DNA from: an uncultured Clostridia bacterium
Lineage (GTDB): Bacteria > Bacillota > Clostridia > Lachnospirales > CAG-274
Length of the DNA stretch: 64,000 nucleotides
Direction: 5' to 3'
Assembly: GCA_947591605.1 (NCBI GenBank)
Contig: CANQDF010000011.1
Location: 1-64,000 of the forward strand
Each line of letters begins with the position of its first letter. The first letter of the stretch is position 1. Shown here one piece after another: positions 1 through 64,000 of this stretch. The notes under the pieces were generated by a model. It was not told the origin of the DNA. It worked only from the letters and a program-made list of their open reading frames with translations, and did not search any database. A program made the position numbers and the translations under genes.

Positions 1-33
1 CTGTTGTTTTGAATAGGATTTTGTTAAAAATAG

Positions 34-60
34 CCCCTGTTCCTAAAATTGGAATAGGGG
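34..60 (+). terminator. Hairpin, possible terminator
   Basis: A 10-bp stem (34-43 with 51-60, one G-U pair) closes a 7-base loop. The bases after it are T-rich but not a clean run, so this could be the end of a gene lying left of the window. Confidence 0.4.
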
Positions 61-75
61 TTGTTTGACAGTCTG

Positions 76-125
76 AGCGTATTCTTTCAATATAGAAAGA
101 ATACGCTATTATTTTGCTCTTTTTT
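76..125 (+). terminator. Perfect 13-bp hairpin, probable terminator
   Basis: Bases 76-88 and 95-107 are exact inverted repeats around a 6-base loop. A T-rich stretch follows, with a T6 run near 120-125. Its left flank (64-76) carries a GACAGTC motif that recurs near 42.2, 45.2 and 52.05 kb. Confidence 0.5.
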
Positions 126-223
126 GTGAAATAAGAGAGTTATTTTACTGAATCGTTCCTGTTGTTTTATTCTTACGAGTGGTATCATTTAAGTATGAAA
201 ACAAGACAAGAGAGTGATGAGAA

Positions 224-403
224 ATGAATGTTAAGCAAAGAATAATTTCCCTTAAACTCTTAAAGGGGAAAAAAAATTATTCGGAGTTTTTGGAGGAAAT
301 CGGCGTAGCTACAATGGTAAGAGTAAATAGTAGTGAAAAAGAAACAGATGAGAAAAAATATTATACGAGGAGTATCAAAAATGAATGTAAATCGAGTAAA
401 TGA
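224..403 (+). CDS. Small hypothetical protein (59 aa)
   Basis: ATG at 224 opens a 59-residue frame starting MNVKQRIISLKLL, ending at TGA 401-403. It overlaps the NERD gene start (381) by 23 bases, which suggests translational coupling. The protein is lysine-rich and hydrophilic with no motif I recognise. The upstream SD is weak (a purine-rich stretch near 211-222). Lead gene of the left accessory cluster. Confidence 0.5.
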   Translation: MNVKQRIISLKLLKGKKNYSEFLEEIGVATMVRVNSSEKETDEKKYYTRSIKNECKSSK

Positions 404-1430
404 GCTAGTAGCAACAATGAAGTCTTTTGGGAAAGAGAAGTACAAGAAGAACGACCTGCTTACAGAGATGTTAGCACTTCAGCAGGAGATTGTAGGACTT
501 GCCTTCAACGGTTATCATGATTCAACGGCGAACCTGAAGATCTGGGATGTGGAAAGACATTTGGAATATCTCAATCAGGATTGCGGGAATGTGGCAGATG
601 AAGAGCTTCAGAAGTTTAAGTACGGATCAAAGACGCTATGCAACCTGATCAAAGCTGAGATTTCTGGCAACAGAGGAGAGGCAAAAGCTTTCCGGACACT
701 GCAGTTCATCCATTCAAAGAACAAAATTCTTAAGAATGTTGAACTCATGGATGGAAACTTTCGTACAGAGTTGGATGCAGTAGTCATCACACCGGGGGCA
801 ATAACAATTATTGAGGTAAAGAACACGGCGAAAAATATCTTCATTGATGAGAACGGTGATTACTTCCGGACAGGCGAGTTCCTTAAGTGGGATTGCAATA
901 TCGCCGAGAAAATGTCACTGAAGGAAGAACTGCTTCGCAAAGTTTTAGCAACCGATGGCATAGAAGATATTCGGATTAGAAGTATAGTAGTTTTCACTGA
1001 TAACAAGATAGAGGTTCAGAACAAATACTCAAAAATCAGAACCTGCTTCGTGAGTCAGCTGGCATACATCATCGATGAATTTAAGAACAAAAAGCCTTAC
1101 TTAGATGAAGAGATGGAAAAGATCGAGAACACGATAAGAATAGCAGAGAGTAAAGAGTCTTATTTATTCAATTTCGATGTGGCACAGTACAAACTTGATT
1201 TTGCAACGGTCATGGCAATTCTTGAAGAGGCTTCCGTAAAGGAGGAAGAAGTGAATTACGAGGAAGAAGAGGCGTTTAGGGTTGATACCAAGAACATGGT
1301 ATGGGATGGTCTGAAGAATTTCTTCAGATCCAAGTACATAGGATATGCAGGAAGTGCGGTAGCAACAGCGGCATTCGCTTTGATTTCTACGGTGGCAGTA
1401 AGTACAATTGGAAAGGGGGTATTAAGATGA
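381..1430 (+). CDS. NERD-domain (nuclease-related) protein with C-terminal membrane segment
   Basis: Predicted 349-residue protein. The middle carries a NERD-like core: a GNRGEAKAFRTL stretch, then ELDAVVITPGAITIIEVKN, which matches the E-x-D and E-V-K pattern of the restriction-endonuclease-like fold. The N-terminal third is helical. The last 30 residues contain a Gly/Ala-rich hydrophobic helix (GYAGSAVATAAFALIST) that could be a membrane anchor. I choose ATG 381 because CGAGGAG lies 8 bases upstream; a GTG at 333 in the same frame is the alternative. NERD proteins are seen in mobile DNA and some defence loci, but no specific role can be assigned. It heads a run of small genes joined by overlaps or short gaps. 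Confidence 0.75.
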   Translation: MNVNRVNELVATMKSFGKEKYKKNDLLTEMLALQQEIVGLAFNGYHDSTANLKIWDVERHLEYLNQDCGNVADEELQKFKYGSKTLCNLIKAEISGNRGEAKAFRTLQFIHSKNKILKNVELMDGNFRTELDAVVITPGAITIIEVKNTAKNIFIDENGDYFRTGEFLKWDCNIAEKMSLKEELLRKVLATDGIEDIRIRSIVVFTDNKIEVQNKYSKIRTCFVSQLAYIIDEFKNKKPYLDEEMEKIENTIRIAESKESYLFNFDVAQYKLDFATVMAILEEASVKEEEVNYEEEEAFRVDTKNMVWDGLKNFFRSKYIGYAGSAVATAAFALISTVAVSTIGKGVLR

Positions 1431-1576
1431 GCGATTTTGGAAAAGGAATGATTTTGGTACTGATGATACTGTATATTGTATCCCCGATAGATGCCTGCCC
1501 GGGTCCGATCGACGATTTAATCGTTCTGATCATAGGGTTGGCAGCACGCAAAGGTATTGATGTAAGAAAAGACTGA
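1427..1576 (+). CDS. Mini DUF1232/YkvA-like membrane protein (49 aa)
   Basis: ATG 1427 overlaps the NERD stop codon (ATGA) and has GAAAGGGGG just upstream. The 49-residue product has one hydrophobic helix ending in YIVSPIDACPGPIDDLIVL, which is the DUF1232 signature (Y-x-x-SPID-x-x-P-x-x-x-x-DD). DUF1232 proteins are usually about 100 residues or more, so this is a minimal version holding little beyond the signature and flanking helices. The function of the family is unknown. A longer frame from 1301 lacks an SD and would overlap the NERD gene widely. Confidence 0.65.
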   Translation: MSDFGKGMILVLMILYIVSPIDACPGPIDDLIVLIIGLAARKGIDVRKD

Positions 1577-1593
1577 AAGGGAGGAAGAAACTT

Positions 1594-1806
1594 ATGACAA
1601 TCGACATTTTGAAGAAAGGTGATCATGTAATTAGCGTAACATCCGATTTTATTGCGGTGGAGAGAAAGAATGGAGAGGTGGATATAATCCCCCTCTCCAA
1701 AGACGGAGCAACCTTTAGGATTGATCCGGAGAACATTGTAACTATTGGCTATGGAGATAACATCGTACAGACTCAGTCAGGAGATGTGACTATCACGACA
1801 TTTTAG
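1594..1806 (+). CDS. Small hypothetical protein (70 aa)
   Basis: 70 residues beginning MTIDILKKGDHVISV with GGGAGGA 9-10 bases upstream. The alternation of hydrophobic and polar residues suggests an all-beta small domain (IAVERKNGEVDIIPL, NIVTIGYGDNIV). I do not recognise a family. It lies 17 bases after the DUF1232-like gene and 12 bases before the next gene, so it is part of the same cluster. Confidence 0.6.
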   Translation: MTIDILKKGDHVISVTSDFIAVERKNGEVDIIPLSKDGATFRIDPENIVTIGYGDNIVQTQSGDVTITTF

Positions 1807-1818
1807 GAGGTGCTGGTT

Positions 1819-2013
1819 ATGGCAGGAAAGAAAAATAAGGCAGTTGTAGCTGTAATATCTGGGTTGACTGATAATCAGGCAGCTCAGATCACAAAGGATA
1901 TCATGAAGTCAAAACAAAGAAATGCACCTTATGGGAGAGGCACGATAGCATCGGGGCTCATGTCTAGTGTAGGCTCGTTGCTTCAGAAGGACACGAAGCA
2001 GATAGGAGGCTGA
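1819..2013 (+). CDS. Small basic hypothetical protein (64 aa)
   Basis: ATG 1819 is preceded by a consensus AGGAGG (1805-1810). A GTG at 1810 is in frame but overlaps the SD, so I reject it. The product begins MAGKKNKAVVAVISG and includes DNQAAQITKDIMKSKQ and a glycine/serine-rich tail. Basic, no recognised domain. Same operon-like cluster. Confidence 0.55.
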   Translation: MAGKKNKAVVAVISGLTDNQAAQITKDIMKSKQRNAPYGRGTIASGLMSSVGSLLQKDTKQIGG

Positions 2014-2017
2014 GAAT

Positions 2018-2239
2018 ATGGCAAAGAACAGATCAGCAGCACATACGAGAGCGCAGAAAGCAGGGCGTGAGCGTGATAGAAATATTTGTCAGATATGCGG
2101 ATCAAGCGATCATGTAGAAGGACACCATATCATTGACCATCAGTTTAATGGGGCGGCATTGGCAGATAACATCATCACTCTTTGTCATAAACATCATAGT
2201 GATGTTCACAAGGGTAAGATTGATATTCTGAAAATATAG
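2018..2239 (+). CDS. Small HNH endonuclease-type protein (73 aa)
   Basis: The product carries a compact HNH fold: a CQICG knuckle near residue 27, the GHHII metal and catalytic His pair, an Asn in ADNIITL, and a closing CHKHHSDVH. This order (CxxC, HH, N, CxxxH) is typical of stand-alone HNH nucleases of phages and mobile elements. GGAGGC precedes ATG 2018; the gap to the previous gene is 4 bases. A basic N-terminal tail ([17 protein letters not shown]) could contact DNA. The family assignment is firm; the target is unknown. Confidence 0.8.
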
Positions 2240-2250
2240 GAGGGCATAAT

Positions 2251-2469
2251 ATGACAATTTATACAACAAATGAGTGGAAGGGTTATGGGAAACAGAATTA
2301 TTACTGGAATGAGTATCGTTTGGAGGGCGACCGAGTGGTGAAGTACAAGTGCCACCGACAAAAGTTCTTTGATGGTGATGAGAATAACTGGGAAGAGGAA
2401 GAGCGTGAGGAGGATTCTTGGGCATTGGATGATCCTAATATGCCTGAATGGCTACATCAGTATCTGTAG
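2251..2469 (+). CDS. Small acidic hypothetical protein (72 aa)
   Basis: 72 residues with a consensus AGGAGGG before ATG 2251. Aromatic-rich N-terminal half ([18 protein letters not shown]) and a strongly acidic C-terminal half ([14 protein letters not shown]). No family recognised. The acidic character next to an HNH protein is reminiscent of an inhibitor, but that is only a guess. Confidence 0.55.
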
Positions 2470-2514
2470 GATTATTATAATTCATATTGTCTACAAAGCA
2501 AGGATGGTATAAAT

Positions 2515-2583
2515 ATGGCAAAGTATCAGGTTTTGATGCAGTATTTAGATGGAATTGACTTACTAGCAATTTTCATTCAGTAA
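2515..2583 (+). CDS. Possible 22-residue leader or remnant ORF
   Basis: ATG 2515 follows an AAGGATGG stretch and encodes MAKYQVLMQYLDGIDLLAIF before a TAA. It sits between the last cluster gene and a terminator. It may be a real micro-protein or a broken gene end. Confidence 0.25.
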   Translation: MAKYQVLMQYLDGIDLLAIFIQ

Positions 2584-2601
2584 CATAATATAGTTCGATT
2601 G

Positions 2602-2632
2602 GTGGCAGGCTGAAGGGGCTTGCCACTTTTTT
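2602..2632 (+). terminator. Intrinsic terminator ending the left accessory cluster
   Basis: GTGGCAGGC (2602-2610) pairs with GCTTGCCAC (2618-2626), one G-U, followed at once by T6. Confidence 0.8.
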
Positions 2633-2641
2633 GTGTGGTAG

Positions 2642-2968
2642 AATGCCAAGAGTCCTAAAAAACACCTCAAGATTTATATAAGACAAGAAATTAGCGCTAA
2701 AGGCGGTGACTTTATTATGTTTAAAACGGCGGATGCGTTTTGCTGTGCCGAAAATATGGTCTTGCAGGCAGCGGAGCTGGATATAGCCTCGTGCATAATA
2801 TCACGGGGCGAGGAAACGTTTGCGGGAGAAGACGGCAAAGCTCTGCTTAAGGAATGGGGAATACCGGATAATTATTCGGCAGTATGCTTTGTCATACTGG
2901 GATACATAGACGGAGAATATCCACACTCAAAGCCAATAAAGCCGGGCAGGATAAAAATAATAGAATGA
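2642..2968 (+). pseudogene. Nitroreductase-family fragment, N-terminal part missing
   Basis: The readable frame is open from 2642, and an ATG at 2717 gives an 83-residue product that starts inside a nitroreductase: FKTADAFCCAENMVLQAAELDIASCI corresponds to the helix and Ser-Cys region in the C-terminal half of FMN nitroreductases, and the tail has the usual VILGYIDGEYP...KP stretch. Full-length family members are about 170-220 residues. The lost half would lie where the left accessory cluster now ends. GGCGGTG upstream of 2717 could still allow translation. It lies 9 bases before the next flavin-type gene, so the pair may once have been an operon. Confidence 0.65.
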
Positions 2969-2977
2969 GGTGTTTAT

Positions 2978-3601
2978 ATGGATGCAAAAACATGTTTGCA
3001 AAAGCTTAAATATGTAGGCGTATTGGCATTTGCCACAGTTGACGAATACGGAAATCCGCAAATAAGAAATATAAGCGCTGTTCACTACGAACCGGAGGCT
3101 ATGTATTTTTTTACGGCAAAAGGAAAAGCGTTTTGCAGGGAACTTATAAATGACGGACGGGTACAGGTGCTGGGATATACCAAGTATAAGGAAATGATAC
3201 GGCTTTCGGCATGTGCAGTGCCGGTATGTGACGAGGAACAACCAAAATATATTGATATGATCTTTGATGAACAGCCGTATCTTTATAACCTGTATCCCGA
3301 TAATACCCGTATGTTGGGAGGTATGGTATTTAAAATAACGGATGCGCAGATAGAATATTTCGATCTGGGGGTAAATCCAATTTTCAGAGAAACATATACC
3401 ATAGGAAAAAAGAGAACCGTATTTAAAGGATACAATATTGCAAACAGCTGTATCGGGTGCGGAAAGTGTGCGGATAACTGTCCTCAGCATTGTATTGAAA
3501 AAGGCGCTCCATACAAAATACAACAAAATCACTGCCTGCACTGCGGCATCTGCTTTGAGCTTTGCCCCGTAAAAGCAATTGAAAATGTCGGTTCAAAATA
3601 A
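2978..3601 (+). CDS. PNPOx-like FMN-binding protein fused to a 2[4Fe-4S] ferredoxin domain
   Basis: 207 residues. Residues 1-140 resemble the split-barrel pyridoxamine-5'-phosphate-oxidase-like fold (GVLAFATVDEYGNPQIRNIS, then FFTAKGKAFCREL). Residues 150-205 hold two CxxCxxCxxxCP clusters (CIGCGKCADNCP and CLHCGICFELCP), which bind two [4Fe-4S] centres. Such fusions are common in anaerobes and are thought to move electrons to a flavin; the substrate is unknown. GAGGTG lies before ATG 2978. Cytoplasmic, with no signal peptide. Confidence 0.85.
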   Translation: MDAKTCLQKLKYVGVLAFATVDEYGNPQIRNISAVHYEPEAMYFFTAKGKAFCRELINDGRVQVLGYTKYKEMIRLSACAVPVCDEEQPKYIDMIFDEQPYLYNLYPDNTRMLGGMVFKITDAQIEYFDLGVNPIFRETYTIGKKRTVFKGYNIANSCIGCGKCADNCPQHCIEKGAPYKIQQNHCLHCGICFELCPVKAIENVGSK

Positions 3602-3715
3602 TTATTTGCTCTCTTTTTATCATTTAAAATTTTCATATTTTTAAAACTTATATATGTTTTTTACAACAGTTATGTTATTTTATTTTTGTTTGCCTGTAAA
3701 AATTGTATATAAAAA

Positions 3716-3748
3716 GGCTGCCGCTTAAATATATTTTTTGCGGCAGTC
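3716..3748. terminator. Bidirectional intrinsic terminator
   Basis: A 9-bp stem (3716-3724 with 3740-3748) followed by T8 on the plus strand and an A-rich left flank, between the 3' ends of two convergent genes. Confidence 0.8.
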
Positions 3749-3842
3749 TTTTTTTTGTTTTATATAAGTTGCGGTTGTATATTGTAAATACCTGTTTGAG
3801 TATGCAAAGCATAAGAGCGATATTGCCGCATCCGCAGGTAAT

Positions 3843-5495
3843 TTATATCAAGCTGAGAACCCTGTCAGCATTTTTTTCGAGAGGATCAATTTTGTTTGAA
3901 TTTCTGCAATATTTTTCAACGGTTCGTCGTACGGAACCTGCGCCCGAGTTAAGCTCGGTAAAAAAACCTTCTATCTTTTCACCAAGCCCCGCAGTATAAA
4001 GATCTACCCCAAATATTTCCTTGCGAGAAAGCAGCTCCGATAAAACAGCGTGTACATTGTTGTTGATGCCGTAGTGTATTTTTGATATTATGCCCGTCAG
4101 CTCCTTTAGCATAGGGTCGGGGGCAAGCTCAAAGTCATCTCCCTTGTCATCCTTTGCCATAAGGTAACGGCACCAGCCTGCAAGGGCAAGCGGTATATAT
4201 ATCAGCCCCGCTGCATTGCCCTCATGGGCCTTTATGGTTTCGCCAAAGCGTTTGCCAACCTTTTGTGAGGTGTTGCATATTATAAGCTGAGGCGTGTACG
4301 GCATAAAGTTGTTTGGCAGACGCACATTTATTGCTTCGTCAATAAATTCTCTGGGGTCTATGATGACCGGGTCTGTAACCACGGGCAGACCCTCGTCATA
4401 GCCTATATGCTTTATAAGAGCCACTATATCCTTGTCCTTCATTTCCTCGGATATGCGGTCGTATCCAAGCAGACAGCCAAAAACCGCAAGAGCGGTGTGC
4501 AGGGGGTCAAAGCAGGTGCAGTCCTTCATTTTTTCCGCTTTGTCAACGGTTTTTCTGTCGGTAAAAATCACGCCGCCCTTATCGAGCGGAGGTCTGCCGT
4601 TTTTAAAATTATCTTCTATTATAAGATACTGCGGCGCCTCGGAATTTACAAACGGGGCTGCAAAGGTGTGCTTTTGCGTTACAAGGGTTTCCGTGTTTTC
4701 AAATACACATTCACGCAGCATACCGCCTACCGTATCGGACGGCCCAGGAGTGCCTTTATCTATCATTGTCCATGGATACGAAAGGCTGGTGCGTGTATAG
4801 TCGTAAAAGGTTTCGGGCACTATGCCGTTTTCCGCCCATTTTTTTGCAAAGGTGGTGACGGCGTCCTCAAGTGCCGAGCCGTTGTGATGAAAGTTGTCCA
4901 TGCTGACAAGGCTGAGCGGTCTGCCCGATGTCTGAAACCTGTGCAGGCAAAGGGCGGCAAGCCTGCCTATAAAGGTTTTTGCCTCATCGGGCGGGCTTAT
5001 AAAATCGCTGCGGGTCTGCTCTGTAAAGCTGCCGTCGGCGCCTTTAAGGCGGTAGCCGTTCGGCGTTATCGTAAACGACGCCATTTCAAGGCTGTCGGAG
5101 GCAAAAATTTTTTTAAGCCGTTCGGTGTCGGCCTTGTCCGAAAAGTCCGCCTTCAGCGCCTCGGTAACGGAGGCTATTACCTGTTTTTTTATGCTTCCGT
5201 CGCTGTTAAGGGTAACGCAAAGCGACAGATTGTCATACGGCTTGAATATTTTGTCTATAATTTCGGTGTCGTAGCCCTCCGCAACTATTATACCTCTGTC
5301 CGTAAGCCTTTTGTTTAAAAGCCTCTGGCATATCACGGCAGGGAAGGCACGAAAAATGTTTCCTGCCCCAAAGTGTATCCAACAGGGCTTTTCGCCTGTT
5401 TTTCTGCGTACCGCAGCTATATCAAACTCAGGGAGTATAAAGCCGGATTCCTCCCAATTTTTTCGGTTTTCAAGCTCTTTTAAATTCAGCTTCAT
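3843..5495 (-). CDS. uxuB: Mannitol dehydrogenase family oxidoreductase, probable D-fructuronate (mannonate) reductase
   Basis: 550 residues. The N-terminal Rossmann region has WIHFGAGNIFRAF and a later VSMDNFHHNG, which match the NAD-binding and active-site regions of the long-chain polyol/uronate dehydrogenases (UxuB, UxaB, MtlK). It probably reduces D-fructuronate to D-mannonate in hexuronate catabolism, which fits the pectin genes in the window. The segment that normally carries the Lys...Asn...His catalytic triad reads KDCTCFDPLHT, so Asp may replace the Asn. AAGGAGGG stands before the ATG. It faces away from dnaX. Tagaturonate reductase is the main alternative. Confidence 0.78.
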   Translation of the reverse strand: MKLNLKELENRKNWEESGFILPEFDIAAVRRKTGEKPCWIHFGAGNIFRAFPAVICQRLLNKRLTDRGIIVAEGYDTEIIDKIFKPYDNLSLCVTLNSDGSIKKQVIASVTEALKADFSDKADTERLKKIFASDSLEMASFTITPNGYRLKGADGSFTEQTRSDFISPPDEAKTFIGRLAALCLHRFQTSGRPLSLVSMDNFHHNGSALEDAVTTFAKKWAENGIVPETFYDYTRTSLSYPWTMIDKGTPGPSDTVGGMLRECVFENTETLVTQKHTFAAPFVNSEAPQYLIIEDNFKNGRPPLDKGGVIFTDRKTVDKAEKMKDCTCFDPLHTALAVFGCLLGYDRISEEMKDKDIVALIKHIGYDEGLPVVTDPVIIDPREFIDEAINVRLPNNFMPYTPQLIICNTSQKVGKRFGETIKAHEGNAAGLIYIPLALAGWCRYLMAKDDKGDDFELAPDPMLKELTGIISKIHYGINNNVHAVLSELLSRKEIFGVDLYTAGLGEKIEGFFTELNSGAGSVRRTVEKYCRNSNKIDPLEKNADRVLSLI

Positions 5496-5578
5496 TTCTT
5501 ACCCTCCTTTGTTAAAACCGATTGTTTTTCAGTAATATTTTTATCCCCCGTTTCGACTTGATTTATGCAATAAGATTG

Positions 5579-5607
5579 TTGAATTTGGGGCAAAAATATA
5601 TTATAAT
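5579..5607 (+). promoter_or_regulatory. dnaX promoter
   Basis: TTGAAT (5579-5584), 17-base spacer, perfect TATAAT (5602-5607). Confidence 0.7.
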
Positions 5608-5675
5608 TAATTGCAGAAAATTTATTTTTGTGGGTGTATATACATTTTTTTCAAAATAAGCTAAGGAGAGTTAAT

Positions 5676-7271
5676 ATGTCATATACTGCGTTATACAGAC
5701 GATTAAGGCCTCAGAGCTTTGATGATGTTATCGGTCAGGAGCATCTTGTAAAAACTCTTAAAAACCAGATAAAAAATAACAGAATAAACCACGCATATCT
5801 TTTTTGCGGTACCAGAGGTACGGGCAAAACCTCAACCGCAAAAATTTTTGCACGGGCGGTAAACTGTACCTCGGAGGGAGAAAAGCCCTGCAACGAGTGC
5901 AGCATATGCAAAAATATAATGGAAAACCGCAGTATAAACGTTGTCGAGATAGACGCTGCCTCAAACAACGGCGTAGACAATGTGCGTGAGATAATCGAGG
6001 AGGTAAAGTATCCGCCTACCGAGGGCAGATACAAGGTTTATATAATAGACGAGGTGCATATGCTTACACAGGGCGCTTTTAATGCCCTGTTAAAAACGCT
6101 TGAGGAGCCTCCGGAGCATGTGGTGTTTATACTGGCTACCACCGACCCTCAAAAGCTGCCCGTTACAATACTTTCAAGGTGCCAGAGGTTTGATTTTCAC
6201 AGGATAAGCCGCAGCGAGATGGCTGCCGAGCTGAAAAAGGATATGGCAAACGAGGGTGTAAGTATAACCGACGGCGCCATAGACTATGTTGCAAGGCTGT
6301 CGGACGGCGCAATGCGTGATGCGCTTTCCATACTGGATCAGTGCATGAGCTTTTATTACGGCGAGGAGATAACCGAAGAAAAAATTATGGCGATAACAGG
6401 CAGCGTTGACAGCGGAGTGCTTTTTGAGCTTACCGACGCCATAAGCGACGGTGACTGTGCCGCTTGTCTTGCCGTAATAGAGCGTGTAAGGTCGGGAGGC
6501 AGAGATATACTTAACTTTACCAATGACCTTGTAATGCACTTCAGAAATCTGCTGCTTGCCGTATCGACCGATAAGAACGGCGATGTGCTGGATTACTCGG
6601 CGGAATATATTGACAGGCTTTACGAACAGGGTAAAAGGGTAAGCTATGATTATATACTTGAACTGATACGGGATTTTTCCGAGCTGTGCGGACGTATAAG
6701 ATACTCCTCAAGCCCGGGAGTGCTTTTGGAGGTTGCCTGTATAAAGGCTTGCACGCCCGTTACGGAGGACGGCAGCGGCGCTGTTGAAAAGCGCCTCAGC
6801 AGGCTTGAGGCTATGCTTGAAAAGGGCATCCCCGCAGCTGTTAGGGAAAAACCTGCCGCAGCCAGGGCGCCGGAGCCAAAGCCCGAGAAGCCTGTCTTGC
6901 AAAAGGCTGTGCCCGAGGATGTAAAAAATGTTATAAAAAGCTGGAAGGATTTTGTAAAAAGCATAGACTCGCCCTTGCTGCGTGCGGCTATGTCCGAGTC
7001 TGTCGAGGCAGCGTATTTAAACGACGATATGCCTGCTCTTGTCTGTGACAACAAGCTTTCCGCCGCAAAATGCGAGGCGGAAAGAAGCAGCATTAAAAAT
7101 GAGCTTGCCAAATTTTTCGGCAAAGAGTTTGAATTTAAGATCATGCTCAAAGACGAATACAGTAAGGCTCACGAGGAAATATACGGCACGGATGACGAGG
7201 AGCTTAAATTTAAAAATGCCCGTGAGGAGCTGGAGGATAAATTCGGCTCAATACCGATAGATATTACTTAA
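5676..7271 (+). CDS. dnaX: DNA polymerase III gamma/tau subunit
   Basis: 531 residues. It begins MSYTALYRRLRPQSFDDVIGQ, with Walker A GTRGTGKTS at 45-53, four zinc-binding Cys (about 64, 72, 75, 78), Walker B in IIDEVHML, and sensor 1/SRC in ATTDPQKLP...SRCQRF. The C-terminal half has an Ala/Pro/Lys-rich linker and a tau-like polymerase-contact domain. It is the clamp-loader ATPase of the replisome. AAGGAGA precedes ATG 5676; an upstream GTG in frame has no SD. The usual Firmicutes neighbours (ffs RNA, ybaB, recR) are absent. Confidence 0.95.
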   Translation: MSYTALYRRLRPQSFDDVIGQEHLVKTLKNQIKNNRINHAYLFCGTRGTGKTSTAKIFARAVNCTSEGEKPCNECSICKNIMENRSINVVEIDAASNNGVDNVREIIEEVKYPPTEGRYKVYIIDEVHMLTQGAFNALLKTLEEPPEHVVFILATTDPQKLPVTILSRCQRFDFHRISRSEMAAELKKDMANEGVSITDGAIDYVARLSDGAMRDALSILDQCMSFYYGEEITEEKIMAITGSVDSGVLFELTDAISDGDCAACLAVIERVRSGGRDILNFTNDLVMHFRNLLLAVSTDKNGDVLDYSAEYIDRLYEQGKRVSYDYILELIRDFSELCGRIRYSSSPGVLLEVACIKACTPVTEDGSGAVEKRLSRLEAMLEKGIPAAVREKPAAARAPEPKPEKPVLQKAVPEDVKNVIKSWKDFVKSIDSPLLRAAMSESVEAAYLNDDMPALVCDNKLSAAKCEAERSSIKNELAKFFGKEFEFKIMLKDEYSKAHEEIYGTDDEELKFKNAREELEDKFGSIPIDIT

Positions 7272-7419
7272 GATGTGTACAATTTGGCTTGCTTTTGCCG
7301 CAGCCGGCGGCAGTACGGGCGATGCGTTCAAGTATTAAGGCTTGCTCTTCCGCATTGACGGCTTTTTCGGTATTCCAGATGATTTTGGCGCTGCCGTGTG
7401 CAAATATTTGTTTTTTCAT
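7264..7419 (-). CDS. Small hypothetical protein (51 aa)
   Basis: A 51-residue frame opens at ATG (complement of 7417-7419) with GAGGTGA 8 bases upstream and runs MKKQIFAHGSAKIIWN ... GCGKSKPNCTHLK, stopping inside the 3' end of dnaX (8-base convergent overlap). Its spaced SD supports it being real. Two Cys near the C-terminus. No family recognised. Confidence 0.5.
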   Translation of the reverse strand: MKKQIFAHGSAKIIWNTEKAVNAEEQALILERIARTAAGCGKSKPNCTHLK

Positions 7420-7461
7420 AATATCACCTCGGTATAATATATGTATAACAGTTATAAAAAA

Positions 7462-7504
7462 GCCCCGTTTTATGCAAAATAATCTGCATATACGGGGTAT
7501 TTTT
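7462..7504 (-). terminator. Terminator for the amidase gene
   Basis: Long interrupted stem (7462-7476 with 7485-7498, CCCCGT...TGCA arms). On the minus strand it is followed by T6 (7456-7461 as A on plus). Confidence 0.7.
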
Positions 7505-7541
7505 ACGGGGTGTTGTGAGGGAAACTTATCCGGCTTTGTTT

Positions 7542-8075
7542 TCAGACGGGAGCAAAGTCAAATATGCCGTTTGCTATACCCTGTGCGCAGCGCTGCCTGA
7601 AGCTTGCCTCCGAAAGCTGCTGTGCATCGCTTGGGTTGGACAGCAAAGCAAGCTCTACAAGTATGGCAGGCATTGAGGTCAGCCTCAATACGGCAAAATT
7701 TGCCTGAAAGGTGCCTATATTTGTAAGCCCCGTTTCCTCGGCAAGGGCATTGTTTACAGCTATGGCAAAGCGCTGGGCTACCGTGCCCTCACGGTAGAAA
7801 AAGGTTTCGCAGCCCGTATACACAGGGTTTGTGTTGAAGTTGCAGTGTATGCTTACAAAGTAATCCGCACCCCATTCGTTGGCAAGCATTGCCCTGCGTG
7901 AAAGGCTTACCGTTGTATCGTCGGTCCTGGAATAGTCTACGGTATAGCCTGCCTGTCGGAGTATGCGTCCAAGCCTCAGGGCTACGTCAAGATTTATCTC
8001 GGATTCGACGGCACCGTTTACACCTATGGCGCCGGGGTTTGTTCCGCCGTGTCCGGGGTCAATAAAAATTTTCAT
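7542..8075 (-). CDS. N-acetylmuramoyl-L-alanine amidase (Amidase_3)
   Basis: 177 residues, a single catalytic domain. Zinc ligands are visible as His9 (DPGHGG), Glu24 (VES) and His77 (SIHCN), and the catalytic Glu is Glu141 (LVELALLSN). It cleaves the bond between MurNAc and L-Ala in peptidoglycan. No signal peptide or cell-wall-binding repeat is present, so it may leave the cell without the Sec route, or act after lysis or during sporulation. Monocistronic, with its own terminator. Confidence 0.9.
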   Translation of the reverse strand: MKIFIDPGHGGTNPGAIGVNGAVESEINLDVALRLGRILRQAGYTVDYSRTDDTTVSLSRRAMLANEWGADYFVSIHCNFNTNPVYTGCETFFYREGTVAQRFAIAVNNALAEETGLTNIGTFQANFAVLRLTSMPAILVELALLSNPSDAQQLSEASFRQRCAQGIANGIFDFAPV

Positions 8076-8374
8076 ATAAGGCCTCCGTTTTTGGTATCAC
8101 TGTTATTATATTCCCAAACAAAAAAAATGACACAACGGGTATATATGCCCCCCAAAATAATAAAAATTATAAATAAATTAAAACAAAATGAAATTATGTT
8201 AATTAATAAATGAAGAAATTATTAAACCTTGATAAAAGCGGGATTGTTCACGATTTGTTAACAATTAATTCATAATTCAATTTTATAATCAACCTAGAAC
8301 AAAAAAACAACGGTTGTATTTCGATCGAATAACAACAAATTAAAATTCATTATAAAAACCGGGAGGTAATCGTT
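8076..8374. other. AT-rich intergenic region between amidase and htrA
   Basis: About 300 bases with no convincing ORF. A perfect TATAAT lies at 8284-8289 but without a good -35 at 16-18 bases. A 10-base palindrome TTCGATCGAA sits at 8320-8329. The htrA SD (GGGAGG) is at the right end. Confidence 0.4.
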
Positions 8375-9835
8375 ATGAATGAAAATGCTGACGAAAACAG
8401 GCTTGACGAGGTTACGGATACAAGCGGGATCAATATGTCCGATGATGCCGTAAACGACAGCGGGAAGGCATTATCCGAAAACGAAATCAATTATGATACA
8501 ATCAAGAGCACGGAGGAGCCTGCTGCGGATACCGACGGCAATACCGATGCCGTTTGTGCAGATGATAGCCTTGCGGACGAAACCGATGCTTTGGATGCGC
8601 CCGTTTACTTTACGGAGGAGAGCGCCGAGGAGGAGCATAGCGAGGAAACGGCTGCACCGCAGGCACACGGTACAAGCGGTTCTTCGTACAAGCGTGCGAT
8701 AGCCATAGGCCTTGCGGGTGCAATTTTATGCGGCAGTGCCATAGGTCTTTCGCTGGGCGTAGGCTTTAATATATCCAAAAATCTTTTTGTAAGCGGTGCG
8801 CAGAGGTTTTCCTTTGGCACGGATACCAACGAGAACGAGGCCATAGACGCTTCGGCAACGGGTCTTAGCCTTACACCGTCGGAGGATTCGGCACAGAAGG
8901 TGTTTGACAGCGTAAAGGATTCCGTGGTCAATATTTCCATAAAGGTACAGACATCGGGATTTTTCGGGTATGAGGCTCAGGGCTCAGGTTCGGGCATAAT
9001 TTACTCTCAGGATGACGAAAAGGTGTATATTGTTACAAACGACCATGTTGTTGAGGACGCCACAAATGTCAAAATATCCATAACGGGTTCGGAGCAGGTG
9101 GAGGCAAAGCTTGTGGGCAAGGATCAGGTATCCGATCTTGCCGTTATATCCGTACTTAAGTCGGATCTTGCTGAGGCAGGCATTACCGATGTAAAGACTG
9201 CCAAATTCGGCGAGAGCGACAATATGGAGGTAGGCGAGTTTGTGGTTGCGATAGGCAATCCGCTCGGACAGGGAAAAACCGCAACAAGAGGCATCATAAG
9301 CGCCCTGAACAAGCAGATAAATATAGACGGCAAGCAGCTTACGGTGCTCCAGACCGATGCGGCTATAAACCCCGGCAACAGCGGCGGCGCACTTGTCAAC
9401 ACATCGGGCGAGGTAATAGGTATAAACACGGCTAAGCTCGCAAGCTCGGATGTTGAGGGTACGGGCTTTGCCATACCAACATCGGTGGCAAAGAGCATAA
9501 TAGACGAGCTTATGCAGAAGGGTGCGGTGGATAAGCCTTACCTGGGCGTACAGCTCTATACCATAGACGAAAGATTTAAACGTACCTACAATGTAAGCTA
9601 TGACGGTCTGTTTGTAACGGGTATAGAAAGCGGAAGCCCGGCGGAAAAGGCAGGGCTTCAGGTAAGCGACATAATAACGGCAATTGACGGCGTATCCGTA
9701 AAAACGGGTACCGACCTTTCCAATGAGATAAACAAGCACAAATCGGGCGATAAGGTCACGCTTAATGTCATAAGAAACGGCAATATGCAGCTTACGATCA
9801 CCGCTGTACTGGAAAACAGAAATGAACAGTTCTGA
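8375..9835 (+). CDS. htrA: HtrA/DegP-family membrane serine protease with PDZ domain
   Basis: 486 residues. An acidic cytoplasmic tail (1-100) precedes one membrane helix (about 104-128, AIGLAGAILCGSAIGLSLG). The trypsin-like domain has His224 (NDHVV), Asp254 (SDLAVI) and Ser336 (GNSGGA). A C-terminal PDZ domain (GLFVTGIESGSPAEKAGL) follows. It degrades or refolds damaged exported proteins outside the membrane. A second HtrA gene begins 16 bases downstream with its own SD, so both are probably co-transcribed. Confidence 0.93.
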   Translation: MNENADENRLDEVTDTSGINMSDDAVNDSGKALSENEINYDTIKSTEEPAADTDGNTDAVCADDSLADETDALDAPVYFTEESAEEEHSEETAAPQAHGTSGSSYKRAIAIGLAGAILCGSAIGLSLGVGFNISKNLFVSGAQRFSFGTDTNENEAIDASATGLSLTPSEDSAQKVFDSVKDSVVNISIKVQTSGFFGYEAQGSGSGIIYSQDDEKVYIVTNDHVVEDATNVKISITGSEQVEAKLVGKDQVSDLAVISVLKSDLAEAGITDVKTAKFGESDNMEVGEFVVAIGNPLGQGKTATRGIISALNKQINIDGKQLTVLQTDAAINPGNSGGALVNTSGEVIGINTAKLASSDVEGTGFAIPTSVAKSIIDELMQKGAVDKPYLGVQLYTIDERFKRTYNVSYDGLFVTGIESGSPAEKAGLQVSDIITAIDGVSVKTGTDLSNEINKHKSGDKVTLNVIRNGNMQLTITAVLENRNEQF

Positions 9836-9851
9836 CGGGAGGTGTATTGAT

Positions 9852-11075
9852 ATGAATAATTACGACGATCAGGATAAAAAGACAAAAAAGAACTATTTTG
9901 CGATGTTTGTATCTACCGCTGCAAAGGCAATAGCCTTCGGGGCTGCGGTCGGCTTTGTGTTTGGCTTTTCCGTACCGTTTGCAAGCGGATATTTGGTACC
10001 AAAGCTGCAGAGCAAGGTGGATACGTCGCAGCAGCTTTCGGTAACCACAATAGGCGATGTCAAAGCGGATACAGCCGTAGCTTCGGATGAGGCAAAGCCT
10101 GTTTCCATGGACGAGGCGTCGGCAAATACGGTGGAGATAATAAAAAAGGTAAAGCCGTCTATTGTCTGCATAACATCTGTTACGCAGTCACAGACATGGT
10201 TCAATCAGATATACAATACAGAGGGCTCGGGTTCGGGCATAATGTTTTACAAGGATGACAGCAAGGTATACATTGCCACAAACAACCATGTTATTAACGG
10301 TGCCTCAAAGGTAAGTATATCAATAAACGATTCCAAGGAGCTTATACCCGCTTCGCTTGTGGGCAAGGACGCAAATGCTGATCTTGCCGTAATATCGGTT
10401 AATATTGCCGATATTACAGCCGCAGGCATAAACAATATACAGCTTGCCACCTTCGGCAACTCCGATGAGCTCAATGTCGGCGAGAGCGTTATTGCCATAG
10501 GCAATGCCCTCGGCAACGGAAATACCGCCACGGAGGGCATAATAAGCGCACTCCCCAAGGAGGTAACTATACAGGGCAGAAAGCTGTCTGTGGTGCAGAC
10601 GGATGCAGCCATCAACCCCGGCAACAGCGGCGGCGCTCTTGTAAACAGCAAGGGACAGGTAATAGGCATAAATACGGCAAAGATAGCTCTTGAAACGGTA
10701 GAGGGCATAGGCTACAGTATCACATCAAACTTTGCAAAGCCTATTATTGAGCAGCTTATGAACAGCTCCGATACGCCTGCACTCGGTGTATATGTTTCTA
10801 CCGTAACCCAGGAGGTAGCACAGAAGTACGGCTTGCCCCAGGCAGGCGTGCTCATAGATCAGGTCATACCGGGCGGCAGTGCGGAAAAGGCAGGGCTTCA
10901 GGCAGGCGATGTTGTTACATCGTATAACGGTACGCCTATGTTTGATGCCGATCAGCTCATATCCGCCGTAAAAGCCTCAAAGGTGAACGAGAATGCGTCA
11001 ATCACCATTGTGCGCAGCGGACAGACAAAAAATGTAAGCGTTAAACTGTATAAGTCCGCAGGCAGCAGCTTTTAA
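9852..11075 (+). CDS. Second HtrA-family serine protease with PDZ domain
   Basis: 407 residues from ATG 9852 (GGGAGG about 9 bases upstream). Short cytoplasmic tail, one membrane helix near 20-45, protease domain with His146 (NNHVI), Asp177 (NADLAVI) and Ser259 (GNSGGA), then PDZ (GVLIDQVIPGGSAEKAGL). It is a paralogue of the preceding gene but lacks its 100-residue acidic N-terminal tail. All catalytic residues are intact in both copies, so neither is a decayed duplicate. Confidence 0.92.
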   Translation: MNNYDDQDKKTKKNYFAMFVSTAAKAIAFGAAVGFVFGFSVPFASGYLVPKLQSKVDTSQQLSVTTIGDVKADTAVASDEAKPVSMDEASANTVEIIKKVKPSIVCITSVTQSQTWFNQIYNTEGSGSGIMFYKDDSKVYIATNNHVINGASKVSISINDSKELIPASLVGKDANADLAVISVNIADITAAGINNIQLATFGNSDELNVGESVIAIGNALGNGNTATEGIISALPKEVTIQGRKLSVVQTDAAINPGNSGGALVNSKGQVIGINTAKIALETVEGIGYSITSNFAKPIIEQLMNSSDTPALGVYVSTVTQEVAQKYGLPQAGVLIDQVIPGGSAEKAGLQAGDVVTSYNGTPMFDADQLISAVKASKVNENASITIVRSGQTKNVSVKLYKSAGSSF

Positions 11076-11191
11076 CGCCTTACCGCAATACTGTAATATT
11101 GTTGAAAATTGCTGTTTTTATGTATAAATAAATTTGATTTTTGTACATTTTTTATATGGAATTTGGTAAACCGTTGTGATATTATAAGCAT

Positions 11192-11238
11192 AGCTGATGT
11201 AGGCTGTTCCGCAGGGACAGGTGCATCAGCTTTTTTTA
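11192..11238 (+). terminator. Terminator of the htrA pair
   Basis: AGCTGATG (11192-11199) pairs with CATCAGCT (11224-11231) around a nested smaller hairpin, followed by T7. Confidence 0.8.
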
Positions 11239-11341
11239 TTTGCAAAAATAATTAGCAATACATGGTTTTATGCGCAAGCGTACACAGTGTAAACGGAGTA
11301 CAAAAATCATTTATTCGGTTATTAGTATGGGGGATGTTAAA

Positions 11342-12388
11342 ATGTACAAAATTTCCGTTATATCAAGTGACAGCAGTATATCGGAACGTATAGCAGCCTC
11401 ACCTGTATGGCAGAGGCTGAATGATTTTGAGTATGCCGGCTCGATCACGGACGGGCACGAGGCGGTCGATTTTTTAAAGCGGACAGGCGCCGCAATGGTG
11501 TTTATATATGCCGCAGACATAAATAACGCACAGGTTTCGACAGATGATATTATGGCGGAGCTGCCGGGGATATATATTGTACTTGTAAGTGAGGACACAA
11601 CCTTTGAGGCGGTCAGAGGCGGCTTTATATCGGGCATTTTTGATTATCTGCCTCTGCCGCTTTACGACAGCGGCATAGAGGAGATACTTTTAAGGCTTTA
11701 CTCCGATATGGGCGGCAGATATATAAACAGGGATCTTAAGGATATTGCAGGGCTGCTGGCAGAAGCGGTTGCGGACGGCTCACCCAAAACGGGCGCACAG
11801 TGCGGCAGGGTGCTTGATAAAATTTACGAGGATTTCGGCGAGGAGCCTTTTACCGCATATATGGTAGCGGAAAAGGCAAAAACCTATATATATGACGAAT
11901 TGATGAGGAGGCTGCCCTGGCTAAGAAAATTTGTATACAAAAACAATTTTGCTTATTGTGCCCGTGCGTGCGGCAGCGACAGGGAAGGAGTGTACCGCAA
12001 ATGGACAGAGAGCTTTTGTGCGGCAGCCGATACCGTGCGAAAGTATGCCATGCTTGACAACCCGCTTATAAACAATATAGGCTTTTATATCATAAACCAT
12101 GTTGACGAGCGCCTTTCGCTGGAGGAGGTATCGGGCGGCGTGTTCCTTAACAAAAGCTATATAAGCCACATATTCAAAAAGGTTTCCGGCGTGAGCCTGG
12201 TCAATTTTATTACCGAGGTAAAAATGGACAGGGCTAAGATACTGCTTATGGATCCCGAAATAAAAATATATGAGATCGCCTCCGTTATAGGCTACAACAA
12301 CCCGGAATATTTCAGCAGGGTGTTCAAGTCGGTCACAGGCATTACTCCCAACAGATACAGGAGTATGATCAAAGCACCGCATAATTAA
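11342..12388 (+). CDS. AraC-family regulator with degenerate receiver domain
   Basis: 348 residues. The N-terminal 120 residues look like a CheY-type receiver, but the acidic cluster, the phospho-acceptor Asp (FIYAADIN) and the conserved Lys (FDYLPLPL) are not in place, so phosphorylation is unlikely. The last 100 residues are an AraC double HTH (LSLEEVSGGVFLNKSYISHIFKK ... IYEIASVIGYNNPEYFSRVFK). This is the YesN-type layout without phosphorylation. ATG 11342 has GGGGGA at the right spacing; an earlier ATG 72 bases upstream lacks one. It sits alone before fba; target genes are unknown. Confidence 0.85.
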   Translation: MYKISVISSDSSISERIAASPVWQRLNDFEYAGSITDGHEAVDFLKRTGAAMVFIYAADINNAQVSTDDIMAELPGIYIVLVSEDTTFEAVRGGFISGIFDYLPLPLYDSGIEEILLRLYSDMGGRYINRDLKDIAGLLAEAVADGSPKTGAQCGRVLDKIYEDFGEEPFTAYMVAEKAKTYIYDELMRRLPWLRKFVYKNNFAYCARACGSDREGVYRKWTESFCAAADTVRKYAMLDNPLINNIGFYIINHVDERLSLEEVSGGVFLNKSYISHIFKKVSGVSLVNFITEVKMDRAKILLMDPEIKIYEIASVIGYNNPEYFSRVFKSVTGITPNRYRSMIKAPHN

Positions 12389-12437
12389 GACAGCGTATAT
12401 TTTATTTTAAAAATTCATAAATTTACCTTTTATACTA

Positions 12438-12466
12438 TTGTAAAAATCCTTAAAATGATGTATAAT
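12438..12466 (+). promoter_or_regulatory. fba promoter
   Basis: TTGTAA (12438-12443), 17-base spacer, TATAAT (12461-12466). Confidence 0.75.
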
Positions 12467-12504
12467 CATAACAGTTATAAATTTATTTTAAGGAGGAATT
12501 TACT

Positions 12505-13452
12505 ATGGCATTGGTAACAAGTACCGAAATGTTTAAAAAAGCTTATGAGGGTAAGTACGCAATAGGTGCTTTCAACATTAACGATATGGAGATAATCCAG
12601 GGTGTAACAAGGGGCGCTGCCGCTCAGAATTCGGCTTGCATCCTTCAGGTTTCAAGGAGTGCGCTTAAATATGCAGGCCCAAAGTACCTTTACGGTATGG
12701 TTCAGGCTGCTGTTGAAGAAACAGGCATTGATGTGGCTCTTCACCTTGACCACGGCCCCGATATCGAAACAGTTAAGCTTTGCGTTGAAAACGGCTTTAC
12801 ATCCGTTATGTTTGACGGTTCACATTATGAATATGAAGAGAATGTTGCCAAAACCAAAGAGGTTGTTGAGTATGCACATGCTCACGGCGTAGTTGTAGAG
12901 GCTGAGCTGGGCAAGCTTGCAGGCGTTGAGGACGAGGTAAATGTAGACAGCGCAAACGCTACCTATACAGACCCCGATCAGGCGCTTGATTTTGTTCAGA
13001 AAACAGGCGTTGATTCACTTGCCATTGCTATAGGTACAAGCCATGGCGCATACAAATTCAAGGGTGAGCCAAAGCTTGACTTTGACAGGCTCGAAGTCAT
13101 CACCAAAAAGCTTGACGACGCAGGCTTTAAGCAGTATCCTATCGTTCTTCACGGTGCATCCTCCGTTGACCCTGCTGTAATAGAGCTCTGCAATAAGTAC
13201 GGCGGCGAGCTTAAGGGCGCAAGCGGCATACCTGTTGAAATGCTCAGAAAGGCAGCGGGTATGGCTGTTTGTAAAATAAATATGGATACAGATATCAGGC
13301 TTGCCATGACAGCAGGCATCAGAAAGTCCTTTGCCGAAAAGCCCGAGGCATTTGACCCAAGAGGATACCTCGGTGTTGCAAGAGATATGATACAGGAGCT
13401 TGTTGAAAACAAGATCAAGAACGTACTCGGCTCGGTTGATTCTATGAAATAA
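12505..13452 (+). CDS. fba: Class II fructose-1,6-bisphosphate aldolase
   Basis: 315 residues, a complete class II aldolase: zinc-binding His in HLDHGP, in GTSHGAYKF and in VLHGASS, and the phosphate loop INMDTDIR. It catalyses reversible cleavage of fructose-1,6-bisphosphate into DHAP and glyceraldehyde-3-phosphate in glycolysis. AAGGAGGA precedes the ATG and a strong promoter is close. Single-gene unit. Confidence 0.96.
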   Translation: MALVTSTEMFKKAYEGKYAIGAFNINDMEIIQGVTRGAAAQNSACILQVSRSALKYAGPKYLYGMVQAAVEETGIDVALHLDHGPDIETVKLCVENGFTSVMFDGSHYEYEENVAKTKEVVEYAHAHGVVVEAELGKLAGVEDEVNVDSANATYTDPDQALDFVQKTGVDSLAIAIGTSHGAYKFKGEPKLDFDRLEVITKKLDDAGFKQYPIVLHGASSVDPAVIELCNKYGGELKGASGIPVEMLRKAAGMAVCKINMDTDIRLAMTAGIRKSFAEKPEAFDPRGYLGVARDMIQELVENKIKNVLGSVDSMK

Positions 13453-13477
13453 TTTCATATAATAATTAAAACCAATA

Positions 13478-13516
13478 AGAGAAACATCATTTTTTTACAA
13501 AAATTGATGTTTCTCT
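13478..13516 (+). terminator. Hairpin after fba
   Basis: A perfect 12-bp stem (13478-13489 with 13505-13516) around a T-rich 15-base loop. There is no T-run after the stem, so it may act as an mRNA 3' stabiliser. Confidence 0.55.
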
Positions 13517-13544
13517 TGACATTTATCGGTTTTTGTGAGATTAT
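13516..13544 (+). promoter_or_regulatory. guaB promoter
   Basis: Consensus TTGACA (13516-13521), 17-base spacer, GATTAT (13539-13544). Confidence 0.55.
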
Positions 13545-13599
13545 TATATTTAAAATTTCGGTACTTATAATTTGTTTTTAGGATAAGGAGCATAAAAAA

Positions 13600-15111
13600 A
13601 TGGCATTTTATTTTGACGAACCTTCGCATACGTTCAGTGAATACCTTTTGGTTCCGGGCTATTCTTCATCGGAGTGCACCCCTGCAAATGCAAGCCTCGT
13701 GACCCCTGTTGTAAAGTACAGAAAGGGTGAGGAGGAGTGCCCCGTAAAGATGAATATTCCTCTGGTATCCGCCATAATGCAGGCTGTAAGCGATGACAAT
13801 ATGGCAATTGCGCTTGCAAAGGAGGGCGGCATATCCTTTATTTACGGCTCTCAGACTGTCGAGCAGCAGGCAGCTATGGTAAAGCGTGTTAAAAGCTATA
13901 AGGCAGGCTTTGTTGAAAGCGACTCCAATATAAAGCCCGAGAGCACTTTGCAGGATGTGCTTGACCTAAAGGAGAGGACAGGCCACTCTACCGTTGCGGT
14001 TACGGATAACGGTACGCCCGAGGGCAAGCTGGTGGGCATTGTTACCAGCAGGGACTATCGCATAAGCCGTATGGACAGGTCTACTCCCGTATCACAGTTT
14101 ATGACGCCTATTGAAAATGTTATTTATGCCAAGGAGGGTACAAGCCTTAAAGAGGCAAATAACATTATATGGGACAATAAATTAAATGCCCTGCCTATTG
14201 TTGACGACGATATGCGCCTTAAGGCGTTTGTTTTCAGAAAGGACTATGACAGCCACAAGGAGAACCCTATTGAGCTGCTCGATGCGCATAAAAGATATAT
14301 AGTGGGTGCCGGTATAAACACAAGGGATTTTGCCGAGAGAGTTCCCGCTCTTGTGGATGCGGGTGCCGATCTGCTGTGCATAGATTCCTCCGAGGGCTTT
14401 ACCGAATGGCAGAAGATAACAATTTCGTGGATAAGGGAGCATTACGGTGACAGCGTTAAGGTCGGCGCAGGCAATGTTGTCGACAGGGACGGTTTCCGTT
14501 TCCTTGCAGAGTCGGGCGCCGATTTTATCAAGATAGGCATAGGCGGCGGCTCTATCTGTATCACAAGGGAAACCAAGGGTATAGGCAGAGGACAGGCTAC
14601 TGCCGTTATTGAGGTGGCAAAGGCAAGGGATGAATATTTTAAGGAAACAGGCATATATATCCCTATTTGCTCCGACGGCGGTATTGTACACGATTACCAT
14701 ATTACTCTTGCGCTTGCCATGGGCTGTGATTTTTGTATGCTGGGCAGATACTTCTCACGGTTTGAGGAGAGCCCTACAAACAAGGTAATAGTAAACGGCA
14801 ATTATATGAAGGAGTACTGGGGTGAAGGCTCCGCCAGGGCAAGAAACTGGCAGAGATATGATATGGGCGGCGACCGCAAGCTCTCCTTTGAGGAGGGTGT
14901 GGACTCCTATGTGCCATACGCAGGCTATCTGCATGATAACCTTGCAATCACGCTTTCCAAAATAAAATCCACCATGTGCAACTGCGGTGCGCTTACCATA
15001 CCGGAGCTGCAGGAAAAGGCAAGGATAACCCTTGTTTCCTCCACCAGTATTATTGAGGGCGGCGCTCATGATGTGGTGCTTAAGGACCAGAATGCTACGC
15101 CTGTTAAATAA
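13600..15111 (+). CDS. guaB: IMP dehydrogenase, Tritrichomonas-like type
   Basis: 503 residues: a TIM-barrel with an inserted CBS pair (about 105-225). Catalytic Cys320 lies in [10 protein letters not shown], and the mobile-flap Arg419-Tyr420 in NWQRYD. It oxidises IMP to XMP, the first committed step of GMP synthesis. The loop sequence (GSICITRE...GIGRGQATA), the length and the C-terminal [14 protein letters not shown] stretch match what I remember of the Tritrichomonas foetus enzyme (503 residues, Cys319, Arg418/Tyr419) rather than the usual bacterial GSICTTR type. Monocistronic, between its own promoter and terminator. Confidence 0.93.
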
Positions 15112-15175
15112 AATGCCTTTAAAACGCATTTGCAGACCGCAGCAGCTATAATAAAAGCTCGGTTTGCCGATATTA

Positions 15176-15211
15176 AGTGCTGTTTGTATCCATACAGACA
15201 GCACTGTTTTT
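15176..15211 (+). terminator. guaB terminator
   Basis: A 13-bp stem (15176-15188 with 15193-15205, one G-U), 4-base loop, then a T-rich tail. Confidence 0.85.
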
Positions 15212-15278
15212 ATGTCTTGATAAGATATGTATTTTATGTTATCATCAACTGTAAGGTAATATATACAGGAGGTAATTT

Positions 15279-16688
15279 ATGGATAATATTTTCAAAAGGA
15301 GCACTCCCGAGGCGCAGGGGATACCCTCGAAGGCTGTCGAAAGATTTATACGCACTCTGGAGAAACAGGAGCTTGCGGTCAACTCGTTTTTGCTTTTTAA
15401 AAACAACAGTCTTGTTTTTGAGGGATATTACAAGCCCTTTGGCGCAGGAGATCTGCACAGGATGTTTTCTATAACAAAAAGCTTTGTTTCCGCAGCGGTG
15501 GGAGTTTTGTACGGCAGAAGGCAGATAGATATTGACAGCCCCGTTATAGCCTATTTTGGCGAGTATGACAACGAAAAGACCACGGATATGGCACGCAGGG
15601 TAACGGTGCGGAATATGCTCAGGATGGAAACGCAATTTTTTAATGCCTCCTTTGCGCATACGCCTTACGAGGATCCTCTGGAAGCGTTTTTTTATGCCTC
15701 TCCGGAAAAGACCCCGGGCACGGTATTCACCTACGGCGACCCTGCCGCATATGTGCTGTGTACCCTTGTTGAAAGGCTTACGGGCAAAGATATGCTTGAC
15801 TTTTTAAGGGACGAATTTTTAAGGGAGCTCGGTTTTTCGGAAAACGCTTATTGTATGAAGGACAGCTTCGGCAGGACGCTTGCGGGCTCGGGGCTTATGG
15901 CTGCACCTATGGACGTAGCTATATTCATACATATTTTCCTCAATGAGGGCTGCCTTGGCGGCAGACAGCTCATACCGCATGATTATGCCCGTGAGGCGGT
16001 ATCAAAGCAGACGGATACATGGGTAAAGGGTGCTATAAGGGCGGAGAGAAACGGTTACGGATATTTTTTCTGGCGGCTTAAAAACAACGGCTATATGTGT
16101 TACGGTCTTGGCGGTCAGGTTGGAGCCGTGTTCCCCGATAAGGGTATTGCTGCAGTGGTAACGGCGGATACCTTTGAGCATAAAAACGGCGTTGACCCTA
16201 TAGTAGATGCCCTTTATGAGCTGTACGAGGCTGTACAGACCGAGCCTTTGCCCGAGGGGGTATCCTCTTTGGAAAAGCCGAGGACATCACTTGCCGTTAA
16301 GCCCCTGGAAAATGATGTTGTACCCGAGCCGTTTGAGGTCACATATGCTGTAAGAGCCAATAAGTACGGCATAACGGGCGTTACGGTGCATGTGGAAAAG
16401 GATGAGGGCAGGCTGCATATCGAATCCGATGAGGGCGGCTGCGATCTGCCGTTCGGCATAGGCTGTTACAAGGAGGGCAGGATACCGTTCAGTTCTCATA
16501 AATGCTATGCCTCGGCATATGTAAGGGATAAGAGATATACTGCGGTCAAGGCATATTCGGCGGACGAGGAGCTATCCCCTGTGTTTATACAGATGAGTGT
16601 AGGTGAGGACGGCTGCGGCACCATGCTTACAAGGACGTTTTCCCTTTCGGTATTCAGGCAGTTTAATACGGCATATATAATAGAATAA
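15279..16688 (+). CDS. Beta-lactamase-like serine hydrolase (class C/PBP4* fold)
   Basis: 469 residues. The SxxK motif is Ser64-Lys67 (MFSITKSFVSAAVG). A YGYFFW stretch and a GLGGQVGAVFP stretch stand where the second and third motifs of this fold occur. The C-terminal 130 residues form an extra domain typical of the esterase/peptidase members. No signal peptide, so a cytoplasmic esterase or peptidase is more likely than an antibiotic-resistance enzyme. AGGAGG precedes ATG 15279. Substrate unknown. Confidence 0.82.
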   Translation: MDNIFKRSTPEAQGIPSKAVERFIRTLEKQELAVNSFLLFKNNSLVFEGYYKPFGAGDLHRMFSITKSFVSAAVGVLYGRRQIDIDSPVIAYFGEYDNEKTTDMARRVTVRNMLRMETQFFNASFAHTPYEDPLEAFFYASPEKTPGTVFTYGDPAAYVLCTLVERLTGKDMLDFLRDEFLRELGFSENAYCMKDSFGRTLAGSGLMAAPMDVAIFIHIFLNEGCLGGRQLIPHDYAREAVSKQTDTWVKGAIRAERNGYGYFFWRLKNNGYMCYGLGGQVGAVFPDKGIAAVVTADTFEHKNGVDPIVDALYELYEAVQTEPLPEGVSSLEKPRTSLAVKPLENDVVPEPFEVTYAVRANKYGITGVTVHVEKDEGRLHIESDEGGCDLPFGIGCYKEGRIPFSSHKCYASAYVRDKRYTAVKAYSADEELSPVFIQMSVGEDGCGTMLTRTFSLSVFRQFNTAYIIE

Positions 16689-16720
16689 GCATATAAATAC
16701 TTTTTTAAAATAGGTTTTGC

Positions 16721-16765
16721 AAAAAGGTTCTTTGTCGGCATCTGCGGCTGACTAAGAACCTTTTT
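16721..16765. terminator. Bidirectional terminator
   Basis: AAAAAGGTTCTT (16721-16732) pairs with AAGAACCTTTTT (16754-16765). The T and A flanks serve both strands. Confidence 0.75.
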
Positions 16766-16790
16766 ATTATTTGTGACCTTATTTGCATAT

Positions 16791-16823
16791 AAAAAGCGGC
16801 ACAGGTAAAAGCCTGCGCCGCTT
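16791..16823 (-). terminator. Pectate lyase terminator
   Basis: 13-bp stem with one mismatch (16794-16806 with 16811-16823), AAAA loop; on the minus strand a T-run follows. Confidence 0.75.
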
Positions 16824-16878
16824 GTAAAGCTTGTTGATTTCAGACCGAACAGTTAACTGTCAGCCTTGATTATATCTG

Positions 16879-19305
16879 TCAGCCTAAAGCCTTGATAGCG
16901 TTATCAAAAGTAATACCATCGGGCATTTTGTTTGCCTTAACTGTGTTTTCGATCTGATCCCTTACAGAGTAGAAGGAATTTGTTGCGGAAGAAACGTTTG
17001 AAGGCTTCTTGATGCTCTGGCTCTGCTTTGACTGATCGCTCTTGATTGCGCTCCATGCATAGTTGTTGCTCCACTTAGCAAATACATATGGAAGCTGATA
17101 GTTGATGTTGTTGTTGAAGGATACGCAGTTTGTAATGTAGCCTGTGCAGCCCTCGCTGTTGTTGTTGTCAAAGCCCTTTGACTTGTGGTCAAATGCTACG
17201 CAGTAATCGGCTGTTCTTACAACGCTTGTGCTCTTTTCTGTTGTCTTGGAGCCGAACTTGAAGCCGTTGCCGTTCATTTCTCCGTTTGCGGAAGAAAGCC
17301 ATGTGGAAACGGATTTGCCTGCTATTTTACCCTTTGATACATCAAACTTGCCGTTTGCATAGTTGTTTGCAAAGCTTGAATCTGCAGCCATTATCTGCTG
17401 TATTGTCCACATATTTTTATCAAGTGATTTGCCTCTTCTGAAGTCATATTCACCTGTAAATACCTTTGGATTACCGTTGTTCCAGCAAGCCGAATGTGAG
17501 TAGGTAACCTTTGCGGACTTGTCGCCTGCCTTGTCGTATGAGTCCCAACCGTCATCGGAGTTATCCCAAGCATAGCAGTACTCAAATACGGTGTTGGATG
17601 CGCCAAGCTTAGGAGCAAAACCGTCTGCGTTTGCGCCGTAGGTATTAACGTCGATATTTCTGTATGAGTAGCAGTATCTTAATGTGTTGCCGTTTGCATT
17701 GTCGGAGAGCTGTATACCGGAGTCGTTGTTATATCTTGCTATAACATGCTCTATGGTGTTCTTGCCGCCCGATACCCAAATACCGTTATCGCCTGCGTTT
17801 TCAATAATGAGGTTCTGTATAAGCTGGTTGCTGCCGCTTACGGTGATACCTCTTGAGGTTGAACCGGAATCTCTTGCAGGCTTGAAGTTAAGACGTGGAT
17901 ATGTTCCGTCCGACCTCTGTACGCCGACAATAGCGCCTGCCTTTGAACCGGAAAGCTTTAATGCGCTCTTTACGCTTATCTCGTTTGTATCGATATAGAT
18001 AGTACCGCCGCTGCTGTTTACCTTTTTGATAGCATCGGTAAGAGCGGACTCGTTGTTGTCCTTGATAACTGCAACAACGTTTGAAGGTGGTGTTGTAAGC
18101 TTAACACTGCCGCCCGTGGATGGGACAGGAGTTGTTGTGCTCTGCTGCTTTGTTGTAGCCTCGGTGCTGCTCTCCTTGTTAGGTGTTGTCTGCTGGCTGC
18201 CTGCGCTGCTGCTGCCGCCTGTGGTATCTATCTGTACCTTGTAGATGTTGATGCCGCTGCCTGCCGAGTAAATAAATATTTTACCGGAAGCATTTACATT
18301 AACGCTGTTGAATGCTGCGTTGGAACCGTAGGAAAGTGTGCCGAGCACCTTGCCCTTGCTGTCGGTTACGTTAAGCGTCCTTGTGTCGGAGCCGCTTGAA
18401 CGTGCGATAACCTTAACCGTTGTGCTGCCGTTTGCGTTTGCGGCAACAGACCTGTAGCTTGTTGAGCCGCTGCCGCCGAGTGCAAGTGCATAGCTGAAGT
18501 TGGAGCCGTCTACGCTTGCATTCTCGCTCTTGACCTGCATTGTCTTTGACGAGTTTGCGTAAAGCTCAAGTCCGTCTACGGTCGTACCGGCTTTAAGTGT
18601 GCCAAGACCTCTGAAGCTCATATCGCTCATATTCCAACCGGTGGAGCTTGAAGCCGATGACGAGGATGAAGATGAAGACTGAGGCTTTGTGGTAGTTTCG
18701 GGCTTGCTCTGCTGCTTTGTTGTAGACTCGGTCGTGTTTTCGGCAGCATCCTTGGAGTCTATCTGTACCTTATAAATGTTTATGCCGCTGTTTTCGGAAT
18801 AAATATAAATATTGCCGCTGTAATTTATTGTAGCGGTGCCGAGTGCTGCGGAAGAACCGCAGGAGATGGTTGCAAGCACCTTGCCCTTTGAATCTGTGAT
18901 ATCAAGCTTTCTTGTTTCGGAACCGCTTGAACGTGCCGTTATCTTAATGGTAGAAGTGCCGGAAACCTTAGCGGAAAGAGCTCTGTAGCTTGTCGAGCCG
19001 GAACCGCCCAAAGCAAGTGCATATTTAAACGATGTACCGTTTACCGTTGCGCTTTCGCTTTTTACCTGCATTGTTTTTGACGAATTGGCAAGAAGCGTAA
19101 GCCCGTCTACGGTTGTGTTTGATTTGATGGTGCCGAGGCTTTTAAAGCCTGTGTTGCCCATATTCCAGCTGGTGGAAGAAGCTGCCTCTGCGGTGTTTAC
19201 CAGCGCTAAGGGAGCGGGTACCGCCGTTGAAGCAGGCATAAAGCTTATACTTGCTGCCGCAAGCATAAGGCTGAGGGCGATAGAAATCGGTTTTTTAAGT
19301 TTCAT
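16879..19305 (-). CDS. Secreted family 9 pectate lyase with two N-terminal pectin-binding-like repeats
   Basis: 808 residues. A signal peptide (about 1-41, ending AEAA) is followed by two homologous 140-residue beta-domains (about 45-188 and 223-368; both start SWNM or GWNM and share KTMQVKSE and GINIYKVQID). Low-complexity Thr/Ser/Gln linkers follow each. The right-handed beta-helix (about 410-800) has PL9 features: ADGFAPKLG, a DNSDDGWDSYD calcium-site cluster and GNGFKFGSK with the likely catalytic Lys. It should cleave polygalacturonate by beta-elimination outside the cell. The unsaturated products feed KduI and KdgK encoded at 31.5-33.5 kb. It is preceded by a promoter and a cre site. 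Confidence 0.92.
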   Translation of the reverse strand: MKLKKPISIALSLMLAAASISFMPASTAVPAPLALVNTAEAASSTSWNMGNTGFKSLGTIKSNTTVDGLTLLANSSKTMQVKSESATVNGTSFKYALALGGSGSTSYRALSAKVSGTSTIKITARSSGSETRKLDITDSKGKVLATISCGSSAALGTATINYSGNIYIYSENSGINIYKVQIDSKDAAENTTESTTKQQSKPETTTKPQSSSSSSSSASSSTGWNMSDMSFRGLGTLKAGTTVDGLELYANSSKTMQVKSENASVDGSNFSYALALGGSGSTSYRSVAANANGSTTVKVIARSSGSDTRTLNVTDSKGKVLGTLSYGSNAAFNSVNVNASGKIFIYSAGSGINIYKVQIDTTGGSSSAGSQQTTPNKESSTEATTKQQSTTTPVPSTGGSVKLTTPPSNVVAVIKDNNESALTDAIKKVNSSGGTIYIDTNEISVKSALKLSGSKAGAIVGVQRSDGTYPRLNFKPARDSGSTSRGITVSGSNQLIQNLIIENAGDNGIWVSGGKNTIEHVIARYNNDSGIQLSDNANGNTLRYCYSYRNIDVNTYGANADGFAPKLGASNTVFEYCYAWDNSDDGWDSYDKAGDKSAKVTYSHSACWNNGNPKVFTGEYDFRRGKSLDKNMWTIQQIMAADSSFANNYANGKFDVSKGKIAGKSVSTWLSSANGEMNGNGFKFGSKTTEKSTSVVRTADYCVAFDHKSKGFDNNNSEGCTGYITNCVSFNNNINYQLPYVFAKWSNNYAWSAIKSDQSKQSQSIKKPSNVSSATNSFYSVRDQIENTVKANKMPDGITFDNAIKALG

Positions 19306-19359
19306 AATTTTTAAAGTCCTCCTCTTTTTTTATAATTTTCTCTTTATTGGTTTGGTTTG

Positions 19360-19373
19360 TGAAAACGTTTTCA
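19360..19373 (-). promoter_or_regulatory. cre site (CcpA-type operator)
   Basis: A perfect 14-base palindrome TGAAAACGTTTTCA that fits the catabolite-responsive-element consensus. It lies about 20 bases downstream of the predicted transcription start of the pectate lyase, a position where a bound repressor blocks elongation. Glucose repression is the likely meaning. A LacI-family local regulator is the alternative. Confidence 0.8.
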
Positions 19374-19396
19374 AAATTAATATAAACTACAAGTTT

Positions 19397-19425
19397 ACTA
19401 TATAACAAATTACTATATTTGTAAA
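19397..19425 (-). promoter_or_regulatory. Pectate lyase promoter
   Basis: On the minus strand TTTACA (complement 19420-19425), 17-base spacer, TATAGT (complement 19397-19402). Confidence 0.7.
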
Positions 19426-19662
19426 TGGTCAAAATGCCATATTTTGTACAATTGTTTTGGTGATTGTGACCGACAAATAAAAAAAGTATACATTAATACC
19501 GATAATTTTGTTCTAAAAAGCACAAAAACTTGTTAAATATTTACAAAAGGCGTATAACTTGTTTTATAAGCTGTATTTTGTTTCAACTCTTAAAAATTAT
19601 TAAGCAATATTTAATAAATATTACGGGATACTTGAATACACACCCCCTGAGAAAATGTTTTT

Positions 19663-19690
19663 TTGACAAAATTTATGTTACAATTACAAA
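19663..19690 (+). promoter_or_regulatory. Possible promoter of the ECF sigma gene
   Basis: Consensus TTGACA (19663-19668), 16-base spacer, TACAAA (19685-19690). The rest of 19440-19660 is AT-rich with no gene that I can support. Confidence 0.4.
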
Positions 19691-19724
19691 CGTAATGACA
19701 TTATACAGTGAGGTGATGTTATGT

Positions 19725-20261
19725 ATGAAAAGCCGTGACGATTTTTTCAATGAGCTTTGCTCTCTGTACTATGCCGATGTATATAAATATATATGTATAT
19801 GTGTGGGTGACAGGGATACGGCATGCGATATAGTGCAGGATACCTTTATGACCGTATATAAAAATACCGACAGGCTTTTGCGGCACGAAAACCCCGGAGG
19901 CTACATATTCAAAACGGCAAAAAATATTATCGGCAGTTATAAAAGAGAGCTGTATAAACGGCTGATAAATGAAACCCGTATAGACGATGCACAGGCGTAT
20001 CTGCCGGATACCGAAACGGATATAGAAACGGAGCTTGACAGGGCAGTAAACGAATATGAGTATGTGGACAAGGTGCTTGAAAGCCTTGACGAGGACAAAA
20101 GGCAGCTTTACGAGCTTTACTATATACATAAGCTGCCTATGAAGGATATTGCCGCAAAGCTCGGCATTGATTATGCGGCGCTCAGGATGAAGTATGTAAG
20201 GCTCAGGAGAGAGATACGGGAGAGAGTAAAAAAACTTGCGGAAGAAAAATTTGTTACATAG
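19725..20261 (+). CDS. ECF-type RNA polymerase sigma factor
   Basis: 178 residues. Region 2 is seen in YADVYKYICICVGDRDTACDIVQDTFMTVY, and region 4 in LYYIHKLPMKDIAAKLGIDYAALRMKYVRLRREI. ATG 19725 has GAGGTG 9 bases upstream; in-frame ATG 19716 would overlap the SD. The downstream gene begins 65 bases later and encodes a single-pass membrane protein fit to be its anti-sigma factor. The signal sensed cannot be read from sequence. Confidence 0.85.
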   Translation: MKSRDDFFNELCSLYYADVYKYICICVGDRDTACDIVQDTFMTVYKNTDRLLRHENPGGYIFKTAKNIIGSYKRELYKRLINETRIDDAQAYLPDTETDIETELDRAVNEYEYVDKVLESLDEDKRQLYELYYIHKLPMKDIAAKLGIDYAALRMKYVRLRREIRERVKKLAEEKFVT

Positions 20262-20326
20262 AGTCGGGTTTTACCATATATAAGTGTAAGGCGATCGATC
20301 GGACCTGCAGTTGGAGGTAAGTTAAT

Positions 20327-21163
20327 ATGACAAATACCAATAACATAAAAAATAAGCTGAACGAGGCAGTTGAAAGCGGAAACACAGAGCTCATACGGGA
20401 AATGCTCGGGTCATATCCCGTTGACGGGCCGGAGCTGTCCGCCGACAAATTTGCCCGCAGAATTATCAAATTGTCCAAGGAGGAAAATAAAATGAAGATG
20501 AATATCAAAAAAATCATTGTCATTGCGGCAGCCGCAGTTACGGTATGCTGCGTAAGCGCAGGAGCTGCGGTATGTATTAAAAGCTTCGGCTTTGGCGAAG
20601 ACGGTAAATTTGTGCGTATAAACACAAATGCCGATATGAGCGAGGATGAGGCAAGACAGATAGCGCAGGCGTCCGCAGAGGATTATGGCGCAGAGCATGA
20701 CGAGAGCGCCGTTTTTGACGATTACGACAACTTTGCGACCGTTGAAGAGGCGGAGCAGGCATATAATATGAAGGTTGTGCTGCCAGAAAGGATGCCCGAC
20801 CTGCCGCTTACGGATATAACGGGAGAAGAGTTTAATCTCGGTAAAGACAGTGCCGAGCATACGCTCTGGATCAATTACGGTGACCCCGAAAGCAAGGCGT
20901 TTTCGCTTGTAATAGAAAAGAGGGATTACAATGACAGCGATATATCGTCTACTCTGGTAACGGACAGCGAGCTTAAGGATACCTATGTATCCGCCAAGGG
21001 ATGCAGGTTTTACGAGCTTGAGGAAAAAGGCGACGGTAAAACGGCAACCATGATGAGCACGGATATAGGCTGCTACAGCTGTACAATGGGATATATCGGC
21101 TTTGACGATGAGGAGATAAAGCAGATAACGGATTCCTTCGATCCGGAGGCATACAAGGGCTGA
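20327..21163 (+). CDS. Membrane-anchored probable anti-sigma factor
   Basis: 278 residues. A cytoplasmic N-terminal part of about 60 residues (with FARRIIKLSKEENK), one membrane helix (about 64-86, IIVIAAAAVTVCCVSAGAAVCI), and an extracellular domain of about 190 residues that resembles the DUF4367-type domains common in clostridial anti-sigma partners. Position after an ECF gene is the main argument. GGAGG precedes ATG 20327. Confidence 0.65.
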   Translation: MTNTNNIKNKLNEAVESGNTELIREMLGSYPVDGPELSADKFARRIIKLSKEENKMKMNIKKIIVIAAAAVTVCCVSAGAAVCIKSFGFGEDGKFVRINTNADMSEDEARQIAQASAEDYGAEHDESAVFDDYDNFATVEEAEQAYNMKVVLPERMPDLPLTDITGEEFNLGKDSAEHTLWINYGDPESKAFSLVIEKRDYNDSDISSTLVTDSELKDTYVSAKGCRFYELEEKGDGKTATMMSTDIGCYSCTMGYIGFDDEEIKQITDSFDPEAYKG

Positions 21164-21206
21164 GCTCCGTTATTATTTGAAAATATGGAGAGTGCTTAAT
21201 AAAATA

Positions 21207-21245
21207 AAACTCCGTATGCGGTTTTGCCGTATGCGGAGTTTTTTA
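21207..21245. terminator. Bidirectional terminator
   Basis: 15-bp stem (21207-21221 with 21227-21241, two G-U pairs), T-rich on the right and A-rich on the left, between convergent genes. Confidence 0.85.
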
Positions 21246-21249
21246 TGTT

Positions 21250-22590
21250 TTAGCTTAAAATATGTTTTTTGATGTAGGTCACAAGGGCACGGTTGTTAGG
21301 CGTTTTTTTAAGCATTTCAAGTATATTTGACGCTGCATCGGCAGCCGATGCGCCCGACATATTTTTGTGCAGCATATAAAGACATTCCCGTTCTTCATGG
21401 GTAAGGAGCAGATCCTCACGCCTGGTGCCGGATCTTTTTATATCGACAGCGGGGAATATCCTTCTTTCCGCAAGGTTTCTGTCAAGCACAAGCTCCATAT
21501 TGCCTGTGCCCTTGAACTCCTCAAAGATAACATCGTCCATTTTGGAGCCCGTTTCCACAAGTGCCGTTGCAAGTATGGTAAGGCTGCCGCCCTGTTCGAT
21601 ATTGCGTGCCGCACCGAAGAACTTTTTGGGCATATAGAGCGATGCGGGGTCAAGACCGCCGGAAAGTGTCCTTCCGCTGGTAGGTATGGTCAAATTGTAT
21701 GCTCTTGCAAGCCTTGTAATACTGTCCAGAAGTATCACCGCATCCTTGCCCTGCTCCACAAGCCTTTTACCCCTTTCGAGCACCATTTCCGCAACACGCT
21801 TATGGTGCTCGGGCGGCTCGTCAAAGGTGGAGTAGACAACATCAACTCTGCCCTCTATTGAGCGCTTCATATCGGTTACCTCCTCGGGGCGCTCGTCAAT
21901 GAGCAGCACAATAAGCTCTGCCTCGGGATGATTAGCCGTTACGGCGTTTGCGATTTTCTTAAGCAGTATGGTTTTGCCTGCCTTGGGCGGAGCAACTATC
22001 ATGCCCCTTTGCCCCATGCCTATGGGCGCAGTAAGGTTTATAAGCCTGCCGGAAAGCTCGTCCTGAGCGGTTTCGAGATTTATTTTTCTGTTGGGGAATA
22101 TTGGTGTAAGATCTTCAAAGGATGGTCTGCGGGAAGCCCTTTCCGGGTTTTCACCGTTTATGGTTTTTACATAAAGCAGAGCGCCGAATCTTTCGGCATC
22201 TCTGGGCGCCCGTATATTGCCCACTATAAAATCGCCTGTTTTAAGGCGGAAACGCCTTATCTGGGCAGGTGATACATAAATATCATCGGCGCCCGAAAGA
22301 TAATTGTCGGTACGCAGAAAGCCGTAGCCGTCCGCAAGCACCTCAAGTATGCCTGCGCCTATCATGCCGCTGTCGGGCTGTTCCTGCTTAGGAGTATCCT
22401 CCTGAGCCGTATCCGGCTCGCTCTCGGGTCTGCTTTTTGGGGGAGCCTGCTCGGGGGCAGGCTCCTTTGCTTTGTCAGCCTTTGTTATAAGCTCTATAAG
22501 CTCATCTTTTTTGTAGGAGGTTACAGATGTAATGCCCTTTTCACGGGCTATCTCCCTGAGCTTGGTAAGGTTTGTTTTTTTATAATCCAT
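21250..22590 (-). CDS. rho: Transcription termination factor Rho
   Basis: 446 residues. The N-terminal helix-extended-loop-helix is [13 protein letters not shown]. It is followed by a Pro/Glu-rich insert (about 45-75) and a cold-shock RNA-binding domain ([20 protein letters not shown]). The ATPase core has the P-loop [20 protein letters not shown] and the Q-loop region. It terminates untranslated transcripts. The LysM-membrane gene lies 12 bases upstream on the same strand, an operon. Confidence 0.96.
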
Positions 22591-22602
22591 TAAATGCCTC
22601 CG

Positions 22603-23820
22603 TCAGTTGGGGATGGTAAGTACCTGTCCTTCGTTTAATACAGAATTTTCGGTAAGGTTGTTTGCATCAAGTATCTTTTGATAGTTTGCGCCGTTTCCGT
22701 ATACGCTCTGGCTTATCTTCCAGAAGGTATCGCCCGCCTTTACCGTGTATGTATTTCCGCCCGATTCTCCCTGGCTGAGGCTGGTGTTGGGCGCTTCGGT
22801 CGTAAGCTCGCTTTGTGCCTCGTTAAGTATATCTATGGCGACCGCATGAGGGTCTTCCTGTGCATCTCCCGCCTTAAGGCTCTCGTTTTCCGCAGTAAGC
22901 TCGCTTACCTTGCGGTTGAGCTCGTTAAGCTCGGTTTCGTATGTGGACGAGGAGCTGCGCTGCAGCTCGGCAATGGTAGCCCTTGCCTCCTCAAGCTGAT
23001 TTGAATAGCTGTAGTTTTTGTATGCAAGTGCGGCTATAACAACAACGCAGACAACTATGGCTGCCGATGCCGCAATTTTTGCAATGCTTATTTCCACAAG
23101 CTTTTCCTCGTACTCATCCTCGTCGTCCTCGTCGTCGGAGCTGCGTACAGGCTCGGGCTTAGGCCGTTTCTTTTTGCCTTTTGGAGGTACGGGTGTTTCA
23201 CGCTCCTGTTCGGGCTGACGGTTTTTTGAACGCTTTGGCTGCTTTTTGGGAGGCTCGTATTCCTCCTGTGCGGTATCCTCCGGTTCCTCCTCAACAGCTG
23301 CGGCAGCCTGATTGGCGCCTTTTTTAAGGCTTGCAAAAAATTGGTCTATCTCGTCGTCGCTGCCGATGTCGTCATCGTCGTAATCGGTTTTATCGCTGCC
23401 TGTCTTTTTGAAAAAGTTGCTGAGCTTTGGCAAAATGATGGTCTTTTCGAGGTCGACAGGCTCGCTCTCCTCATCAAAGGCGATGTCCTCCTCATCGTAT
23501 TCGTCATCATAATCATCGTTTTCCTCGGGCTTTGCTTTTTTTGTTTTTTTGCGGAAAACTATGGATTTGTTTGTGGCGGAGATATTGCGTTTGCGCCTCC
23601 TTGAAATGCTGTCTTTAAGGCTCTCGGAATCATCGGGCTCATCCTCAAGGAACGGGTCGCTGTAATCTGCAAAGTAATTGGTGCCGCCGTCCTCAACAAA
23701 CTCATCAAACAGGCTGCCGACTATCTCTTTTGTTTTATCCTCGCTGTATAGATCTAAGCCCTCGGAGCCGGCTTGCTCGTTTACGGGCACGGAAATCCTC
23801 TTTTTCCTTCTTTTAGCCAT
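22603..23820 (-). CDS. Single-pass membrane protein with C-terminal LysM domain
   Basis: 405 residues. A long, highly charged cytoplasmic N-terminal region (1-240, runs of Asp/Glu and Lys) precedes one membrane helix (about 246-268, IAASAAIVVCVVVIAALAY), a coiled coil (LEEARATIAELQ ... LNRKVSELTAENESL) and a LysM domain (about 356-405, YTVKAGDTFWKISQSVYG). It should link the membrane to peptidoglycan. Co-transcribed with rho; the reason for this pairing is unclear. Confidence 0.85.
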   Translation of the reverse strand: MAKRRKKRISVPVNEQAGSEGLDLYSEDKTKEIVGSLFDEFVEDGGTNYFADYSDPFLEDEPDDSESLKDSISRRRKRNISATNKSIVFRKKTKKAKPEENDDYDDEYDEEDIAFDEESEPVDLEKTIILPKLSNFFKKTGSDKTDYDDDDIGSDDEIDQFFASLKKGANQAAAAVEEEPEDTAQEEYEPPKKQPKRSKNRQPEQERETPVPPKGKKKRPKPEPVRSSDDEDDEDEYEEKLVEISIAKIAASAAIVVCVVVIAALAYKNYSYSNQLEEARATIAELQRSSSSTYETELNELNRKVSELTAENESLKAGDAQEDPHAVAIDILNEAQSELTTEAPNTSLSQGESGGNTYTVKAGDTFWKISQSVYGNGANYQKILDANNLTENSVLNEGQVLTIPN

Positions 23821-24005
23821 AAAAAAACCTCCCTGATTTTATCCGTGTGTTTTATAAAAAACGTATATCAATGCAATAAATACAAACATTGTAGGGTATT
23901 TACATAGATACCTTTATTTTATATTTTAAATACAAAATTGTCAATATAAATTCGCATTTTACTTTAAAACGGTCGGTAATTTTTTTTGCGCATACATTGT
24001 TTGTA

Positions 24006-24034
24006 TTGAAATACGGCAGGTTTTACTGTAAAAT
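24006..24034 (+). promoter_or_regulatory. Promoter of the flavodoxin-fold gene
   Basis: TTGAAA (24006-24011), 17-base spacer, TAAAAT (24029-24034). The rest of 23821-24119 is AT-rich with no gene. Confidence 0.6.
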
Positions 24035-24119
24035 AAAATTGTATACGGGTCGTGTTACGGCAATATAATTAAAATGAATAATGCCTTTAACAGGCTTATA
24101 ATGTAAGGAGGCAATAAAA

Positions 24120-24734
24120 ATGAAAATTTTACTTGTAAACGGAAGTCCCAAGGCAAAGGGCTGTACATACACCGCACTTTGCGAGGTAAAAAAGGGCATA
24201 GAGGAAATGGGCGTTGAGGCGGAGATATTCCATGCTGCGGGTGCTGCGGGCTGCCTAGGCTGCGGAGCCTGTGCGGGTACGGGCAAATGCGTGCAGGACG
24301 ACTGCGTTAACGATGCCATAAAGCTGCTTGACGAGGCGGACGGCTTTGTGTTTGGCACGCCCGTGCATTATGCGGCGGCATCGGGCAGCATAACGGGCTT
24401 TCTGGACAGGCTTTTTTATGCGGCAGGCTCAAAAATGGCGTTCAAGCCGGGTGCGGCTGTTGTCAGCTGCAGGAGAGGCGGTGCGTCGGCTGCCTTTGAT
24501 CAGATGATAAAGTATTTTACCATAAACAATATGCCCGTGGCATCGTCACAGTACTGGAACATGGTACACGGAAACATACCCGAGGAGGTGCTCAAGGATG
24601 AGGAGGGCTTGCAGACCATGCGTACCCTCGGCAGAAACATTGCATGGCTTGTAAAGTGTATAGCCGCTGCAAAGGAAAACGGACTGGAGCACCCCGAGCT
24701 TGAAAAAACGGTGAGAACAAACTTTATAAGGTAA
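24120..24734 (+). CDS. NADPH-dependent FMN reductase / iron-sulfur flavoprotein-like
   Basis: 204 residues with the flavodoxin-like phosphate loop NGSPKAKGCTYTAL, a Cys-rich stretch (GCLGCGACAGTGKCVQDDC) after the second strand, and FGTPVHYAAASG for the flavin contact. Members transfer electrons from NAD(P)H to FMN or quinones in anaerobes. The Cys cluster is typical of the iron-sulfur flavoprotein subgroup. Strong SD (TAAGGAGG) and own terminator; single-gene unit. Confidence 0.85.
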   Translation: MKILLVNGSPKAKGCTYTALCEVKKGIEEMGVEAEIFHAAGAAGCLGCGACAGTGKCVQDDCVNDAIKLLDEADGFVFGTPVHYAAASGSITGFLDRLFYAAGSKMAFKPGAAVVSCRRGGASAAFDQMIKYFTINNMPVASSQYWNMVHGNIPEEVLKDEEGLQTMRTLGRNIAWLVKCIAAAKENGLEHPELEKTVRTNFIR

Positions 24735-24740
24735 CGGTAT

Positions 24741-24776
24741 AAAAATGCGTTTTGCGTAAAAACGCATTTTTTTCGG
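24741..24776 (+). terminator. Intrinsic terminator
   Basis: AAAAATGCGTTTT (24741-24753) pairs with 24759-24771; T-run follows. Confidence 0.85.
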
Positions 24777-24927
24777 CCGCGCTCAAAGGTACGTACATAT
24801 GCCATGCCAATGGGCGCCGATACCGCATATAAGTATACAAGCACATAAAAAGCATACTGCCATATTATGTAAATAAAGATAGTGCAGGATCTATACGACC
24901 TGTACTCCGGCTTTGGAGGTGCTTTTT

Positions 24928-25173
24928 ATGTCGGATGCTATGCCTTTATCGTGCATACCCGTAGGTACAAGGGGCGAGATAGTTGCAATAAAAGGCGGTT
25001 TTAAAAACCGTGACAGGCTTATGGAGCTTGGCTTTACAAAAAATACGGAGGTTATACCGCTGCATACGGGCCCCGGCGGAAATCCTACGGCATATTTTGT
25101 AAGGGGAGCGGTCATGGCGCTGCGAAACGAGGATGCGGACAATATTTTTATCCGCATCAAGGAGGAATACTGA
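24928..25173 (+). CDS. feoA: Ferrous iron transport protein A
   Basis: 81 residues, SH3-like FeoA domain (GTRGEIVAIKGG, RLMELGFTKNTEV). GGAGGT lies 7 bases before ATG 24928; an in-frame ATG 15 bases earlier overlaps the SD. The stop codon overlaps the feoB start (TGATG), so translation is coupled. A 7-bp hairpin (24882-24888 with 24899-24905) lies just before the SD. Confidence 0.9.
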   Translation: MSDAMPLSCIPVGTRGEIVAIKGGFKNRDRLMELGFTKNTEVIPLHTGPGGNPTAYFVRGAVMALRNEDADNIFIRIKEEY

Positions 25174-26957
25174 TGGGCGCCAAGATATGCCTTGTCGGCA
25201 ACCCCAATACAGGCAAAAGCACAGTTTTTAACCTGCTTACGGGTATGCGTCAGCATACGGGCAACTGGTCGGGCAAGACGGTAGGCAGTGCGGAGGGCAG
25301 CTTTGTTTACGGCGGAAAAAGCATGGATGTGGTGGATCTGCCCGGCATATATTCCCTGAACCCCATATCCGAGGATGAACGCTATGCGGTAGATTTTTTG
25401 AGCAGGGACGATATAGATACGGTAGTTGTTGTGCTTGATGCCACCTGTCTGGAGCGCAACCTTATACTTGCGCTGCAGGTGATAGACTGTGCCGAAAAGG
25501 CAATTGTATGCGTAAACCTTATGGACGAGGCAAGGCGCAAGAATATAGGCGTTGACCTTGAGGTGCTGCACAGGGAGCTGGGCGTAAGAGTGATAGGCAC
25601 CTCGGCAGGCACGGGAGAGGGTATAGGCGAGCTGAAAAAGGCGATTTATGAGGGCGGCAGCAGATGTGTACACAGCAGCGGAGGCGCCGCATTTTCCGAA
25701 AGAGCGGAGGAGATATATAAAAAGGCGGTCGACTACGGCTGCGATGTGTACAATTGTCTGGACAGAAAAATAGACCGTATAGTTATGGGTGTATGGGGCC
25801 TGCCTATTATGCTTGCTTTGCTCGGCGTTATTTTTTATATTACGGTTGAGGGAGCCAATATCCCGTCGGCGTTTTTAAGCAGCTGTTTTGCTGCGGCGGA
25901 GAGCCGTCTGTGGGAGCTTTCGGGCTTTATGCCGCTGTTTTTAAGGGGGCTTTTGATAAGGGGGCTTTTCAGGACGGTTGGCTGGGTGGTATCGGTGATG
26001 CTGCCTCCCATGGCGGTATTTTTTCCGCTTTTTACCCTGCTGGAGGATGTGGGCTATCTGCCAAGGATAGCCTTTGTACTGGACAGGTTTTTCAAGCGTG
26101 CGGGCGCCCACGGCAAAATGGTGCTTACCATATGTATGGGCTTTGGCTGCAACGCAGTGGGCGTAACGGCTGCACGCATTATAGAATCCCCTCGGGAAAG
26201 GCTTATAGCCATACTTACAAACAGCTTTGTACCCTGCAACGGCAGATTTCCGTCAATTATAATGCTGGCGGCGATATTTACGGCGGGGGCGGGCAGTATG
26301 TCGGGGCTGGGCATTACGGCAGCGGTGCTGGCAGCCGTTTCGGCAAGCGTGATCATAAGCCTTGCTGCGTCCATGCTGCTCAGCAGGACTGTGCTGAAGG
26401 GTGTTCCTTCATCCTTTGTTCTGGAACTGCCGCCGTACCGCAAGCCGCATATTTTGGGCATACTCTACAGGAGCCTTGTTGACAGGACGATGTTTGTATT
26501 CGGCAGGGCTGTTGCGGTAGCGGCGCCTGCCGGGGCTTTGATATGGCTTTTGCAAAATATTCACATAGGCGGCGGAAGCCTCATATTTTATATATCGGAT
26601 GCTCTGGAGCCGCTCGGCAGATTTATGGGTATGGACGGAAAACTGCTTACCGCCTTTATACTTGGCATGCCCGCAAACGAAATAGTGCTTCCGCTTGCGG
26701 CTATGTGCTACTCGGGCGGCAGCTATATAACGGATATCGAAAGCACGGCATCGTTTGCGCAGCTGCTTTGCTCAAACGGATGGACGATAAAGACAGCAGT
26801 ATGCACGCTTGTTTTTACGCTTTGCCATTTTCCGTGTACAACTACTTTGCTGACTGTAAAAAAGGAAACGGGCAGCCTTAAATGGACGGCTGCGGCGTTT
26901 TTGCTGCCGCTTGTGACGGGTATATTACTGTGCGGAATAATAAATTTTATCTTTTGA
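25173..26957 (+). CDS. feoB: Ferrous iron transporter B (GTPase and permease)
   Basis: 594 residues. The G domain has GNPNTGKST, DLPGIYSL and NLMDEA. The membrane domain has two gate repeats (GFGCNAVGVTAARII and LGMPANEIVLPLA) and ends in a hydrophobic helix. It imports Fe2+ in anaerobic conditions. It is somewhat shorter than many FeoB proteins (often 650-750) but both gates are present. No FeoC gene follows; a perfect palindromic terminator does. Confidence 0.94.
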   Translation: MGAKICLVGNPNTGKSTVFNLLTGMRQHTGNWSGKTVGSAEGSFVYGGKSMDVVDLPGIYSLNPISEDERYAVDFLSRDDIDTVVVVLDATCLERNLILALQVIDCAEKAIVCVNLMDEARRKNIGVDLEVLHRELGVRVIGTSAGTGEGIGELKKAIYEGGSRCVHSSGGAAFSERAEEIYKKAVDYGCDVYNCLDRKIDRIVMGVWGLPIMLALLGVIFYITVEGANIPSAFLSSCFAAAESRLWELSGFMPLFLRGLLIRGLFRTVGWVVSVMLPPMAVFFPLFTLLEDVGYLPRIAFVLDRFFKRAGAHGKMVLTICMGFGCNAVGVTAARIIESPRERLIAILTNSFVPCNGRFPSIIMLAAIFTAGAGSMSGLGITAAVLAAVSASVIISLAASMLLSRTVLKGVPSSFVLELPPYRKPHILGILYRSLVDRTMFVFGRAVAVAAPAGALIWLLQNIHIGGGSLIFYISDALEPLGRFMGMDGKLLTAFILGMPANEIVLPLAAMCYSGGSYITDIESTASFAQLLCSNGWTIKTAVCTLVFTLCHFPCTTTLLTVKKETGSLKWTAAAFLLPLVTGILLCGIINFIF

Positions 26958-26960
26958 TCT

Positions 26961-27140
26961 TGAATGAAATGCCGGCCGGCATTTCATTCAGTTTTTTTAC
27001 AATGAATAAAGAGCCTCGTGCCTCCCGATGGTCGGCGACTCGCTCTTTTCCTCGGACGGGCAAAGCCCGTCCTGCGGATATTAGTCTGCGACGCCAAAGT
27101 TACTTGAAAATATCTTACAAGTAACCTTATCCCAAATTTT
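26961..27140 (+). repeat. Structured repeat, copy A (also feoB terminator)
   Basis: Starts with a perfect 30-base palindrome (26961-26990) followed by T7, then stems AAAGAG...CTCTTT (27008-27013 with 27043-27048), GGACGGGC/GCCCGTCC (27054-27061 with 27065-27072) and GTTACTTG/CAAGTAAC (27099-27106 with 27118-27125). The same order is found in copies at 33.6 kb (inverted) and, partly, at 42 kb. Confidence 0.8.
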
Positions 27141-27242
27141 GCTTTTTATAGCTTTGCAGAAATCGCTTATTTTGCTTTTTGCGGGCGTATTGCCGCAGCG
27201 TGGAATATTTGTCGGCCGAATATAAAATAGTTAAATCGGTAT

Positions 27243-27271
27243 TTGACATTAAGGCAAATATATTGTAAACT
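27243..27271 (+). promoter_or_regulatory. Promoter of the SGNH-like gene
   Basis: TTGACA (27243-27248), 17-base spacer, TAAACT (27266-27271). Confidence 0.5.
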
Positions 27272-27333
27272 GTTCTTATAGATTCGGTATTGATATATCA
27301 TTGTCAATAATTTTGCGGGGAGGTAAAATTATT

Positions 27334-28452
27334 TTGAAGCTTTTTGGTACTAACGTAAAAAAAGAAAGATATAAAGGTACAATTAAAAAGCCGCAGGAGG
27401 ATATGCTTGAGAGAAGAGTGCTCCTGATAGTTGCGGTTGCTTTTGCGGCGGTGCTTGTATTTGTCGGTGTACATATTTTTATAAGGGGCGGCGCCGTGGA
27501 TGAAAACACCGTTAAATATGTTTCCCTCACCAATGCGGAAACGGGCAGCAAGGAGGTATACGGTGCAGGCAGCGATCACCTGGGCAACGTTACAAATATC
27601 AACGGTCTGAGGCCCATATCCTGCTATGGCGACAGCTTTGCCAATACCCCCGATGATTCGTCCATATCGTATCCGGGCGTGCTTTCGGTACTGGCACAGC
27701 GCACGGTTTACAATGTGGCAACAAACAGCGACACTATTTATGAAACCGCTGCAAGGCAGGGAGGCGTGCCTGCCGAGGTATCTCCGTTTATAATACCGCC
27801 TTCAAAATCCTCAACAGAGGTGCTTGTGCGCAACATAGACGGCAGAAACCTTATGTTTGATTTTTCAAAGAACGGCGGCCTTAATCCCTGTGTTATACAG
27901 GGCGTTGAGGGGCTTTTGTCACTTATTGACGACAAATATTATTTTACCCGTGCGGACAGCGGCGAGGAAACGCTTGTGCTTAACCCCACAACCGTTGAGA
28001 GCCGTGCAATGCAGCTGCGCAGGAATGATATAAGCGTATTTTTCCTGGGTGATGACGAAATATTCAAAACCCCGGAGGAGGCGGTGGAGATATACCGCAA
28101 AATGGTGGATTATCTCGATGAGGACAACAAAAGCTATATCGTTGTAGGCCCCATCAAGGGTGATGTTGCCGTGCTTGATGCGGCAAACAAGGCTCTTGCC
28201 GAGGAGTTTGGCGAAAATTATCTCGACCTGCGCAATTATCTGCTTACGGAGGCGGACGAAAACCTTAATATAACCCTTTCCGAGGATGACAGAATACTTG
28301 CCGAAAACGGCATAGTGCCTTATGTTTATTTCCTTGAATCCGATTTTTTGAGTATACAGGGCGCCGATGCCGTAGGCTCAGCTATATATGAAAAGCTCAA
28401 TTCGCTAAATTATTTTACGGATGCGATAGATACAAACAAAAACAATAAATAA
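27334..28452 (+). CDS. Membrane-anchored SGNH-hydrolase-like protein
   Basis: 372 residues from TTG 27334 (GGGGAGG 10 bases upstream). One membrane helix (about 30-50, VLLIVAVAFAAVLVFVGV), then an extracellular domain with CYGDSFAN, which matches SGNH block I with the nucleophilic Ser. The C-terminal segment where block V (D-x-x-H) belongs reads SDFLSIQGADAVG, with no His. So it is either a divergent esterase or an inactive relative. No operon partner is seen. Confidence 0.65.
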   Translation: MKLFGTNVKKERYKGTIKKPQEDMLERRVLLIVAVAFAAVLVFVGVHIFIRGGAVDENTVKYVSLTNAETGSKEVYGAGSDHLGNVTNINGLRPISCYGDSFANTPDDSSISYPGVLSVLAQRTVYNVATNSDTIYETAARQGGVPAEVSPFIIPPSKSSTEVLVRNIDGRNLMFDFSKNGGLNPCVIQGVEGLLSLIDDKYYFTRADSGEETLVLNPTTVESRAMQLRRNDISVFFLGDDEIFKTPEEAVEIYRKMVDYLDEDNKSYIVVGPIKGDVAVLDAANKALAEEFGENYLDLRNYLLTEADENLNITLSEDDRILAENGIVPYVYFLESDFLSIQGADAVGSAIYEKLNSLNYFTDAIDTNKNNK

Positions 28453-28480
28453 AATGCAGCTAAGGCATACCCGACAGAAT

Positions 28481-28540
28481 GCAGGAAATGTGCGCATTTC
28501 CTGCAAATTAAGGCATATCCGATGGGGGTATGCCTTTTTT
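28481..28540 (+). terminator. Tandem hairpins, the second an intrinsic terminator
   Basis: First a 10-bp hairpin (28481-28490 with 28495-28504), then an 11-bp stem (28510-28520 with 28526-28536) with T6. GGCATA-type arms also occur 5' of the first hairpin (28463-28470). Confidence 0.8.
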
Positions 28541-28579
28541 ATGCGGAAAAGCGGTGCGGTATTTTTTATATTTTAGTAC

Positions 28580-28608
28580 TTGACATTACACAGTAGTTGG
28601 TGTAATAT
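28580..28608 (+). promoter_or_regulatory. padR promoter with embedded operator
   Basis: TTGACA (28580-28585), 17-base spacer, TAATAT (28603-28608). The spacer is filled by a perfect 7-8-7 dyad, ATTACAC (28585-28591) and GTGTAAT (28600-28606), a likely autorepressor site for the PadR protein encoded next. Confidence 0.7.
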
Positions 28609-28661
28609 TGTATTACGATAAAAAAACATTTATCTTTTACTATAAAGGCGGTGAACATTTT

Positions 28662-28985
28662 TTGAATGCTCAGTTTAAAAAGGGTGTGCTTGAGCTTATT
28701 GTGCTTGTGTCGGTCACGCAAAAGGATATGTACGGCTACGAGCTTGTTTCCGAGGTATCAAAGGTGATAGATGTAAACGAGGGCACTATTTACCCCCTGC
28801 TCAAAAGGCTTACAAACGAGCACTATTTTGAAACCTATTTAAAGGAGTCTACGGAGGGGCCTCCCCGCAAGTACTATCATCTTACAATAAGCGGCAAGCT
28901 TTACAAGGATAAGCTAAGGGCGGAATGGGAGGAGTTTGCGCAAAAGGTAAGCGCATTTTTAAAGGAGAGTGATACTGATGAATAA
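28662..28985 (+). CDS. PadR-family transcriptional regulator
   Basis: 107 residues from TTG 28662 (AAGGCGGTG upstream). It begins MNAQFKKGVLELIVL, followed by the winged helix (YGYELVSEV, EGTIYPLLKRL, PPRKYYHLT). PadR proteins usually repress their own operon. The stop codon overlaps the start of the HAAS-domain gene. The dyad in the promoter is its probable binding site. Confidence 0.92.
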   Translation: MNAQFKKGVLELIVLVSVTQKDMYGYELVSEVSKVIDVNEGTIYPLLKRLTNEHYFETYLKESTEGPPRKYYHLTISGKLYKDKLRAEWEEFAQKVSAFLKESDTDE

Positions 28986-29697
28986 AAATGAATTTATGCA
29001 ATATCTCGAGGCACGCATCTCCGTACTTAACAAAAAGGAGAGAGAGGACATAATTCAGGAGTATTCCCAGCATATAGATATGAAGGTAAGGTCGGGCCTT
29101 ACGGAATACGAGGCAATAAAGGACTTTGGCGACCTCAGAGAGTTTGTTGACGAGATACTTGAGGCATATAACATAGACCCCGATTATATGTCGGGCGACA
29201 AGGCGGAATATACGCAGGAAAGCCCTGTACATAAGGCGGCAGGCGGTATAAGAAAAATTGCGGATAAGCTTATCTCTGCATTGTGCTTTGCGCCTAAGCA
29301 GCTTAAAAGGCTGTGGCTGTACAGTGCGGAAAGGTTAAAGAGCCTCCGACCCAAAGAGGGTACACAGACCGAGGAAAACAGTTTGGGCAAGCCTAAAACG
29401 GGCGTTTTTGGCAGACTGCTTCAATGTATGTCAAGCCTTGTAAAATTTATCTTTCATACGGCGTGGAGAGCTGTTGTGTTTATTTTTTATATATCGGTGA
29501 TTGCGGGGCTCGGTTTTTTGTTTGCCTTGCTTGTGCCTGCCATAGTGTTTACGGCATTTACCCTTGTATTTTTGGTTACGGGTTATCCCGCAGCAGGCAT
29601 ATTTATGGTAAGCGTGGGTTTTTGCCTTTGTACCCTTACATTTGGGCTTATCGTTTTTAAGCTTGTTTTTAAAAGAGAAAGGAGGGAGGGCATATGA
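28978..29697 (+). CDS. HAAS/DUF1700-domain membrane protein
   Basis: 239 residues. The N-terminal 80 residues are the HAAS helical domain (MNKNEFMQYLEARI ... KEREDIIQEYSQHI ... GDLREFVDEIL). The C-terminal third has two or three membrane helices (from about 150). The PadR-HAAS pair is a common Firmicutes module linked to envelope or antimicrobial stress. ATG 28978 lies inside the padR end. Confidence 0.85.
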   Translation: MNKNEFMQYLEARISVLNKKEREDIIQEYSQHIDMKVRSGLTEYEAIKDFGDLREFVDEILEAYNIDPDYMSGDKAEYTQESPVHKAAGGIRKIADKLISALCFAPKQLKRLWLYSAERLKSLRPKEGTQTEENSLGKPKTGVFGRLLQCMSSLVKFIFHTAWRAVVFIFYISVIAGLGFLFALLVPAIVFTAFTLVFLVTGYPAAGIFMVSVGFCLCTLTFGLIVFKLVFKRERREGI

Positions 29698-30530
29698 AGC
29701 TTTTTAACTATAAAATTCTTGCGGCAGGCTTTCTGTCGGGGCTGATAATAATGGGCGCAGGCGCAGGCGTGGGCTTTATGGAGCTAAGGTCTATGACCTT
29801 TTGCGGAACCAAGGAGGTCAAGCCCAAAAATCTTGAAAACGAGATGGAAAAAACGGTAGAAGCAAATATCTCGGGCATGGATAAGGTGTTCTATTACAGT
29901 GACAACATCACTATAGCTGCGGATGAAAGCCTTGACGGCAATACGGTGAGGGCCTCGGCAAAGTCTTACTGCGGCGGCATACAGCTTTCCTTTTTGCAGC
30001 AGAACAATCTCCTCAATACCTCCGACGGACACATATCAATAGGAAAATATATGGATATGGAAACCTTTTGCTATAATACATCGGGTCTTGAATTTGAAAC
30101 ATTTAAGGAGTTTATAAGCGATATAAAGCAGCGCAAGATTTATGACTACACAAGCCCCAAGGAGGAGATAACGGTAAGCGTGGCTCCCGAAAATGTTGAT
30201 AAATTTCAAAGGCTCCCCGATTATTACAGGCATATAGAGCTGCCCTTTACCCCCGAGGAGGGAACGGATATATATTATGACGAGGGTGCGGGAGAGTACT
30301 ATACACCGGAGGACAACGGCAGGAGGGTGCTGTATCCCGTATATGAGGAGGAAACGGCTTCGGATGAAACCATTAAGACCCGTGTGATAGATATGAGCGA
30401 AGTACAGCCCGATACGGAGGGTGCCGAGCCGGATATTTCGGGTGCGGAAGAGCGATATTCGTATTCATACTCAGAGCCCGTGCAGCCGGTACCGGATGTA
30501 CCGCAAGAGGTAATAGTACCGGAGGCGTAA
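29694..30530 (+). CDS. Membrane-anchored protein of unknown function in the PadR-HAAS operon
   Basis: 278 residues. N-terminal anchor (about 5-28, YKILAAGFLSGLIIMGAGAGVG), then an extracellular domain of about 170 residues with alternating beta-like segments. In other PadR-HAAS operons the third gene is often a DUF4097-type beta-helical protein; here I cannot see that repeat clearly. The last 90 residues are acidic, Tyr- and Pro-rich and probably disordered (YSYSYSEPVQPVPDVPQEV). Starts 4 bases inside the preceding gene. Confidence 0.6.
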   Translation: MKLFNYKILAAGFLSGLIIMGAGAGVGFMELRSMTFCGTKEVKPKNLENEMEKTVEANISGMDKVFYYSDNITIAADESLDGNTVRASAKSYCGGIQLSFLQQNNLLNTSDGHISIGKYMDMETFCYNTSGLEFETFKEFISDIKQRKIYDYTSPKEEITVSVAPENVDKFQRLPDYYRHIELPFTPEEGTDIYYDEGAGEYYTPEDNGRRVLYPVYEEETASDETIKTRVIDMSEVQPDTEGAEPDISGAEERYSYSYSEPVQPVPDVPQEVIVPEA

Positions 30531-30597
30531 AGCAGTAATAAAACGGTAAAAACCGTGAGTTGTTCATTTAAACCGACTTTATGGGAGAGTTGTTATT

Positions 30598-31194
30598 ATG
30601 TACAGAATATTATACTCGCTTGCGGATGTAATAGCGGCAGCGGTATTTATAATACCCGTCTTTTGTATATATAAAAGGATATTTATTCACAGTGCCAAGC
30701 AAACAACAGTATATATCATATTCGGTCTTTACCTTGCCGAAGTGCTTTCGCTCGTAGGGTTTCCGGATATAAGAGGGCTTACGGTGGATCCGACGGTAAA
30801 CCCTATCCCGTTTGCGGATATGGTATACGATCTTGCCAATGCTGCATTAAATGTGCTTTTATTTATACCGTTTGGCTTTTTCCTGCCGATATTATGGGAT
30901 AGCTTCCGGAGCTTAAAAAAGGCTGCGGCAGCGGGAGCTGTTACAGCGGGCGTTATTGAGGTATCGCAGATATTCACATACAGAACTACGGATATAAACG
31001 ATCTTATCACAAATGTTATTGGTACGGTCATCGGATATTTTGCCGCAAAATGTATTACAAAAAATTTTTCAAGGCTTGATCCGTCTGATGCAAAAAGCAA
31101 AGATCTTTACATTATATGTGTGACCGTTGTCATCGTAATGTTTTTAATGAAACCTTTTGTGTCATCAATGTTATCGGGCTTTTTGTACCGATAG
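30598..31194 (+). CDS. VanZ-family membrane protein
   Basis: 198 residues with four to five membrane helices and the VanZ signature: NPIPFADM, NVLLFIPFGFFLP, EVSQIFTYRTTDINDLITNVIGTVIGY. VanZ itself raises teicoplanin resistance, but most homologues have unknown roles in the envelope. GGGAGAG precedes ATG 30598. It follows the PadR-HAAS genes by 67 bases and may belong to that operon. Confidence 0.85.
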   Translation: MYRILYSLADVIAAAVFIIPVFCIYKRIFIHSAKQTTVYIIFGLYLAEVLSLVGFPDIRGLTVDPTVNPIPFADMVYDLANAALNVLLFIPFGFFLPILWDSFRSLKKAAAAGAVTAGVIEVSQIFTYRTTDINDLITNVIGTVIGYFAAKCITKNFSRLDPSDAKSKDLYIICVTVVIVMFLMKPFVSSMLSGFLYR

Positions 31195-31427
31195 GTTTTT
31201 TAAAAATTCGGCTCCGACCTTTTATGGTTTAATTAAATATATCACCAAACACCGTTAAAGCGCCAATGTCGGAGCACATACCGACAGAGATGGTTATTTA
31301 CTAATCGGATTGTTGTATTATATTTTGGAAATATGGCTTTTTTTCATAAAAAAACACCGATATGACAAACGACAATATACCTCAAATAATTTTTTTTGGA
31401 AAATCTGTAAAAAATATAAATGCACTA
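31195..31427. other. Intergenic region before kdgK
   Basis: AT-rich, no ORF that I can support. An 8-bp inverted repeat GCTCCGAC/GTCGGAGC (31211-31218 with 31268-31275) spans 49 bases; its role is unclear. Confidence 0.35.
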
Positions 31428-31456
31428 TTGAAAAACTTATGTGCATATGTTATAAT
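31428..31456 (+). promoter_or_regulatory. kdgK-kduI promoter
   Basis: TTGAAA (31428-31433), 17-base spacer, perfect TATAAT (31451-31456). No cre-like palindrome is evident nearby. Confidence 0.75.
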
Positions 31457-31513
31457 TTTACATAGAGATTATGGCTTACATAATTAAATAATTAACCAAG
31501 GAGGATTATTAAA

Positions 31514-32548
31514 ATGAGCAAAATTGTAACTATGGGCGAGATCATGCTCAGGCTTTCCACACCTAACAACGAAAAGTTTATCCAGGCTGACGAGTTTGAT
31601 ATCAACTACGGCGGCGGCGAGGCTAACGTAGCTGTTTCTTTGGCAAATTACGGTCATGATGCTGAGTTTGTTACCGCTGTACCCGCTAACCCTATCGGTG
31701 AGTGTGCAGTTGCTGCCCTCAGAAAATACAATGTAGAAACAAAGCACATCGTTAGGAGCGGTGAGAGGCTCGGTATCTACTATCTTGAAACAGGCGCATC
31801 CATGAGAGCTTCAAACGTTGTATACGACAGGGCTCATTCCTCTATCGCTACGGCAACTGCCGACCAGTTCGATTTTGACGCTATCTTTGAGGGTGCCGAC
31901 TGGTTCCACTTCACAGGCATTACACCTGCCGTATCCGATGCTGCCGCAGAACTTACAGAGGCTGCTCTTAAGGCTGCAAAGGCTAAGGGCGTTACGGTTT
32001 CCTGTGACCTTAACTTCCGTAAAAAGCTCTGGTCGTCGGAAAAGGCTCAGAAGGTCATGACAAACCTTATGCAGTATGTTGATGTTTGTATCGGCAACGA
32101 GGAGGATGCTGAAAAGGTTCTCGGCTTCAAGCCCGGCAATACTGACGTAACAAGCGGCGAGCTTGAGATGGCAGGTTATGTTGACATCTTCAACCAGATG
32201 TGCGACAAGTTCGGCTTCAAGTATGTTATCAGCTCACTCAGAGAGAGCTTTTCGGCTTCTCACAACGGTTGGTCGGCTTGTATCATGGACGGCAAGACAA
32301 GAGAGTTCTATCGTTCAAGAAGATATGAGATCAATCCTATTGTTGACCGTGTAGGCGGCGGCGACTCCTTTGCGGGCGGTCTTATCTGCGGTCTGCTCGA
32401 CCACGGCGATGACATGAAGGCAGCTATCGAATATGCTGTTGCGGCTTCCGCTCTCAAGCACACAATACCGGGCGACTTCAACCTTGTTACCCGTGCAGAT
32501 GTTGAGGCACTTGCAGGCGGCGACGGTTCGGGCCGTGTTCAGAGATAA
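31514..32548 (+). CDS. kdgK: 2-keto-3-deoxygluconate kinase (PfkB family)
   Basis: 344 residues. PfkB features are INYGGGEANVAVSLA (sugar contact) and DRVGGGDSFAGG (anion hole and catalytic Asp). It phosphorylates KDG, the common product of pectin and uronate breakdown, to KDPG. Identity as KDG kinase rather than fructokinase rests on the GGGEANVA motif and the following kduI gene. AAGGAGG precedes the ATG. No KDPG aldolase gene is nearby. Confidence 0.87.
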   Translation: MSKIVTMGEIMLRLSTPNNEKFIQADEFDINYGGGEANVAVSLANYGHDAEFVTAVPANPIGECAVAALRKYNVETKHIVRSGERLGIYYLETGASMRASNVVYDRAHSSIATATADQFDFDAIFEGADWFHFTGITPAVSDAAAELTEAALKAAKAKGVTVSCDLNFRKKLWSSEKAQKVMTNLMQYVDVCIGNEEDAEKVLGFKPGNTDVTSGELEMAGYVDIFNQMCDKFGFKYVISSLRESFSASHNGWSACIMDGKTREFYRSRRYEINPIVDRVGGGDSFAGGLICGLLDHGDDMKAAIEYAVAASALKHTIPGDFNLVTRADVEALAGGDGSGRVQR

Positions 32549-32558
32549 TTAAAAACCT

Positions 32559-32590
32559 TAAAGGCTGAAGGCTTTTGTTTTCAGCCTTTA
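32559..32590 (+). terminator. Hairpin between kdgK and kduI
   Basis: TAAAGGCTGAA (32559-32569) pairs with TTCAGCCTTTA (32580-32590). The tail is weakly T-rich, so it may be partial termination or processing inside the operon. Confidence 0.6.
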
Positions 32591-32626
32591 ATTTTATCAA
32601 AGCTTTAAATTTGGAGGTATATTACT

Positions 32627-33496
32627 ATGAAACTGGAAACCAGATATACAAACCATTTTGACGATGTCAAGCATTACGATACCGAAACCCTCAGGAAGCA
32701 TTTTCTTGTTGAGGATATTTTTGCACCCGGCGAGATGAAGCTTGTATACAGCCATAACGACAGGATAATCTTTGGCGGTATCACGCCTAATACAGAGGCT
32801 TTAAAGCTGGAGGGCAGCAAGGAGCTTGCCGCAAAGTACTTCCTTGAAAGGCGTGAGCTCGGCGTTATCAATATAGGCGGTGACGGTGTTGTTACCCTTG
32901 ACGGCAAGCAGTACGAGGTAAAGCACTACGATGCTATATATGTGGGTATGGGCGTTAAGGAGATAGCCTTTACCGCTAAGGATGCCGCAAACCCACCTAA
33001 GTTTTATATGATTTCGGGTACGGCGCACAAAACCTATCCTACGGTGCTCATCAACTACGATGATGCAAACCATAAGCCTCTCGGCACCCTTGAGGACTGC
33101 AATAAGAGGACTATCAACCAGTATATCCATGACGAGGTGTTTGCAAGGCTTTCCGCAAGGGACGGCGTTGAGTACGGCAGCTGCCAGATAGCTATGGGTC
33201 TTACCAAACTTGACCCGGGCTCCAACTGGAACACTATGCCATGCCATACGCACGAAAGACGTATGGAGGTTTATCTCTATTTTGATGTGGAGGACGACAA
33301 TGTCGTATTCCATATGATGGGCAAGCCCGATGAAACAAGGCATATCGTTATGAAGAACGAGTCTGCCGTTATCTCCCCAAGCTGGTCCATACACAGCGGC
33401 GTAGGCACAAAGGCTTATACCTTTATCTGGGGTATGGTGGGCGAAAATAAGGACTATGACGATCAAGACTGGCTCAAAACGGGCGACCTTAAGTAA
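32627..33496 (+). CDS. kduI: 5-keto-4-deoxyuronate isomerase
   Basis: 289 residues, cupin-like isomerase. The metal site is seen as CHTHERRMEVY (H-x-H-x4-E) and the later His in SWSIHSGVG. It converts 4-deoxy-L-threo-5-hexosulose uronate, formed from unsaturated galacturonides released by pectate lyase, to 3-deoxy-D-glycero-2,5-hexodiulosonate. The next enzyme (KduD) is not in the window. GGAGG lies before ATG 32627. Confidence 0.95.
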   Translation: MKLETRYTNHFDDVKHYDTETLRKHFLVEDIFAPGEMKLVYSHNDRIIFGGITPNTEALKLEGSKELAAKYFLERRELGVINIGGDGVVTLDGKQYEVKHYDAIYVGMGVKEIAFTAKDAANPPKFYMISGTAHKTYPTVLINYDDANHKPLGTLEDCNKRTINQYIHDEVFARLSARDGVEYGSCQIAMGLTKLDPGSNWNTMPCHTHERRMEVYLYFDVEDDNVVFHMMGKPDETRHIVMKNESAVISPSWSIHSGVGTKAYTFIWGMVGENKDYDDQDWLKTGDLK

Positions 33497-33558
33497 TAGT
33501 ATACGGATGTGTTTAAAGTTGAGGACGTCACAAAACTAAATTTTTCAATAAAAAGTGT

Positions 33559-33836
33559 AATTTGGGATAAGGTTACCTGCAAGATATTTTCAGGTAACTT
33601 TGGCGTCGCAGACTAATATCCGCAGTCAGCGTAATTTTCCCTTTGGGAAAATTAGCGTAACCACGGGGACAGGCTTTGCCTGTCCGAGGAAAAGAGGGAG
33701 TGTCGAGCGATAGCGAGGCACGAATCTCTTTATACTCTGTGAAAAACTGAATGCAGAGGAACTTGCGGGGGTACCCCGCAAGCAAACGAGGTACCCTCGT
33801 TTGTTCCTCGTAAATGCCAACCGGCATTTCATTCAA
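33559..33836 (-). repeat. Structured repeat, copy B (inverted relative to A)
   Basis: Read on the minus strand: outer stem TGAATG/CATTCA (33748-33753 with 33830-33835), GAGGAAC/GTTCCTC (33756-33762 with 33803-33809), two inner hairpins built on GGTACC cores (33762-33782 and 33783-33803), then GGACAGGC/GCCTGTCC (33667-33674 with 33678-33685) and GTTACCTG/CAGGTAAC (33572-33579 with 33591-33598). A 10-bp hairpin (33632-33641 with 33645-33654) is an extra module absent from A. Confidence 0.8.
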
Positions 33837-33868
33837 AGGGGGTGTTGAACAACAACACCCCCTTTTAT
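33835..33868 (+). terminator. Terminator after copy B
   Basis: 13-bp stem (33835-33847 with 33853-33865), 5-base loop, T-rich tail. Confidence 0.8.
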
Positions 33869-33947
33869 ATGTCACTTTTGTTACGAATTTAATTTTTACT
33901 GGAAAAACAGCTTTATATTTGCTATACTGTTGTATGAGGTGATTTTT

Positions 33948-35534
33948 TTGAAAAGGTTATCTGCCGTTTTTGCAGGCATTTTAATTATATTTGTTTTTTT
34001 GAGCTTTTCCGTATCCTTTGGCGCACAGCGCGATATAAGGATAGGGCTTGAGCGTCATTACATAGGCGTGGGCAGTATACCCATAAGCGACAGTGTTGTG
34101 ACCGTGCAGATAGGCGAGGGCACAAAGTACAGTGCTGCAGGCGGTGTTACGGCTGTACCGGTAAACGGAAGCTACTATGATTCGGGTCTTAAATTCAACA
34201 CATATAACGAAGCAAAGCTCTATGCCGATGCCTTTTCGGGTGATGCCGTGCCTGCTCTTACGGACAGGGGCTGGGGAGTATACTTCCCCAAAACGGCCGA
34301 AAGCACCACCCTTGCCGAGGAAGAATCCGCAGATGAGGATAATACCGGGGCGACCGAAGAGGAAACCGAGGAAACAACACAGTATGAAGCAAGCAATACC
34401 GATATTTCGGGCTTTACGGGTATAACCCTCGGCGGCAATGCGGTAGCCTTTAATGCGGGCGGAAAAACCGCATATATAATAAACGGAAACGATTGTGTAC
34501 ATATATCAACGGGCAGCGGTATCGTAGCGCTCGGTGAGTATAAATACAGAGATGTTATAGAGATCTACAGAAATGCAAATACGGTAAATGCGGTAAATAT
34601 ACTGCCTGTGGAAAAATATCTGCTCGGCGTGGTCACCTCGGAGATGCCGCAGTCATGGCCCATTGAGGCTATAAAAGCGCAGGCGGTCGCAGCAAGGACA
34701 TATGCAAACCGTAATTTTGGCAAGCACGGCAGATATGACCTTTGCGACGGTACGGACTGTCAGCAGTACAACGGTGTAAACGGTGAATCCTCTGCCTCGG
34801 TTCAGGCGGTAAATGCAACAAGCGGCATTATGGCGTATTACAACGGTCAGCTTATTGCAGCCACATATTTTTCGTCAAGCGGCGGACATACACAAAACGC
34901 CGAGGATGTATGGGGCACGGCGGTGCCTTATCTTGTAGGCGTCAAGGAGATCAACGAAACAGGCGGCAAACAGTGGGTAAGGACATTTTCCTTTGCCGAG
35001 ATGACTAAGCTTTGCAAGGATTCCGGTCACGATGTGGGCAACGTTACGGGCGTAAGAGTGGGAGAAACTCTTGACGGCGGACTTGTAAAAACCATGATAA
35101 TAGAGGGTACAGCCGATACCGTTACCCTTGAGCGTGAGGAGATACGTGAGCTTTTCAAAAATTCCGCAGAGGGCAGCCTGTACAGCAGAAACTTTAAATT
35201 GTCTTCCTCTGCAGTAAAATCCAACAATGTATATGTTCTTTCGCAGTCGGGCGATGAAAGCGCCGATCTTAACGTTATATCTGCCGTATCCGCAGGCGGG
35301 GCCATAGGCCCTGTCAAGGATGCAAACATAGTTGTTGTCGGCAAGGACGGCGAGTATGTGCTCACCTCGGGCGGCAGCAATATGACGGAGGCTCAGGACA
35401 GCATTACCATAACGGGAAGCGGCTACGGACACGGCGTAGGCATGAGCCAGTACGGCGCAAAGGGTATGGCAGAGCTTGGCTACAGCTATACGGAGATATT
35501 AAAGTACTATTACACGGGTATAGATGTTCATTAA
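33948..35534 (+). CDS. Secreted SpoIID/LytB-domain protein
   Basis: 528 residues from TTG 33948 (GAGGTG upstream). Signal peptide or anchor ([19 protein letters not shown]). A variable region (25-160) with an acidic Glu/Thr stretch precedes the SpoIID domain (about 225-330: [39 protein letters not shown]), and the C-terminal [18 protein letters not shown]. SpoIID is a lytic transglycosylase in spore engulfment; related proteins remodel the vegetative wall. It heads an operon with queA, rarA and a GHL10 gene. Confidence 0.88.
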
Positions 35535-35545
35535 GGAGCAGCACA

Positions 35546-36586
35546 ATGAAAAAAAGCGATTTTTATTATGACCTGCCAAAGGAGCTGATTGCCCAGCATC
35601 CGCTTAAGGAGCGTGATTCCTCAAGGCTGATGGTGCTGGATAAAAATACGGGTGAGATACGCCACAGGGTATTTGCGGATATAAAGGATATGCTCAGGGA
35701 GGGCGACTGCCTTGTAATAAACGAAACAAGGGTGCTGCCCGCAAGGCTGATAGGCGAAAGAAAGGACACGGGTACGAGGGTAGAGATACTTTTGCTCTCA
35801 CGCAAGGACGCCAATACATGGGAGAGCATAGTATACCCCGGCAAAAAGGCACGTCCCGGACACAGGATAGTGTTTGGCGGCGGCAGGCTGGAGGCAGTGA
35901 TAAAGGATATAGTAAACGAGGGCAACAGGATAGTCGAGTTTATATACGACGGCATTTTTGAGGAGATACTCGACGAGCTCGGTCAGATGCCTCTGCCGCC
36001 GTACATTACCGAAAAACTGGAGGATAAAAACCGTTATCAGACAGTTTATGCAAAAAACGACGGCTCTGCTGCGGCGCCTACTGCGGGCCTGCATTTTACC
36101 GACGGGCTGCTTGCGGAGATAGAGTCAAAGGGTGTGAATATAGCAAGGCTTACGCTGCATGTGGGTCTGGGCACCTTCCGACCCGTCAAGGAGGAAAATA
36201 TACTTGAGCATAAAATGCACTCGGAATATTATATAATTGACGAAGAAAACGCCGAGCTTATAAACCGTACAAGGCAAAACGGCGGCAGAATAACAGCCGT
36301 AGGCACAACAAGCACCAGAACATTGGAATCCGTTGCCGACGAAAACGGGTTTATAAGGCCGGGCAGCGGCTATACGGATATTTTTATATACCCCGGTTAC
36401 AAATTCAGGGCGATAGACAGCCTTATAACAAACTTTCATTTGCCCGAGTCCACGCTCATCATGCTTGTGAGCGCTCTTGCGGGCAGGGATAATGTGCTTG
36501 CCGCATACAGGGCGGCGGTGGAAAACAGATACAGATTTTTTTCGTTCGGTGACGCTATGTTTATAACGGAGCTTGACAGGGAGTGA
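35546..36586 (+). CDS. queA: S-adenosylmethionine:tRNA ribosyltransferase-isomerase
   Basis: 346 residues with [22 protein letters not shown] at the start and the [10 protein letters not shown] and [10 protein letters not shown] motifs. It makes epoxyqueuosine at the tRNA wobble position. 11 bases after the SpoIID-like gene and 4 bases before rarA, so an operon. Confidence 0.95.
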
Positions 36587-36590
36587 TCTT

Positions 36591-37913
36591 ATGGATCTTT
36601 TTGACTACAGCAAAAAAAATGCTTTAAAAAACGAGAGTCCGCTTGCTTCAAGGCTCAGACCCACATCTCTGGAGGACTTTGTCGGTCAGGAGCATATAGT
36701 GGGCAAAAATACTCTGCTCTACAGAGCCATTATGGCGGACAAGCTGTCATCGGTAATTTTTTACGGCCCTCCCGGTACGGGCAAAACAACGCTTGCAAAA
36801 ATAATAGCCAACACAACCAAAAGCGGCTTTGTACAGATAAATGCCACCGCTGCGGGCAAAAAGGATATAACCGATGCGGTGGATAGGGCAAAGGACAGGC
36901 TTGCCATGTACGGCAGGCATACCATACTTTTTATAGACGAGATACACAGGTTCAATAAAGGACAGCAGGATGCGCTTTTGCCCTATGTGGAGGACGGCAC
37001 TGTCATACTTATAGGCGCCACTACGGAGAACCCTTATTTTGAGGTAAATAAGGCTTTGCTCTCACGCAGCATTGTTTTTGAGCTTGAACCTCTGTCGGAA
37101 AAAAATATATCCGAGATAATAAAGAGAGCCGTTACGGACAATGAAAACGGTATGGGCAGCTATAATGTATGTATAGACGACGATGCCGTTTTATTCCTGA
37201 GCGGTATTGCAAACGGTGACGCAAGGACGGCGCTCAATGCGGTGGAGCTTGCCGTGCTTACTACCGAAAGGTCGGAGGACGGCAGGATACATATAGACAT
37301 GGATACTGCCCGGCAGTGTATACAGAAAAGGGCGCTCAATTACGAAAAGGACGGGGACAACCACTACGACACCATATCGGCATTTATAAAAAGCATGCGT
37401 GGTTCGGATCCCGATGCGGCGGTGTATTACCTTGCCAAAATGCTGTATGCAGGGGAGGATCCCAAGTTTATAGCAAGGCGTATAGTTATATGCGCTTCCG
37501 AGGATGTCGGCAATGCCGACCCCCAAGCCGTTTGTGTTGCCGTTGCTGCGGCGCAGGCACTGGATTTTATAGGTCTGCCCGAGGCACGCATAAATCTTGC
37601 GCAGGCGGCTGCCTATGTGGCATGTGCGCCAAAGAGCAACTCCGTAATTATGGCAATAGACAATGCAATGGCGGATGTGCGCAATATACGGGTAAGCGGT
37701 GTACCCAACCATCTGAGGGACTGCCATTACCCCGGTGCGGAGGAGCTTGGGCACGGTCAGGGCTATCTGTATGCGCACGATTTTGAAAACCATTATGTAA
37801 AGCAGCAGTATCTGCCGGATGAGCTTGTCGGCAAAAAATACTACGTTCCGTCCGATAACGGATATGAAAGGAAGATAAAGGAATGGTTCGCAAAAATAAA
37901 AAAGGAGGAGTAA
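36591..37913 (+). CDS. rarA: Replication-associated recombination AAA+ ATPase
   Basis: 440 residues. Walker A GPPGTGKTT (about 50-58), Walker B FIDEIHRFNK, sensor 1 GATTENP, and a C-terminal MgsA domain (DPKFIARRIVICASEDVGNADP). Acts at stalled replication forks. ATG 36591 follows an AGGGAG; the frame is also open 18 bases earlier but without a better SD. Confidence 0.94.
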   Translation: MDLFDYSKKNALKNESPLASRLRPTSLEDFVGQEHIVGKNTLLYRAIMADKLSSVIFYGPPGTGKTTLAKIIANTTKSGFVQINATAAGKKDITDAVDRAKDRLAMYGRHTILFIDEIHRFNKGQQDALLPYVEDGTVILIGATTENPYFEVNKALLSRSIVFELEPLSEKNISEIIKRAVTDNENGMGSYNVCIDDDAVLFLSGIANGDARTALNAVELAVLTTERSEDGRIHIDMDTARQCIQKRALNYEKDGDNHYDTISAFIKSMRGSDPDAAVYYLAKMLYAGEDPKFIARRIVICASEDVGNADPQAVCVAVAAAQALDFIGLPEARINLAQAAAYVACAPKSNSVIMAIDNAMADVRNIRVSGVPNHLRDCHYPGAEELGHGQGYLYAHDFENHYVKQQYLPDELVGKKYYVPSDNGYERKIKEWFAKIKKEE

Positions 37914-37915
37914 CC

Positions 37916-39589
37916 TTGCAAAGAGCAATACGATGTTTGATTTTGCTTGCCGCAGCAATAAGCTGCTGCATTGTTTTTTGTGCGAATGTAAGCGCAGAGG
38001 AGCGTTTTAAGGGTATGTGGGTATCCACGGTATACAATCTGGATTATCCCTCAAAGCCTACGGACGACCCCTCGGTGTTAAAGGCTGAGGCGGACAAAAT
38101 ACTTGACAATTGCAGAGATATGGGCATAAACAATGTGTTTTTGCAGGTACGCCCCAATTCGGACGCCTTATACAAATCGTCAATTTATCCGTGGAGCGCA
38201 TATCTTACAGGCGAGCAGGGCAAGGCTCCCGCAGACGGCTTTGATCCGCTTGAATACTGGGTGGAGGGCGCCCATGCAAGAGGCATGAAGCTGCATGCGT
38301 GGATAAATCCGTACAGGGCAACCAAGGTGTACAGTACATCCGAGGACGGACTGGCATCACTTGCACCCACAAACCCGGCAGTGCTTCACCCGGGTTATAT
38401 AATAAAATATACCGACGGCAATTATTATTACAATCCGTATCTGCCGGAGGTGAGGCAGCTTGTTGCTGACGGGATCAAGGAGATAACGGACGGCTACGAT
38501 GTGGACGGGATACATATGGACGATTATTTCTATCCGGGCTCGGATTTTGCCGATGAAGCTTATTTTCAAAAGTATAAGGGCAGCTTTACGGACAAGGGCG
38601 ACTGGAGAAGAAATAATGTCAATTTGCTTGTTTCGGAGATCAAAAAAACGATCGATGCCTGCGGACGGGATATAGAGTTTGGCATAAGCCCCGCAGGCAT
38701 ATGGGCAAACAAAGTCAATAATCCGCTTGGCAGCAATACCTCGGGCAACGAGTCTTATTATGCGCACTATGCCGATACAAGGAAATGGGCGCTCGAGGGC
38801 ACCGTGGATTATATTGCGCCTCAGATATACTGGGAGATAGGTCATGCCCGTGCCGATTACAAGACACTGGTGAACTGGTGGGCGGATACCCTTAAGGACG
38901 CTCCCGCAAAGCTCTATATAGGCCTTGCGGATTACAGGGCAAACGGGGCGGCGGCTTCCGATGTGTGGTACGGCGGCAGCGAGATAATAAGGCAGCTTGA
39001 CCTTAACGGCAGTATACCCAAAGTAAGCGGTGAGATACACTTCAGATATAAAATGATAATGGATACGCCTGTGCTTGCGGATAAGCTTAAGCAGTACTAT
39101 ACGGGCGGCACACAGACGACAGCCGCTCAGACAGCCGCAGCAGCGGAGCAGAGTACGGTTATCACCGAGCAGACGGTTGAAACCACCACACAGGCGCCTG
39201 TCATGCCTGCTTCAAAGCCTGCCCCTGCGGCTGACCCCGATGCGGTAAGGGTTATGGTAAACGGGGAATATGTTGTTTTTGATGCGCCGCCGGTTATTGA
39301 AAAAGGCAGGACGCTTGTGCCTATGAGGGCTGTTTTTGAGGCGCTCGGCGCCGATGTGCAGTGGAACAGCGATGTGCAGTCGGTGGTAGCACAGCGTGGG
39401 GAAACAAGGATAACGCTTTTGATAGGCAGCGAGGATATGCTTGTAAATAACAAGGATATAGTAAAGCTGGATGTACCCGCAAAGATCATGGAAAGCAGGA
39501 CAATGATACCGCTAAGGGCGGTATCGGAGGCATTTGACTGCAAGGTGGACTGGGATAACGAAAAACGGCTCGTTACCATAACCGAATAA
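37916..39589 (+). CDS. Secreted GHL10 (DUF187) glycosyl-hydrolase-like protein with C-terminal copper-amine-oxidase-like domain
   Basis: 557 residues from TTG 37916 (AAGGAGGAG, 5 bases upstream; 2 bases after rarA). Signal peptide (ILLAAAISCCIVFCANVSAEE), GHL10 barrel (about 30-375: FKGMWVSTVYNLDYP, FLQVRPNSDALYKS, HAWINPYRA, GIHMDDYFYP), Thr/Ala-rich linker, and a C-terminal domain (about 440-557) with LVPMRAVFEALGADVQW and IPLRAVSEAFDCKVDW of the Cu_amine_oxidN1 type. GHL10 enzymes act on peptidoglycan after stem peptide removal. Confidence 0.88.
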   Translation: MQRAIRCLILLAAAISCCIVFCANVSAEERFKGMWVSTVYNLDYPSKPTDDPSVLKAEADKILDNCRDMGINNVFLQVRPNSDALYKSSIYPWSAYLTGEQGKAPADGFDPLEYWVEGAHARGMKLHAWINPYRATKVYSTSEDGLASLAPTNPAVLHPGYIIKYTDGNYYYNPYLPEVRQLVADGIKEITDGYDVDGIHMDDYFYPGSDFADEAYFQKYKGSFTDKGDWRRNNVNLLVSEIKKTIDACGRDIEFGISPAGIWANKVNNPLGSNTSGNESYYAHYADTRKWALEGTVDYIAPQIYWEIGHARADYKTLVNWWADTLKDAPAKLYIGLADYRANGAAASDVWYGGSEIIRQLDLNGSIPKVSGEIHFRYKMIMDTPVLADKLKQYYTGGTQTTAAQTAAAAEQSTVITEQTVETTTQAPVMPASKPAPAADPDAVRVMVNGEYVVFDAPPVIEKGRTLVPMRAVFEALGADVQWNSDVQSVVAQRGETRITLLIGSEDMLVNNKDIVKLDVPAKIMESRTMIPLRAVSEAFDCKVDWDNEKRLVTITE

Positions 39590-39640
39590 ACCGGACGGTT
39601 TTGCAATTTAAAGCTTATCGGGAAAAATTAATACAAAACA

Positions 39641-39690
39641 AAAAAGGATCCTAAGACGGGTACAGCCCGTTCTCCGGATCCTTTTGTTAT
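39641..39690. terminator. Bidirectional terminator
   Basis: AAAAGGATCC (39642-39651) pairs with GGATCCTTTT (39676-39685) around a nested ACGGG/CCCGT hairpin, between convergent genes. Confidence 0.8.
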
Positions 39691-41129
39691 TGCCGTGCAG
39701 ACTGCTCACCTGTTGCCGATGCTGTGCGGCAGTCCTTTTTAAGCTCCACAAAAAACGTACAGCCGCCGCCTTTGCGGTTTTCTGCCCATATCCTGCCGTT
39801 ATGTCTTTTTATTATGGCATATGCGATGGAAAGCCCCAGTCCGTTGCCTGATATCTGCTTGTTTCTGGATTTATCGCTTCTGTAAAATCTGTCAAAGATG
39901 CGCTTTATATCCTCCTGCGGTATGCCCATACCGTTGTCGGAAACAGCTATGACCGTGTTTTCTCCGCTGTTGAGTATTTCGGTGTCCACCCTGCATTTTT
40001 CGGTACCCTTATACTTTAGGGCGTTTTCAATAATAATGCGCAATGTCTGCTTTATAAGATGGCTGTCGGCATATACCCATGCCTCCTTTTCGCCCGATAC
40101 GGTAAACACGGTATCCTCGGCAGTCATTCTGCTCTCGTAAACGACCTCCTCGGCAAGCTCCCTTACATTTACTCTTTCGGGGTTAAGCGCAGAGGTACCG
40201 TTATCCTCCCGTGCAAGAAAAAGCAGCTGGTTAATAAGTATATTCATATGATCGGTTTCGCTTTTTATGGAGGATATTGACTCCTGCAATACCGCCTCAT
40301 CGCTCTTGCCCCATCTGTCTATAAGCGCCGCATAGCCCTGTATTACCGATATAGGGGTCCTTAGCTCATGTGATGCGTCCGATACAAACTGCTTTTGCTT
40401 TTCAAAGCTGTCCTCCAGCCTGTCAAACATATTGTTGAAGGTTAGTGCAAGTGCTCTGAACTCGTCGTCCGCCGCAGGCAGCTCAATGCGTCTGCCCAGA
40501 TTTTCGGCATTAATTTTATCCACGGTTTCGGTCATTTCCCTTATGGGCTTAAGTATTTTTTTGCTTATAAGCCTGCCTATTGCAGCCGAAAGCAGCAGGG
40601 CGAGGGCATTTGCCGCCACAAAAATAATTATGAATGTACGCATAACACCCAGCTCGGCATTCTGAGGTCTGAATACCTGTACGGAATACTCTTTGCCGCC
40701 ATAGCTTGCAAGGCGCATAGTGTACATATAGTTTTCGTCGTTAAATTTGCCTGTTCTGAAGTTGAGCCTGCCGTTGTCATTGGGGCTCATACCAGGCTCG
40801 GGAGGGGGAAATTCCCTGCTGCCTATCGGTCTGCGTCTTTCGCTGCCGTGCTCGGTCACGGCTACCCTGACATATTTGTTGGGGTTGAGAGCCTCTATGG
40901 CATCGGTGTTTATATCTCCGCCGCTTTCAATATAGTCTGCGACCTTGTCTGCGGTTTCCTCAAGCTCGCTGCGGGATACGCTGCCGTAATAGAGCCATGC
41001 GTTTATAAGCATAAAGGAGGAGAGAAAAATAAGCAGCACCATAAAAAATACGGCATACAAGGCTGTTATTTTTTTGCTTACGGAAATTGCGTTAAATCTG
41101 CTTTTAAGCTTGTTAGTCATCCTTTGCAT
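39687..41129 (-). CDS. Sensor histidine kinase
   Basis: 480 residues. Two membrane helices (about 22-45 and 165-190) flank an extracellular sensor of about 115 residues. HAMP follows, then the H-box SHELRTPISVIQGYA, N-box IIENALKYKG, G1 DNGMGIPQ and G2 GNGLGLSIA. Partner of the response regulator whose 3' end overlaps its start by 17 bases. The stimulus is unknown. Confidence 0.93.
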   Translation of the reverse strand: MQRMTNKLKSRFNAISVSKKITALYAVFFMVLLIFLSSFMLINAWLYYGSVSRSELEETADKVADYIESGGDINTDAIEALNPNKYVRVAVTEHGSERRRPIGSREFPPPEPGMSPNDNGRLNFRTGKFNDENYMYTMRLASYGGKEYSVQVFRPQNAELGVMRTFIIIFVAANALALLLSAAIGRLISKKILKPIREMTETVDKINAENLGRRIELPAADDEFRALALTFNNMFDRLEDSFEKQKQFVSDASHELRTPISVIQGYAALIDRWGKSDEAVLQESISSIKSETDHMNILINQLLFLAREDNGTSALNPERVNVRELAEEVVYESRMTAEDTVFTVSGEKEAWVYADSHLIKQTLRIIIENALKYKGTEKCRVDTEILNSGENTVIAVSDNGMGIPQEDIKRIFDRFYRSDKSRNKQISGNGLGLSIAYAIIKRHNGRIWAENRKGGGCTFFVELKKDCRTASATGEQSARQ

Positions 41130-41808
41130 AGTAGCCTACACCTCTTATTGTGTGGATAAGCCTTATGTTGTACTTATCATCTATCTTTGTCCTGAGATAC
41201 CTTATATATACATCTACCACATTTGTTTCGCCTATATAGTCGTAGCCCCATACCTTATTTAGTATCTGCTCCCTGCTGAGCACTATATTTTTGTTTCGCA
41301 CAAGGTATTCAAGCAATTCAAACTCACGCTTGGTAAGCTCCACCATTTCGTCTGCATATTTTACGGTGTGCCTTGCCGTATCTATGGTAAGGGCGCCTGC
41401 ACTAAGTACGCTGTCGGTGCCGTTTCCACTGCCGGAGCGGCGCCTTAACACCACCCTGAGCCTTGCAAGCAGCTCTTCAATGGCAAAGGGCTTTGTCATA
41501 TAGTCATCGGCACCGTTGTCAAGCCCCGTTACCTTGTCCATGGTTTCTCCCTTTGCGGTGAGCATTATAACAGGGGTGTCGGATGTTTTTCTGATACGTC
41601 TGCATACCTCTATGCCGTTCAGCGAGGGAAGCATAAGATCAAGCAATACAACATCGGGGTTTGAATTTTCAAACCTTTCCAGACCGTCCCTGCCGTCATT
41701 GGATACCGTGACGTCATATCCCTCGTGCTTGAGCTCCAGCTCGATAAAGCGTGCAAGCTTTACTTCATCTTCAATTATAAGTATCATGGGCTTTTTTACA
41801 TCATCCAT
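41113..41808 (-). CDS. OmpR-family response regulator
   Basis: 231 residues from ATG at complement 41806-41808 (GGAGGTG upstream). Receiver with ILIIEDE, phospho-acceptor Asp in VVLLDLMLP, Lys in TKPFAIEELLA; C-terminal winged helix (VELTKREFELLEYL ... NVVDVYIRYLRTKID). First gene of the two-component operon. Confidence 0.94.
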   Translation of the reverse strand: MDDVKKPMILIIEDEVKLARFIELELKHEGYDVTVSNDGRDGLERFENSNPDVVLLDLMLPSLNGIEVCRRIRKTSDTPVIMLTAKGETMDKVTGLDNGADDYMTKPFAIEELLARLRVVLRRRSGSGNGTDSVLSAGALTIDTARHTVKYADEMVELTKREFELLEYLVRNKNIVLSREQILNKVWGYDYIGETNVVDVYIRYLRTKIDDKYNIRLIHTIRGVGYYAKDD

Positions 41809-41893
41809 TGGCTGCACCTCCGTTTTTGTATAGTCTATACAAGCTGTATTAAGCGGCAATTAATCAATTATTAGGATTGGATTAAAAATTTAA

Positions 41894-42237
41894 AGAGGGT
41901 GCTGCCCGGCAGCACCCTCATCGTGTCGATAAAGTCGACACGCTTGCAGGAAATGTAAGCATTTACGAGGAACAAACGAGGGTACCTCGTTTGCTTGCGG
42001 GGTACCCCCGCAAGTTCCTCTGCCTGCATTTTTTTCACAGAGTATAAAGAGATTCGTGCCTCGCTATCGCTTGACACTCCCTCTTTTCCTCGGTGGAAGT
42101 GAATTCCGCCTGCGGATTTTAGCCTGACGGCGCTTAAGTTACCTTAAGGTGTTTGTGAGTCTAGGTTCTAAAAAATTCATTTTTTAATATATTTTTAGTT
42201 TTTTTGACAGTCAGAGGGTGCTGCCCGGCAGCACCCT
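41894..42237 (+). repeat. Structured repeat, copy C, flanked by two palindromes
   Basis: Two copies of a GAGGGTGCTGCC-type palindrome (41895-41919 and 42213-42236) bracket the unit. Inside are an 8-bp hairpin (41922-41929 with 41935-41942), outer stem TGCAGG/CCTGCA (41945-41950 with 42023-42028) with T8, and the GAGGAAC/GTTCCTC stem with two GGTACC-core hairpins as in copy B. No gene lies in 41860-42285. Confidence 0.75.
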
Positions 42238-42285
42238 AACATACTGTTTGTATATTTTTTTGATAAAATTAAGGCTTTTAGATGT

Positions 42286-43665
42286 TTATTGCGCATCAAT
42301 TATTTTGTTGTATCGCCTTTGTGCATCGTTCTTGGCAGACCTTGAGGGGCTGTTGTCGACCACCTTTTGGTAATATGCCTTTGCATTGGCTGTATCACCC
42401 GCATCCTCGGCTATAATGCCGAGCCTGAGCATGGCATTATATTTTACTTCGGTATCGCTTAATGAGCAGGTAAGGCAATTGTTATACTGGGTTTTTGCCA
42501 GCTCAAAATTGCGCTGCTTTTCCGCAGTACGTCCCAAGGTGTAGTAGTCCTGAGCGGCGGCAGGCAGCACCTCGTTTCTCAAAGCGTTGTAGGTGTTTAT
42601 GGTTTCCGATGAAAAGCCGTCTGTATTAAGTGCAATAAGCTGTTGTGCAGCCTGTACCGTCTGACCGTTGTCATAAAGGCTCCTTATGGAGGTAAGCCTT
42701 GACGCCCTCTCCTGTATTTCCTTGGCATTTACATTGTTGAGCTGGTTTTTTAGCTCCTCGTTTTCCGCCGTAAGCTTGTCGCTCATTTCGTTTGATTTGA
42801 CTGTAAGGCTTTCATAATCTGTCTGGAGCTTTTTATATTCGTCCGATATATCGGTATACTCGCTTTCGTACTTCTCCGTAATGCTTGGTATCACAAGCAC
42901 AAACATAACTATTATTGTACATACGCAGCCGACAGCAAACATAACAGCAGGGTTAAGCGGCTTGCCAACCTTTTTGTTTTTTACGATATCGGGAGGCATA
43001 TAGTAGGTGGCATAGCGCATCTCGCTTTTGTTTATGCGGGGGTCGGGGCGTGATTTGTCGGGACAGAGCTGCCTGTAGTAGCCCAGTGCCACGGGGTTGT
43101 TTACATCCATGCGCAGCACTGTGTTTACTATATCGAGGGCATCGTTGTTTCTGCCCCTCATAAGATAGCACAGCGACAGCAGATTAAGCGCCCCAATAAA
43201 TTTGCCGTTTATATCCAGCGCCTTTTTTAACCTGATAATGGCAAGATCGTCGTTTTTTTCCTTAACATATCGCAGAGCCTCGTTATAGAGGCTGACGCTG
43301 TCCTCCATTTTTTCGCTGCTGCGTATATTTTCCTCATAATCGGCAAGGTAATCGGCAGCAGGGTTTTTGTCGCTTTTTATATTCTGGCTTACTATCCACT
43401 GTATAAGGGCGTCGGCCATCTGACCTATTTCATAGTATATAAGCCCCAGCAGATTGCGTGCATTTATATTGTTTTTGTCAAAAAGTATGCTTTTTTTAAG
43501 GCTTTCCACAGCGCCGGACAGATCTCTGTTTTTTGCCTGCTCCAGCCCCTTGTTGTAAAGCCTGACGGATATGTTGCATGCTTTTATGCGCAAAGCCGCC
43601 ATATCGCCGCAGGCAGGGCATATACTGCCTTTATTGAATTTATAGCCGCAGCTTGGACATTTCAT
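42286..43665 (-). CDS. Zinc-ribbon, TPR and coiled-coil membrane protein
   Basis: 459 residues. N-terminal zinc ribbon (CPSCGYKF...CPACG), a first TPR block (about 35-205), one membrane helix (about 240-262, MFAVGCVCTIIVMFVLVIP), a coiled coil (about 265-330), then a second TPR block (about 380-455) outside the membrane. No enzyme motif; probably a scaffold or assembly factor. Its start overlaps the stop of a small upstream gene (ATGA). Confidence 0.8.
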   Translation of the reverse strand: MKCPSCGYKFNKGSICPACGDMAALRIKACNISVRLYNKGLEQAKNRDLSGAVESLKKSILFDKNNINARNLLGLIYYEIGQMADALIQWIVSQNIKSDKNPAADYLADYEENIRSSEKMEDSVSLYNEALRYVKEKNDDLAIIRLKKALDINGKFIGALNLLSLCYLMRGRNNDALDIVNTVLRMDVNNPVALGYYRQLCPDKSRPDPRINKSEMRYATYYMPPDIVKNKKVGKPLNPAVMFAVGCVCTIIVMFVLVIPSITEKYESEYTDISDEYKKLQTDYESLTVKSNEMSDKLTAENEELKNQLNNVNAKEIQERASRLTSIRSLYDNGQTVQAAQQLIALNTDGFSSETINTYNALRNEVLPAAAQDYYTLGRTAEKQRNFELAKTQYNNCLTCSLSDTEVKYNAMLRLGIIAEDAGDTANAKAYYQKVVDNSPSRSAKNDAQRRYNKIIDAQ

Positions 43666-43838
43666 TGCATCTTCTCCCCGTCAGATGAGCTTTTGTGCTC
43701 TACCATTTTAAGCATATCCATTATATCCTGTATTTCGTTTTCGGTAATTACCTTTTCAATTTCTTCTATCTCGTGCATAGGTTTATATTTTGCTATTTCT
43801 TTTTTAAAGTCAAACAACAATGATACCTCCTTAAACAT
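43662..43838 (-). CDS. Small charged protein upstream of the zinc-ribbon TPR gene (58 aa)
   Basis: Frame from ATG (complement 43836-43838) encodes MFKEVSLLFDFKKEIAKYK ... and ends in a TGA overlapping the next start. An AAGGAGG lies inside the frame, 5-8 bases before two consecutive TTG codons, so translation may begin at TTG 43817-43820 instead, giving about 52 residues. Strongly helical, Glu/Lys-rich. The coupling suggests it works with the TPR protein. Confidence 0.6.
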   Translation of the reverse strand: MFKEVSLLFDFKKEIAKYKPMHEIEEIEKVITENEIQDIMDMLKMVEHKSSSDGEKMQ

Positions 43839-43948
43839 AATGGCTCTCCATAAGTTTATTTATACCATATTTTCGCAATTAATACAACAACTTATTTGTC
43901 GGTTTTTGTCTGTTTTATATTTCATTTTTATTAAATACCGATTTTATG

Positions 43949-43976
43949 TTGAATATTTTATTAAAAAGTGTATAAT
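43949..43976 (+). promoter_or_regulatory. Promoter of the 44.1-kb gene
   Basis: TTGAAT (43949-43954), 16-base spacer, TATAAT (43971-43976). Confidence 0.65.
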
Positions 43977-43995
43977 TAAAGTTGAAACACTGAGG

Positions 43996-44051
43996 AAACA
44001 CCTTGTGATCAAACAGCAGGGCTTGCTTTAATTGCCCTTGGACAGGTGTTT
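43996..44051 (+). promoter_or_regulatory. Structured 5' leader
   Basis: AAACACCT (43996-44003) pairs with AGGTGTTT (44044-44051), enclosing an AGGGC/GCCCT hairpin (44018-44022 with 44034-44038). It lies in the leader RNA, 15 bases before the SD. It matches no riboswitch class that I can name. Confidence 0.45.
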
Positions 44052-44082
44052 GCCTAATTTATTTTGGGAGGATCAATCAAAT

Positions 44083-45162
44083 ATGAAAAAGAAAGTTGCT
44101 ATGCTGCTGGCTGCCGCTGTGATCATGTCGGCTATGCCTGTAAGCGCACAGGAGTACACAAAGGTCAACCTTCTTGTGGACGGTGAAAGCGTTGTTACGG
44201 ATCAGAGCGCTGTTATAGTTGACAGCAGGACGCTTGTACCCGTAAGAGTTATTGCGGAAAAGCTTGGCAGCAAGGTGGATTGGGATGCAAACACAAAGAC
44301 GGTTACCTTTACCTACGGCGATACAACTGCCGCTTTTGAGATAAACGGCAAGGTGCTTAAGGTAACAAAGGACGGCGTCAGTGCCGAGCTGCCTATAGAC
44401 GTACCCGCTACCATCATAAACAGCAGAACTATGGTGCCTGTAAGGTTCCTTTCCGAAAATCTTGGCTACAAGGTGGACTGGGACGCACAGACAAAGACGG
44501 TAAACGTTACATCGGCTTCCGCAACAGCTTCTGATGAAACAGCAAGCGGCAGCGCCGCACAATACGAGGGTATGGCTGACAGAGAGCTCAGAGATGATGC
44601 CGAAACGGCAGACGGATATGCTGCAATACTCAACGGCTATACGGACAAAATGACAAAGGAACAGGCTGACCTTTACGAGAAGTACTGCGATAACGTATCT
44701 ACCGTTTTCCAATTTCTTGATACTGGCAAATATACACAGTCCGAGATAGAGGCAGGTGCAAAGGCAGTTGCAGAGGCAAAGGAAGGCATGGAAAAGATAG
44801 CAAAGGAGCTTGATGTCGACCTTACCGCAAAGGACACAAAGGCTGACGAGGCAGAGGACGTAAAGGCACTGCGTGAGGCTGCCGAAACGGTAGACGCTTA
44901 TACGGCAATACTCAACGACCGTACCGATGATATGTCCGAGGAGCAGGCAAAAGACTATGAAAAATACTGCGATGATGTATCTACTGTTTTCCAATTTCTT
45001 GATACGGGCAAATATACACAGTCCGAGATAGATGCGGGCACAAAGGCAGTTGCAGAGGCAAAAGAGGGCATGGAAAAGATAGCAGAGGATATCAAGGCTG
45101 ACCTCACGGGCGAATATGCAATAGATACCATGATGGATGTAAAGGTTGAAATTAAAAAATAA
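44083..45162 (+). CDS. Secreted protein with copper-amine-oxidase-like domain and duplicated C-terminal repeat
   Basis: 359 residues from ATG 44083 (GGGAGGA upstream). Signal peptide (VAMLLAAAVIMSAMPVSAQ), then a Cu_amine_oxidN1 domain (LVPVRVIAEKLGSKVDW and MVPVRFLSENLGYKVDW). Two 85-residue repeats follow (about 180-265 and 270-355), each with EKYCD-VSTVFQFLDTGKYTQSEI and GTKAVAEAKEGMEKIA or its near match. The repeats are also nearly identical as DNA, pointing to a recent duplication. Function unknown; the domain is common in surface and wall proteins of Clostridia. Confidence 0.8.
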   Translation: MKKKVAMLLAAAVIMSAMPVSAQEYTKVNLLVDGESVVTDQSAVIVDSRTLVPVRVIAEKLGSKVDWDANTKTVTFTYGDTTAAFEINGKVLKVTKDGVSAELPIDVPATIINSRTMVPVRFLSENLGYKVDWDAQTKTVNVTSASATASDETASGSAAQYEGMADRELRDDAETADGYAAILNGYTDKMTKEQADLYEKYCDNVSTVFQFLDTGKYTQSEIEAGAKAVAEAKEGMEKIAKELDVDLTAKDTKADEAEDVKALREAAETVDAYTAILNDRTDDMSEEQAKDYEKYCDDVSTVFQFLDTGKYTQSEIDAGTKAVAEAKEGMEKIAEDIKADLTGEYAIDTMMDVKVEIKK

Positions 45163-45187
45163 GCCATTTTGGCTAACATGAACAAAG

Positions 45188-45222
45188 ACGGCAGATGCAG
45201 TAAATATGCACCTGCCGTTTTA
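45188..45222 (+). terminator. Intrinsic terminator
   Basis: ACGGCAG (45188-45194) pairs with CTGCCGT (45212-45218) around an inner TGCA pairing, then TTT. Confidence 0.75.
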
Positions 45223-45970
45223 GACTGTCAAAAAAAGCTCAGGTGTACTGGGCTTTTTTATATTTATGGTATAATTATATTGAGATAATAATTATGCTAA
45301 GCAAGGACAAAGACAAGACCGAACAAGTGATATTTTCAGCATGGGAGGACCTTGTGCTAAAGGATCATTTGTTTGGAAAGACAGAATCGGCAGTAGATAA
45401 TTCATATCTTTACAGTATAGCAGGTAACTTATATTGCCCCGATAATGGCAGACCAAGTATAGATCCCGTTGTGCTTTTCAAGATGGTTTTGATCCAGCAT
45501 CTTTATGGTATTCGTTCATTAAGAATCATCCGAGGAAATTTCAATGAATGTTGACTACTGTTGATTTTTAGTATATTCTATGAATGAAACCATACCTAAT
45601 TTGCAGCTGTAATTTACAATTTTAAGCACAGATTTACGGAAAAAACGATCGAATAAGTTTTTAATTGAATATTGTTTGAAATAGACAATAAAGAATATTT
45701 ATCACCGTAAGCTGTGTTTATAGACCGTACTCATATAAAAGCATATGCAAATATCAAAAAGCGTATTAATAAAAATATTTCAAAGACAGCAAAAGTATAT
45801 GAAAAGCATAAGGAAAGTATAGAAGGGGTATTTGTGGATGCAAAAGAAATCATCTTTTTTTGTATCTTGATGTGTATGGTTTGAGAATAGGAAACTTACA
45901 AAAAAGAAAATTGGATAAAAATATATATGTGCCAATGTATGATAAAAATCCTGTTATTGAATGGTTATAA
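45223..45970 (+). mobile_element. IS1182-like element remnant 1
   Basis: Starts with GACTGTCAAAAAA and a terminator-like hairpin, then ATG 45294 opens an 86-residue N-terminal transposase fragment (DNSYLYSIAGNLYCPDNGRPSIDPVVLFKM type) ending at 45554. About 160 bases later an internal transposase piece (FIDRTHIKAYANIKKR) is readable near 45718-45885, broken by stops. The DDE core is missing, so the element is dead. Confidence 0.75.
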
Positions 45971-46100
45971 TTATTATTTTGCCTCTTAATTAAATTCAAG
46001 AAAGACCTCTGCCCCATGCTTTATTGTATTTATCATTTTTTCTTTATATTCCATTCCCAAATGTTGTCTTTATTTATGAATACGAAAGAATTCAACCATA

Positions 46101-46418
46101 CTAAGTTTCATACTTATTACACAGAAGAATTGAATTAAATATTTTTGTTACGACAGCATAACCAACTATACGGCCTCCTTCATACATTGTTATTCTTTTC
46201 CCGACCCACATGGTATGTGGATACGCTTCCGGGGTAATAAATGTAATAGTACCACGCAAATTATCACAAGGTTCTTGGTTTAAATTATAATAACTGTGAA
46301 TTCCTGTTGTTAAATAGCCCTCCTTCACCAAGTGGGATGGTATATATCCTTCAAATACTCTACCTTTGCGAAAACCTATAAATTCAAATAAAACTTCTAT
46401 ATCCGCTCTATTTTTCAT
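46101..46418 (-). CDS. Stand-alone EF-Tu domain III-like protein
   Basis: 105 residues. ADIEVLFEFIGF...GRVFEGY...LTTG and the C-terminal KRITMYEGGRIVGYAVVTKI resemble domain III of elongation factor Tu (the R-EGGR-VG-G-VT-I motif). No GTPase domain is encoded next to it. GAGGTAATTAAG precedes the ATG. It may mimic a tRNA- or EF-Ts-facing surface; its function is not known to me. Flanked by IS remnants. Confidence 0.65.
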   Translation of the reverse strand: MKNRADIEVLFEFIGFRKGRVFEGYIPSHLVKEGYLTTGIHSYYNLNQEPCDNLRGTITFITPEAYPHTMWVGKRITMYEGGRIVGYAVVTKIFNSILLCNKYET

Positions 46419-46421
46419 CAC

Positions 46422-46679
46422 TTAATTACCTCATATAATTTTATCAAAAAGATACATAGTTACATACACCTTTCTATGTTCTTTATTGCAGTTATCCGCA
46501 AATCTCTTGCCATCGGTCAAGGCTCTCATTAGCATAAATAATTCCCATATATGTTTGACTTCTTAATTCATAGGCATATATTTGCCGGTTTCATGAATCT
46601 TAAGAAATAGTCTGCTACTATCTTAAAATCGCTCTTTAATTTATTTATTGTTTATCTTGACAAACAAAAGCAGCTACAT
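46422..46679. other. Intergenic region without recognised features
   Basis: AT-rich, no ORF with a credible SD. The stretch 45971-46100 on the other side of the EF-Tu-like gene is also empty. Confidence 0.4.
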
Positions 46680-47732
46680 TTAATAACCCAATAATATGCT
46701 TTTTCTTTCGCTGTTATATGCTGCCTTTACACTTAAAGCTTCACCGACAGCTCGTAACGGAATATATGTTTTATCATTATATATTTCTGCAGCTGCATCA
46801 AGATCGTATAGCGAACTATTTATGCTGTACTGATTTTTACCGATTGTAAAAGCAGCTACATTGTTGTTTTTGTAAACATATGCAGTTTTTGTATTATCGT
46901 TCCAATCGACTTTACAATCAAGGTTTTCGGCAATATATCTGAGCGGGACAAGGATCCTATTATTTCTGTTGATAACTTCCGTTTCGGCATTATTCAAACT
47001 TAGCAAGACAGTGTTTCCGCCGTTGTTTCTCGCATTGTCCATTATTTCAATTTCCTCCGAAGTGTTAGGAATGATAAATGAAGTATCAATACCCTCGATC
47101 GGCTCTGTAATATCAACAACATAGGTATATGTATCTTTCCAGATGTCAAAAGGTTCATATCCCATATTTTCATCGGGATATTCAGTATATAATTTTATAG
47201 CCTGTCCGCTGTCGGATACAGCAAATTCATAGTTGTTTTTATCTCTTACTATTGAATATACATTTCCGTCTGATAACACATATAAATTATCGGCGTAAGA
47301 AAATATATCGCCTATAGACCAACCGACATAATTTCCGCTTTTTGAAATACTTTGTTCCAGATAATCCGTAATTTCACCATTATTAATTATGGGAAAATAG
47401 TATACATCTAATCCGTCATCGTTATCGTAAAAACTGTAGTAAAAGGGATTGCCTATTTTAGTATCGGCATCAAATCCGTGATTTATAAGCATATTATATC
47501 TATTGGGTAACTCCCGTTTAAATATTTCAACTGCTTCCGATGTATCGGAGGTTCGTATCAAAATACTGTTATCGGCAGCATACAAGTTTATTGGGCATAT
47601 AATAATAAGAAAAATAACAAAAAATAGTTTTTTCACAACGCTCATATCCAAATGTTTATTTTCTGTTATAAAGGATAATATTGCCAATAATCGGTTTTCT
47701 TTATTTGGCTGTCCATAGTTGTATATAAACAT
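46680..47732 (-). CDS. Exported protein with C-terminal copper-amine-oxidase-like domain
   Basis: 350 residues if ATG at complement 47732 is used (GGAGGTG 7 bases upstream). A hydrophobic helix at about residues 34-54 (KKLFFVIFLIIICPINLYAAD) is a signal peptide, so the first 30 residues form an unusually long n-region; a start at the Met before VVKKLFF is possible but lacks an SD. Central region (60-240) unknown. C-terminal domain (240-350) has RILVPLRYIAENLDCKVDW and YIPLRAVGEALSVKA. Third protein in the window with this domain. Confidence 0.7.
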   Translation of the reverse strand: MFIYNYGQPNKENRLLAILSFITENKHLDMSVVKKLFFVIFLIIICPINLYAADNSILIRTSDTSEAVEIFKRELPNRYNMLINHGFDADTKIGNPFYYSFYDNDDGLDVYYFPIINNGEITDYLEQSISKSGNYVGWSIGDIFSYADNLYVLSDGNVYSIVRDKNNYEFAVSDSGQAIKLYTEYPDENMGYEPFDIWKDTYTYVVDITEPIEGIDTSFIIPNTSEEIEIMDNARNNGGNTVLLSLNNAETEVINRNNRILVPLRYIAENLDCKVDWNDNTKTAYVYKNNNVAAFTIGKNQYSINSSLYDLDAAAEIYNDKTYIPLRAVGEALSVKAAYNSERKSILLGY

Positions 47733-47927
47733 ATTGTTCACCTCCATAAATACAATATTGGTAATAATTTTTTGTTTTAAAAAGATTTTAAAGGTTAAAA
47801 GCTATATTTAATATACCATATTGTTCAAAATATGTCAATTATAATCCTTAAATTTTAAAGTCTATTATATTTTTTAAAATTATTGGTTTTTTATAATTTA
47901 TGTATTATTATCTATGGAGGCGATAAA

Positions 47928-48252
47928 ATGTCATTTATAAATACCGAAAACTTTAGTATAAAAAGGATAAGTGATATTTTTAAGCATGGAGGACCTTGTG
48001 CCAAAGTATCATTTATTTAGAATGACAGAATCGGCAGCAGATCATTCATATCTTTATAACATAGCAGGTGACATATATTGCCCCGATAACGTCAGACCGA
48101 GTATAGATTCTATTGTGCTTTTCAAGATTGTTTTGATCCGATATTATTTATGGCATTCGTTCATTAAAAACATTCGAATAAATTTCAATGAATATTGCCT
48201 ACAGTTGGTTATTATACTATTTTTTATACTTAATGTTGAAGTAGACAGGTAG
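47928..48252 (+). mobile_element. IS1182-like remnant 2 fused to the start of another gene
   Basis: ATG 47928 with a good SD (TGGAGGCG) begins MSFINTENFSIKRISD, unrelated to transposase, and runs into a frame that stops at 48020. In a second frame from 47971, a transposase N-terminus (SMEDLVPKYHLF, DNVRPSIDSIVLFK) is readable to 48252. So an IS end appears to have cut a resident gene, then most of the IS was lost. Confidence 0.6.
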
Positions 48253-48667
48253 AAATGATCCTGCTTATTTTTTTGCAAAATTTGTAAACAGAAAATGAAA
48301 ATATAGGCAATGTAATATGTAGATATCAAAAATTAAATATTGATGGAATTGATCCGGTTTATTTTTGTGAGCAGGTCTTTTTTATGTTCTGCCTATTTTT
48401 GCTCCAAAATCTTTGAAAATCGTAAAGAAACGGCTAACGATTATTTGTCTTGATTGACAAAGTCTGCTTCGAATATTTGTGTCATAAGGGTATTATAATT
48501 ATTAACCGAGCCTGGTAATATCGTACACCGAAGGGCAGAGAATTAATATGATAACTACATATGAAAAAATCAACTCATCAGAAAAAATGTTTGATTATAT
48601 GTATGAAAAGATTAATAACTTAATTCGACTGCTAACAGCAATCATTTTTTGGAAAGAAGGATGAAAA
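48253..48667. other. Intergenic region before the recombinase
   Basis: About 415 bases, AT-rich, with no supported gene. A short frame near 48549 (MITTYEKINSSEKMFDYMYE) lacks a clear SD. Confidence 0.35.
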
Positions 48668-49273
48668 ATGAAATACGGATATGCACGAGTATCAACAAAG
48701 GAACAGAAAGAGGACAGACAGCTTATTGCCCTAAAGGAATACGGTATTGTCGAATACAATATCTTCACCGACAAACAAAGCGGAAAAGATTTTGACAGAT
48801 GCAATTATAAAAGGCTGCTAAAGCAGCTGAAAAAGGGAGATATACTCGTAATAAAGAGCATTGACAGGTTGGGCAGGAATTACGGCGAGATACTTTGTCA
48901 GTGGCAGGAAATAACCAAGGTAAAAAAGGCGGATATTATTGTGTTGGATATGGAGTTGTTGAATACCACACGCAATAAGGACCTTATCGGTACCCTGATA
49001 AGCGATATTGTGTTGCAGCTTTTAAGCTATGTTGCGGAAAACGAACGCAAAACCATACTGGAAAGACAGGCGGAGGGAATTGCAGCCGCAAAGGAAAGAG
49101 GCGTCAGATTCGGCAGACCGCAAAAGTACAATGCCGAGGATTACATCGACGTATATATTGATTTTTTGCATAAGGAGATAACTCAAAAACAGGCAATGGA
49201 AATAATAGGCTGCTGTGAAAGCACTTATTACAGGTTGGTAAAGGAATTGAGAAAAATTGTAAAAAATCGCTGA
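48668..49273 (+). CDS. Small serine recombinase (resolvase/invertase)
   Basis: 201 residues. Catalytic Ser in YARVSTKEQ, then the Arg-rich active site (IKSIDRLGRNY) and the E helix (AENERKTILERQAEGIAAAKERG). C-terminal HTH is short (QKQAMEIIGCCESTYYRLVKE). It should cut and rejoin short palindromic sites by a Ser-DNA link. The reading frame is intact. GAAGGATG precedes the ATG. A 30-base imperfect palindrome covers its stop codon. Confidence 0.9.
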   Translation: MKYGYARVSTKEQKEDRQLIALKEYGIVEYNIFTDKQSGKDFDRCNYKRLLKQLKKGDILVIKSIDRLGRNYGEILCQWQEITKVKKADIIVLDMELLNTTRNKDLIGTLISDIVLQLLSYVAENERKTILERQAEGIAAAKERGVRFGRPQKYNAEDYIDVYIDFLHKEITQKQAMEIIGCCESTYYRLVKELRKIVKNR

Positions 49274-49295
49274 TATTGTATAGTTTATCAGTGAT
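49266..49295. promoter_or_regulatory. Palindromic site at the recombinase 3' end, possible crossover site
   Basis: ATCGCTGATA (49266-49275) and TATCAGTGAT (49286-49295) are inverted repeats with one mismatch around 10 bases. The inner GTATAGTTTATC (49278-49289) recurs as an exact inverted copy at 49400-49411. Confidence 0.45.
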
Positions 49296-49399
49296 ATGCA
49301 ACTTTAATAAATTTATACATACATTGTAAGATAATTTTGTGCATATGTCAATATATAAATTGATATTTTAGCTAATTTTGCCGTAAAAAAGTGTACTCC

Positions 49400-49411
49400 G
49401 ATAAACTATAC
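49400..49411. repeat. Inverted copy of the palindrome core
   Basis: GATAAACTATAC is the exact reverse complement of 49278-49289; the two lie 110 bases apart in a gene-free stretch (49274-49455). Confidence 0.55.
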
Positions 49412-49455
49412 GTTATCAAGGATAGTGAAAAAAATGTTTTTTAAGGAGGAATATT

Positions 49456-49827
49456 ATGGATCACAAAACGGTTTCCAACAGGCTTTTTACTTTATCAACA
49501 GTTATTATTGTATTATTTTCTGTTTTAAGTGTGCTTGAAATTATTTTAGGGCTGAATAATTTTATAAATGGCTATTGGCGCTATGAAAGTCCCGGTTTAA
49601 TAATGGATATTATCTGCCTTGTATTAACTGTTATAGTAACGTTATTTATAGGTTGGGTCTGGTCAAATATATTTAGCGGTTTTGCTTCTATTGTGTTAAG
49701 CACAGGGGAAAGTGCGTCCGCACTGAAAGAAAATAATAAATTACTTTCTGAGATAGAAAGCAAAACATCTTCTGTGAACAATGACAAATCAAGCAGTTAT
49801 ACAAATGACGATCTTCCAACCATGTAA
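49456..49827 (+). CDS. Two-helix membrane protein
   Basis: 123 residues with membrane helices at about 14-36 and 50-72 (VIIVLFSVLSVLEIILGL and IICLVLTVIVTLFIGWVW) and a polar Ser-rich tail. AAGGAGGA precedes ATG 49456. It is followed after 11 bases by the zinc-ribbon TPR gene, so the two probably work together. No family recognised. Confidence 0.65.
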   Translation: MDHKTVSNRLFTLSTVIIVLFSVLSVLEIILGLNNFINGYWRYESPGLIMDIICLVLTVIVTLFIGWVWSNIFSGFASIVLSTGESASALKENNKLLSEIESKTSSVNNDKSSSYTNDDLPTM

Positions 49828-49838
49828 GGAGGCAGAAT

Positions 49839-51587
49839 ATGGACAGATACAGTGTTCTAAAGTCCGGAGAGCAAAAGGAATGGCTTGCAGGCTGTACCGT
49901 CAAGGTCGAAAAGTATAATATTCTTTTAGATAATCAAACCGGACAAAATGTTATCCAGATAAAATACAGGGCTTTAGGCGATAAAAAAGTAAAATCGTTT
50001 TGGGTGGATGTATATTGCTATGACGATGCTATGGATCTTATAACAACGGTTTCCGATGCGGCATATATCTCTGTCAATGCGTCTAAGGGCGAAAGCTTTG
50101 GTGACAGGCAGCCTATATCTGTAAATGCCAACTCAATAGGCAATATTAAGGTCGCTGTTAAGAAAATCGTATTTGCCGATGAAAGCGTATGGAGAAATGA
50201 TAACGGAGATATAGGCATTATCCTGCCCGAGCAGCCATACGCAAGGGAATTTTACGGTGAGCTTTTTAACCAGTTTTATATAGAAACAAATAATGTAAAA
50301 GCAAGGTATGAAAAGGTGCTTGCACTTGGAGAGAATTATTGGCAATGCACCTGCGGTCAAGGCAATTCAAAAAACGATGAAAACTGTATTTTGTGCGGTG
50401 CTGATGTAAACGAGCTTGCAAAAATATCCGATGTCGACTATCTGAGAGAGCAAAACAACATTCGCATAGAAAAAGAAAAAACAGAGCGTGAAAGAATTGC
50501 CAAAGTAAGAGCCGAAAATGAAAGATCAGCCGCAGAAAAAGCCGAAAAGGAACGCATTGCTGCCGAGGAAAGAGCCGAAAAGGAACGTATTGCCGCTGCC
50601 GAAGCCGCTCGAAAAAGAAAACGGATAATAATTACCGCTTTGGTATCGGTGGTTACGATATGTGCGGTAGTTGCAGGTATCAATAAGTTGAAACATGTTA
50701 TATTGTACAACAAAGCAGTTAAAGCGTTTGAAAATGCACAATATGATGAAGCATTTGAAACATTTACGGAATTAAAGGATTACAAAGACTCGGTGGATAA
50801 AGCCAAAGAAGCGGAAGCCGAGAAGAAATATTTAAATGCAAAAAATTTTGTTGAAAAGGGTGACATAAACAGCCTTAAGGAGGCAGCACATATTTATTCC
50901 GATCTGGGGACATACAAAGACTGCGTACATCAATTAAAAGCTACATACTACAGTATTGCAGCCATAGAGTACAACAGCTATGATTTTGAAAATGCGGCAT
51001 CACACTACAAATTATGCTGTAATTATCAAAACAGTGCACAAATGGAAATATCTGCAAGAAATCAGGGTATACTTATGAAAGCCGCAAACGCATATAATAC
51101 CGGAAAATATATGGATGCTGTCGGTTATTCTGCCTCTATACCCGGCGTTGTAAGCAACAAACAGGGCATTGCAAGTGCAAACGAAATATGCGAATGGTCA
51201 AAGGCGAAATTATATGCGCAGGCAACGGGCGGCAAGATGAGTTATACCGATATGATAGATACTATTGAATTTCTGAGTAAATATAACTATAAGGATTGTT
51301 CCACAAAAATACAAAATGTAAAAAATAAGTTTGCTGCTATATCGGGACATTATTACGGAGAATATTCATTTAGTAATGAGTATATTATATCGGCAGATTA
51401 CAGAACTAATAAAATAAATTATACTATTATATTCAATGTTACGAGTAGAGATAGATTTTATCATTATCACATAGATTTATTGCCTACTGGAGGAACTTAT
51501 GGTTCTTTTAAAGAGGGTCTTTCGGTAGTGAAGCTGTATGACGGATATATTGTAGACGAGTATGGAGATATATATACAAAAAAATAG
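49839..51587 (+). CDS. Zinc-ribbon, coiled-coil and TPR-like membrane protein
   Basis: 582 residues. N-terminal beta-rich domain (1-165), zinc ribbon WQCTCGQGNSKNDENCILCG (about 167-186), a long charged coiled coil (205-262; repeats of EKERIAAE), one membrane helix (about 264-283, IITALVSVVTICAVVAGI), then TPR-like helical repeats (about 292-440) outside. AAGGAGG precedes ATG 49839. Its plan parallels the 42.3-43.7 kb protein but the sequences differ. Function unknown. Confidence 0.7.
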   Translation: MDRYSVLKSGEQKEWLAGCTVKVEKYNILLDNQTGQNVIQIKYRALGDKKVKSFWVDVYCYDDAMDLITTVSDAAYISVNASKGESFGDRQPISVNANSIGNIKVAVKKIVFADESVWRNDNGDIGIILPEQPYAREFYGELFNQFYIETNNVKARYEKVLALGENYWQCTCGQGNSKNDENCILCGADVNELAKISDVDYLREQNNIRIEKEKTERERIAKVRAENERSAAEKAEKERIAAEERAEKERIAAAEAARKRKRIIITALVSVVTICAVVAGINKLKHVILYNKAVKAFENAQYDEAFETFTELKDYKDSVDKAKEAEAEKKYLNAKNFVEKGDINSLKEAAHIYSDLGTYKDCVHQLKATYYSIAAIEYNSYDFENAASHYKLCCNYQNSAQMEISARNQGILMKAANAYNTGKYMDAVGYSASIPGVVSNKQGIASANEICEWSKAKLYAQATGGKMSYTDMIDTIEFLSKYNYKDCSTKIQNVKNKFAAISGHYYGEYSFSNEYIISADYRTNKINYTIIFNVTSRDRFYHYHIDLLPTGGTYGSFKEGLSVVKLYDGYIVDEYGDIYTKK

Positions 51588-51626
51588 TGTAAACAGTTAA
51601 TATCAGTAAAAGGAGTGACATAATAA

Positions 51627-51977
51627 ATGCAGCAATTCGAAAACGAAGTATTAAACGATAATTTCACTACAGAAAAGAAAGCTGCTGCCTTTGAAAGTAT
51701 AGCGAAGTTATATTATAATCGCAACTTCGGGACAGCCACAAAAAGTGATATAGATTTGCTTATGTTTAAAATTTATATGGAGGCTGCTATAGAAAATCAT
51801 CTCAATCCTGACAACAGTATAGATTATTCTGCATGCTCTGATTATAAGATGGGAATTGTTTTGGGAATCTCTCCGACTAAGGTTCGTAATCTAAAGTTAA
51901 AAAAGGAACTTATATATCCACAGGAAAATTTTGACTGGAAGGTATCATTAAGACATATTATTGGTATGACTACGTAG
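51627..51977 (+). CDS. HTH-containing protein, probably truncated at the C-terminus
   Basis: 116 residues. After a helical N-terminal part, SDYKMGIVLGISPTKVRNLKLKKEL looks like a helix-turn-helix. The frame ends soon after (WKVSLRHIIGMTT), 75 bases before an IS1182-like remnant, and I would expect such proteins to be longer, so the 3' end may have been lost. AAAAGGAGTG precedes ATG 51627. Confidence 0.55.
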   Translation: MQQFENEVLNDNFTTEKKAAAFESIAKLYYNRNFGTATKSDIDLLMFKIYMEAAIENHLNPDNSIDYSACSDYKMGIVLGISPTKVRNLKLKKELIYPQENFDWKVSLRHIIGMTT

Positions 51978-52051
51978 GCAATCTTTGCTTATACACTACA
52001 AAAAGTAATACAGATGCAAGCAGGGTACCCCATTTACAAATAGGGCACCCT

Positions 52052-52343
52052 CAGACTGTCAAAAAAGATCAGGAGTACCGGACTTTTTTGTATCTGTATA
52101 TTATAATTATATATAGGAGATAATTATGCTGAACAAGGACAAAGACAAGACAGAACAGGTGATGTTTTTAAGCATGGATGACCTTGTGCCAAAGTATCAT
52201 TTATTTAAAAAGATAGAAATCGGCAGCAGATCATTTATATCTTTATAACATAGCAGGTGACATATATTGCCCCGATAACGTCAGACCGAGTACAGCTCCC
52301 GATGTGTTTTTCAAGTATGTATAATTATAATGCTTATAAAATA
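52052..52343 (+). mobile_element. IS1182-like remnant 3
   Basis: CAGACTGTCAAAAAA, a hairpin with T6, an SD and ATG 52126 (MLNKDKDKTEQVMFLSMDDLVPKYHLF) match remnant 1 base for base over much of the length. A frameshift near 52218 and the loss of everything after about 52320 leave it inactive. Confidence 0.7.
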
Positions 52344-53492
52344 TCACATTATTTTTTTATAAATTTCCACCATTTCATCAATGGTCGGTTTTCTTGGATT
52401 GACCCATGTGCTTGCGGCATCGTAGCCGCTTTCGGCCATTGCCTCGAGGTCGGACAGGCGGACACCCATTTCACCGAGCCTTTTCCTTAAAGGCAGTGTG
52501 TCAAGCATCTCATAAAGCCTTACAACAAGTGCCTTGGCATAGTCCGTATCACCCTTAAGTACACTGTCTATGCCCATAGCCTTGGCTATTTCAGCCATTT
52601 TGTGAGCGCAGGCAGGCATATTGTATTCCATAACCGCAGGCAGCAGAACGGCATTTGCCTCTCCGTGAGGTATCCCGTAATATACGCCGAGCGGCCTTGA
52701 CATAGAGTGTACAAGAGCTGTAGAGGTGTTTGAAAAGCCAAGCCCTGCATACATTTGACCAAGCAGCATTGCCTCTCTTGCCTCTATATTTTTGTTATTA
52801 TATACCGAGCTGTGAAGATTGCGAGAAATAAGCCTTATTGCTTCAAGGGCAAGCATTTGTGTCATAACGCTTGCTTTGTCGCTTAAATATGACTCAATGG
52901 CATGTGTAAGCGCATCCATTCCCGTTGCAGCAGCCACCTCGGGAGGCATTGAAAGTGTTGTGTTTACATCCAGAACAGCAACGGACGGTATAATTTTATC
53001 TGTGGCTATTACTGTTTTTTTCTTTTTTGCATTATCGGTGATAATGGACATTTTGGTTACCTCGCTTGCGGTACCTGCCGTGGTGGGTATTGCTATAAGC
53101 GGCAGCATAGGATGCTTGGGCTTCAGGCATTCAAGCTCGGATACCGGGCAATTGTTTGCTGCTGCCAGGCCTATAGCCTTTGCGCAGTCTATTACGGAGC
53201 CTCCTCCCGCTGCGATCAAAAGGTCACATTTTTCCTCCACGCAAACAGATACACCAATATCAACGTCTTTTATTTCGGGGTCGGACGGGATACCCTCATA
53301 AACGGCATACCCTATATTATTTTCGTTTAAGGAGTTTATTATTATATCAAGGCTGCCGTTCCTCTTAAGTGAACCTCCGCCCGTACAGATAAGTGCCTTG
53401 CTGCCAAGCTCGGCGGCCAATGCGCCTGCCTTGGCTATTGCTCCCCTTTCGCATATTATTTTTGTAGGTGCATTAAATTCAAACGAATACAT
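52344..53492 (-). CDS. Iron-containing (group III) alcohol dehydrogenase
   Basis: 382 residues from ATG at complement 53492 (AGGAGGG upstream). NAD-binding GGGSVIDCAKAIG, metal-site Asp/His in GMDALTHAIESY, and the His pair in HSMSRPLGVYYGIPHGEANA. It reduces an aldehyde or oxidises an alcohol. Its place beside the putrescine genes suggests a substrate such as succinate semialdehyde or 4-aminobutyraldehyde, but this is inference. It diverges from luxR and has its own promoter and leader terminator. Confidence 0.9.
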   Translation of the reverse strand: MYSFEFNAPTKIICERGAIAKAGALAAELGSKALICTGGGSLKRNGSLDIIINSLNENNIGYAVYEGIPSDPEIKDVDIGVSVCVEEKCDLLIAAGGGSVIDCAKAIGLAAANNCPVSELECLKPKHPMLPLIAIPTTAGTASEVTKMSIITDNAKKKKTVIATDKIIPSVAVLDVNTTLSMPPEVAAATGMDALTHAIESYLSDKASVMTQMLALEAIRLISRNLHSSVYNNKNIEAREAMLLGQMYAGLGFSNTSTALVHSMSRPLGVYYGIPHGEANAVLLPAVMEYNMPACAHKMAEIAKAMGIDSVLKGDTDYAKALVVRLYEMLDTLPLRKRLGEMGVRLSDLEAMAESGYDAASTWVNPRKPTIDEMVEIYKKIM

Positions 53493-53508
53493 AAAATCCC
53501 TCCTAAAT

Positions 53509-53535
53509 AAAAAAAGAGGCAATAAAGCTTGCCCC
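53509..53535 (-). terminator. Leader terminator of the alcohol dehydrogenase gene
   Basis: On the minus strand GGGGCAA (complement 53529-53535), 6-base loop, TTGCCTC (complement 53516-53522, one G-U), then T7 (complement 53509-53515), lying between promoter and SD. Confidence 0.7.
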
Positions 53536-53556
53536 ATAACAATTGATCTTATTTGT

Positions 53557-53585
53557 AATATAACGCTGAAATTTTAATATGTCAA
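53557..53585 (-). promoter_or_regulatory. Alcohol dehydrogenase promoter
   Basis: TTGACA (complement 53580-53585), 17-base spacer, TATATT (complement 53557-53562). Confidence 0.75.
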
Positions 53586-53600
53586 TATAAATATTTTAGC

Positions 53601-53629
53601 TTGAAAAATTTTTTTTGCAGAGTTATAAT
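53601..53629 (+). promoter_or_regulatory. luxR promoter
   Basis: TTGAAA (53601-53606), 17-base spacer, TATAAT (53624-53629). Confidence 0.75.
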
Positions 53630-53641
53630 ATATAAAAGCAA

Positions 53642-53664
53642 GGGAGCCCACGGGCTTCTTTTTT
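53642..53664 (+). terminator. Leader terminator of luxR
   Basis: GGGAGCC (53642-53648) pairs with GGCTTCT (53653-53659, two G-U) and T6 follows. It begins about 12 bases after the -10 and ends about 17 bases before the start codon. Confidence 0.6.
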
Positions 53665-53680
53665 ATTTAGAGGTGATTTT

Positions 53681-54421
53681 ATGAACAGATTTGAAACCAA
53701 TGATTGGCTTGTTCTTAACAACATAATTTACAGGATATATTCCGTTACCGACCTTACACAGATGCGCAAGGGCTTGCTTGAACAGCTCAGGCTGCTGCTG
53801 GATTTTGATGCGGCAGACTTCTTCCTTGCGCCCGTAAACGGAGAGGACAGGCTTGAAGACGGTGTCGGCCTTAATGCAGACCTTGAAGGAACGCAGCTGT
53901 TTGACAGCGTGGACTACAGCAGAGGTATAATGTACAGCGGCAAATGTATGGTATACAGGGAAACCGATATTGTAGACGATGCCGAAAGAGTGCAGACCGA
54001 ATTTTACAAAAGCTTTTACCTTAAAAACAGATGGCATTATTCAATGCAGATAATACTTGCCTATAACAAGGAATTTTTGGGAGTAATAACCCTTTACCGC
54101 ACCATAGGCAAGCCCAACTTCCGCTATGAGGACGTTTTTCTCATGGATATGCTTAAGGATCATCTTGCTTACAGGCTCTATACCGGCAAGCAAAGCAGAG
54201 AGTCGGGCAAAATAGGCATACATGAGGCTGCCGAGGAATATCATCTTACAAAAAAGGAGGAGGAGATAGTACATTTTTTACTGGAGGGAAAAGAAAATTC
54301 CGATATATGCGACGAATTGATGATAAGCCTTAATACGCTTAAAAAGCACATACTTAACATTTACAGAAAGCTTGGCATAAACAACCGTATACAGATGTTC
54401 AAGCTTCTTAAGGAAAATTAA
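53681..54421 (+). CDS. LuxR-family regulator with GAF-like sensor domain
   Basis: 246 residues. Residues 1-170 resemble a GAF-type sensor (LTQMRKGLLEQLRLLLDFDAADFFL ... IILAYNKEFLGVITLYR). Residues 182-246 are a LuxR HTH (YHLTKKEEEIVHFLLEGKENSDICDELMISLNTLKKHILNIYRKLGI). It may sense a small molecule and control the polyamine genes around it. GAGGTG precedes ATG 53681. Confidence 0.85.
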   Translation: MNRFETNDWLVLNNIIYRIYSVTDLTQMRKGLLEQLRLLLDFDAADFFLAPVNGEDRLEDGVGLNADLEGTQLFDSVDYSRGIMYSGKCMVYRETDIVDDAERVQTEFYKSFYLKNRWHYSMQIILAYNKEFLGVITLYRTIGKPNFRYEDVFLMDMLKDHLAYRLYTGKQSRESGKIGIHEAAEEYHLTKKEEEIVHFLLEGKENSDICDELMISLNTLKKHILNIYRKLGINNRIQMFKLLKEN

Positions 54422-54462
54422 TACTACTACTTTTTAAGTACAAAAATTACGAAAAAGAATAA

Positions 54463-54503
54463 TTGAAAATAATGCTTAAAAGGCGTATAAAATTTAGTAT
54501 AAA
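54463..54503 (+). promoter_or_regulatory. Promoter(s) of the PII-potABCD operon
   Basis: TTGAAA (54463-54468), 17 bases, TATAAA (54486-54491). A second TATAAA at 54498-54503 has a weaker -35 but stands closer to the leader hairpin. Confidence 0.6.
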
Positions 54504-54519
54504 ATAGAAACTTGCAAGG

Positions 54520-54554
54520 AGGCATTTTCCGTTGTGAAAATGCCTTATTTTTTT
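54520..54554 (+). terminator. Leader terminator of the PII-pot operon
   Basis: AGGCATTTTC (54520-54529) pairs perfectly with GAAAATGCCT (54536-54545), 6-base loop, then a T-rich tail. An SD-like AAGGAGG forms part of the left arm. The gene's own SD (AAAGGAGA) lies after the T-run. Confidence 0.8.
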
Positions 54555-54572
54555 TGGAAAGGAGATATAAAA

Positions 54573-54926
54573 ATGAAAGAGGTTATTATGATTGTAAGAC
54601 CGGAAAAGCTTGAGGTCATAAAAAGCATACTGGACGAGCTTAATTGCGGCGGTATGACCCTATCGACCGTTATGGGCTGCGGTACCCAGAAGGGTGTTGT
54701 TGAGGAGGCAGGAGTAAACCAGATAAAGGGCTACAAAACCACTATCAATCTTTTGCCAAAGGTGCAGATAAGCATAGTGGTACCCGATGACAAGGTAGAA
54801 AAAATAATTTCGGATGTAAGGATGAAGGTAGCCGACGGCAGAGTCGGCGACGGCAAGATATTTATAAGAAATATGGAGGACGCTATGAGGATAAGAACAG
54901 GTGAAAGAGGCAATAAGGCTCTTTGA
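54573..54926 (+). CDS. PII-family signal protein (GlnB/GlnK-like)
   Basis: 117 residues. The core matches PII: MKEVIMIVRPEKLEVIKSIL, LLPKVQISIVVPDD, DGRVGDGKIFI, RIRTGE. The T-loop between QKG and LPK is about 19 residues rather than 14 and has one Tyr (near residue 54). PII proteins bind ATP/ADP and 2-oxoglutarate and report carbon/nitrogen status by contacting transporters, enzymes or regulators. Being first in a polyamine-uptake operon suggests that it gates PotABCD or a regulator. The GTG at 54534 is in frame but the SD favours ATG 54573. Confidence 0.85.
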   Translation: MKEVIMIVRPEKLEVIKSILDELNCGGMTLSTVMGCGTQKGVVEEAGVNQIKGYKTTINLLPKVQISIVVPDDKVEKIISDVRMKVADGRVGDGKIFIRNMEDAMRIRTGERGNKAL

Positions 54927-54945
54927 TCAATGAGGAGTGATAATG

Positions 54946-56061
54946 ATGGACAAAAATGTAATTGTCAGCATTAAAAATGTAAACAAGATCTACGGCGGCG
55001 AAAATCATGTTGTCAAGGATCTGAACCTCGATGTTTACGAGGGCGAGTTTCTTACTCTGCTCGGTTCATCCGGCTGCGGAAAAACCACCACGCTGAGAAT
55101 GATAGCAGGCTTTGAGGAGATAACAAGCGGCAGCATAACCGTTGAGGGTGAGGATATAGCAAACAAGGAGCCCTTTGAAAGAAATGTAAATACCGTGTTC
55201 CAAAGCTATGCGCTTTTTCCGCATATGACAATTTACGATAACGTTGCATACGGTCTTAAAATGAAAAAAACAAGCAAGGAGGAGATAGCAAAGCGTGTGC
55301 CAGAGATGCTGGATCTGGTTCAGCTGGGCGGCTTTGAAAAAAGGTATCCCTCGCAGCTTTCGGGCGGTCAAAAGCAAAGGGTAGCAATAGCAAGGGCTCT
55401 TATAAACAGACCCCGTGTGCTTTTGCTCGATGAACCCCTGGGTGCGCTTGACCTTAAGCTGAGGAAGCAAATGCAGCTGGAGCTTAAAAGGCTTCAAAGA
55501 AGGCTGAACATAACATTTATATATGTGACCCACGACCAGGAGGAGGCCCTGTCAATGAGCGACAGGATAGCAATTATGAATAACGGCGTGCTTGAACAGG
55601 TGGATGTGCCCGAAAAAATATATGAGGAACCGCAGACGCAGTTTGTTGCAACGTTTATAGGCGAAACAAATATTTTTGAGGGCTGCATAGAAAGCATAAA
55701 CGGAAACAATGTGGGCATAACGCTTGAGAGCGGCAGCGTAACGGCTCAGACCGACAGACAATTTGAATGCGGCGAGCTTGTTATACTCTCCATACGTCCC
55801 GAAAGGATACGCTATTCCGAATCACCCGTGGAGGGCTTTAATTTAAGAGGCAAGATAAAGGAGCAGGTATATGTCGGCTCCGTGCTTAAAACCATAATTG
55901 TACTGCCAAACGGTCACGAGGTAAGGCTTGAAAGGCTTGCGGGACAAAAAATACCGGTATCCGGAGATGTTTATGTATATTGGGCGCCGAGCGATATAAA
56001 GGTCATCCATTCAGACAGCAACAATATCTTTAAGGCGCTTGACAATATCGTACTTGGATAA
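54946..56061 (+). CDS. potA: Spermidine/putrescine ABC transporter ATPase
   Basis: 371 residues. Walker A LGSSGCGKTT, Q-loop VFQSYALFPHM, signature LSGGQKQRVAIARAL, Walker B VLLLDEPLGALD, His-loop VTHDQEEA; a C-terminal TOBE domain follows (LSIRPERIRY). GAGGAG lies 8 bases before ATG 54946; two other in-frame starts lie within 9 bases. It energises uptake through PotB and PotC. Confidence 0.93.
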   Translation: MDKNVIVSIKNVNKIYGGENHVVKDLNLDVYEGEFLTLLGSSGCGKTTTLRMIAGFEEITSGSITVEGEDIANKEPFERNVNTVFQSYALFPHMTIYDNVAYGLKMKKTSKEEIAKRVPEMLDLVQLGGFEKRYPSQLSGGQKQRVAIARALINRPRVLLLDEPLGALDLKLRKQMQLELKRLQRRLNITFIYVTHDQEEALSMSDRIAIMNNGVLEQVDVPEKIYEEPQTQFVATFIGETNIFEGCIESINGNNVGITLESGSVTAQTDRQFECGELVILSIRPERIRYSESPVEGFNLRGKIKEQVYVGSVLKTIIVLPNGHEVRLERLAGQKIPVSGDVYVYWAPSDIKVIHSDSNNIFKALDNIVLG

Positions 56062-56074
56062 GGGGGGCGTTTAT

Positions 56075-56941
56075 ATGACTAAACACAATTTCAGGTCAAA
56101 TACTCTGCCGTCTGTAATAATGGTAGGCCCCGTGGTGCTGTGGCTTGTGTTTTTTATAGCTATACCGCTTTTGTATGTTGCGGTAATGAGCTTTTGCAGT
56201 ATAGATGAAAGCTATAACATAGTTTTTCGCTTTACGACGGTAAATTACAAAAGACTGTGTGATATAAACTATGTTCAGATATACGGTCAATCCATATTGA
56301 TAGCAGTGCTGACTACCATAGTATGTATACTGCTTGCTTATCCGTTCTCCTTTCTTATAGCAAGAACTACAAGCAAAAGCAAGGCGTTTTTGTATATGCT
56401 TGTAATTATTCCGTTTTGGACAAATTCCCTTATAAGGATATACGGCTGGAGGACATTTTTAGGTACAAGCGGTTGGCTTAATATGCTTTTGATGAAGATC
56501 GGCCTGGTGGATTCGCCTGTTAATATGCTTTTTAAAAGAGGTACCACCGTTTTGGGTATGGTGTATTGCCTTTTTCCTTATATGGTGCTTCCGCTTTACA
56601 CCGCAATTGAAAAGCTTGACAAAAGCCTGCTTGAGGCATCCTCCGATTTGGGCGCCAAAGGCCCGCAGACATTTTTCAGGGTAATCCTGCCGCTAACCTC
56701 AAGCGGTATATTTTCCGGCTCAATAATGGTATTTATACCTACACTCGGCTATTTCTTTGTATCCGATATATTGGGCGGCGGCAACTCGGACGTTATAGGA
56801 AACCTTATCGAAAGACAGTTCCAGAGCGGCAACAACTGGCCGCTCGGTGCAGCGCTTTCCATAATACTTATTGTAATAACGCTTTTGCTTGTAAAGCTTT
56901 ATCAAAAATGCGGCGGCGATATGGAATCTCTGGGGGTGTGA
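56075..56941 (+). CDS. potB: Spermidine/putrescine ABC transporter permease
   Basis: 288 residues, six membrane helices, with the EAA motif (EASSDLGAKGPQTFFRVILPLTSSG). Strong SD AGGGGGG before ATG 56075. Works with PotC in the membrane channel. Confidence 0.92.
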   Translation: MTKHNFRSNTLPSVIMVGPVVLWLVFFIAIPLLYVAVMSFCSIDESYNIVFRFTTVNYKRLCDINYVQIYGQSILIAVLTTIVCILLAYPFSFLIARTTSKSKAFLYMLVIIPFWTNSLIRIYGWRTFLGTSGWLNMLLMKIGLVDSPVNMLFKRGTTVLGMVYCLFPYMVLPLYTAIEKLDKSLLEASSDLGAKGPQTFFRVILPLTSSGIFSGSIMVFIPTLGYFFVSDILGGGNSDVIGNLIERQFQSGNNWPLGAALSIILIVITLLLVKLYQKCGGDMESLGV

Positions 56942-56944
56942 TGT

Positions 56945-57751
56945 ATGAGAAGAAAAACGAAGGCAAAGCTAAAAAAGGGTCTTTCGGTGGTTTATTGCAG
57001 CCTTATATATTTGTTTTTGTTTCTGCCGATATTTGTTATAGCTGCAAATTCGTTCAATGCTACCACAACAAAGCCGTATCTTACCTGGAAGGGCTTTTCC
57101 CTTATGTGGTACGGTAAGCTGTTTGATAACACAACGCTTTTGCAGTCATTCGGCAATACTATGGCAATAGCATTTGCATCTACCGCTATATCCGTGATTA
57201 TCGGCACATTGGCAGCTGTGGGAATGTACAAATATAAATTTAAGGGTAAATCCGTAATAGACGCCCTTCTCTATATTCCCGTGGTCATTCCGGAGATAGT
57301 GCTCGGCATATCATTGCTTACGCTGTTTTCAAATGTAAATATACCGAGAGGTATGATAACGCTTATACTTGCGCACGCAACCTTCAGTATACCGTTTGTT
57401 GTGTTCAATATAAGGGCAAGGCTGTCGGGCTATGACAATTCCATAGAGGAGGCGTCTATGGATCTGGGAGCAAGCCGTATAAGTACATTTTTCAATATTA
57501 CTCTGCCGGTTCTTGCGCCGGGTATTTTCGGAGGCGGTGTGCTTGCCTTTACATTGTCGATAGACGATGTTATAATAAGCTATTTTACCAACGGACAGAC
57601 AAAAACCTTTCCGCTAAAGGTAATGGAAAGCATAAAAAGCGGTGTATCGCCTGATATAAATGCACTTTCCGTATTAATACTTTTAGGCACCATGGCAGTT
57701 GTTTTTATTACTCAATCGGGTATATTAAATAAAAAAGACAGGAGGAATTAA
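56945..57751 (+). CDS. potC: Spermidine/putrescine ABC transporter permease
   Basis: 268 residues with six membrane helices and the EAA loop (EEASMDLGASRISTFFNITLPVLAPG). Starts 3 bases after potB. The IDDVIISYFTNG segment is typical of PotC. Confidence 0.92.
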   Translation: MRRKTKAKLKKGLSVVYCSLIYLFLFLPIFVIAANSFNATTTKPYLTWKGFSLMWYGKLFDNTTLLQSFGNTMAIAFASTAISVIIGTLAAVGMYKYKFKGKSVIDALLYIPVVIPEIVLGISLLTLFSNVNIPRGMITLILAHATFSIPFVVFNIRARLSGYDNSIEEASMDLGASRISTFFNITLPVLAPGIFGGGVLAFTLSIDDVIISYFTNGQTKTFPLKVMESIKSGVSPDINALSVLILLGTMAVVFITQSGILNKKDRRN

Positions 57752-57753
57752 CT

Positions 57754-58830
57754 ATGAAAAAAATTATTGCATTATTATTGTCGTCGGTAATGGCATTATC
57801 CTTTACCGCATGCGGAGGAGGAACGGCAGGAGAAGGCGGCAGCGAGAGTGCTGCGGCGCCTACGGGCGAAACCTTGAACGTTTTTGTCTGGACTGAATAT
57901 GTTCCGCAGAGTGTTGTAGACAAATTTACAGAGGAAACGGGAATAAAGGTAAATCTTTCCACCTATTCCTCAAACGAGGATATGCTTGCCAAGGTAAAGG
58001 CGGAATCCGACGGCGCATTTGATATTATACAGCCAAGCGATTATATGGTAGAGCAGTGTATAAACCAGGGTATTATTCAGGAGATCGATCTCTCCAAGAT
58101 ACCAAACTTCTCCAACATAGGAGATGCCTACAAAAATCCGTCATATGACCCGGGCAACAAATATTCCGTACCTTATCTGGGCGGTGTAGGCGGTATTGCG
58201 GTAAACAGAGCCCAAATAACCGACGACATAGATTCCTATGCGGATCTGTTTGATCCAAAATACGAGGGTCAGCTTGTTGTGCTTGACGATTTCAGGGCGG
58301 TAATAGGCATAGCAGCCAAAAGCTTAGGCTATGACTTTAACGAAACAGACCCGGAAAAGCTTGCGGAGATCAAGGAGCAGGTATTGAAACTTAAGAACAA
58401 TATCAAGCTTTACGACAGCGATTCGCCAAAATCGGCCCTTATTTCGGGCGAATGCAACCTTGCATTTTGCTGGAGTGCGGAGATAGCGCTTGCAAATGCC
58501 GAAAATCCCGATGTTGAGATAGTATTCCCCGAGGAGGGTCCTTACCTTTTCTTTGATAACTGGTGCATTACCTCCGGTTCGCAGCACGTTGATGCGGCTC
58601 ATAAGTTCATAGACTATATGTCAAGACCCGATGTAATGCAGGAGGTACTTGCCGAATTCCCTTACCTCTGCGCAAATACGGCTGCTGTTGAGGCTATGGG
58701 AGAGGAATATTCGGCAAATCCGGCAAAGAATCCGCCTGCCGATGTAATAGCAAAGGGTTCATATGTAAAAAATCTCGATACGGATACAATAGCAACCTAT
58801 GACGAAATCTGGACCGAGCTTAAAAAGTAA
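57754..58830 (+). CDS. potD: Spermidine/putrescine-binding lipoprotein
   Basis: 358 residues. Lipoprotein signal with lipobox SFTAC (Cys near residue 20), Gly/Ser-rich tether, then a type-D solute-binding fold (LNVFVWTEYVPQSVVDKFTEETGIKV, DIIQPSDYMVEQCI, WSAEIALANAENPDV). Captures polyamine for PotABC. AGGAGG precedes the start. Confidence 0.92.
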   Translation: MKKIIALLLSSVMALSFTACGGGTAGEGGSESAAAPTGETLNVFVWTEYVPQSVVDKFTEETGIKVNLSTYSSNEDMLAKVKAESDGAFDIIQPSDYMVEQCINQGIIQEIDLSKIPNFSNIGDAYKNPSYDPGNKYSVPYLGGVGGIAVNRAQITDDIDSYADLFDPKYEGQLVVLDDFRAVIGIAAKSLGYDFNETDPEKLAEIKEQVLKLKNNIKLYDSDSPKSALISGECNLAFCWSAEIALANAENPDVEIVFPEEGPYLFFDNWCITSGSQHVDAAHKFIDYMSRPDVMQEVLAEFPYLCANTAAVEAMGEEYSANPAKNPPADVIAKGSYVKNLDTDTIATYDEIWTELKK

Positions 58831-58894
58831 TAAAAATAACAAAAAATAAGTACATATACTCCCCGATAAGCAAATAAATGGGGCATAAGGATAA

Positions 58895-58923
58895 TTGTAA
58901 AGGGTTATATTTCATAATATAAT
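58895..58923 (+). promoter_or_regulatory. patA promoter
   Basis: TTGTAA (58895-58900), 17-base spacer, TATAAT (58918-58923). Confidence 0.75.
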
Positions 58924-58934
58924 ATAAGTATGCA

Positions 58935-58965
58935 AGGGAGTATACGACAGGTATACTCCCTTTTG
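58935..58965 (+). terminator. Leader terminator of patA (may also end potD)
   Basis: AGGGAGTATAC (58935-58945) pairs perfectly with GTATACTCCCT (58951-58961), 5-base loop, TTTTG. It starts 11 bases after the -10 of the patA promoter. Confidence 0.75.
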
Positions 58966-58974
58966 TTAACTCTA

Positions 58975-59016
58975 AAGGCAACTTATACAAGGCGTATGCG
59001 GAGTATAAACAGCCTT
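58975..59016 (+). promoter_or_regulatory. Second hairpin in the patA leader
   Basis: AAGGC (58975-58979) with GCCTT (59012-59016), and TTATAC (58983-58988) with GTATAA (59003-59008), separated by a 3x3 internal loop. GAGTATA at 59001-59007 is also complementary to the terminator right arm. Confidence 0.45.
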
Positions 59017-59061
59017 GATAAAAGCAGCTTATGTTTATTTACAGAAACGGAGGTTTTAATA

Positions 59062-60414
59062 ATGAGCTACAAGGATGTTAGTAAGGATCTCGAAAAGGTG
59101 TTAAAATTTATACACAGTGACAGCCTTACGGATGAGGAAAAGAAAACCATAACAGATGACACGGTAGAATATTTTGATAAGTATGTAAGCCCCGGCTGGC
59201 TTAAATACAGAAAGTCGGTTTCCACAAATTCGGCTACCGTTGAGTGGACAGACCATGACAGCATATGCGAGGGCTTATACGGAGAGGAATTTATCGACTG
59301 CCTCGGCGGATTCGGTATTTACACCTGCGGTCACAGAAATCCCGAGATAATGGACACGGTAAAGGCACAGCTCGACCATCAGGCGCTCCACTCACAGGAG
59401 CTTTTGGATCCCTTGAGAGGATATCTTGCAAAGGCTGTAGCCGATATTACACCCGGAGATCTTAAGCATTGCTTTTTTACAAACGGCGGTGCAGAGGCTG
59501 TGGAAATGGCTTTAAAGCTTGCAAGAATAGCAACGGGCGGCAGATGGTTTATTTCCACCGTAGGTGCATTCCACGGCAAATCAATGGGCGCTATCTCCAT
59601 GGGCGGCAAAAATACATACAGGGTTCCGTATACGCCTATGGTGCAGCAGGTACAGCACGTTGAATACGGAAAAGCAGAGGATACAAAAAAGGCGATAAGA
59701 AATCTTATAGCCGTAGGAGAAAAGGTGGCTGCCGTTATTGTAGAGCCTATACAGGGTGAAGCGGGCATTATCGTTCCACCCGACGGATACCTGCGTGAGC
59801 TCAGAGATATATGTGATGAATTTGGCGTTGCACTTATATTTGACGAGATCCAGACCGGTATGGGCAGAACGGGAACTATGTGGAGATGCGAGCACGAGGG
59901 CGTTACACCCGATATAATGACCTTCGGCAAGGCATTCGGCGGCGGTATTATGCCTATAACGGGCATTATATGCAGGCCTCATATGTGGACGCAGGAGCTT
60001 ATAGACAATCCATGGCTGTTGGGCTCGCCTACCTTCGGCGGCAACCCTGTATGCTGCGCAGCTGCCATAGCTACCATCAAGTATATGGTGGATAACGATA
60101 TACCCGGTATGTGCAGGGATAAGGGTGTTATTTTAAAGGCAGGCCTTGAGGTGCTTAAGGCTAAATATCCTACGGTTATAGATGACGTAAGAGGCACAGG
60201 ACTTATGCTTGCGGTGGAATTTTGTAAGTCGGAGGTAGGCTACAGCGTTGCAAAGGGACTTTTTGCAAGAGGAGTTATGACGGCAGGTACCCTTGTAAAT
60301 GCAAAGTGTATCCGCTTTGAGCCTGCTGCCGTTATTACCGAGGAGCAGATAAAAACGGTAATAGAAAGAATGGATTCCGCACTTGCCGATACAAAGGCAG
60401 AGTTTGGCTTATAG
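59062..60414 (+). CDS. patA: Putrescine aminotransferase
   Basis: 450 residues, class III PLP aminotransferase. EFIDCLGGFGIYTCGHRNPEIM, LHSQELLDPLRGYLAK and TLVNAKCIRFEPA closely follow the E. coli PatA sequence. The PLP Lys is in TFGKAFGGG, and the Asp in FDEIQTGMGRTG contacts the pyridine nitrogen. It converts putrescine plus 2-oxoglutarate to 4-aminobutyraldehyde plus glutamate. CGGAGGT precedes ATG 59062; a long leader with a terminator precedes it. Confidence 0.92.
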   Translation: MSYKDVSKDLEKVLKFIHSDSLTDEEKKTITDDTVEYFDKYVSPGWLKYRKSVSTNSATVEWTDHDSICEGLYGEEFIDCLGGFGIYTCGHRNPEIMDTVKAQLDHQALHSQELLDPLRGYLAKAVADITPGDLKHCFFTNGGAEAVEMALKLARIATGGRWFISTVGAFHGKSMGAISMGGKNTYRVPYTPMVQQVQHVEYGKAEDTKKAIRNLIAVGEKVAAVIVEPIQGEAGIIVPPDGYLRELRDICDEFGVALIFDEIQTGMGRTGTMWRCEHEGVTPDIMTFGKAFGGGIMPITGIICRPHMWTQELIDNPWLLGSPTFGGNPVCCAAAIATIKYMVDNDIPGMCRDKGVILKAGLEVLKAKYPTVIDDVRGTGLMLAVEFCKSEVGYSVAKGLFARGVMTAGTLVNAKCIRFEPAAVITEEQIKTVIERMDSALADTKAEFGL

Positions 60415-60446
60415 GATATTATATAGGTGTATAGGGAGCTGATAAT

Positions 60447-61328
60447 ATGAAGGGTAAAAATATCGGCTCGATACTTATGCTTATACTTGCGGCAGCCATA
60501 TGGGGAGGCTCGTTTGTAGTTATAAAGGACAGCCTTGATTATGTAACGCCGCTTTGGCAGCTTGCTTTAAGGCTTGCGGTTGCTTCGGTGGGAGGAATGG
60601 TTATTTTTCCTTTGCAGCTTAAGCATATCAGAAAAAAATACATATTTCAGGGCGTTGTCCTTGGAGTGATATTTGCTGCCGCACTCATACCGCAAAATTA
60701 CGGTGCAAGCCTTACAACAGCAAGCAAATGTGCTTTCCTTACGGTTAGCTATGTTGCCTTTACGCCTTTGCTTTGCGCTCTGTTCTGCAAGGAAAGGCTG
60801 ACACCTAAAAAAGTGCTTACGGTAATAATTTGTATGACGGGTGTAGGACTTATAACCTTAAATGAGGGACTTGTTCTTCAAAAGGGTGACATATTTCTTA
60901 TAATAACTGGGATCGCATATGCAGGACATATAACATGGATAGAAAAAAATGCCGATGCTGAAAACAGCCTGATAATGCACATAGTACAGATATGGACGGC
61001 AGCACTTATATCGCTTGCGGCAGCGCTTATTGCGGAACCGTTCAGCATATCATACGAAGGGGATTTTGTTTTTTCAATCATATATTGCGGTATATTTGAG
61101 GTTCTTGTGGGCTTTCTGCTTCAGATCAAGGGGCAGCAGAACACAAGCCCCTCCCTTGCGGGCATAATCCTATCTACGGAATGTGTTTTCGCCGCCGTAT
61201 TCGGTATAGCCTTTATGGGCGATACATTTACATTAAAGGCAGCATCGGGCTGTATACTTATATTTATTTCGGCAATATTGGAATCCGTAAATTTGAAAGG
61301 GGTTTTGTATAATGGACTTAAAGCTTAA
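60447..61328 (+). CDS. EamA/DMT-family transporter
   Basis: 293 residues with about ten membrane helices in two EamA repeats (AAAIWGGSFVVIKDSL ... and GILLSTECVFAAVFGIAFMGD-like second half). Likely exports a metabolite such as an amino acid or GABA, but the substrate cannot be read. Overlaps the aldehyde dehydrogenase start by 17 bases. Confidence 0.85.
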   Translation: MKGKNIGSILMLILAAAIWGGSFVVIKDSLDYVTPLWQLALRLAVASVGGMVIFPLQLKHIRKKYIFQGVVLGVIFAAALIPQNYGASLTTASKCAFLTVSYVAFTPLLCALFCKERLTPKKVLTVIICMTGVGLITLNEGLVLQKGDIFLIITGIAYAGHITWIEKNADAENSLIMHIVQIWTAALISLAAALIAEPFSISYEGDFVFSIIYCGIFEVLVGFLLQIKGQQNTSPSLAGIILSTECVFAAVFGIAFMGDTFTLKAASGCILIFISAILESVNLKGVLYNGLKA

Positions 61329-62793
61329 TTATATAGACGGAAAATGGACAGAGGCATCGGGAGGAAACAAAAGAGAGGTAATCAATCCCGCTACGGGAGA
61401 AATACTGGCATATACAACGGAAAGCACCGAGGAGGATACAAGGGCTGCCATTGCAGCCGCAAAGAGATCCTTTTACAAAACAAGGGACTGGAGAGATACG
61501 GACGGTCAGGACAGAGCCGATATGCTTTTAAAAATAGCCGACCTTATGGATAAATACAAGGACGAGCTTGCAAGGATCGATACGCTTGATAACGGCAAGC
61601 CCCTGAGAGAGTCGGAGGGTGATGTGAGCGATGCTATACATTGCTTCAGATATTATGCAGGGCTCATAACCGCTCCGAGCGGCCATACCTATGAGGTAAA
61701 CAGCGGCTTTGGCAATATGCACGCCTTTACGGTCGCAGAGCCCGTAGGTGTTGTAGGACAGATAACACCTTGGAATTACCCCCTGCTTATGGCGGTATGG
61801 AAGCTTGCTCCCGCAATTGCCGCAGCAAATTCGGTGGTATTCAAGCCAAGCTCAAATTGTCCGCTTTCTACCGTAAGGCTTTTTGAGATATTTGAGGAGG
61901 CAGGTATGCCAAAGGGCTCGGTCAACCTTGTGCTGGGCTCGGGCGGCGCTGTGGGTCATACTATAGCTTCGTCTGCGGATGTTGATATGGTTACATTTAC
62001 AGGTTCCACAAAGGTCGGTCAGTCTATTATGGCAGATGCGGTCGGCAACCTTAAAAAGATAGGCTTGGAGCTGGGCGGAAAATCGCCTAATATAGTTTTT
62101 GACGATTGCGATATTGACGGCGCAGTTGAATGGGCTATGGTAGGTACGTTTTTCAATCAAGGACAGGTTTGCTCGGCTTGTGCAAGGATATATGTACAGG
62201 AGGGCATACATGAGGAGTTTGTAAAAAAGCTTGCTGCCAAGGCAAATGCTATGACAATCGGCAGCGGACTGGATAATCCCGATATAGGGCCTCTTGTTTC
62301 CGAAAGCCAGATGAACAAGGTGCTAGGCTATATCGAAAAGGGCAAAAGCGAAGGCGCAAAGCTAGTTTGCGGCGGGTACAGACTTACCGACGGAGAATAT
62401 GCAAAGGGCTTTTTTGTTAAACCGACTGTATTTGACGGCTGTACTCAGGATATGACCATAGTAAGGGAAGAAATTTTCGGCCCCGTATGTTCTATAATCC
62501 CCTTCAAGACCGAGGAGGAGGCAGTGGCAATGGCAAACGATACTCAATACGGTCTTGCAGGAGCGGTATTTACAAATGACGGAGCTAAGGCATTAAGAGT
62601 TATGAAGGAAATAAGGGCAGGCATACTCTGGATAAATTGCTGCGAGCCTACCTTTAATCAGGCGCCATGGGGCGGCTATAAGATGAGCGGCATAGGCAGA
62701 GAGCTTGGTACCTACGGCATTGAGGAATATCAGGAGATAAAGCAGGTAAGCGTCAACCTTAATCCGGGTGTACTTGGATGGTACGAGCATTGA
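61312..62793 (+). CDS. NAD(P)-dependent aldehyde dehydrogenase, probable 4-aminobutyraldehyde dehydrogenase
   Basis: 493 residues. Catalytic Glu in GLELGGKSPNIVF and Cys in FFNQGQVCSACARIY; EEIFGPV and WINCCEPTFNQAPWGGYKMSGIGREL typical of betaine/4-aminobutyraldehyde dehydrogenases. With PatA it would turn putrescine into GABA. Translationally coupled to the EamA gene. Confidence 0.88.
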   Translation: MDLKLNYIDGKWTEASGGNKREVINPATGEILAYTTESTEEDTRAAIAAAKRSFYKTRDWRDTDGQDRADMLLKIADLMDKYKDELARIDTLDNGKPLRESEGDVSDAIHCFRYYAGLITAPSGHTYEVNSGFGNMHAFTVAEPVGVVGQITPWNYPLLMAVWKLAPAIAAANSVVFKPSSNCPLSTVRLFEIFEEAGMPKGSVNLVLGSGGAVGHTIASSADVDMVTFTGSTKVGQSIMADAVGNLKKIGLELGGKSPNIVFDDCDIDGAVEWAMVGTFFNQGQVCSACARIYVQEGIHEEFVKKLAAKANAMTIGSGLDNPDIGPLVSESQMNKVLGYIEKGKSEGAKLVCGGYRLTDGEYAKGFFVKPTVFDGCTQDMTIVREEIFGPVCSIIPFKTEEEAVAMANDTQYGLAGAVFTNDGAKALRVMKEIRAGILWINCCEPTFNQAPWGGYKMSGIGRELGTYGIEEYQEIKQVSVNLNPGVLGWYEH

Positions 62794-62805
62794 TAATATA
62801 AAACG

Positions 62806-62833
62806 GAGAGGCATGGATTTTTCCGTGCCTTTC
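62806..62833 (+). promoter_or_regulatory. Leader hairpin before the second aminotransferase
   Basis: GAGAGGCATGG (62806-62816) pairs with CCGTGCCTTTC (62823-62833, two G-U). A TTGGAT-17-TATAAA promoter-like pair (62774-62802) stands just upstream. No T-run follows. Confidence 0.4.
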
Positions 62834-62861
62834 CAAGGTTTTGTCGAAAGGAAGTAATATT

Positions 62862-64000
62862 ATGAGCAAACTTACGGGTAAAGAGATATTTGAGCTGGAC
62901 AAAAGGTACAACTTACATTCGTGGTCGGTTCAGGGCAAATTGGAGCCGAAGGTAATAACCCGCTCGGAGGGTATCTTTTTTTACGATGATAAGGGCAGCA
63001 AATATTTTGATATGTCCTCGCAGCTTGTAAATATGAATCTCGGTCACAGCAATAAGGACATAAAGGAAGCTATCAAAAAACAGGTCGACGAGGAATACTG
63101 CTTTATCTCCCCGGCATATGCCAACGAGGCAAGGGCGGTGCTTGCAAAAAAGCTTGTGGAGCTTGCGCCGGATAATATCGCCAAGGTGTTTTTTACAAAT
63201 GCAGGCGCCGATGCCAACGAAAACGCAATAAAAATTGCAAGGCTGTTTACAGGCAGAAACAAAATTTTTTCACGTTACCGTTCCTATCACGGCTCGTCCT
63301 TCGGCGCAGGCAATTTGACCGGAGAACCAAGACGCTTTGCTCTTGAACCGGGTATACCTGGCTTTGTTAAATTTTTCGATCCCTATATATACAGAGAAAA
63401 AATAAAATTTGAAAATGAAGAGGCTGCATCGGAATATTATTTAAATAAGCTTGAGGAGCAAATAATATATGAAGGTGCAGACAGAGTCGCTGCCATACAT
63501 ATCGAAACCGTTACAGGCTCAAACGGCGTTATTATACCTCCAAAGGGATATTTAAGCGGTATAAGAAAAATATGCGATAAATACGGCATTATGATGATAT
63601 GCGATGAGGTCATGTCGGGCTTTTACAGAACGGGAAAAGCGTTTGCGTTTGAAAACTTTAATGTAAAGCCGGATATTATTACCTTTGCAAAGGGCGTAAC
63701 CTGCGGATATATACAGCTGGGCGGCGTTATGGTAAGCAAGGAGATAGCGGAATATTTTGATACCCATATGCTTTCCTGCGGACTCACCTACAGCGGTCAT
63801 CCGCTTGCCTGTGCCGCAGGCATAGCCTGCCTTGATTATTATACCGAGCATAATATTGCGGACAATGTAAATAAAACGGGCAGACTTCTCGGCAGACTGC
63901 TTGAGGATATCAAGGCGACACATAAATGCGTGGGCGATGTAAGGTATATAGGGCTGTTTGCAATGGTCGAGCTTGTAAAGGATAAGGAAACAAGGGAGCC
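62862..64000 (+). CDS. Class III aminotransferase, cut by the window end
   Basis: The frame from ATG 62862 stays open to the last base (379 codons). YFDMSSQLVNMNLGHSNKDI, AYANEARAVLAKKL, FFTNAGADANENAIKIARL and the PLP Lys in FAKGVTCGY place it in the omega-amino-acid/taurine-pyruvate group. A GABA or beta-alanine aminotransferase role would extend the pathway to succinate semialdehyde, but this is inference. GAAAGGAAG precedes the ATG. Confidence 0.88.
   Translation, partial: MSKLTGKEIFELDKRYNLHSWSVQGKLEPKVITRSEGIFFYDDKGSKYFDMSSQLVNMNLGHSNKDIKEAIKKQVDEEYCFISPAYANEARAVLAKKLVELAPDNIAKVFFTNAGADANENAIKIARLFTGRNKIFSRYRSYHGSSFGAGNLTGEPRRFALEPGIPGFVKFFDPYIYREKIKFENEEAASEYYLNKLEEQIIYEGADRVAAIHIETVTGSNGVIIPPKGYLSGIRKICDKYGIMMICDEVMSGFYRTGKAFAFENFNVKPDIITFAKGVTCGYIQLGGVMVSKEIAEYFDTHMLSCGLTYSGHPLACAAGIACLDYYTEHNIADNVNKTGRLLGRLLEDIKATHKCVGDVRYIGLFAMVELVKDKETRE

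Follow-up and report, generated by a model that had tools for sequence, protein, structure and literature searches.

Six small genes on one strand (381-2469), close to the start of the analysed window (a 64,000-nucleotide stretch of DNA from an uncultured Clostridia bacterium), form a conserved set encoding a NERD-domain protein, a 49-residue membrane protein, B70, C64, an HNH protein, and E72. In our reading, held with about even confidence, a phage-type element of the serine-integrase kind carries this operon as cargo at its attachment-site end, and the operon most likely encodes the effectors of a modular immunity-type system. It is read as a probable phage-carried defence effector because its gene order recurs in related gut bacteria and phages beside immune-type sensor genes. 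The tiny genes are neither chance open reading frames (ORFs) nor host genes; phage-type elements of gut bacteria carry them repeatedly at the integrase end, as modular cargo that appears coupled to immune-type sensors. The features of the region are collected in Table 1.

Table 1. Features at the start of the window
Feature	Positions	Strand	Evidence or remark
Near-perfect palindrome, 32 bases	76..107	+	Terminator-like for an upstream gene, or operator
59-codon ORF, unsupported as gene	224..403	+	No relative, weak Shine-Dalgarno
NERD-domain protein (349 aa) ending in a hydrophobic segment	381..1430	+	Pfam NERD 5.8e-14
Hydrophobic protein, 49 aa, DUF1232-like	1427..1576	+	17.5 bits, cut-off 23
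B70, 70 aa, predicted all-beta, no family	1594..1806	+	Conserved in 10 distinct loci
C64, 64 aa, predicted helical, no family	1819..2013	+	Conserved in 10 distinct loci
HNH protein, 73 aa	2018..2239	+	Pfam HNH 25.2 bits vs 21.4
E72, 72 aa, extremely conserved	2251..2469	+	dN/dS 0.003 vs L007
Truncated remnant, 22 codons, of 70-residue L007 protein	2515..2583	+	
Terminator-like hairpin	2601..2627	+	
Mobile-element end	2657..2715	+	In L007, the matching sequence adjoins three serine integrases
Back half of interrupted host nitroreductase	2716..2968	+	Pfam C-terminal part only

The six genes are real and under purifying selection. Homologues were found for all of them, each is preceded by a clear Shine-Dalgarno sequence, and the successive intergenic gaps are -4, 17, 12, 4, and 11 bases. 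The closest relative, L007, is a phage contig with 81.8% DNA identity over 2,178 columns. Against this locus, dN/dS is 0.097 for the NERD gene, 0.141 for the DUF1232-like gene, 0.147 for B70, 0.053 for C64, and 0.033 for HNH, and E72 is the most constrained protein of the set. The original prediction had described seven or eight genes, each with its own Shine-Dalgarno sequence, and this holds for the six. ORF 224-403 overlaps the NERD gene by 23 bases. It had no match in viral contigs or in 96 other related genomes (one of 97, its own), and where L007 could be aligned, no clear counterpart was seen. Because no relative was found and its Shine-Dalgarno sequence is weak, it is not counted as a gene and is set aside on present evidence, the searches having returned nothing except itself. 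At the other flank, ORF 2515-2583 matches the start of its L007 counterpart and then diverges. The predicted closing terminator corresponds to a terminator-like hairpin past this remnant, and 131 bases separate it from E72, the last intact gene.

Both nuclease-type folds named in the prediction score above their Pfam cut-offs. The NERD match (PF08378) reaches 53 bits against a gathering cut-off of 22.1 and covers the profile completely (1-111 of 111). Residues E100, D132, E145, and K147 are invariant in all nine aligned sequences, and we take the conserved acidic residues together with the ExK to be a nuclease-type motif. The C-terminal end of the protein is moderately hydrophobic by hydropathy. 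In the HNH protein (PF01844), the motif residues H36-H37, N51, and H60 are invariant in eight of eight sequences; among its closest relatives of known structure are IscB and a 5-methylcytosine-specific restriction enzyme, and PADLOC returned a type IV restriction match (E 0.001). The 49-residue protein, described earlier as a minimal DUF1232 protein, falls under the threshold of that family (PF06803), and the likeness is a resemblance only.

Four proteins of 59-72 residues had been listed as unknown. The 59-residue one is the ORF set aside above; the other three, B70, C64, and E72, gave no family match in Pfam, PADLOC, or NCBIfam, and represent small protein families without assigned function, E72 being very constrained. 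The structure model of B70 (pLDDT 73) is all-beta and had no Foldseek match in the PDB at E <= 0.001. A second structure comparison gave Z scores of at most 5.8, largely to beta-propeller blades, and no fold relative can be claimed; its matches in PHROGs were weak (best E 0.036). For C64 (pLDDT 68), one of five models was clearly better than the others; confidence in the B70 and C64 models is moderate. Neither C64 nor E72 had a PHROGs match. The C64 gene of one relative, L071, carries a TAG codon (12658-12660) at the otherwise conserved Q20 while its neighbour genes are intact, and this codon is either a nonsense mutation or a recoded stop.

The position of the operon at the end of an element can be read from its downstream flank. 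The segment at 2657-2715 is identical to L007 in 50 of 60 columns, with an alignment score of 68, whereas the best of 200 shuffles scored 36 and the 16 other loci compared scored at most 31. In L007, the matching sequence lies just before a 79-residue ORF and the three serine integrases. The nitroreductase that follows in the window is intact in relative G038 (192 residues), where it is succeeded by the same neighbour gene as in the window, and relative G042 shows, at this position, an uninterrupted frame of 224 residues. The junction between element and chromosome is therefore near 2715, inside a host gene that relatives keep whole. Since 2657-2715 matches the integrase-side sequence of L007 and the nitroreductase is interrupted, the operon is placed at one terminus of an element that has integrated into that gene. 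The earlier suggestion of accessory cargo is supported, as the operon abuts this junction and its relatives occur in phage contigs beside integrases. A search with the nitroreductase family gave five matches in the same assembly, none of them a separate front half, and the other end of the element was likewise not found in the assembly. Two viral contigs, L007 and L008, carry the same genes between holin/endolysin genes and integrases, so that integrase and phage genes are seen on one element there, and the contig of the window starts before such genes could show. Specifically, position 1 of the window is the first base of contig C11 (from a 2.37 Mb assembly of 59 contigs), 223 bases 5' of the first ORF, and the upstream context of the operon is missing because the window opens at this contig end.

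Eleven distinct NERD loci were compared after near-identical contigs were collapsed (the window, L002-L008, L033, L058, and L071). B70-C64-HNH lies 3' of NERD in eight of them; the trio is not present in L002 and L033, and L004 ends too soon. The DUF1232-like gene follows NERD in 6/11 loci, and 5/11 contain E72. Within its taxonomic order the set is rare: NERD and the kinase-HAD gene described below were each found in 3/392 genomes, and C64 in 4/392, one of these weak. B70 was found in 2/398 genomes of the phylum (one weak). A looser NERD search (E 0.001) reached 9/196 genomes, mostly sharing just the NERD domain, and no NERD match was obtained among 50,697 phage records or 72,556 plasmid records.

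It could be argued that the genes are unrelated morons, merely neighbours in a cargo hotspot with no joint function. The original prediction had itself named separate occurrence without conserved order as counting against a joint system, and part of this is observed. B70-C64-HNH occurs without NERD in two further loci (L034 and L035), 3' of a small hydrophobic protein, and the upstream radical SAM module of the relatives also occurs apart from NERD. E72 is found without the rest of the operon in phage contigs and plasmids (L077, L080-L082, and the plasmid loci L083-L086). Its plasmid carriers are Vagococcus, Limosilactobacillus, and Enterococcus, and its identity is 68-97% across elements of Clostridia and Bacilli. 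The stop codon in one C64 copy and the remnant state of the last ORF of the window point in the same direction. Against this, the order NERD-(D1232)-B70-C64-HNH is kept across loci even though the NERD proteins sharing the NERD-B70-C64-HNH order are only 45-82% identical, and seven of the eight loci with both the NERD operon and the radical SAM module have co-switching arrays common to both operons. We therefore regard mere neighbourhood as improbable. E72 as a system-specific part was rejected, being solitary in other phage contigs and in plasmids of Bacilli; because it travels alone on such elements, at 68-82% identity, the system should be defined without it. Just 5' of B70-C64-HNH in L035 lies a gene for an RNase_T-type exonuclease.

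The immunity-type reading draws on the modules upstream of NERD in the relatives. In 8/11 loci, genes for an HTH-PIN-ankyrin protein, a radical SAM protein that weakly matches viperin models, a P-loop kinase-HAD protein, and a phosphoribosyltransferase lie 5' of the NERD operon. Two other NERD loci, L006 and L033, have a STAND-type ATPase upstream, which in L006 is an nSTAND ATPase accompanied by a RES-like gene (RES just under the cut-off). The statement that the cluster lacks an ATPase is thus correct within the window, but the contig begins shortly before the first ORF and these relatives have such ATPases upstream. Swapping among three sensor types is the behaviour of immunity effectors, and this underlies the effector reading. 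Under it, a membrane-tethered NERD nuclease and a small cytoplasmic HNH nuclease would be the effectors; B70, C64, and the 49-residue membrane protein may act as their partners or regulators. Activation of a paired infection sensor or regulator would set both nucleases on nucleic acid. The module paired with the operon in relatives is the HTH-PIN-ankyrin/radical SAM/kinase-HAD/phosphoribosyltransferase operon, an NB-ARC-kinase, or an nSTAND ATPase. The kept gene order, the broken nitroreductase at the element end, the phage neighbours in L007 and L008, the invariant NERD residues, and the array shared by both promoters in relatives also speak for this reading. A defence role of the gene set is plausible. 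Several observations count against an immunity function: the window proteins fit no system model of PADLOC, B70-C64-HNH and E72 also occur without NERD, L007 and the window have no array, and HNH is ordinary in phages.

Some further features of these neighbourhoods were recorded. In L033 (4329-10376), a protein kinase-NB-ARC fusion of 1128 aa is encoded directly 5' of the NERD and DUF1232-like pair; the operon is NLR-like and has other small proteins encoded downstream. RES-like proteins near the cluster in L071 (14652-15764, downstream) and L006 (3369-4514, upstream) are 34% identical. In L003 (6127-7692), kinase, HAD, and phosphoribosyltransferase parts are found in one 521-aa ORF, and their fusion suggests that they act in one pathway. 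In the source genome of the window, the kinase-HAD gene is absent by the same model that detected it in 3/392 genomes, and the radical SAM query found a distant relative only. L031 and L032 have the radical SAM module but no NERD gene. In L031 (10049-14896), genes for a small hydrophobic protein and an RNase_T exonuclease adjoin the module; the setting looks by eye like an integrative conjugative element, nearby genes having the look of conjugation genes.

Shared promoter motifs join the two operons in most relatives. In seven of the eight two-module loci (all but L007), the same pentamer is enriched 5' of both the HTH-PIN-ankyrin gene and the NERD operon. The pentamer is GTTGC in L003, L004, L005, L008, and L058 and GTGCA in L002 and L071, and it switches in step at both promoters. 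Enrichment reached p 0.001, the floor of 1000 dinucleotide shuffles, in 13/14 regions and 0.010 in the remaining one. Spacings of 20 and 30 bases are common between copies, and a scan of the 14 regions found, in 13, a promoter-like site with a reverse copy inside its -35/-10 spacer; one promoter of L058, with a relaxed -35, was recognised by eye only. Array regions hold 6-12 copies, compared with no more than four per 200-base window elsewhere in those loci, the exception being the upstream region of L004, which reaches the contig start and has three copies (p 0.010), the same as the three elsewhere in that contig. The seven loci amount to about six independent ones, because L005 and L008 are near-duplicates (the first 110 residues of their HTH proteins are identical). 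The alignment of the HTH proteins places a difference between the GTTGC and GTGCA groups in the predicted recognition helix, at the position that we take to be the recognition helix of the HTH-PIN-ankyrin protein.

The co-switching of one array at both promoters suggests, from sequence alone, that the two operons form one regulon in the array-bearing loci, and it provides the link between the radical SAM/phosphoribosyltransferase operon and the nuclease operon. No such array was found in the window, L006, L007, L033, L031, or L032; L034 has GTGCA three times (p 0.013) despite the absence of a radical SAM module. The absence of an array from the window copy fits a different regulator. An extended version of the immunity reading, which we consider unlikely, is a two-operon prophage immunity system in which an autoregulating HTH-PIN-ankyrin protein controls both operons via the spaced arrays. 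In such a system, the radical SAM/kinase-HAD/phosphoribosyltransferase operon might make a modified nucleotide- or peptide-type signal, the membrane NERD and HNH proteins would form the effector operon, and the window would hold an effector operon recruited to another sensor.

The main rival to the effector reading is a function in element maintenance. The genes would then serve integration, excision, DNA processing, or induction control of the element, with the HTH-PIN-ankyrin protein as a phage-type repressor of both operons. The placement of the genes between lysis genes and integrases agrees with such a role, as does the overlap of the operator-like arrays with promoters. HNH families are common in phages, and the XRE-type HTH of the HTH-PIN-ankyrin protein resembles phage repressors (an RstR-like match). 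A dedicated life-cycle gene, however, would have no need to exchange its partners for STAND ATPases, the genes are also found away from visible phage genes (L006, L033, and L035), and NERD is rare in the order. On balance, we judge element maintenance somewhat unlikely.

The radical SAM protein raises another alternative, a RiPP-type system, in which the upstream module of the relatives makes a modified peptide with B70 or C64 as substrates, giving a bacteriocin-like or signalling system. The nearest models for the protein are those of peptide maturases (HxsB, E 3.3e-24), and maturase structures were matched as well. The proposed substrates and the module are found apart in both directions, however, as L031 and L032 have the radical SAM module without B70 and C64, whereas L006, L034, and L035 have B70 and C64 without the module. 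This alternative is very doubtful.

The single domains of the operon are already known, and the combination was not found described. No description of this gene combination was recognised in the literature searched, and no paper there treats DUF1232 and NERD together; subscription papers lie mostly outside the scope of that literature. PADLOC 2.0.0 gave no system-specific match for the window proteins; besides the HNH match, a weak orphan methyltransferase match (E 0.028) was returned. Mokosh systems contain helicases. The window cluster shares a NERD domain with Mokosh and Nhi-like sets but has no helicase, and the Mokosh and Nhi models matched none of seven window proteins. The NERD domain occurs in defence gene sets (Mokosh type I and Nhi-like), and both domains, NERD and HNH, have precedents in defence systems (PMC10952713). 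With prokaryotic viperins, the relatives rather than the window invite comparison: the radical SAM protein of L007 matches pVip models (5.7e-11) and has an adjoining kinase gene, but the protein is nearer to peptide maturases, misses the NCBIfam viperin cut-off (36 vs 180 bits), and is absent from the window. STAND/NLR-type conflict systems combine sensor ATPases with swappable nuclease effectors, and a radical SAM effector is also mentioned (PMC7159879); neither NERD nor DUF1232 occurs in this source (0 occurrences each), and the window shows no ATPase. The MADS6 kinase (NF047741) has a NERD-like start, and the first 168 positions of its model align with residues 89-250 of the NERD protein in the window (3.6e-07). 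A kinase is lacking from the window protein, which stays below the cut-off of this model (29.1 vs 460 bits); the L033 relative has a separate kinase-NB-ARC gene.
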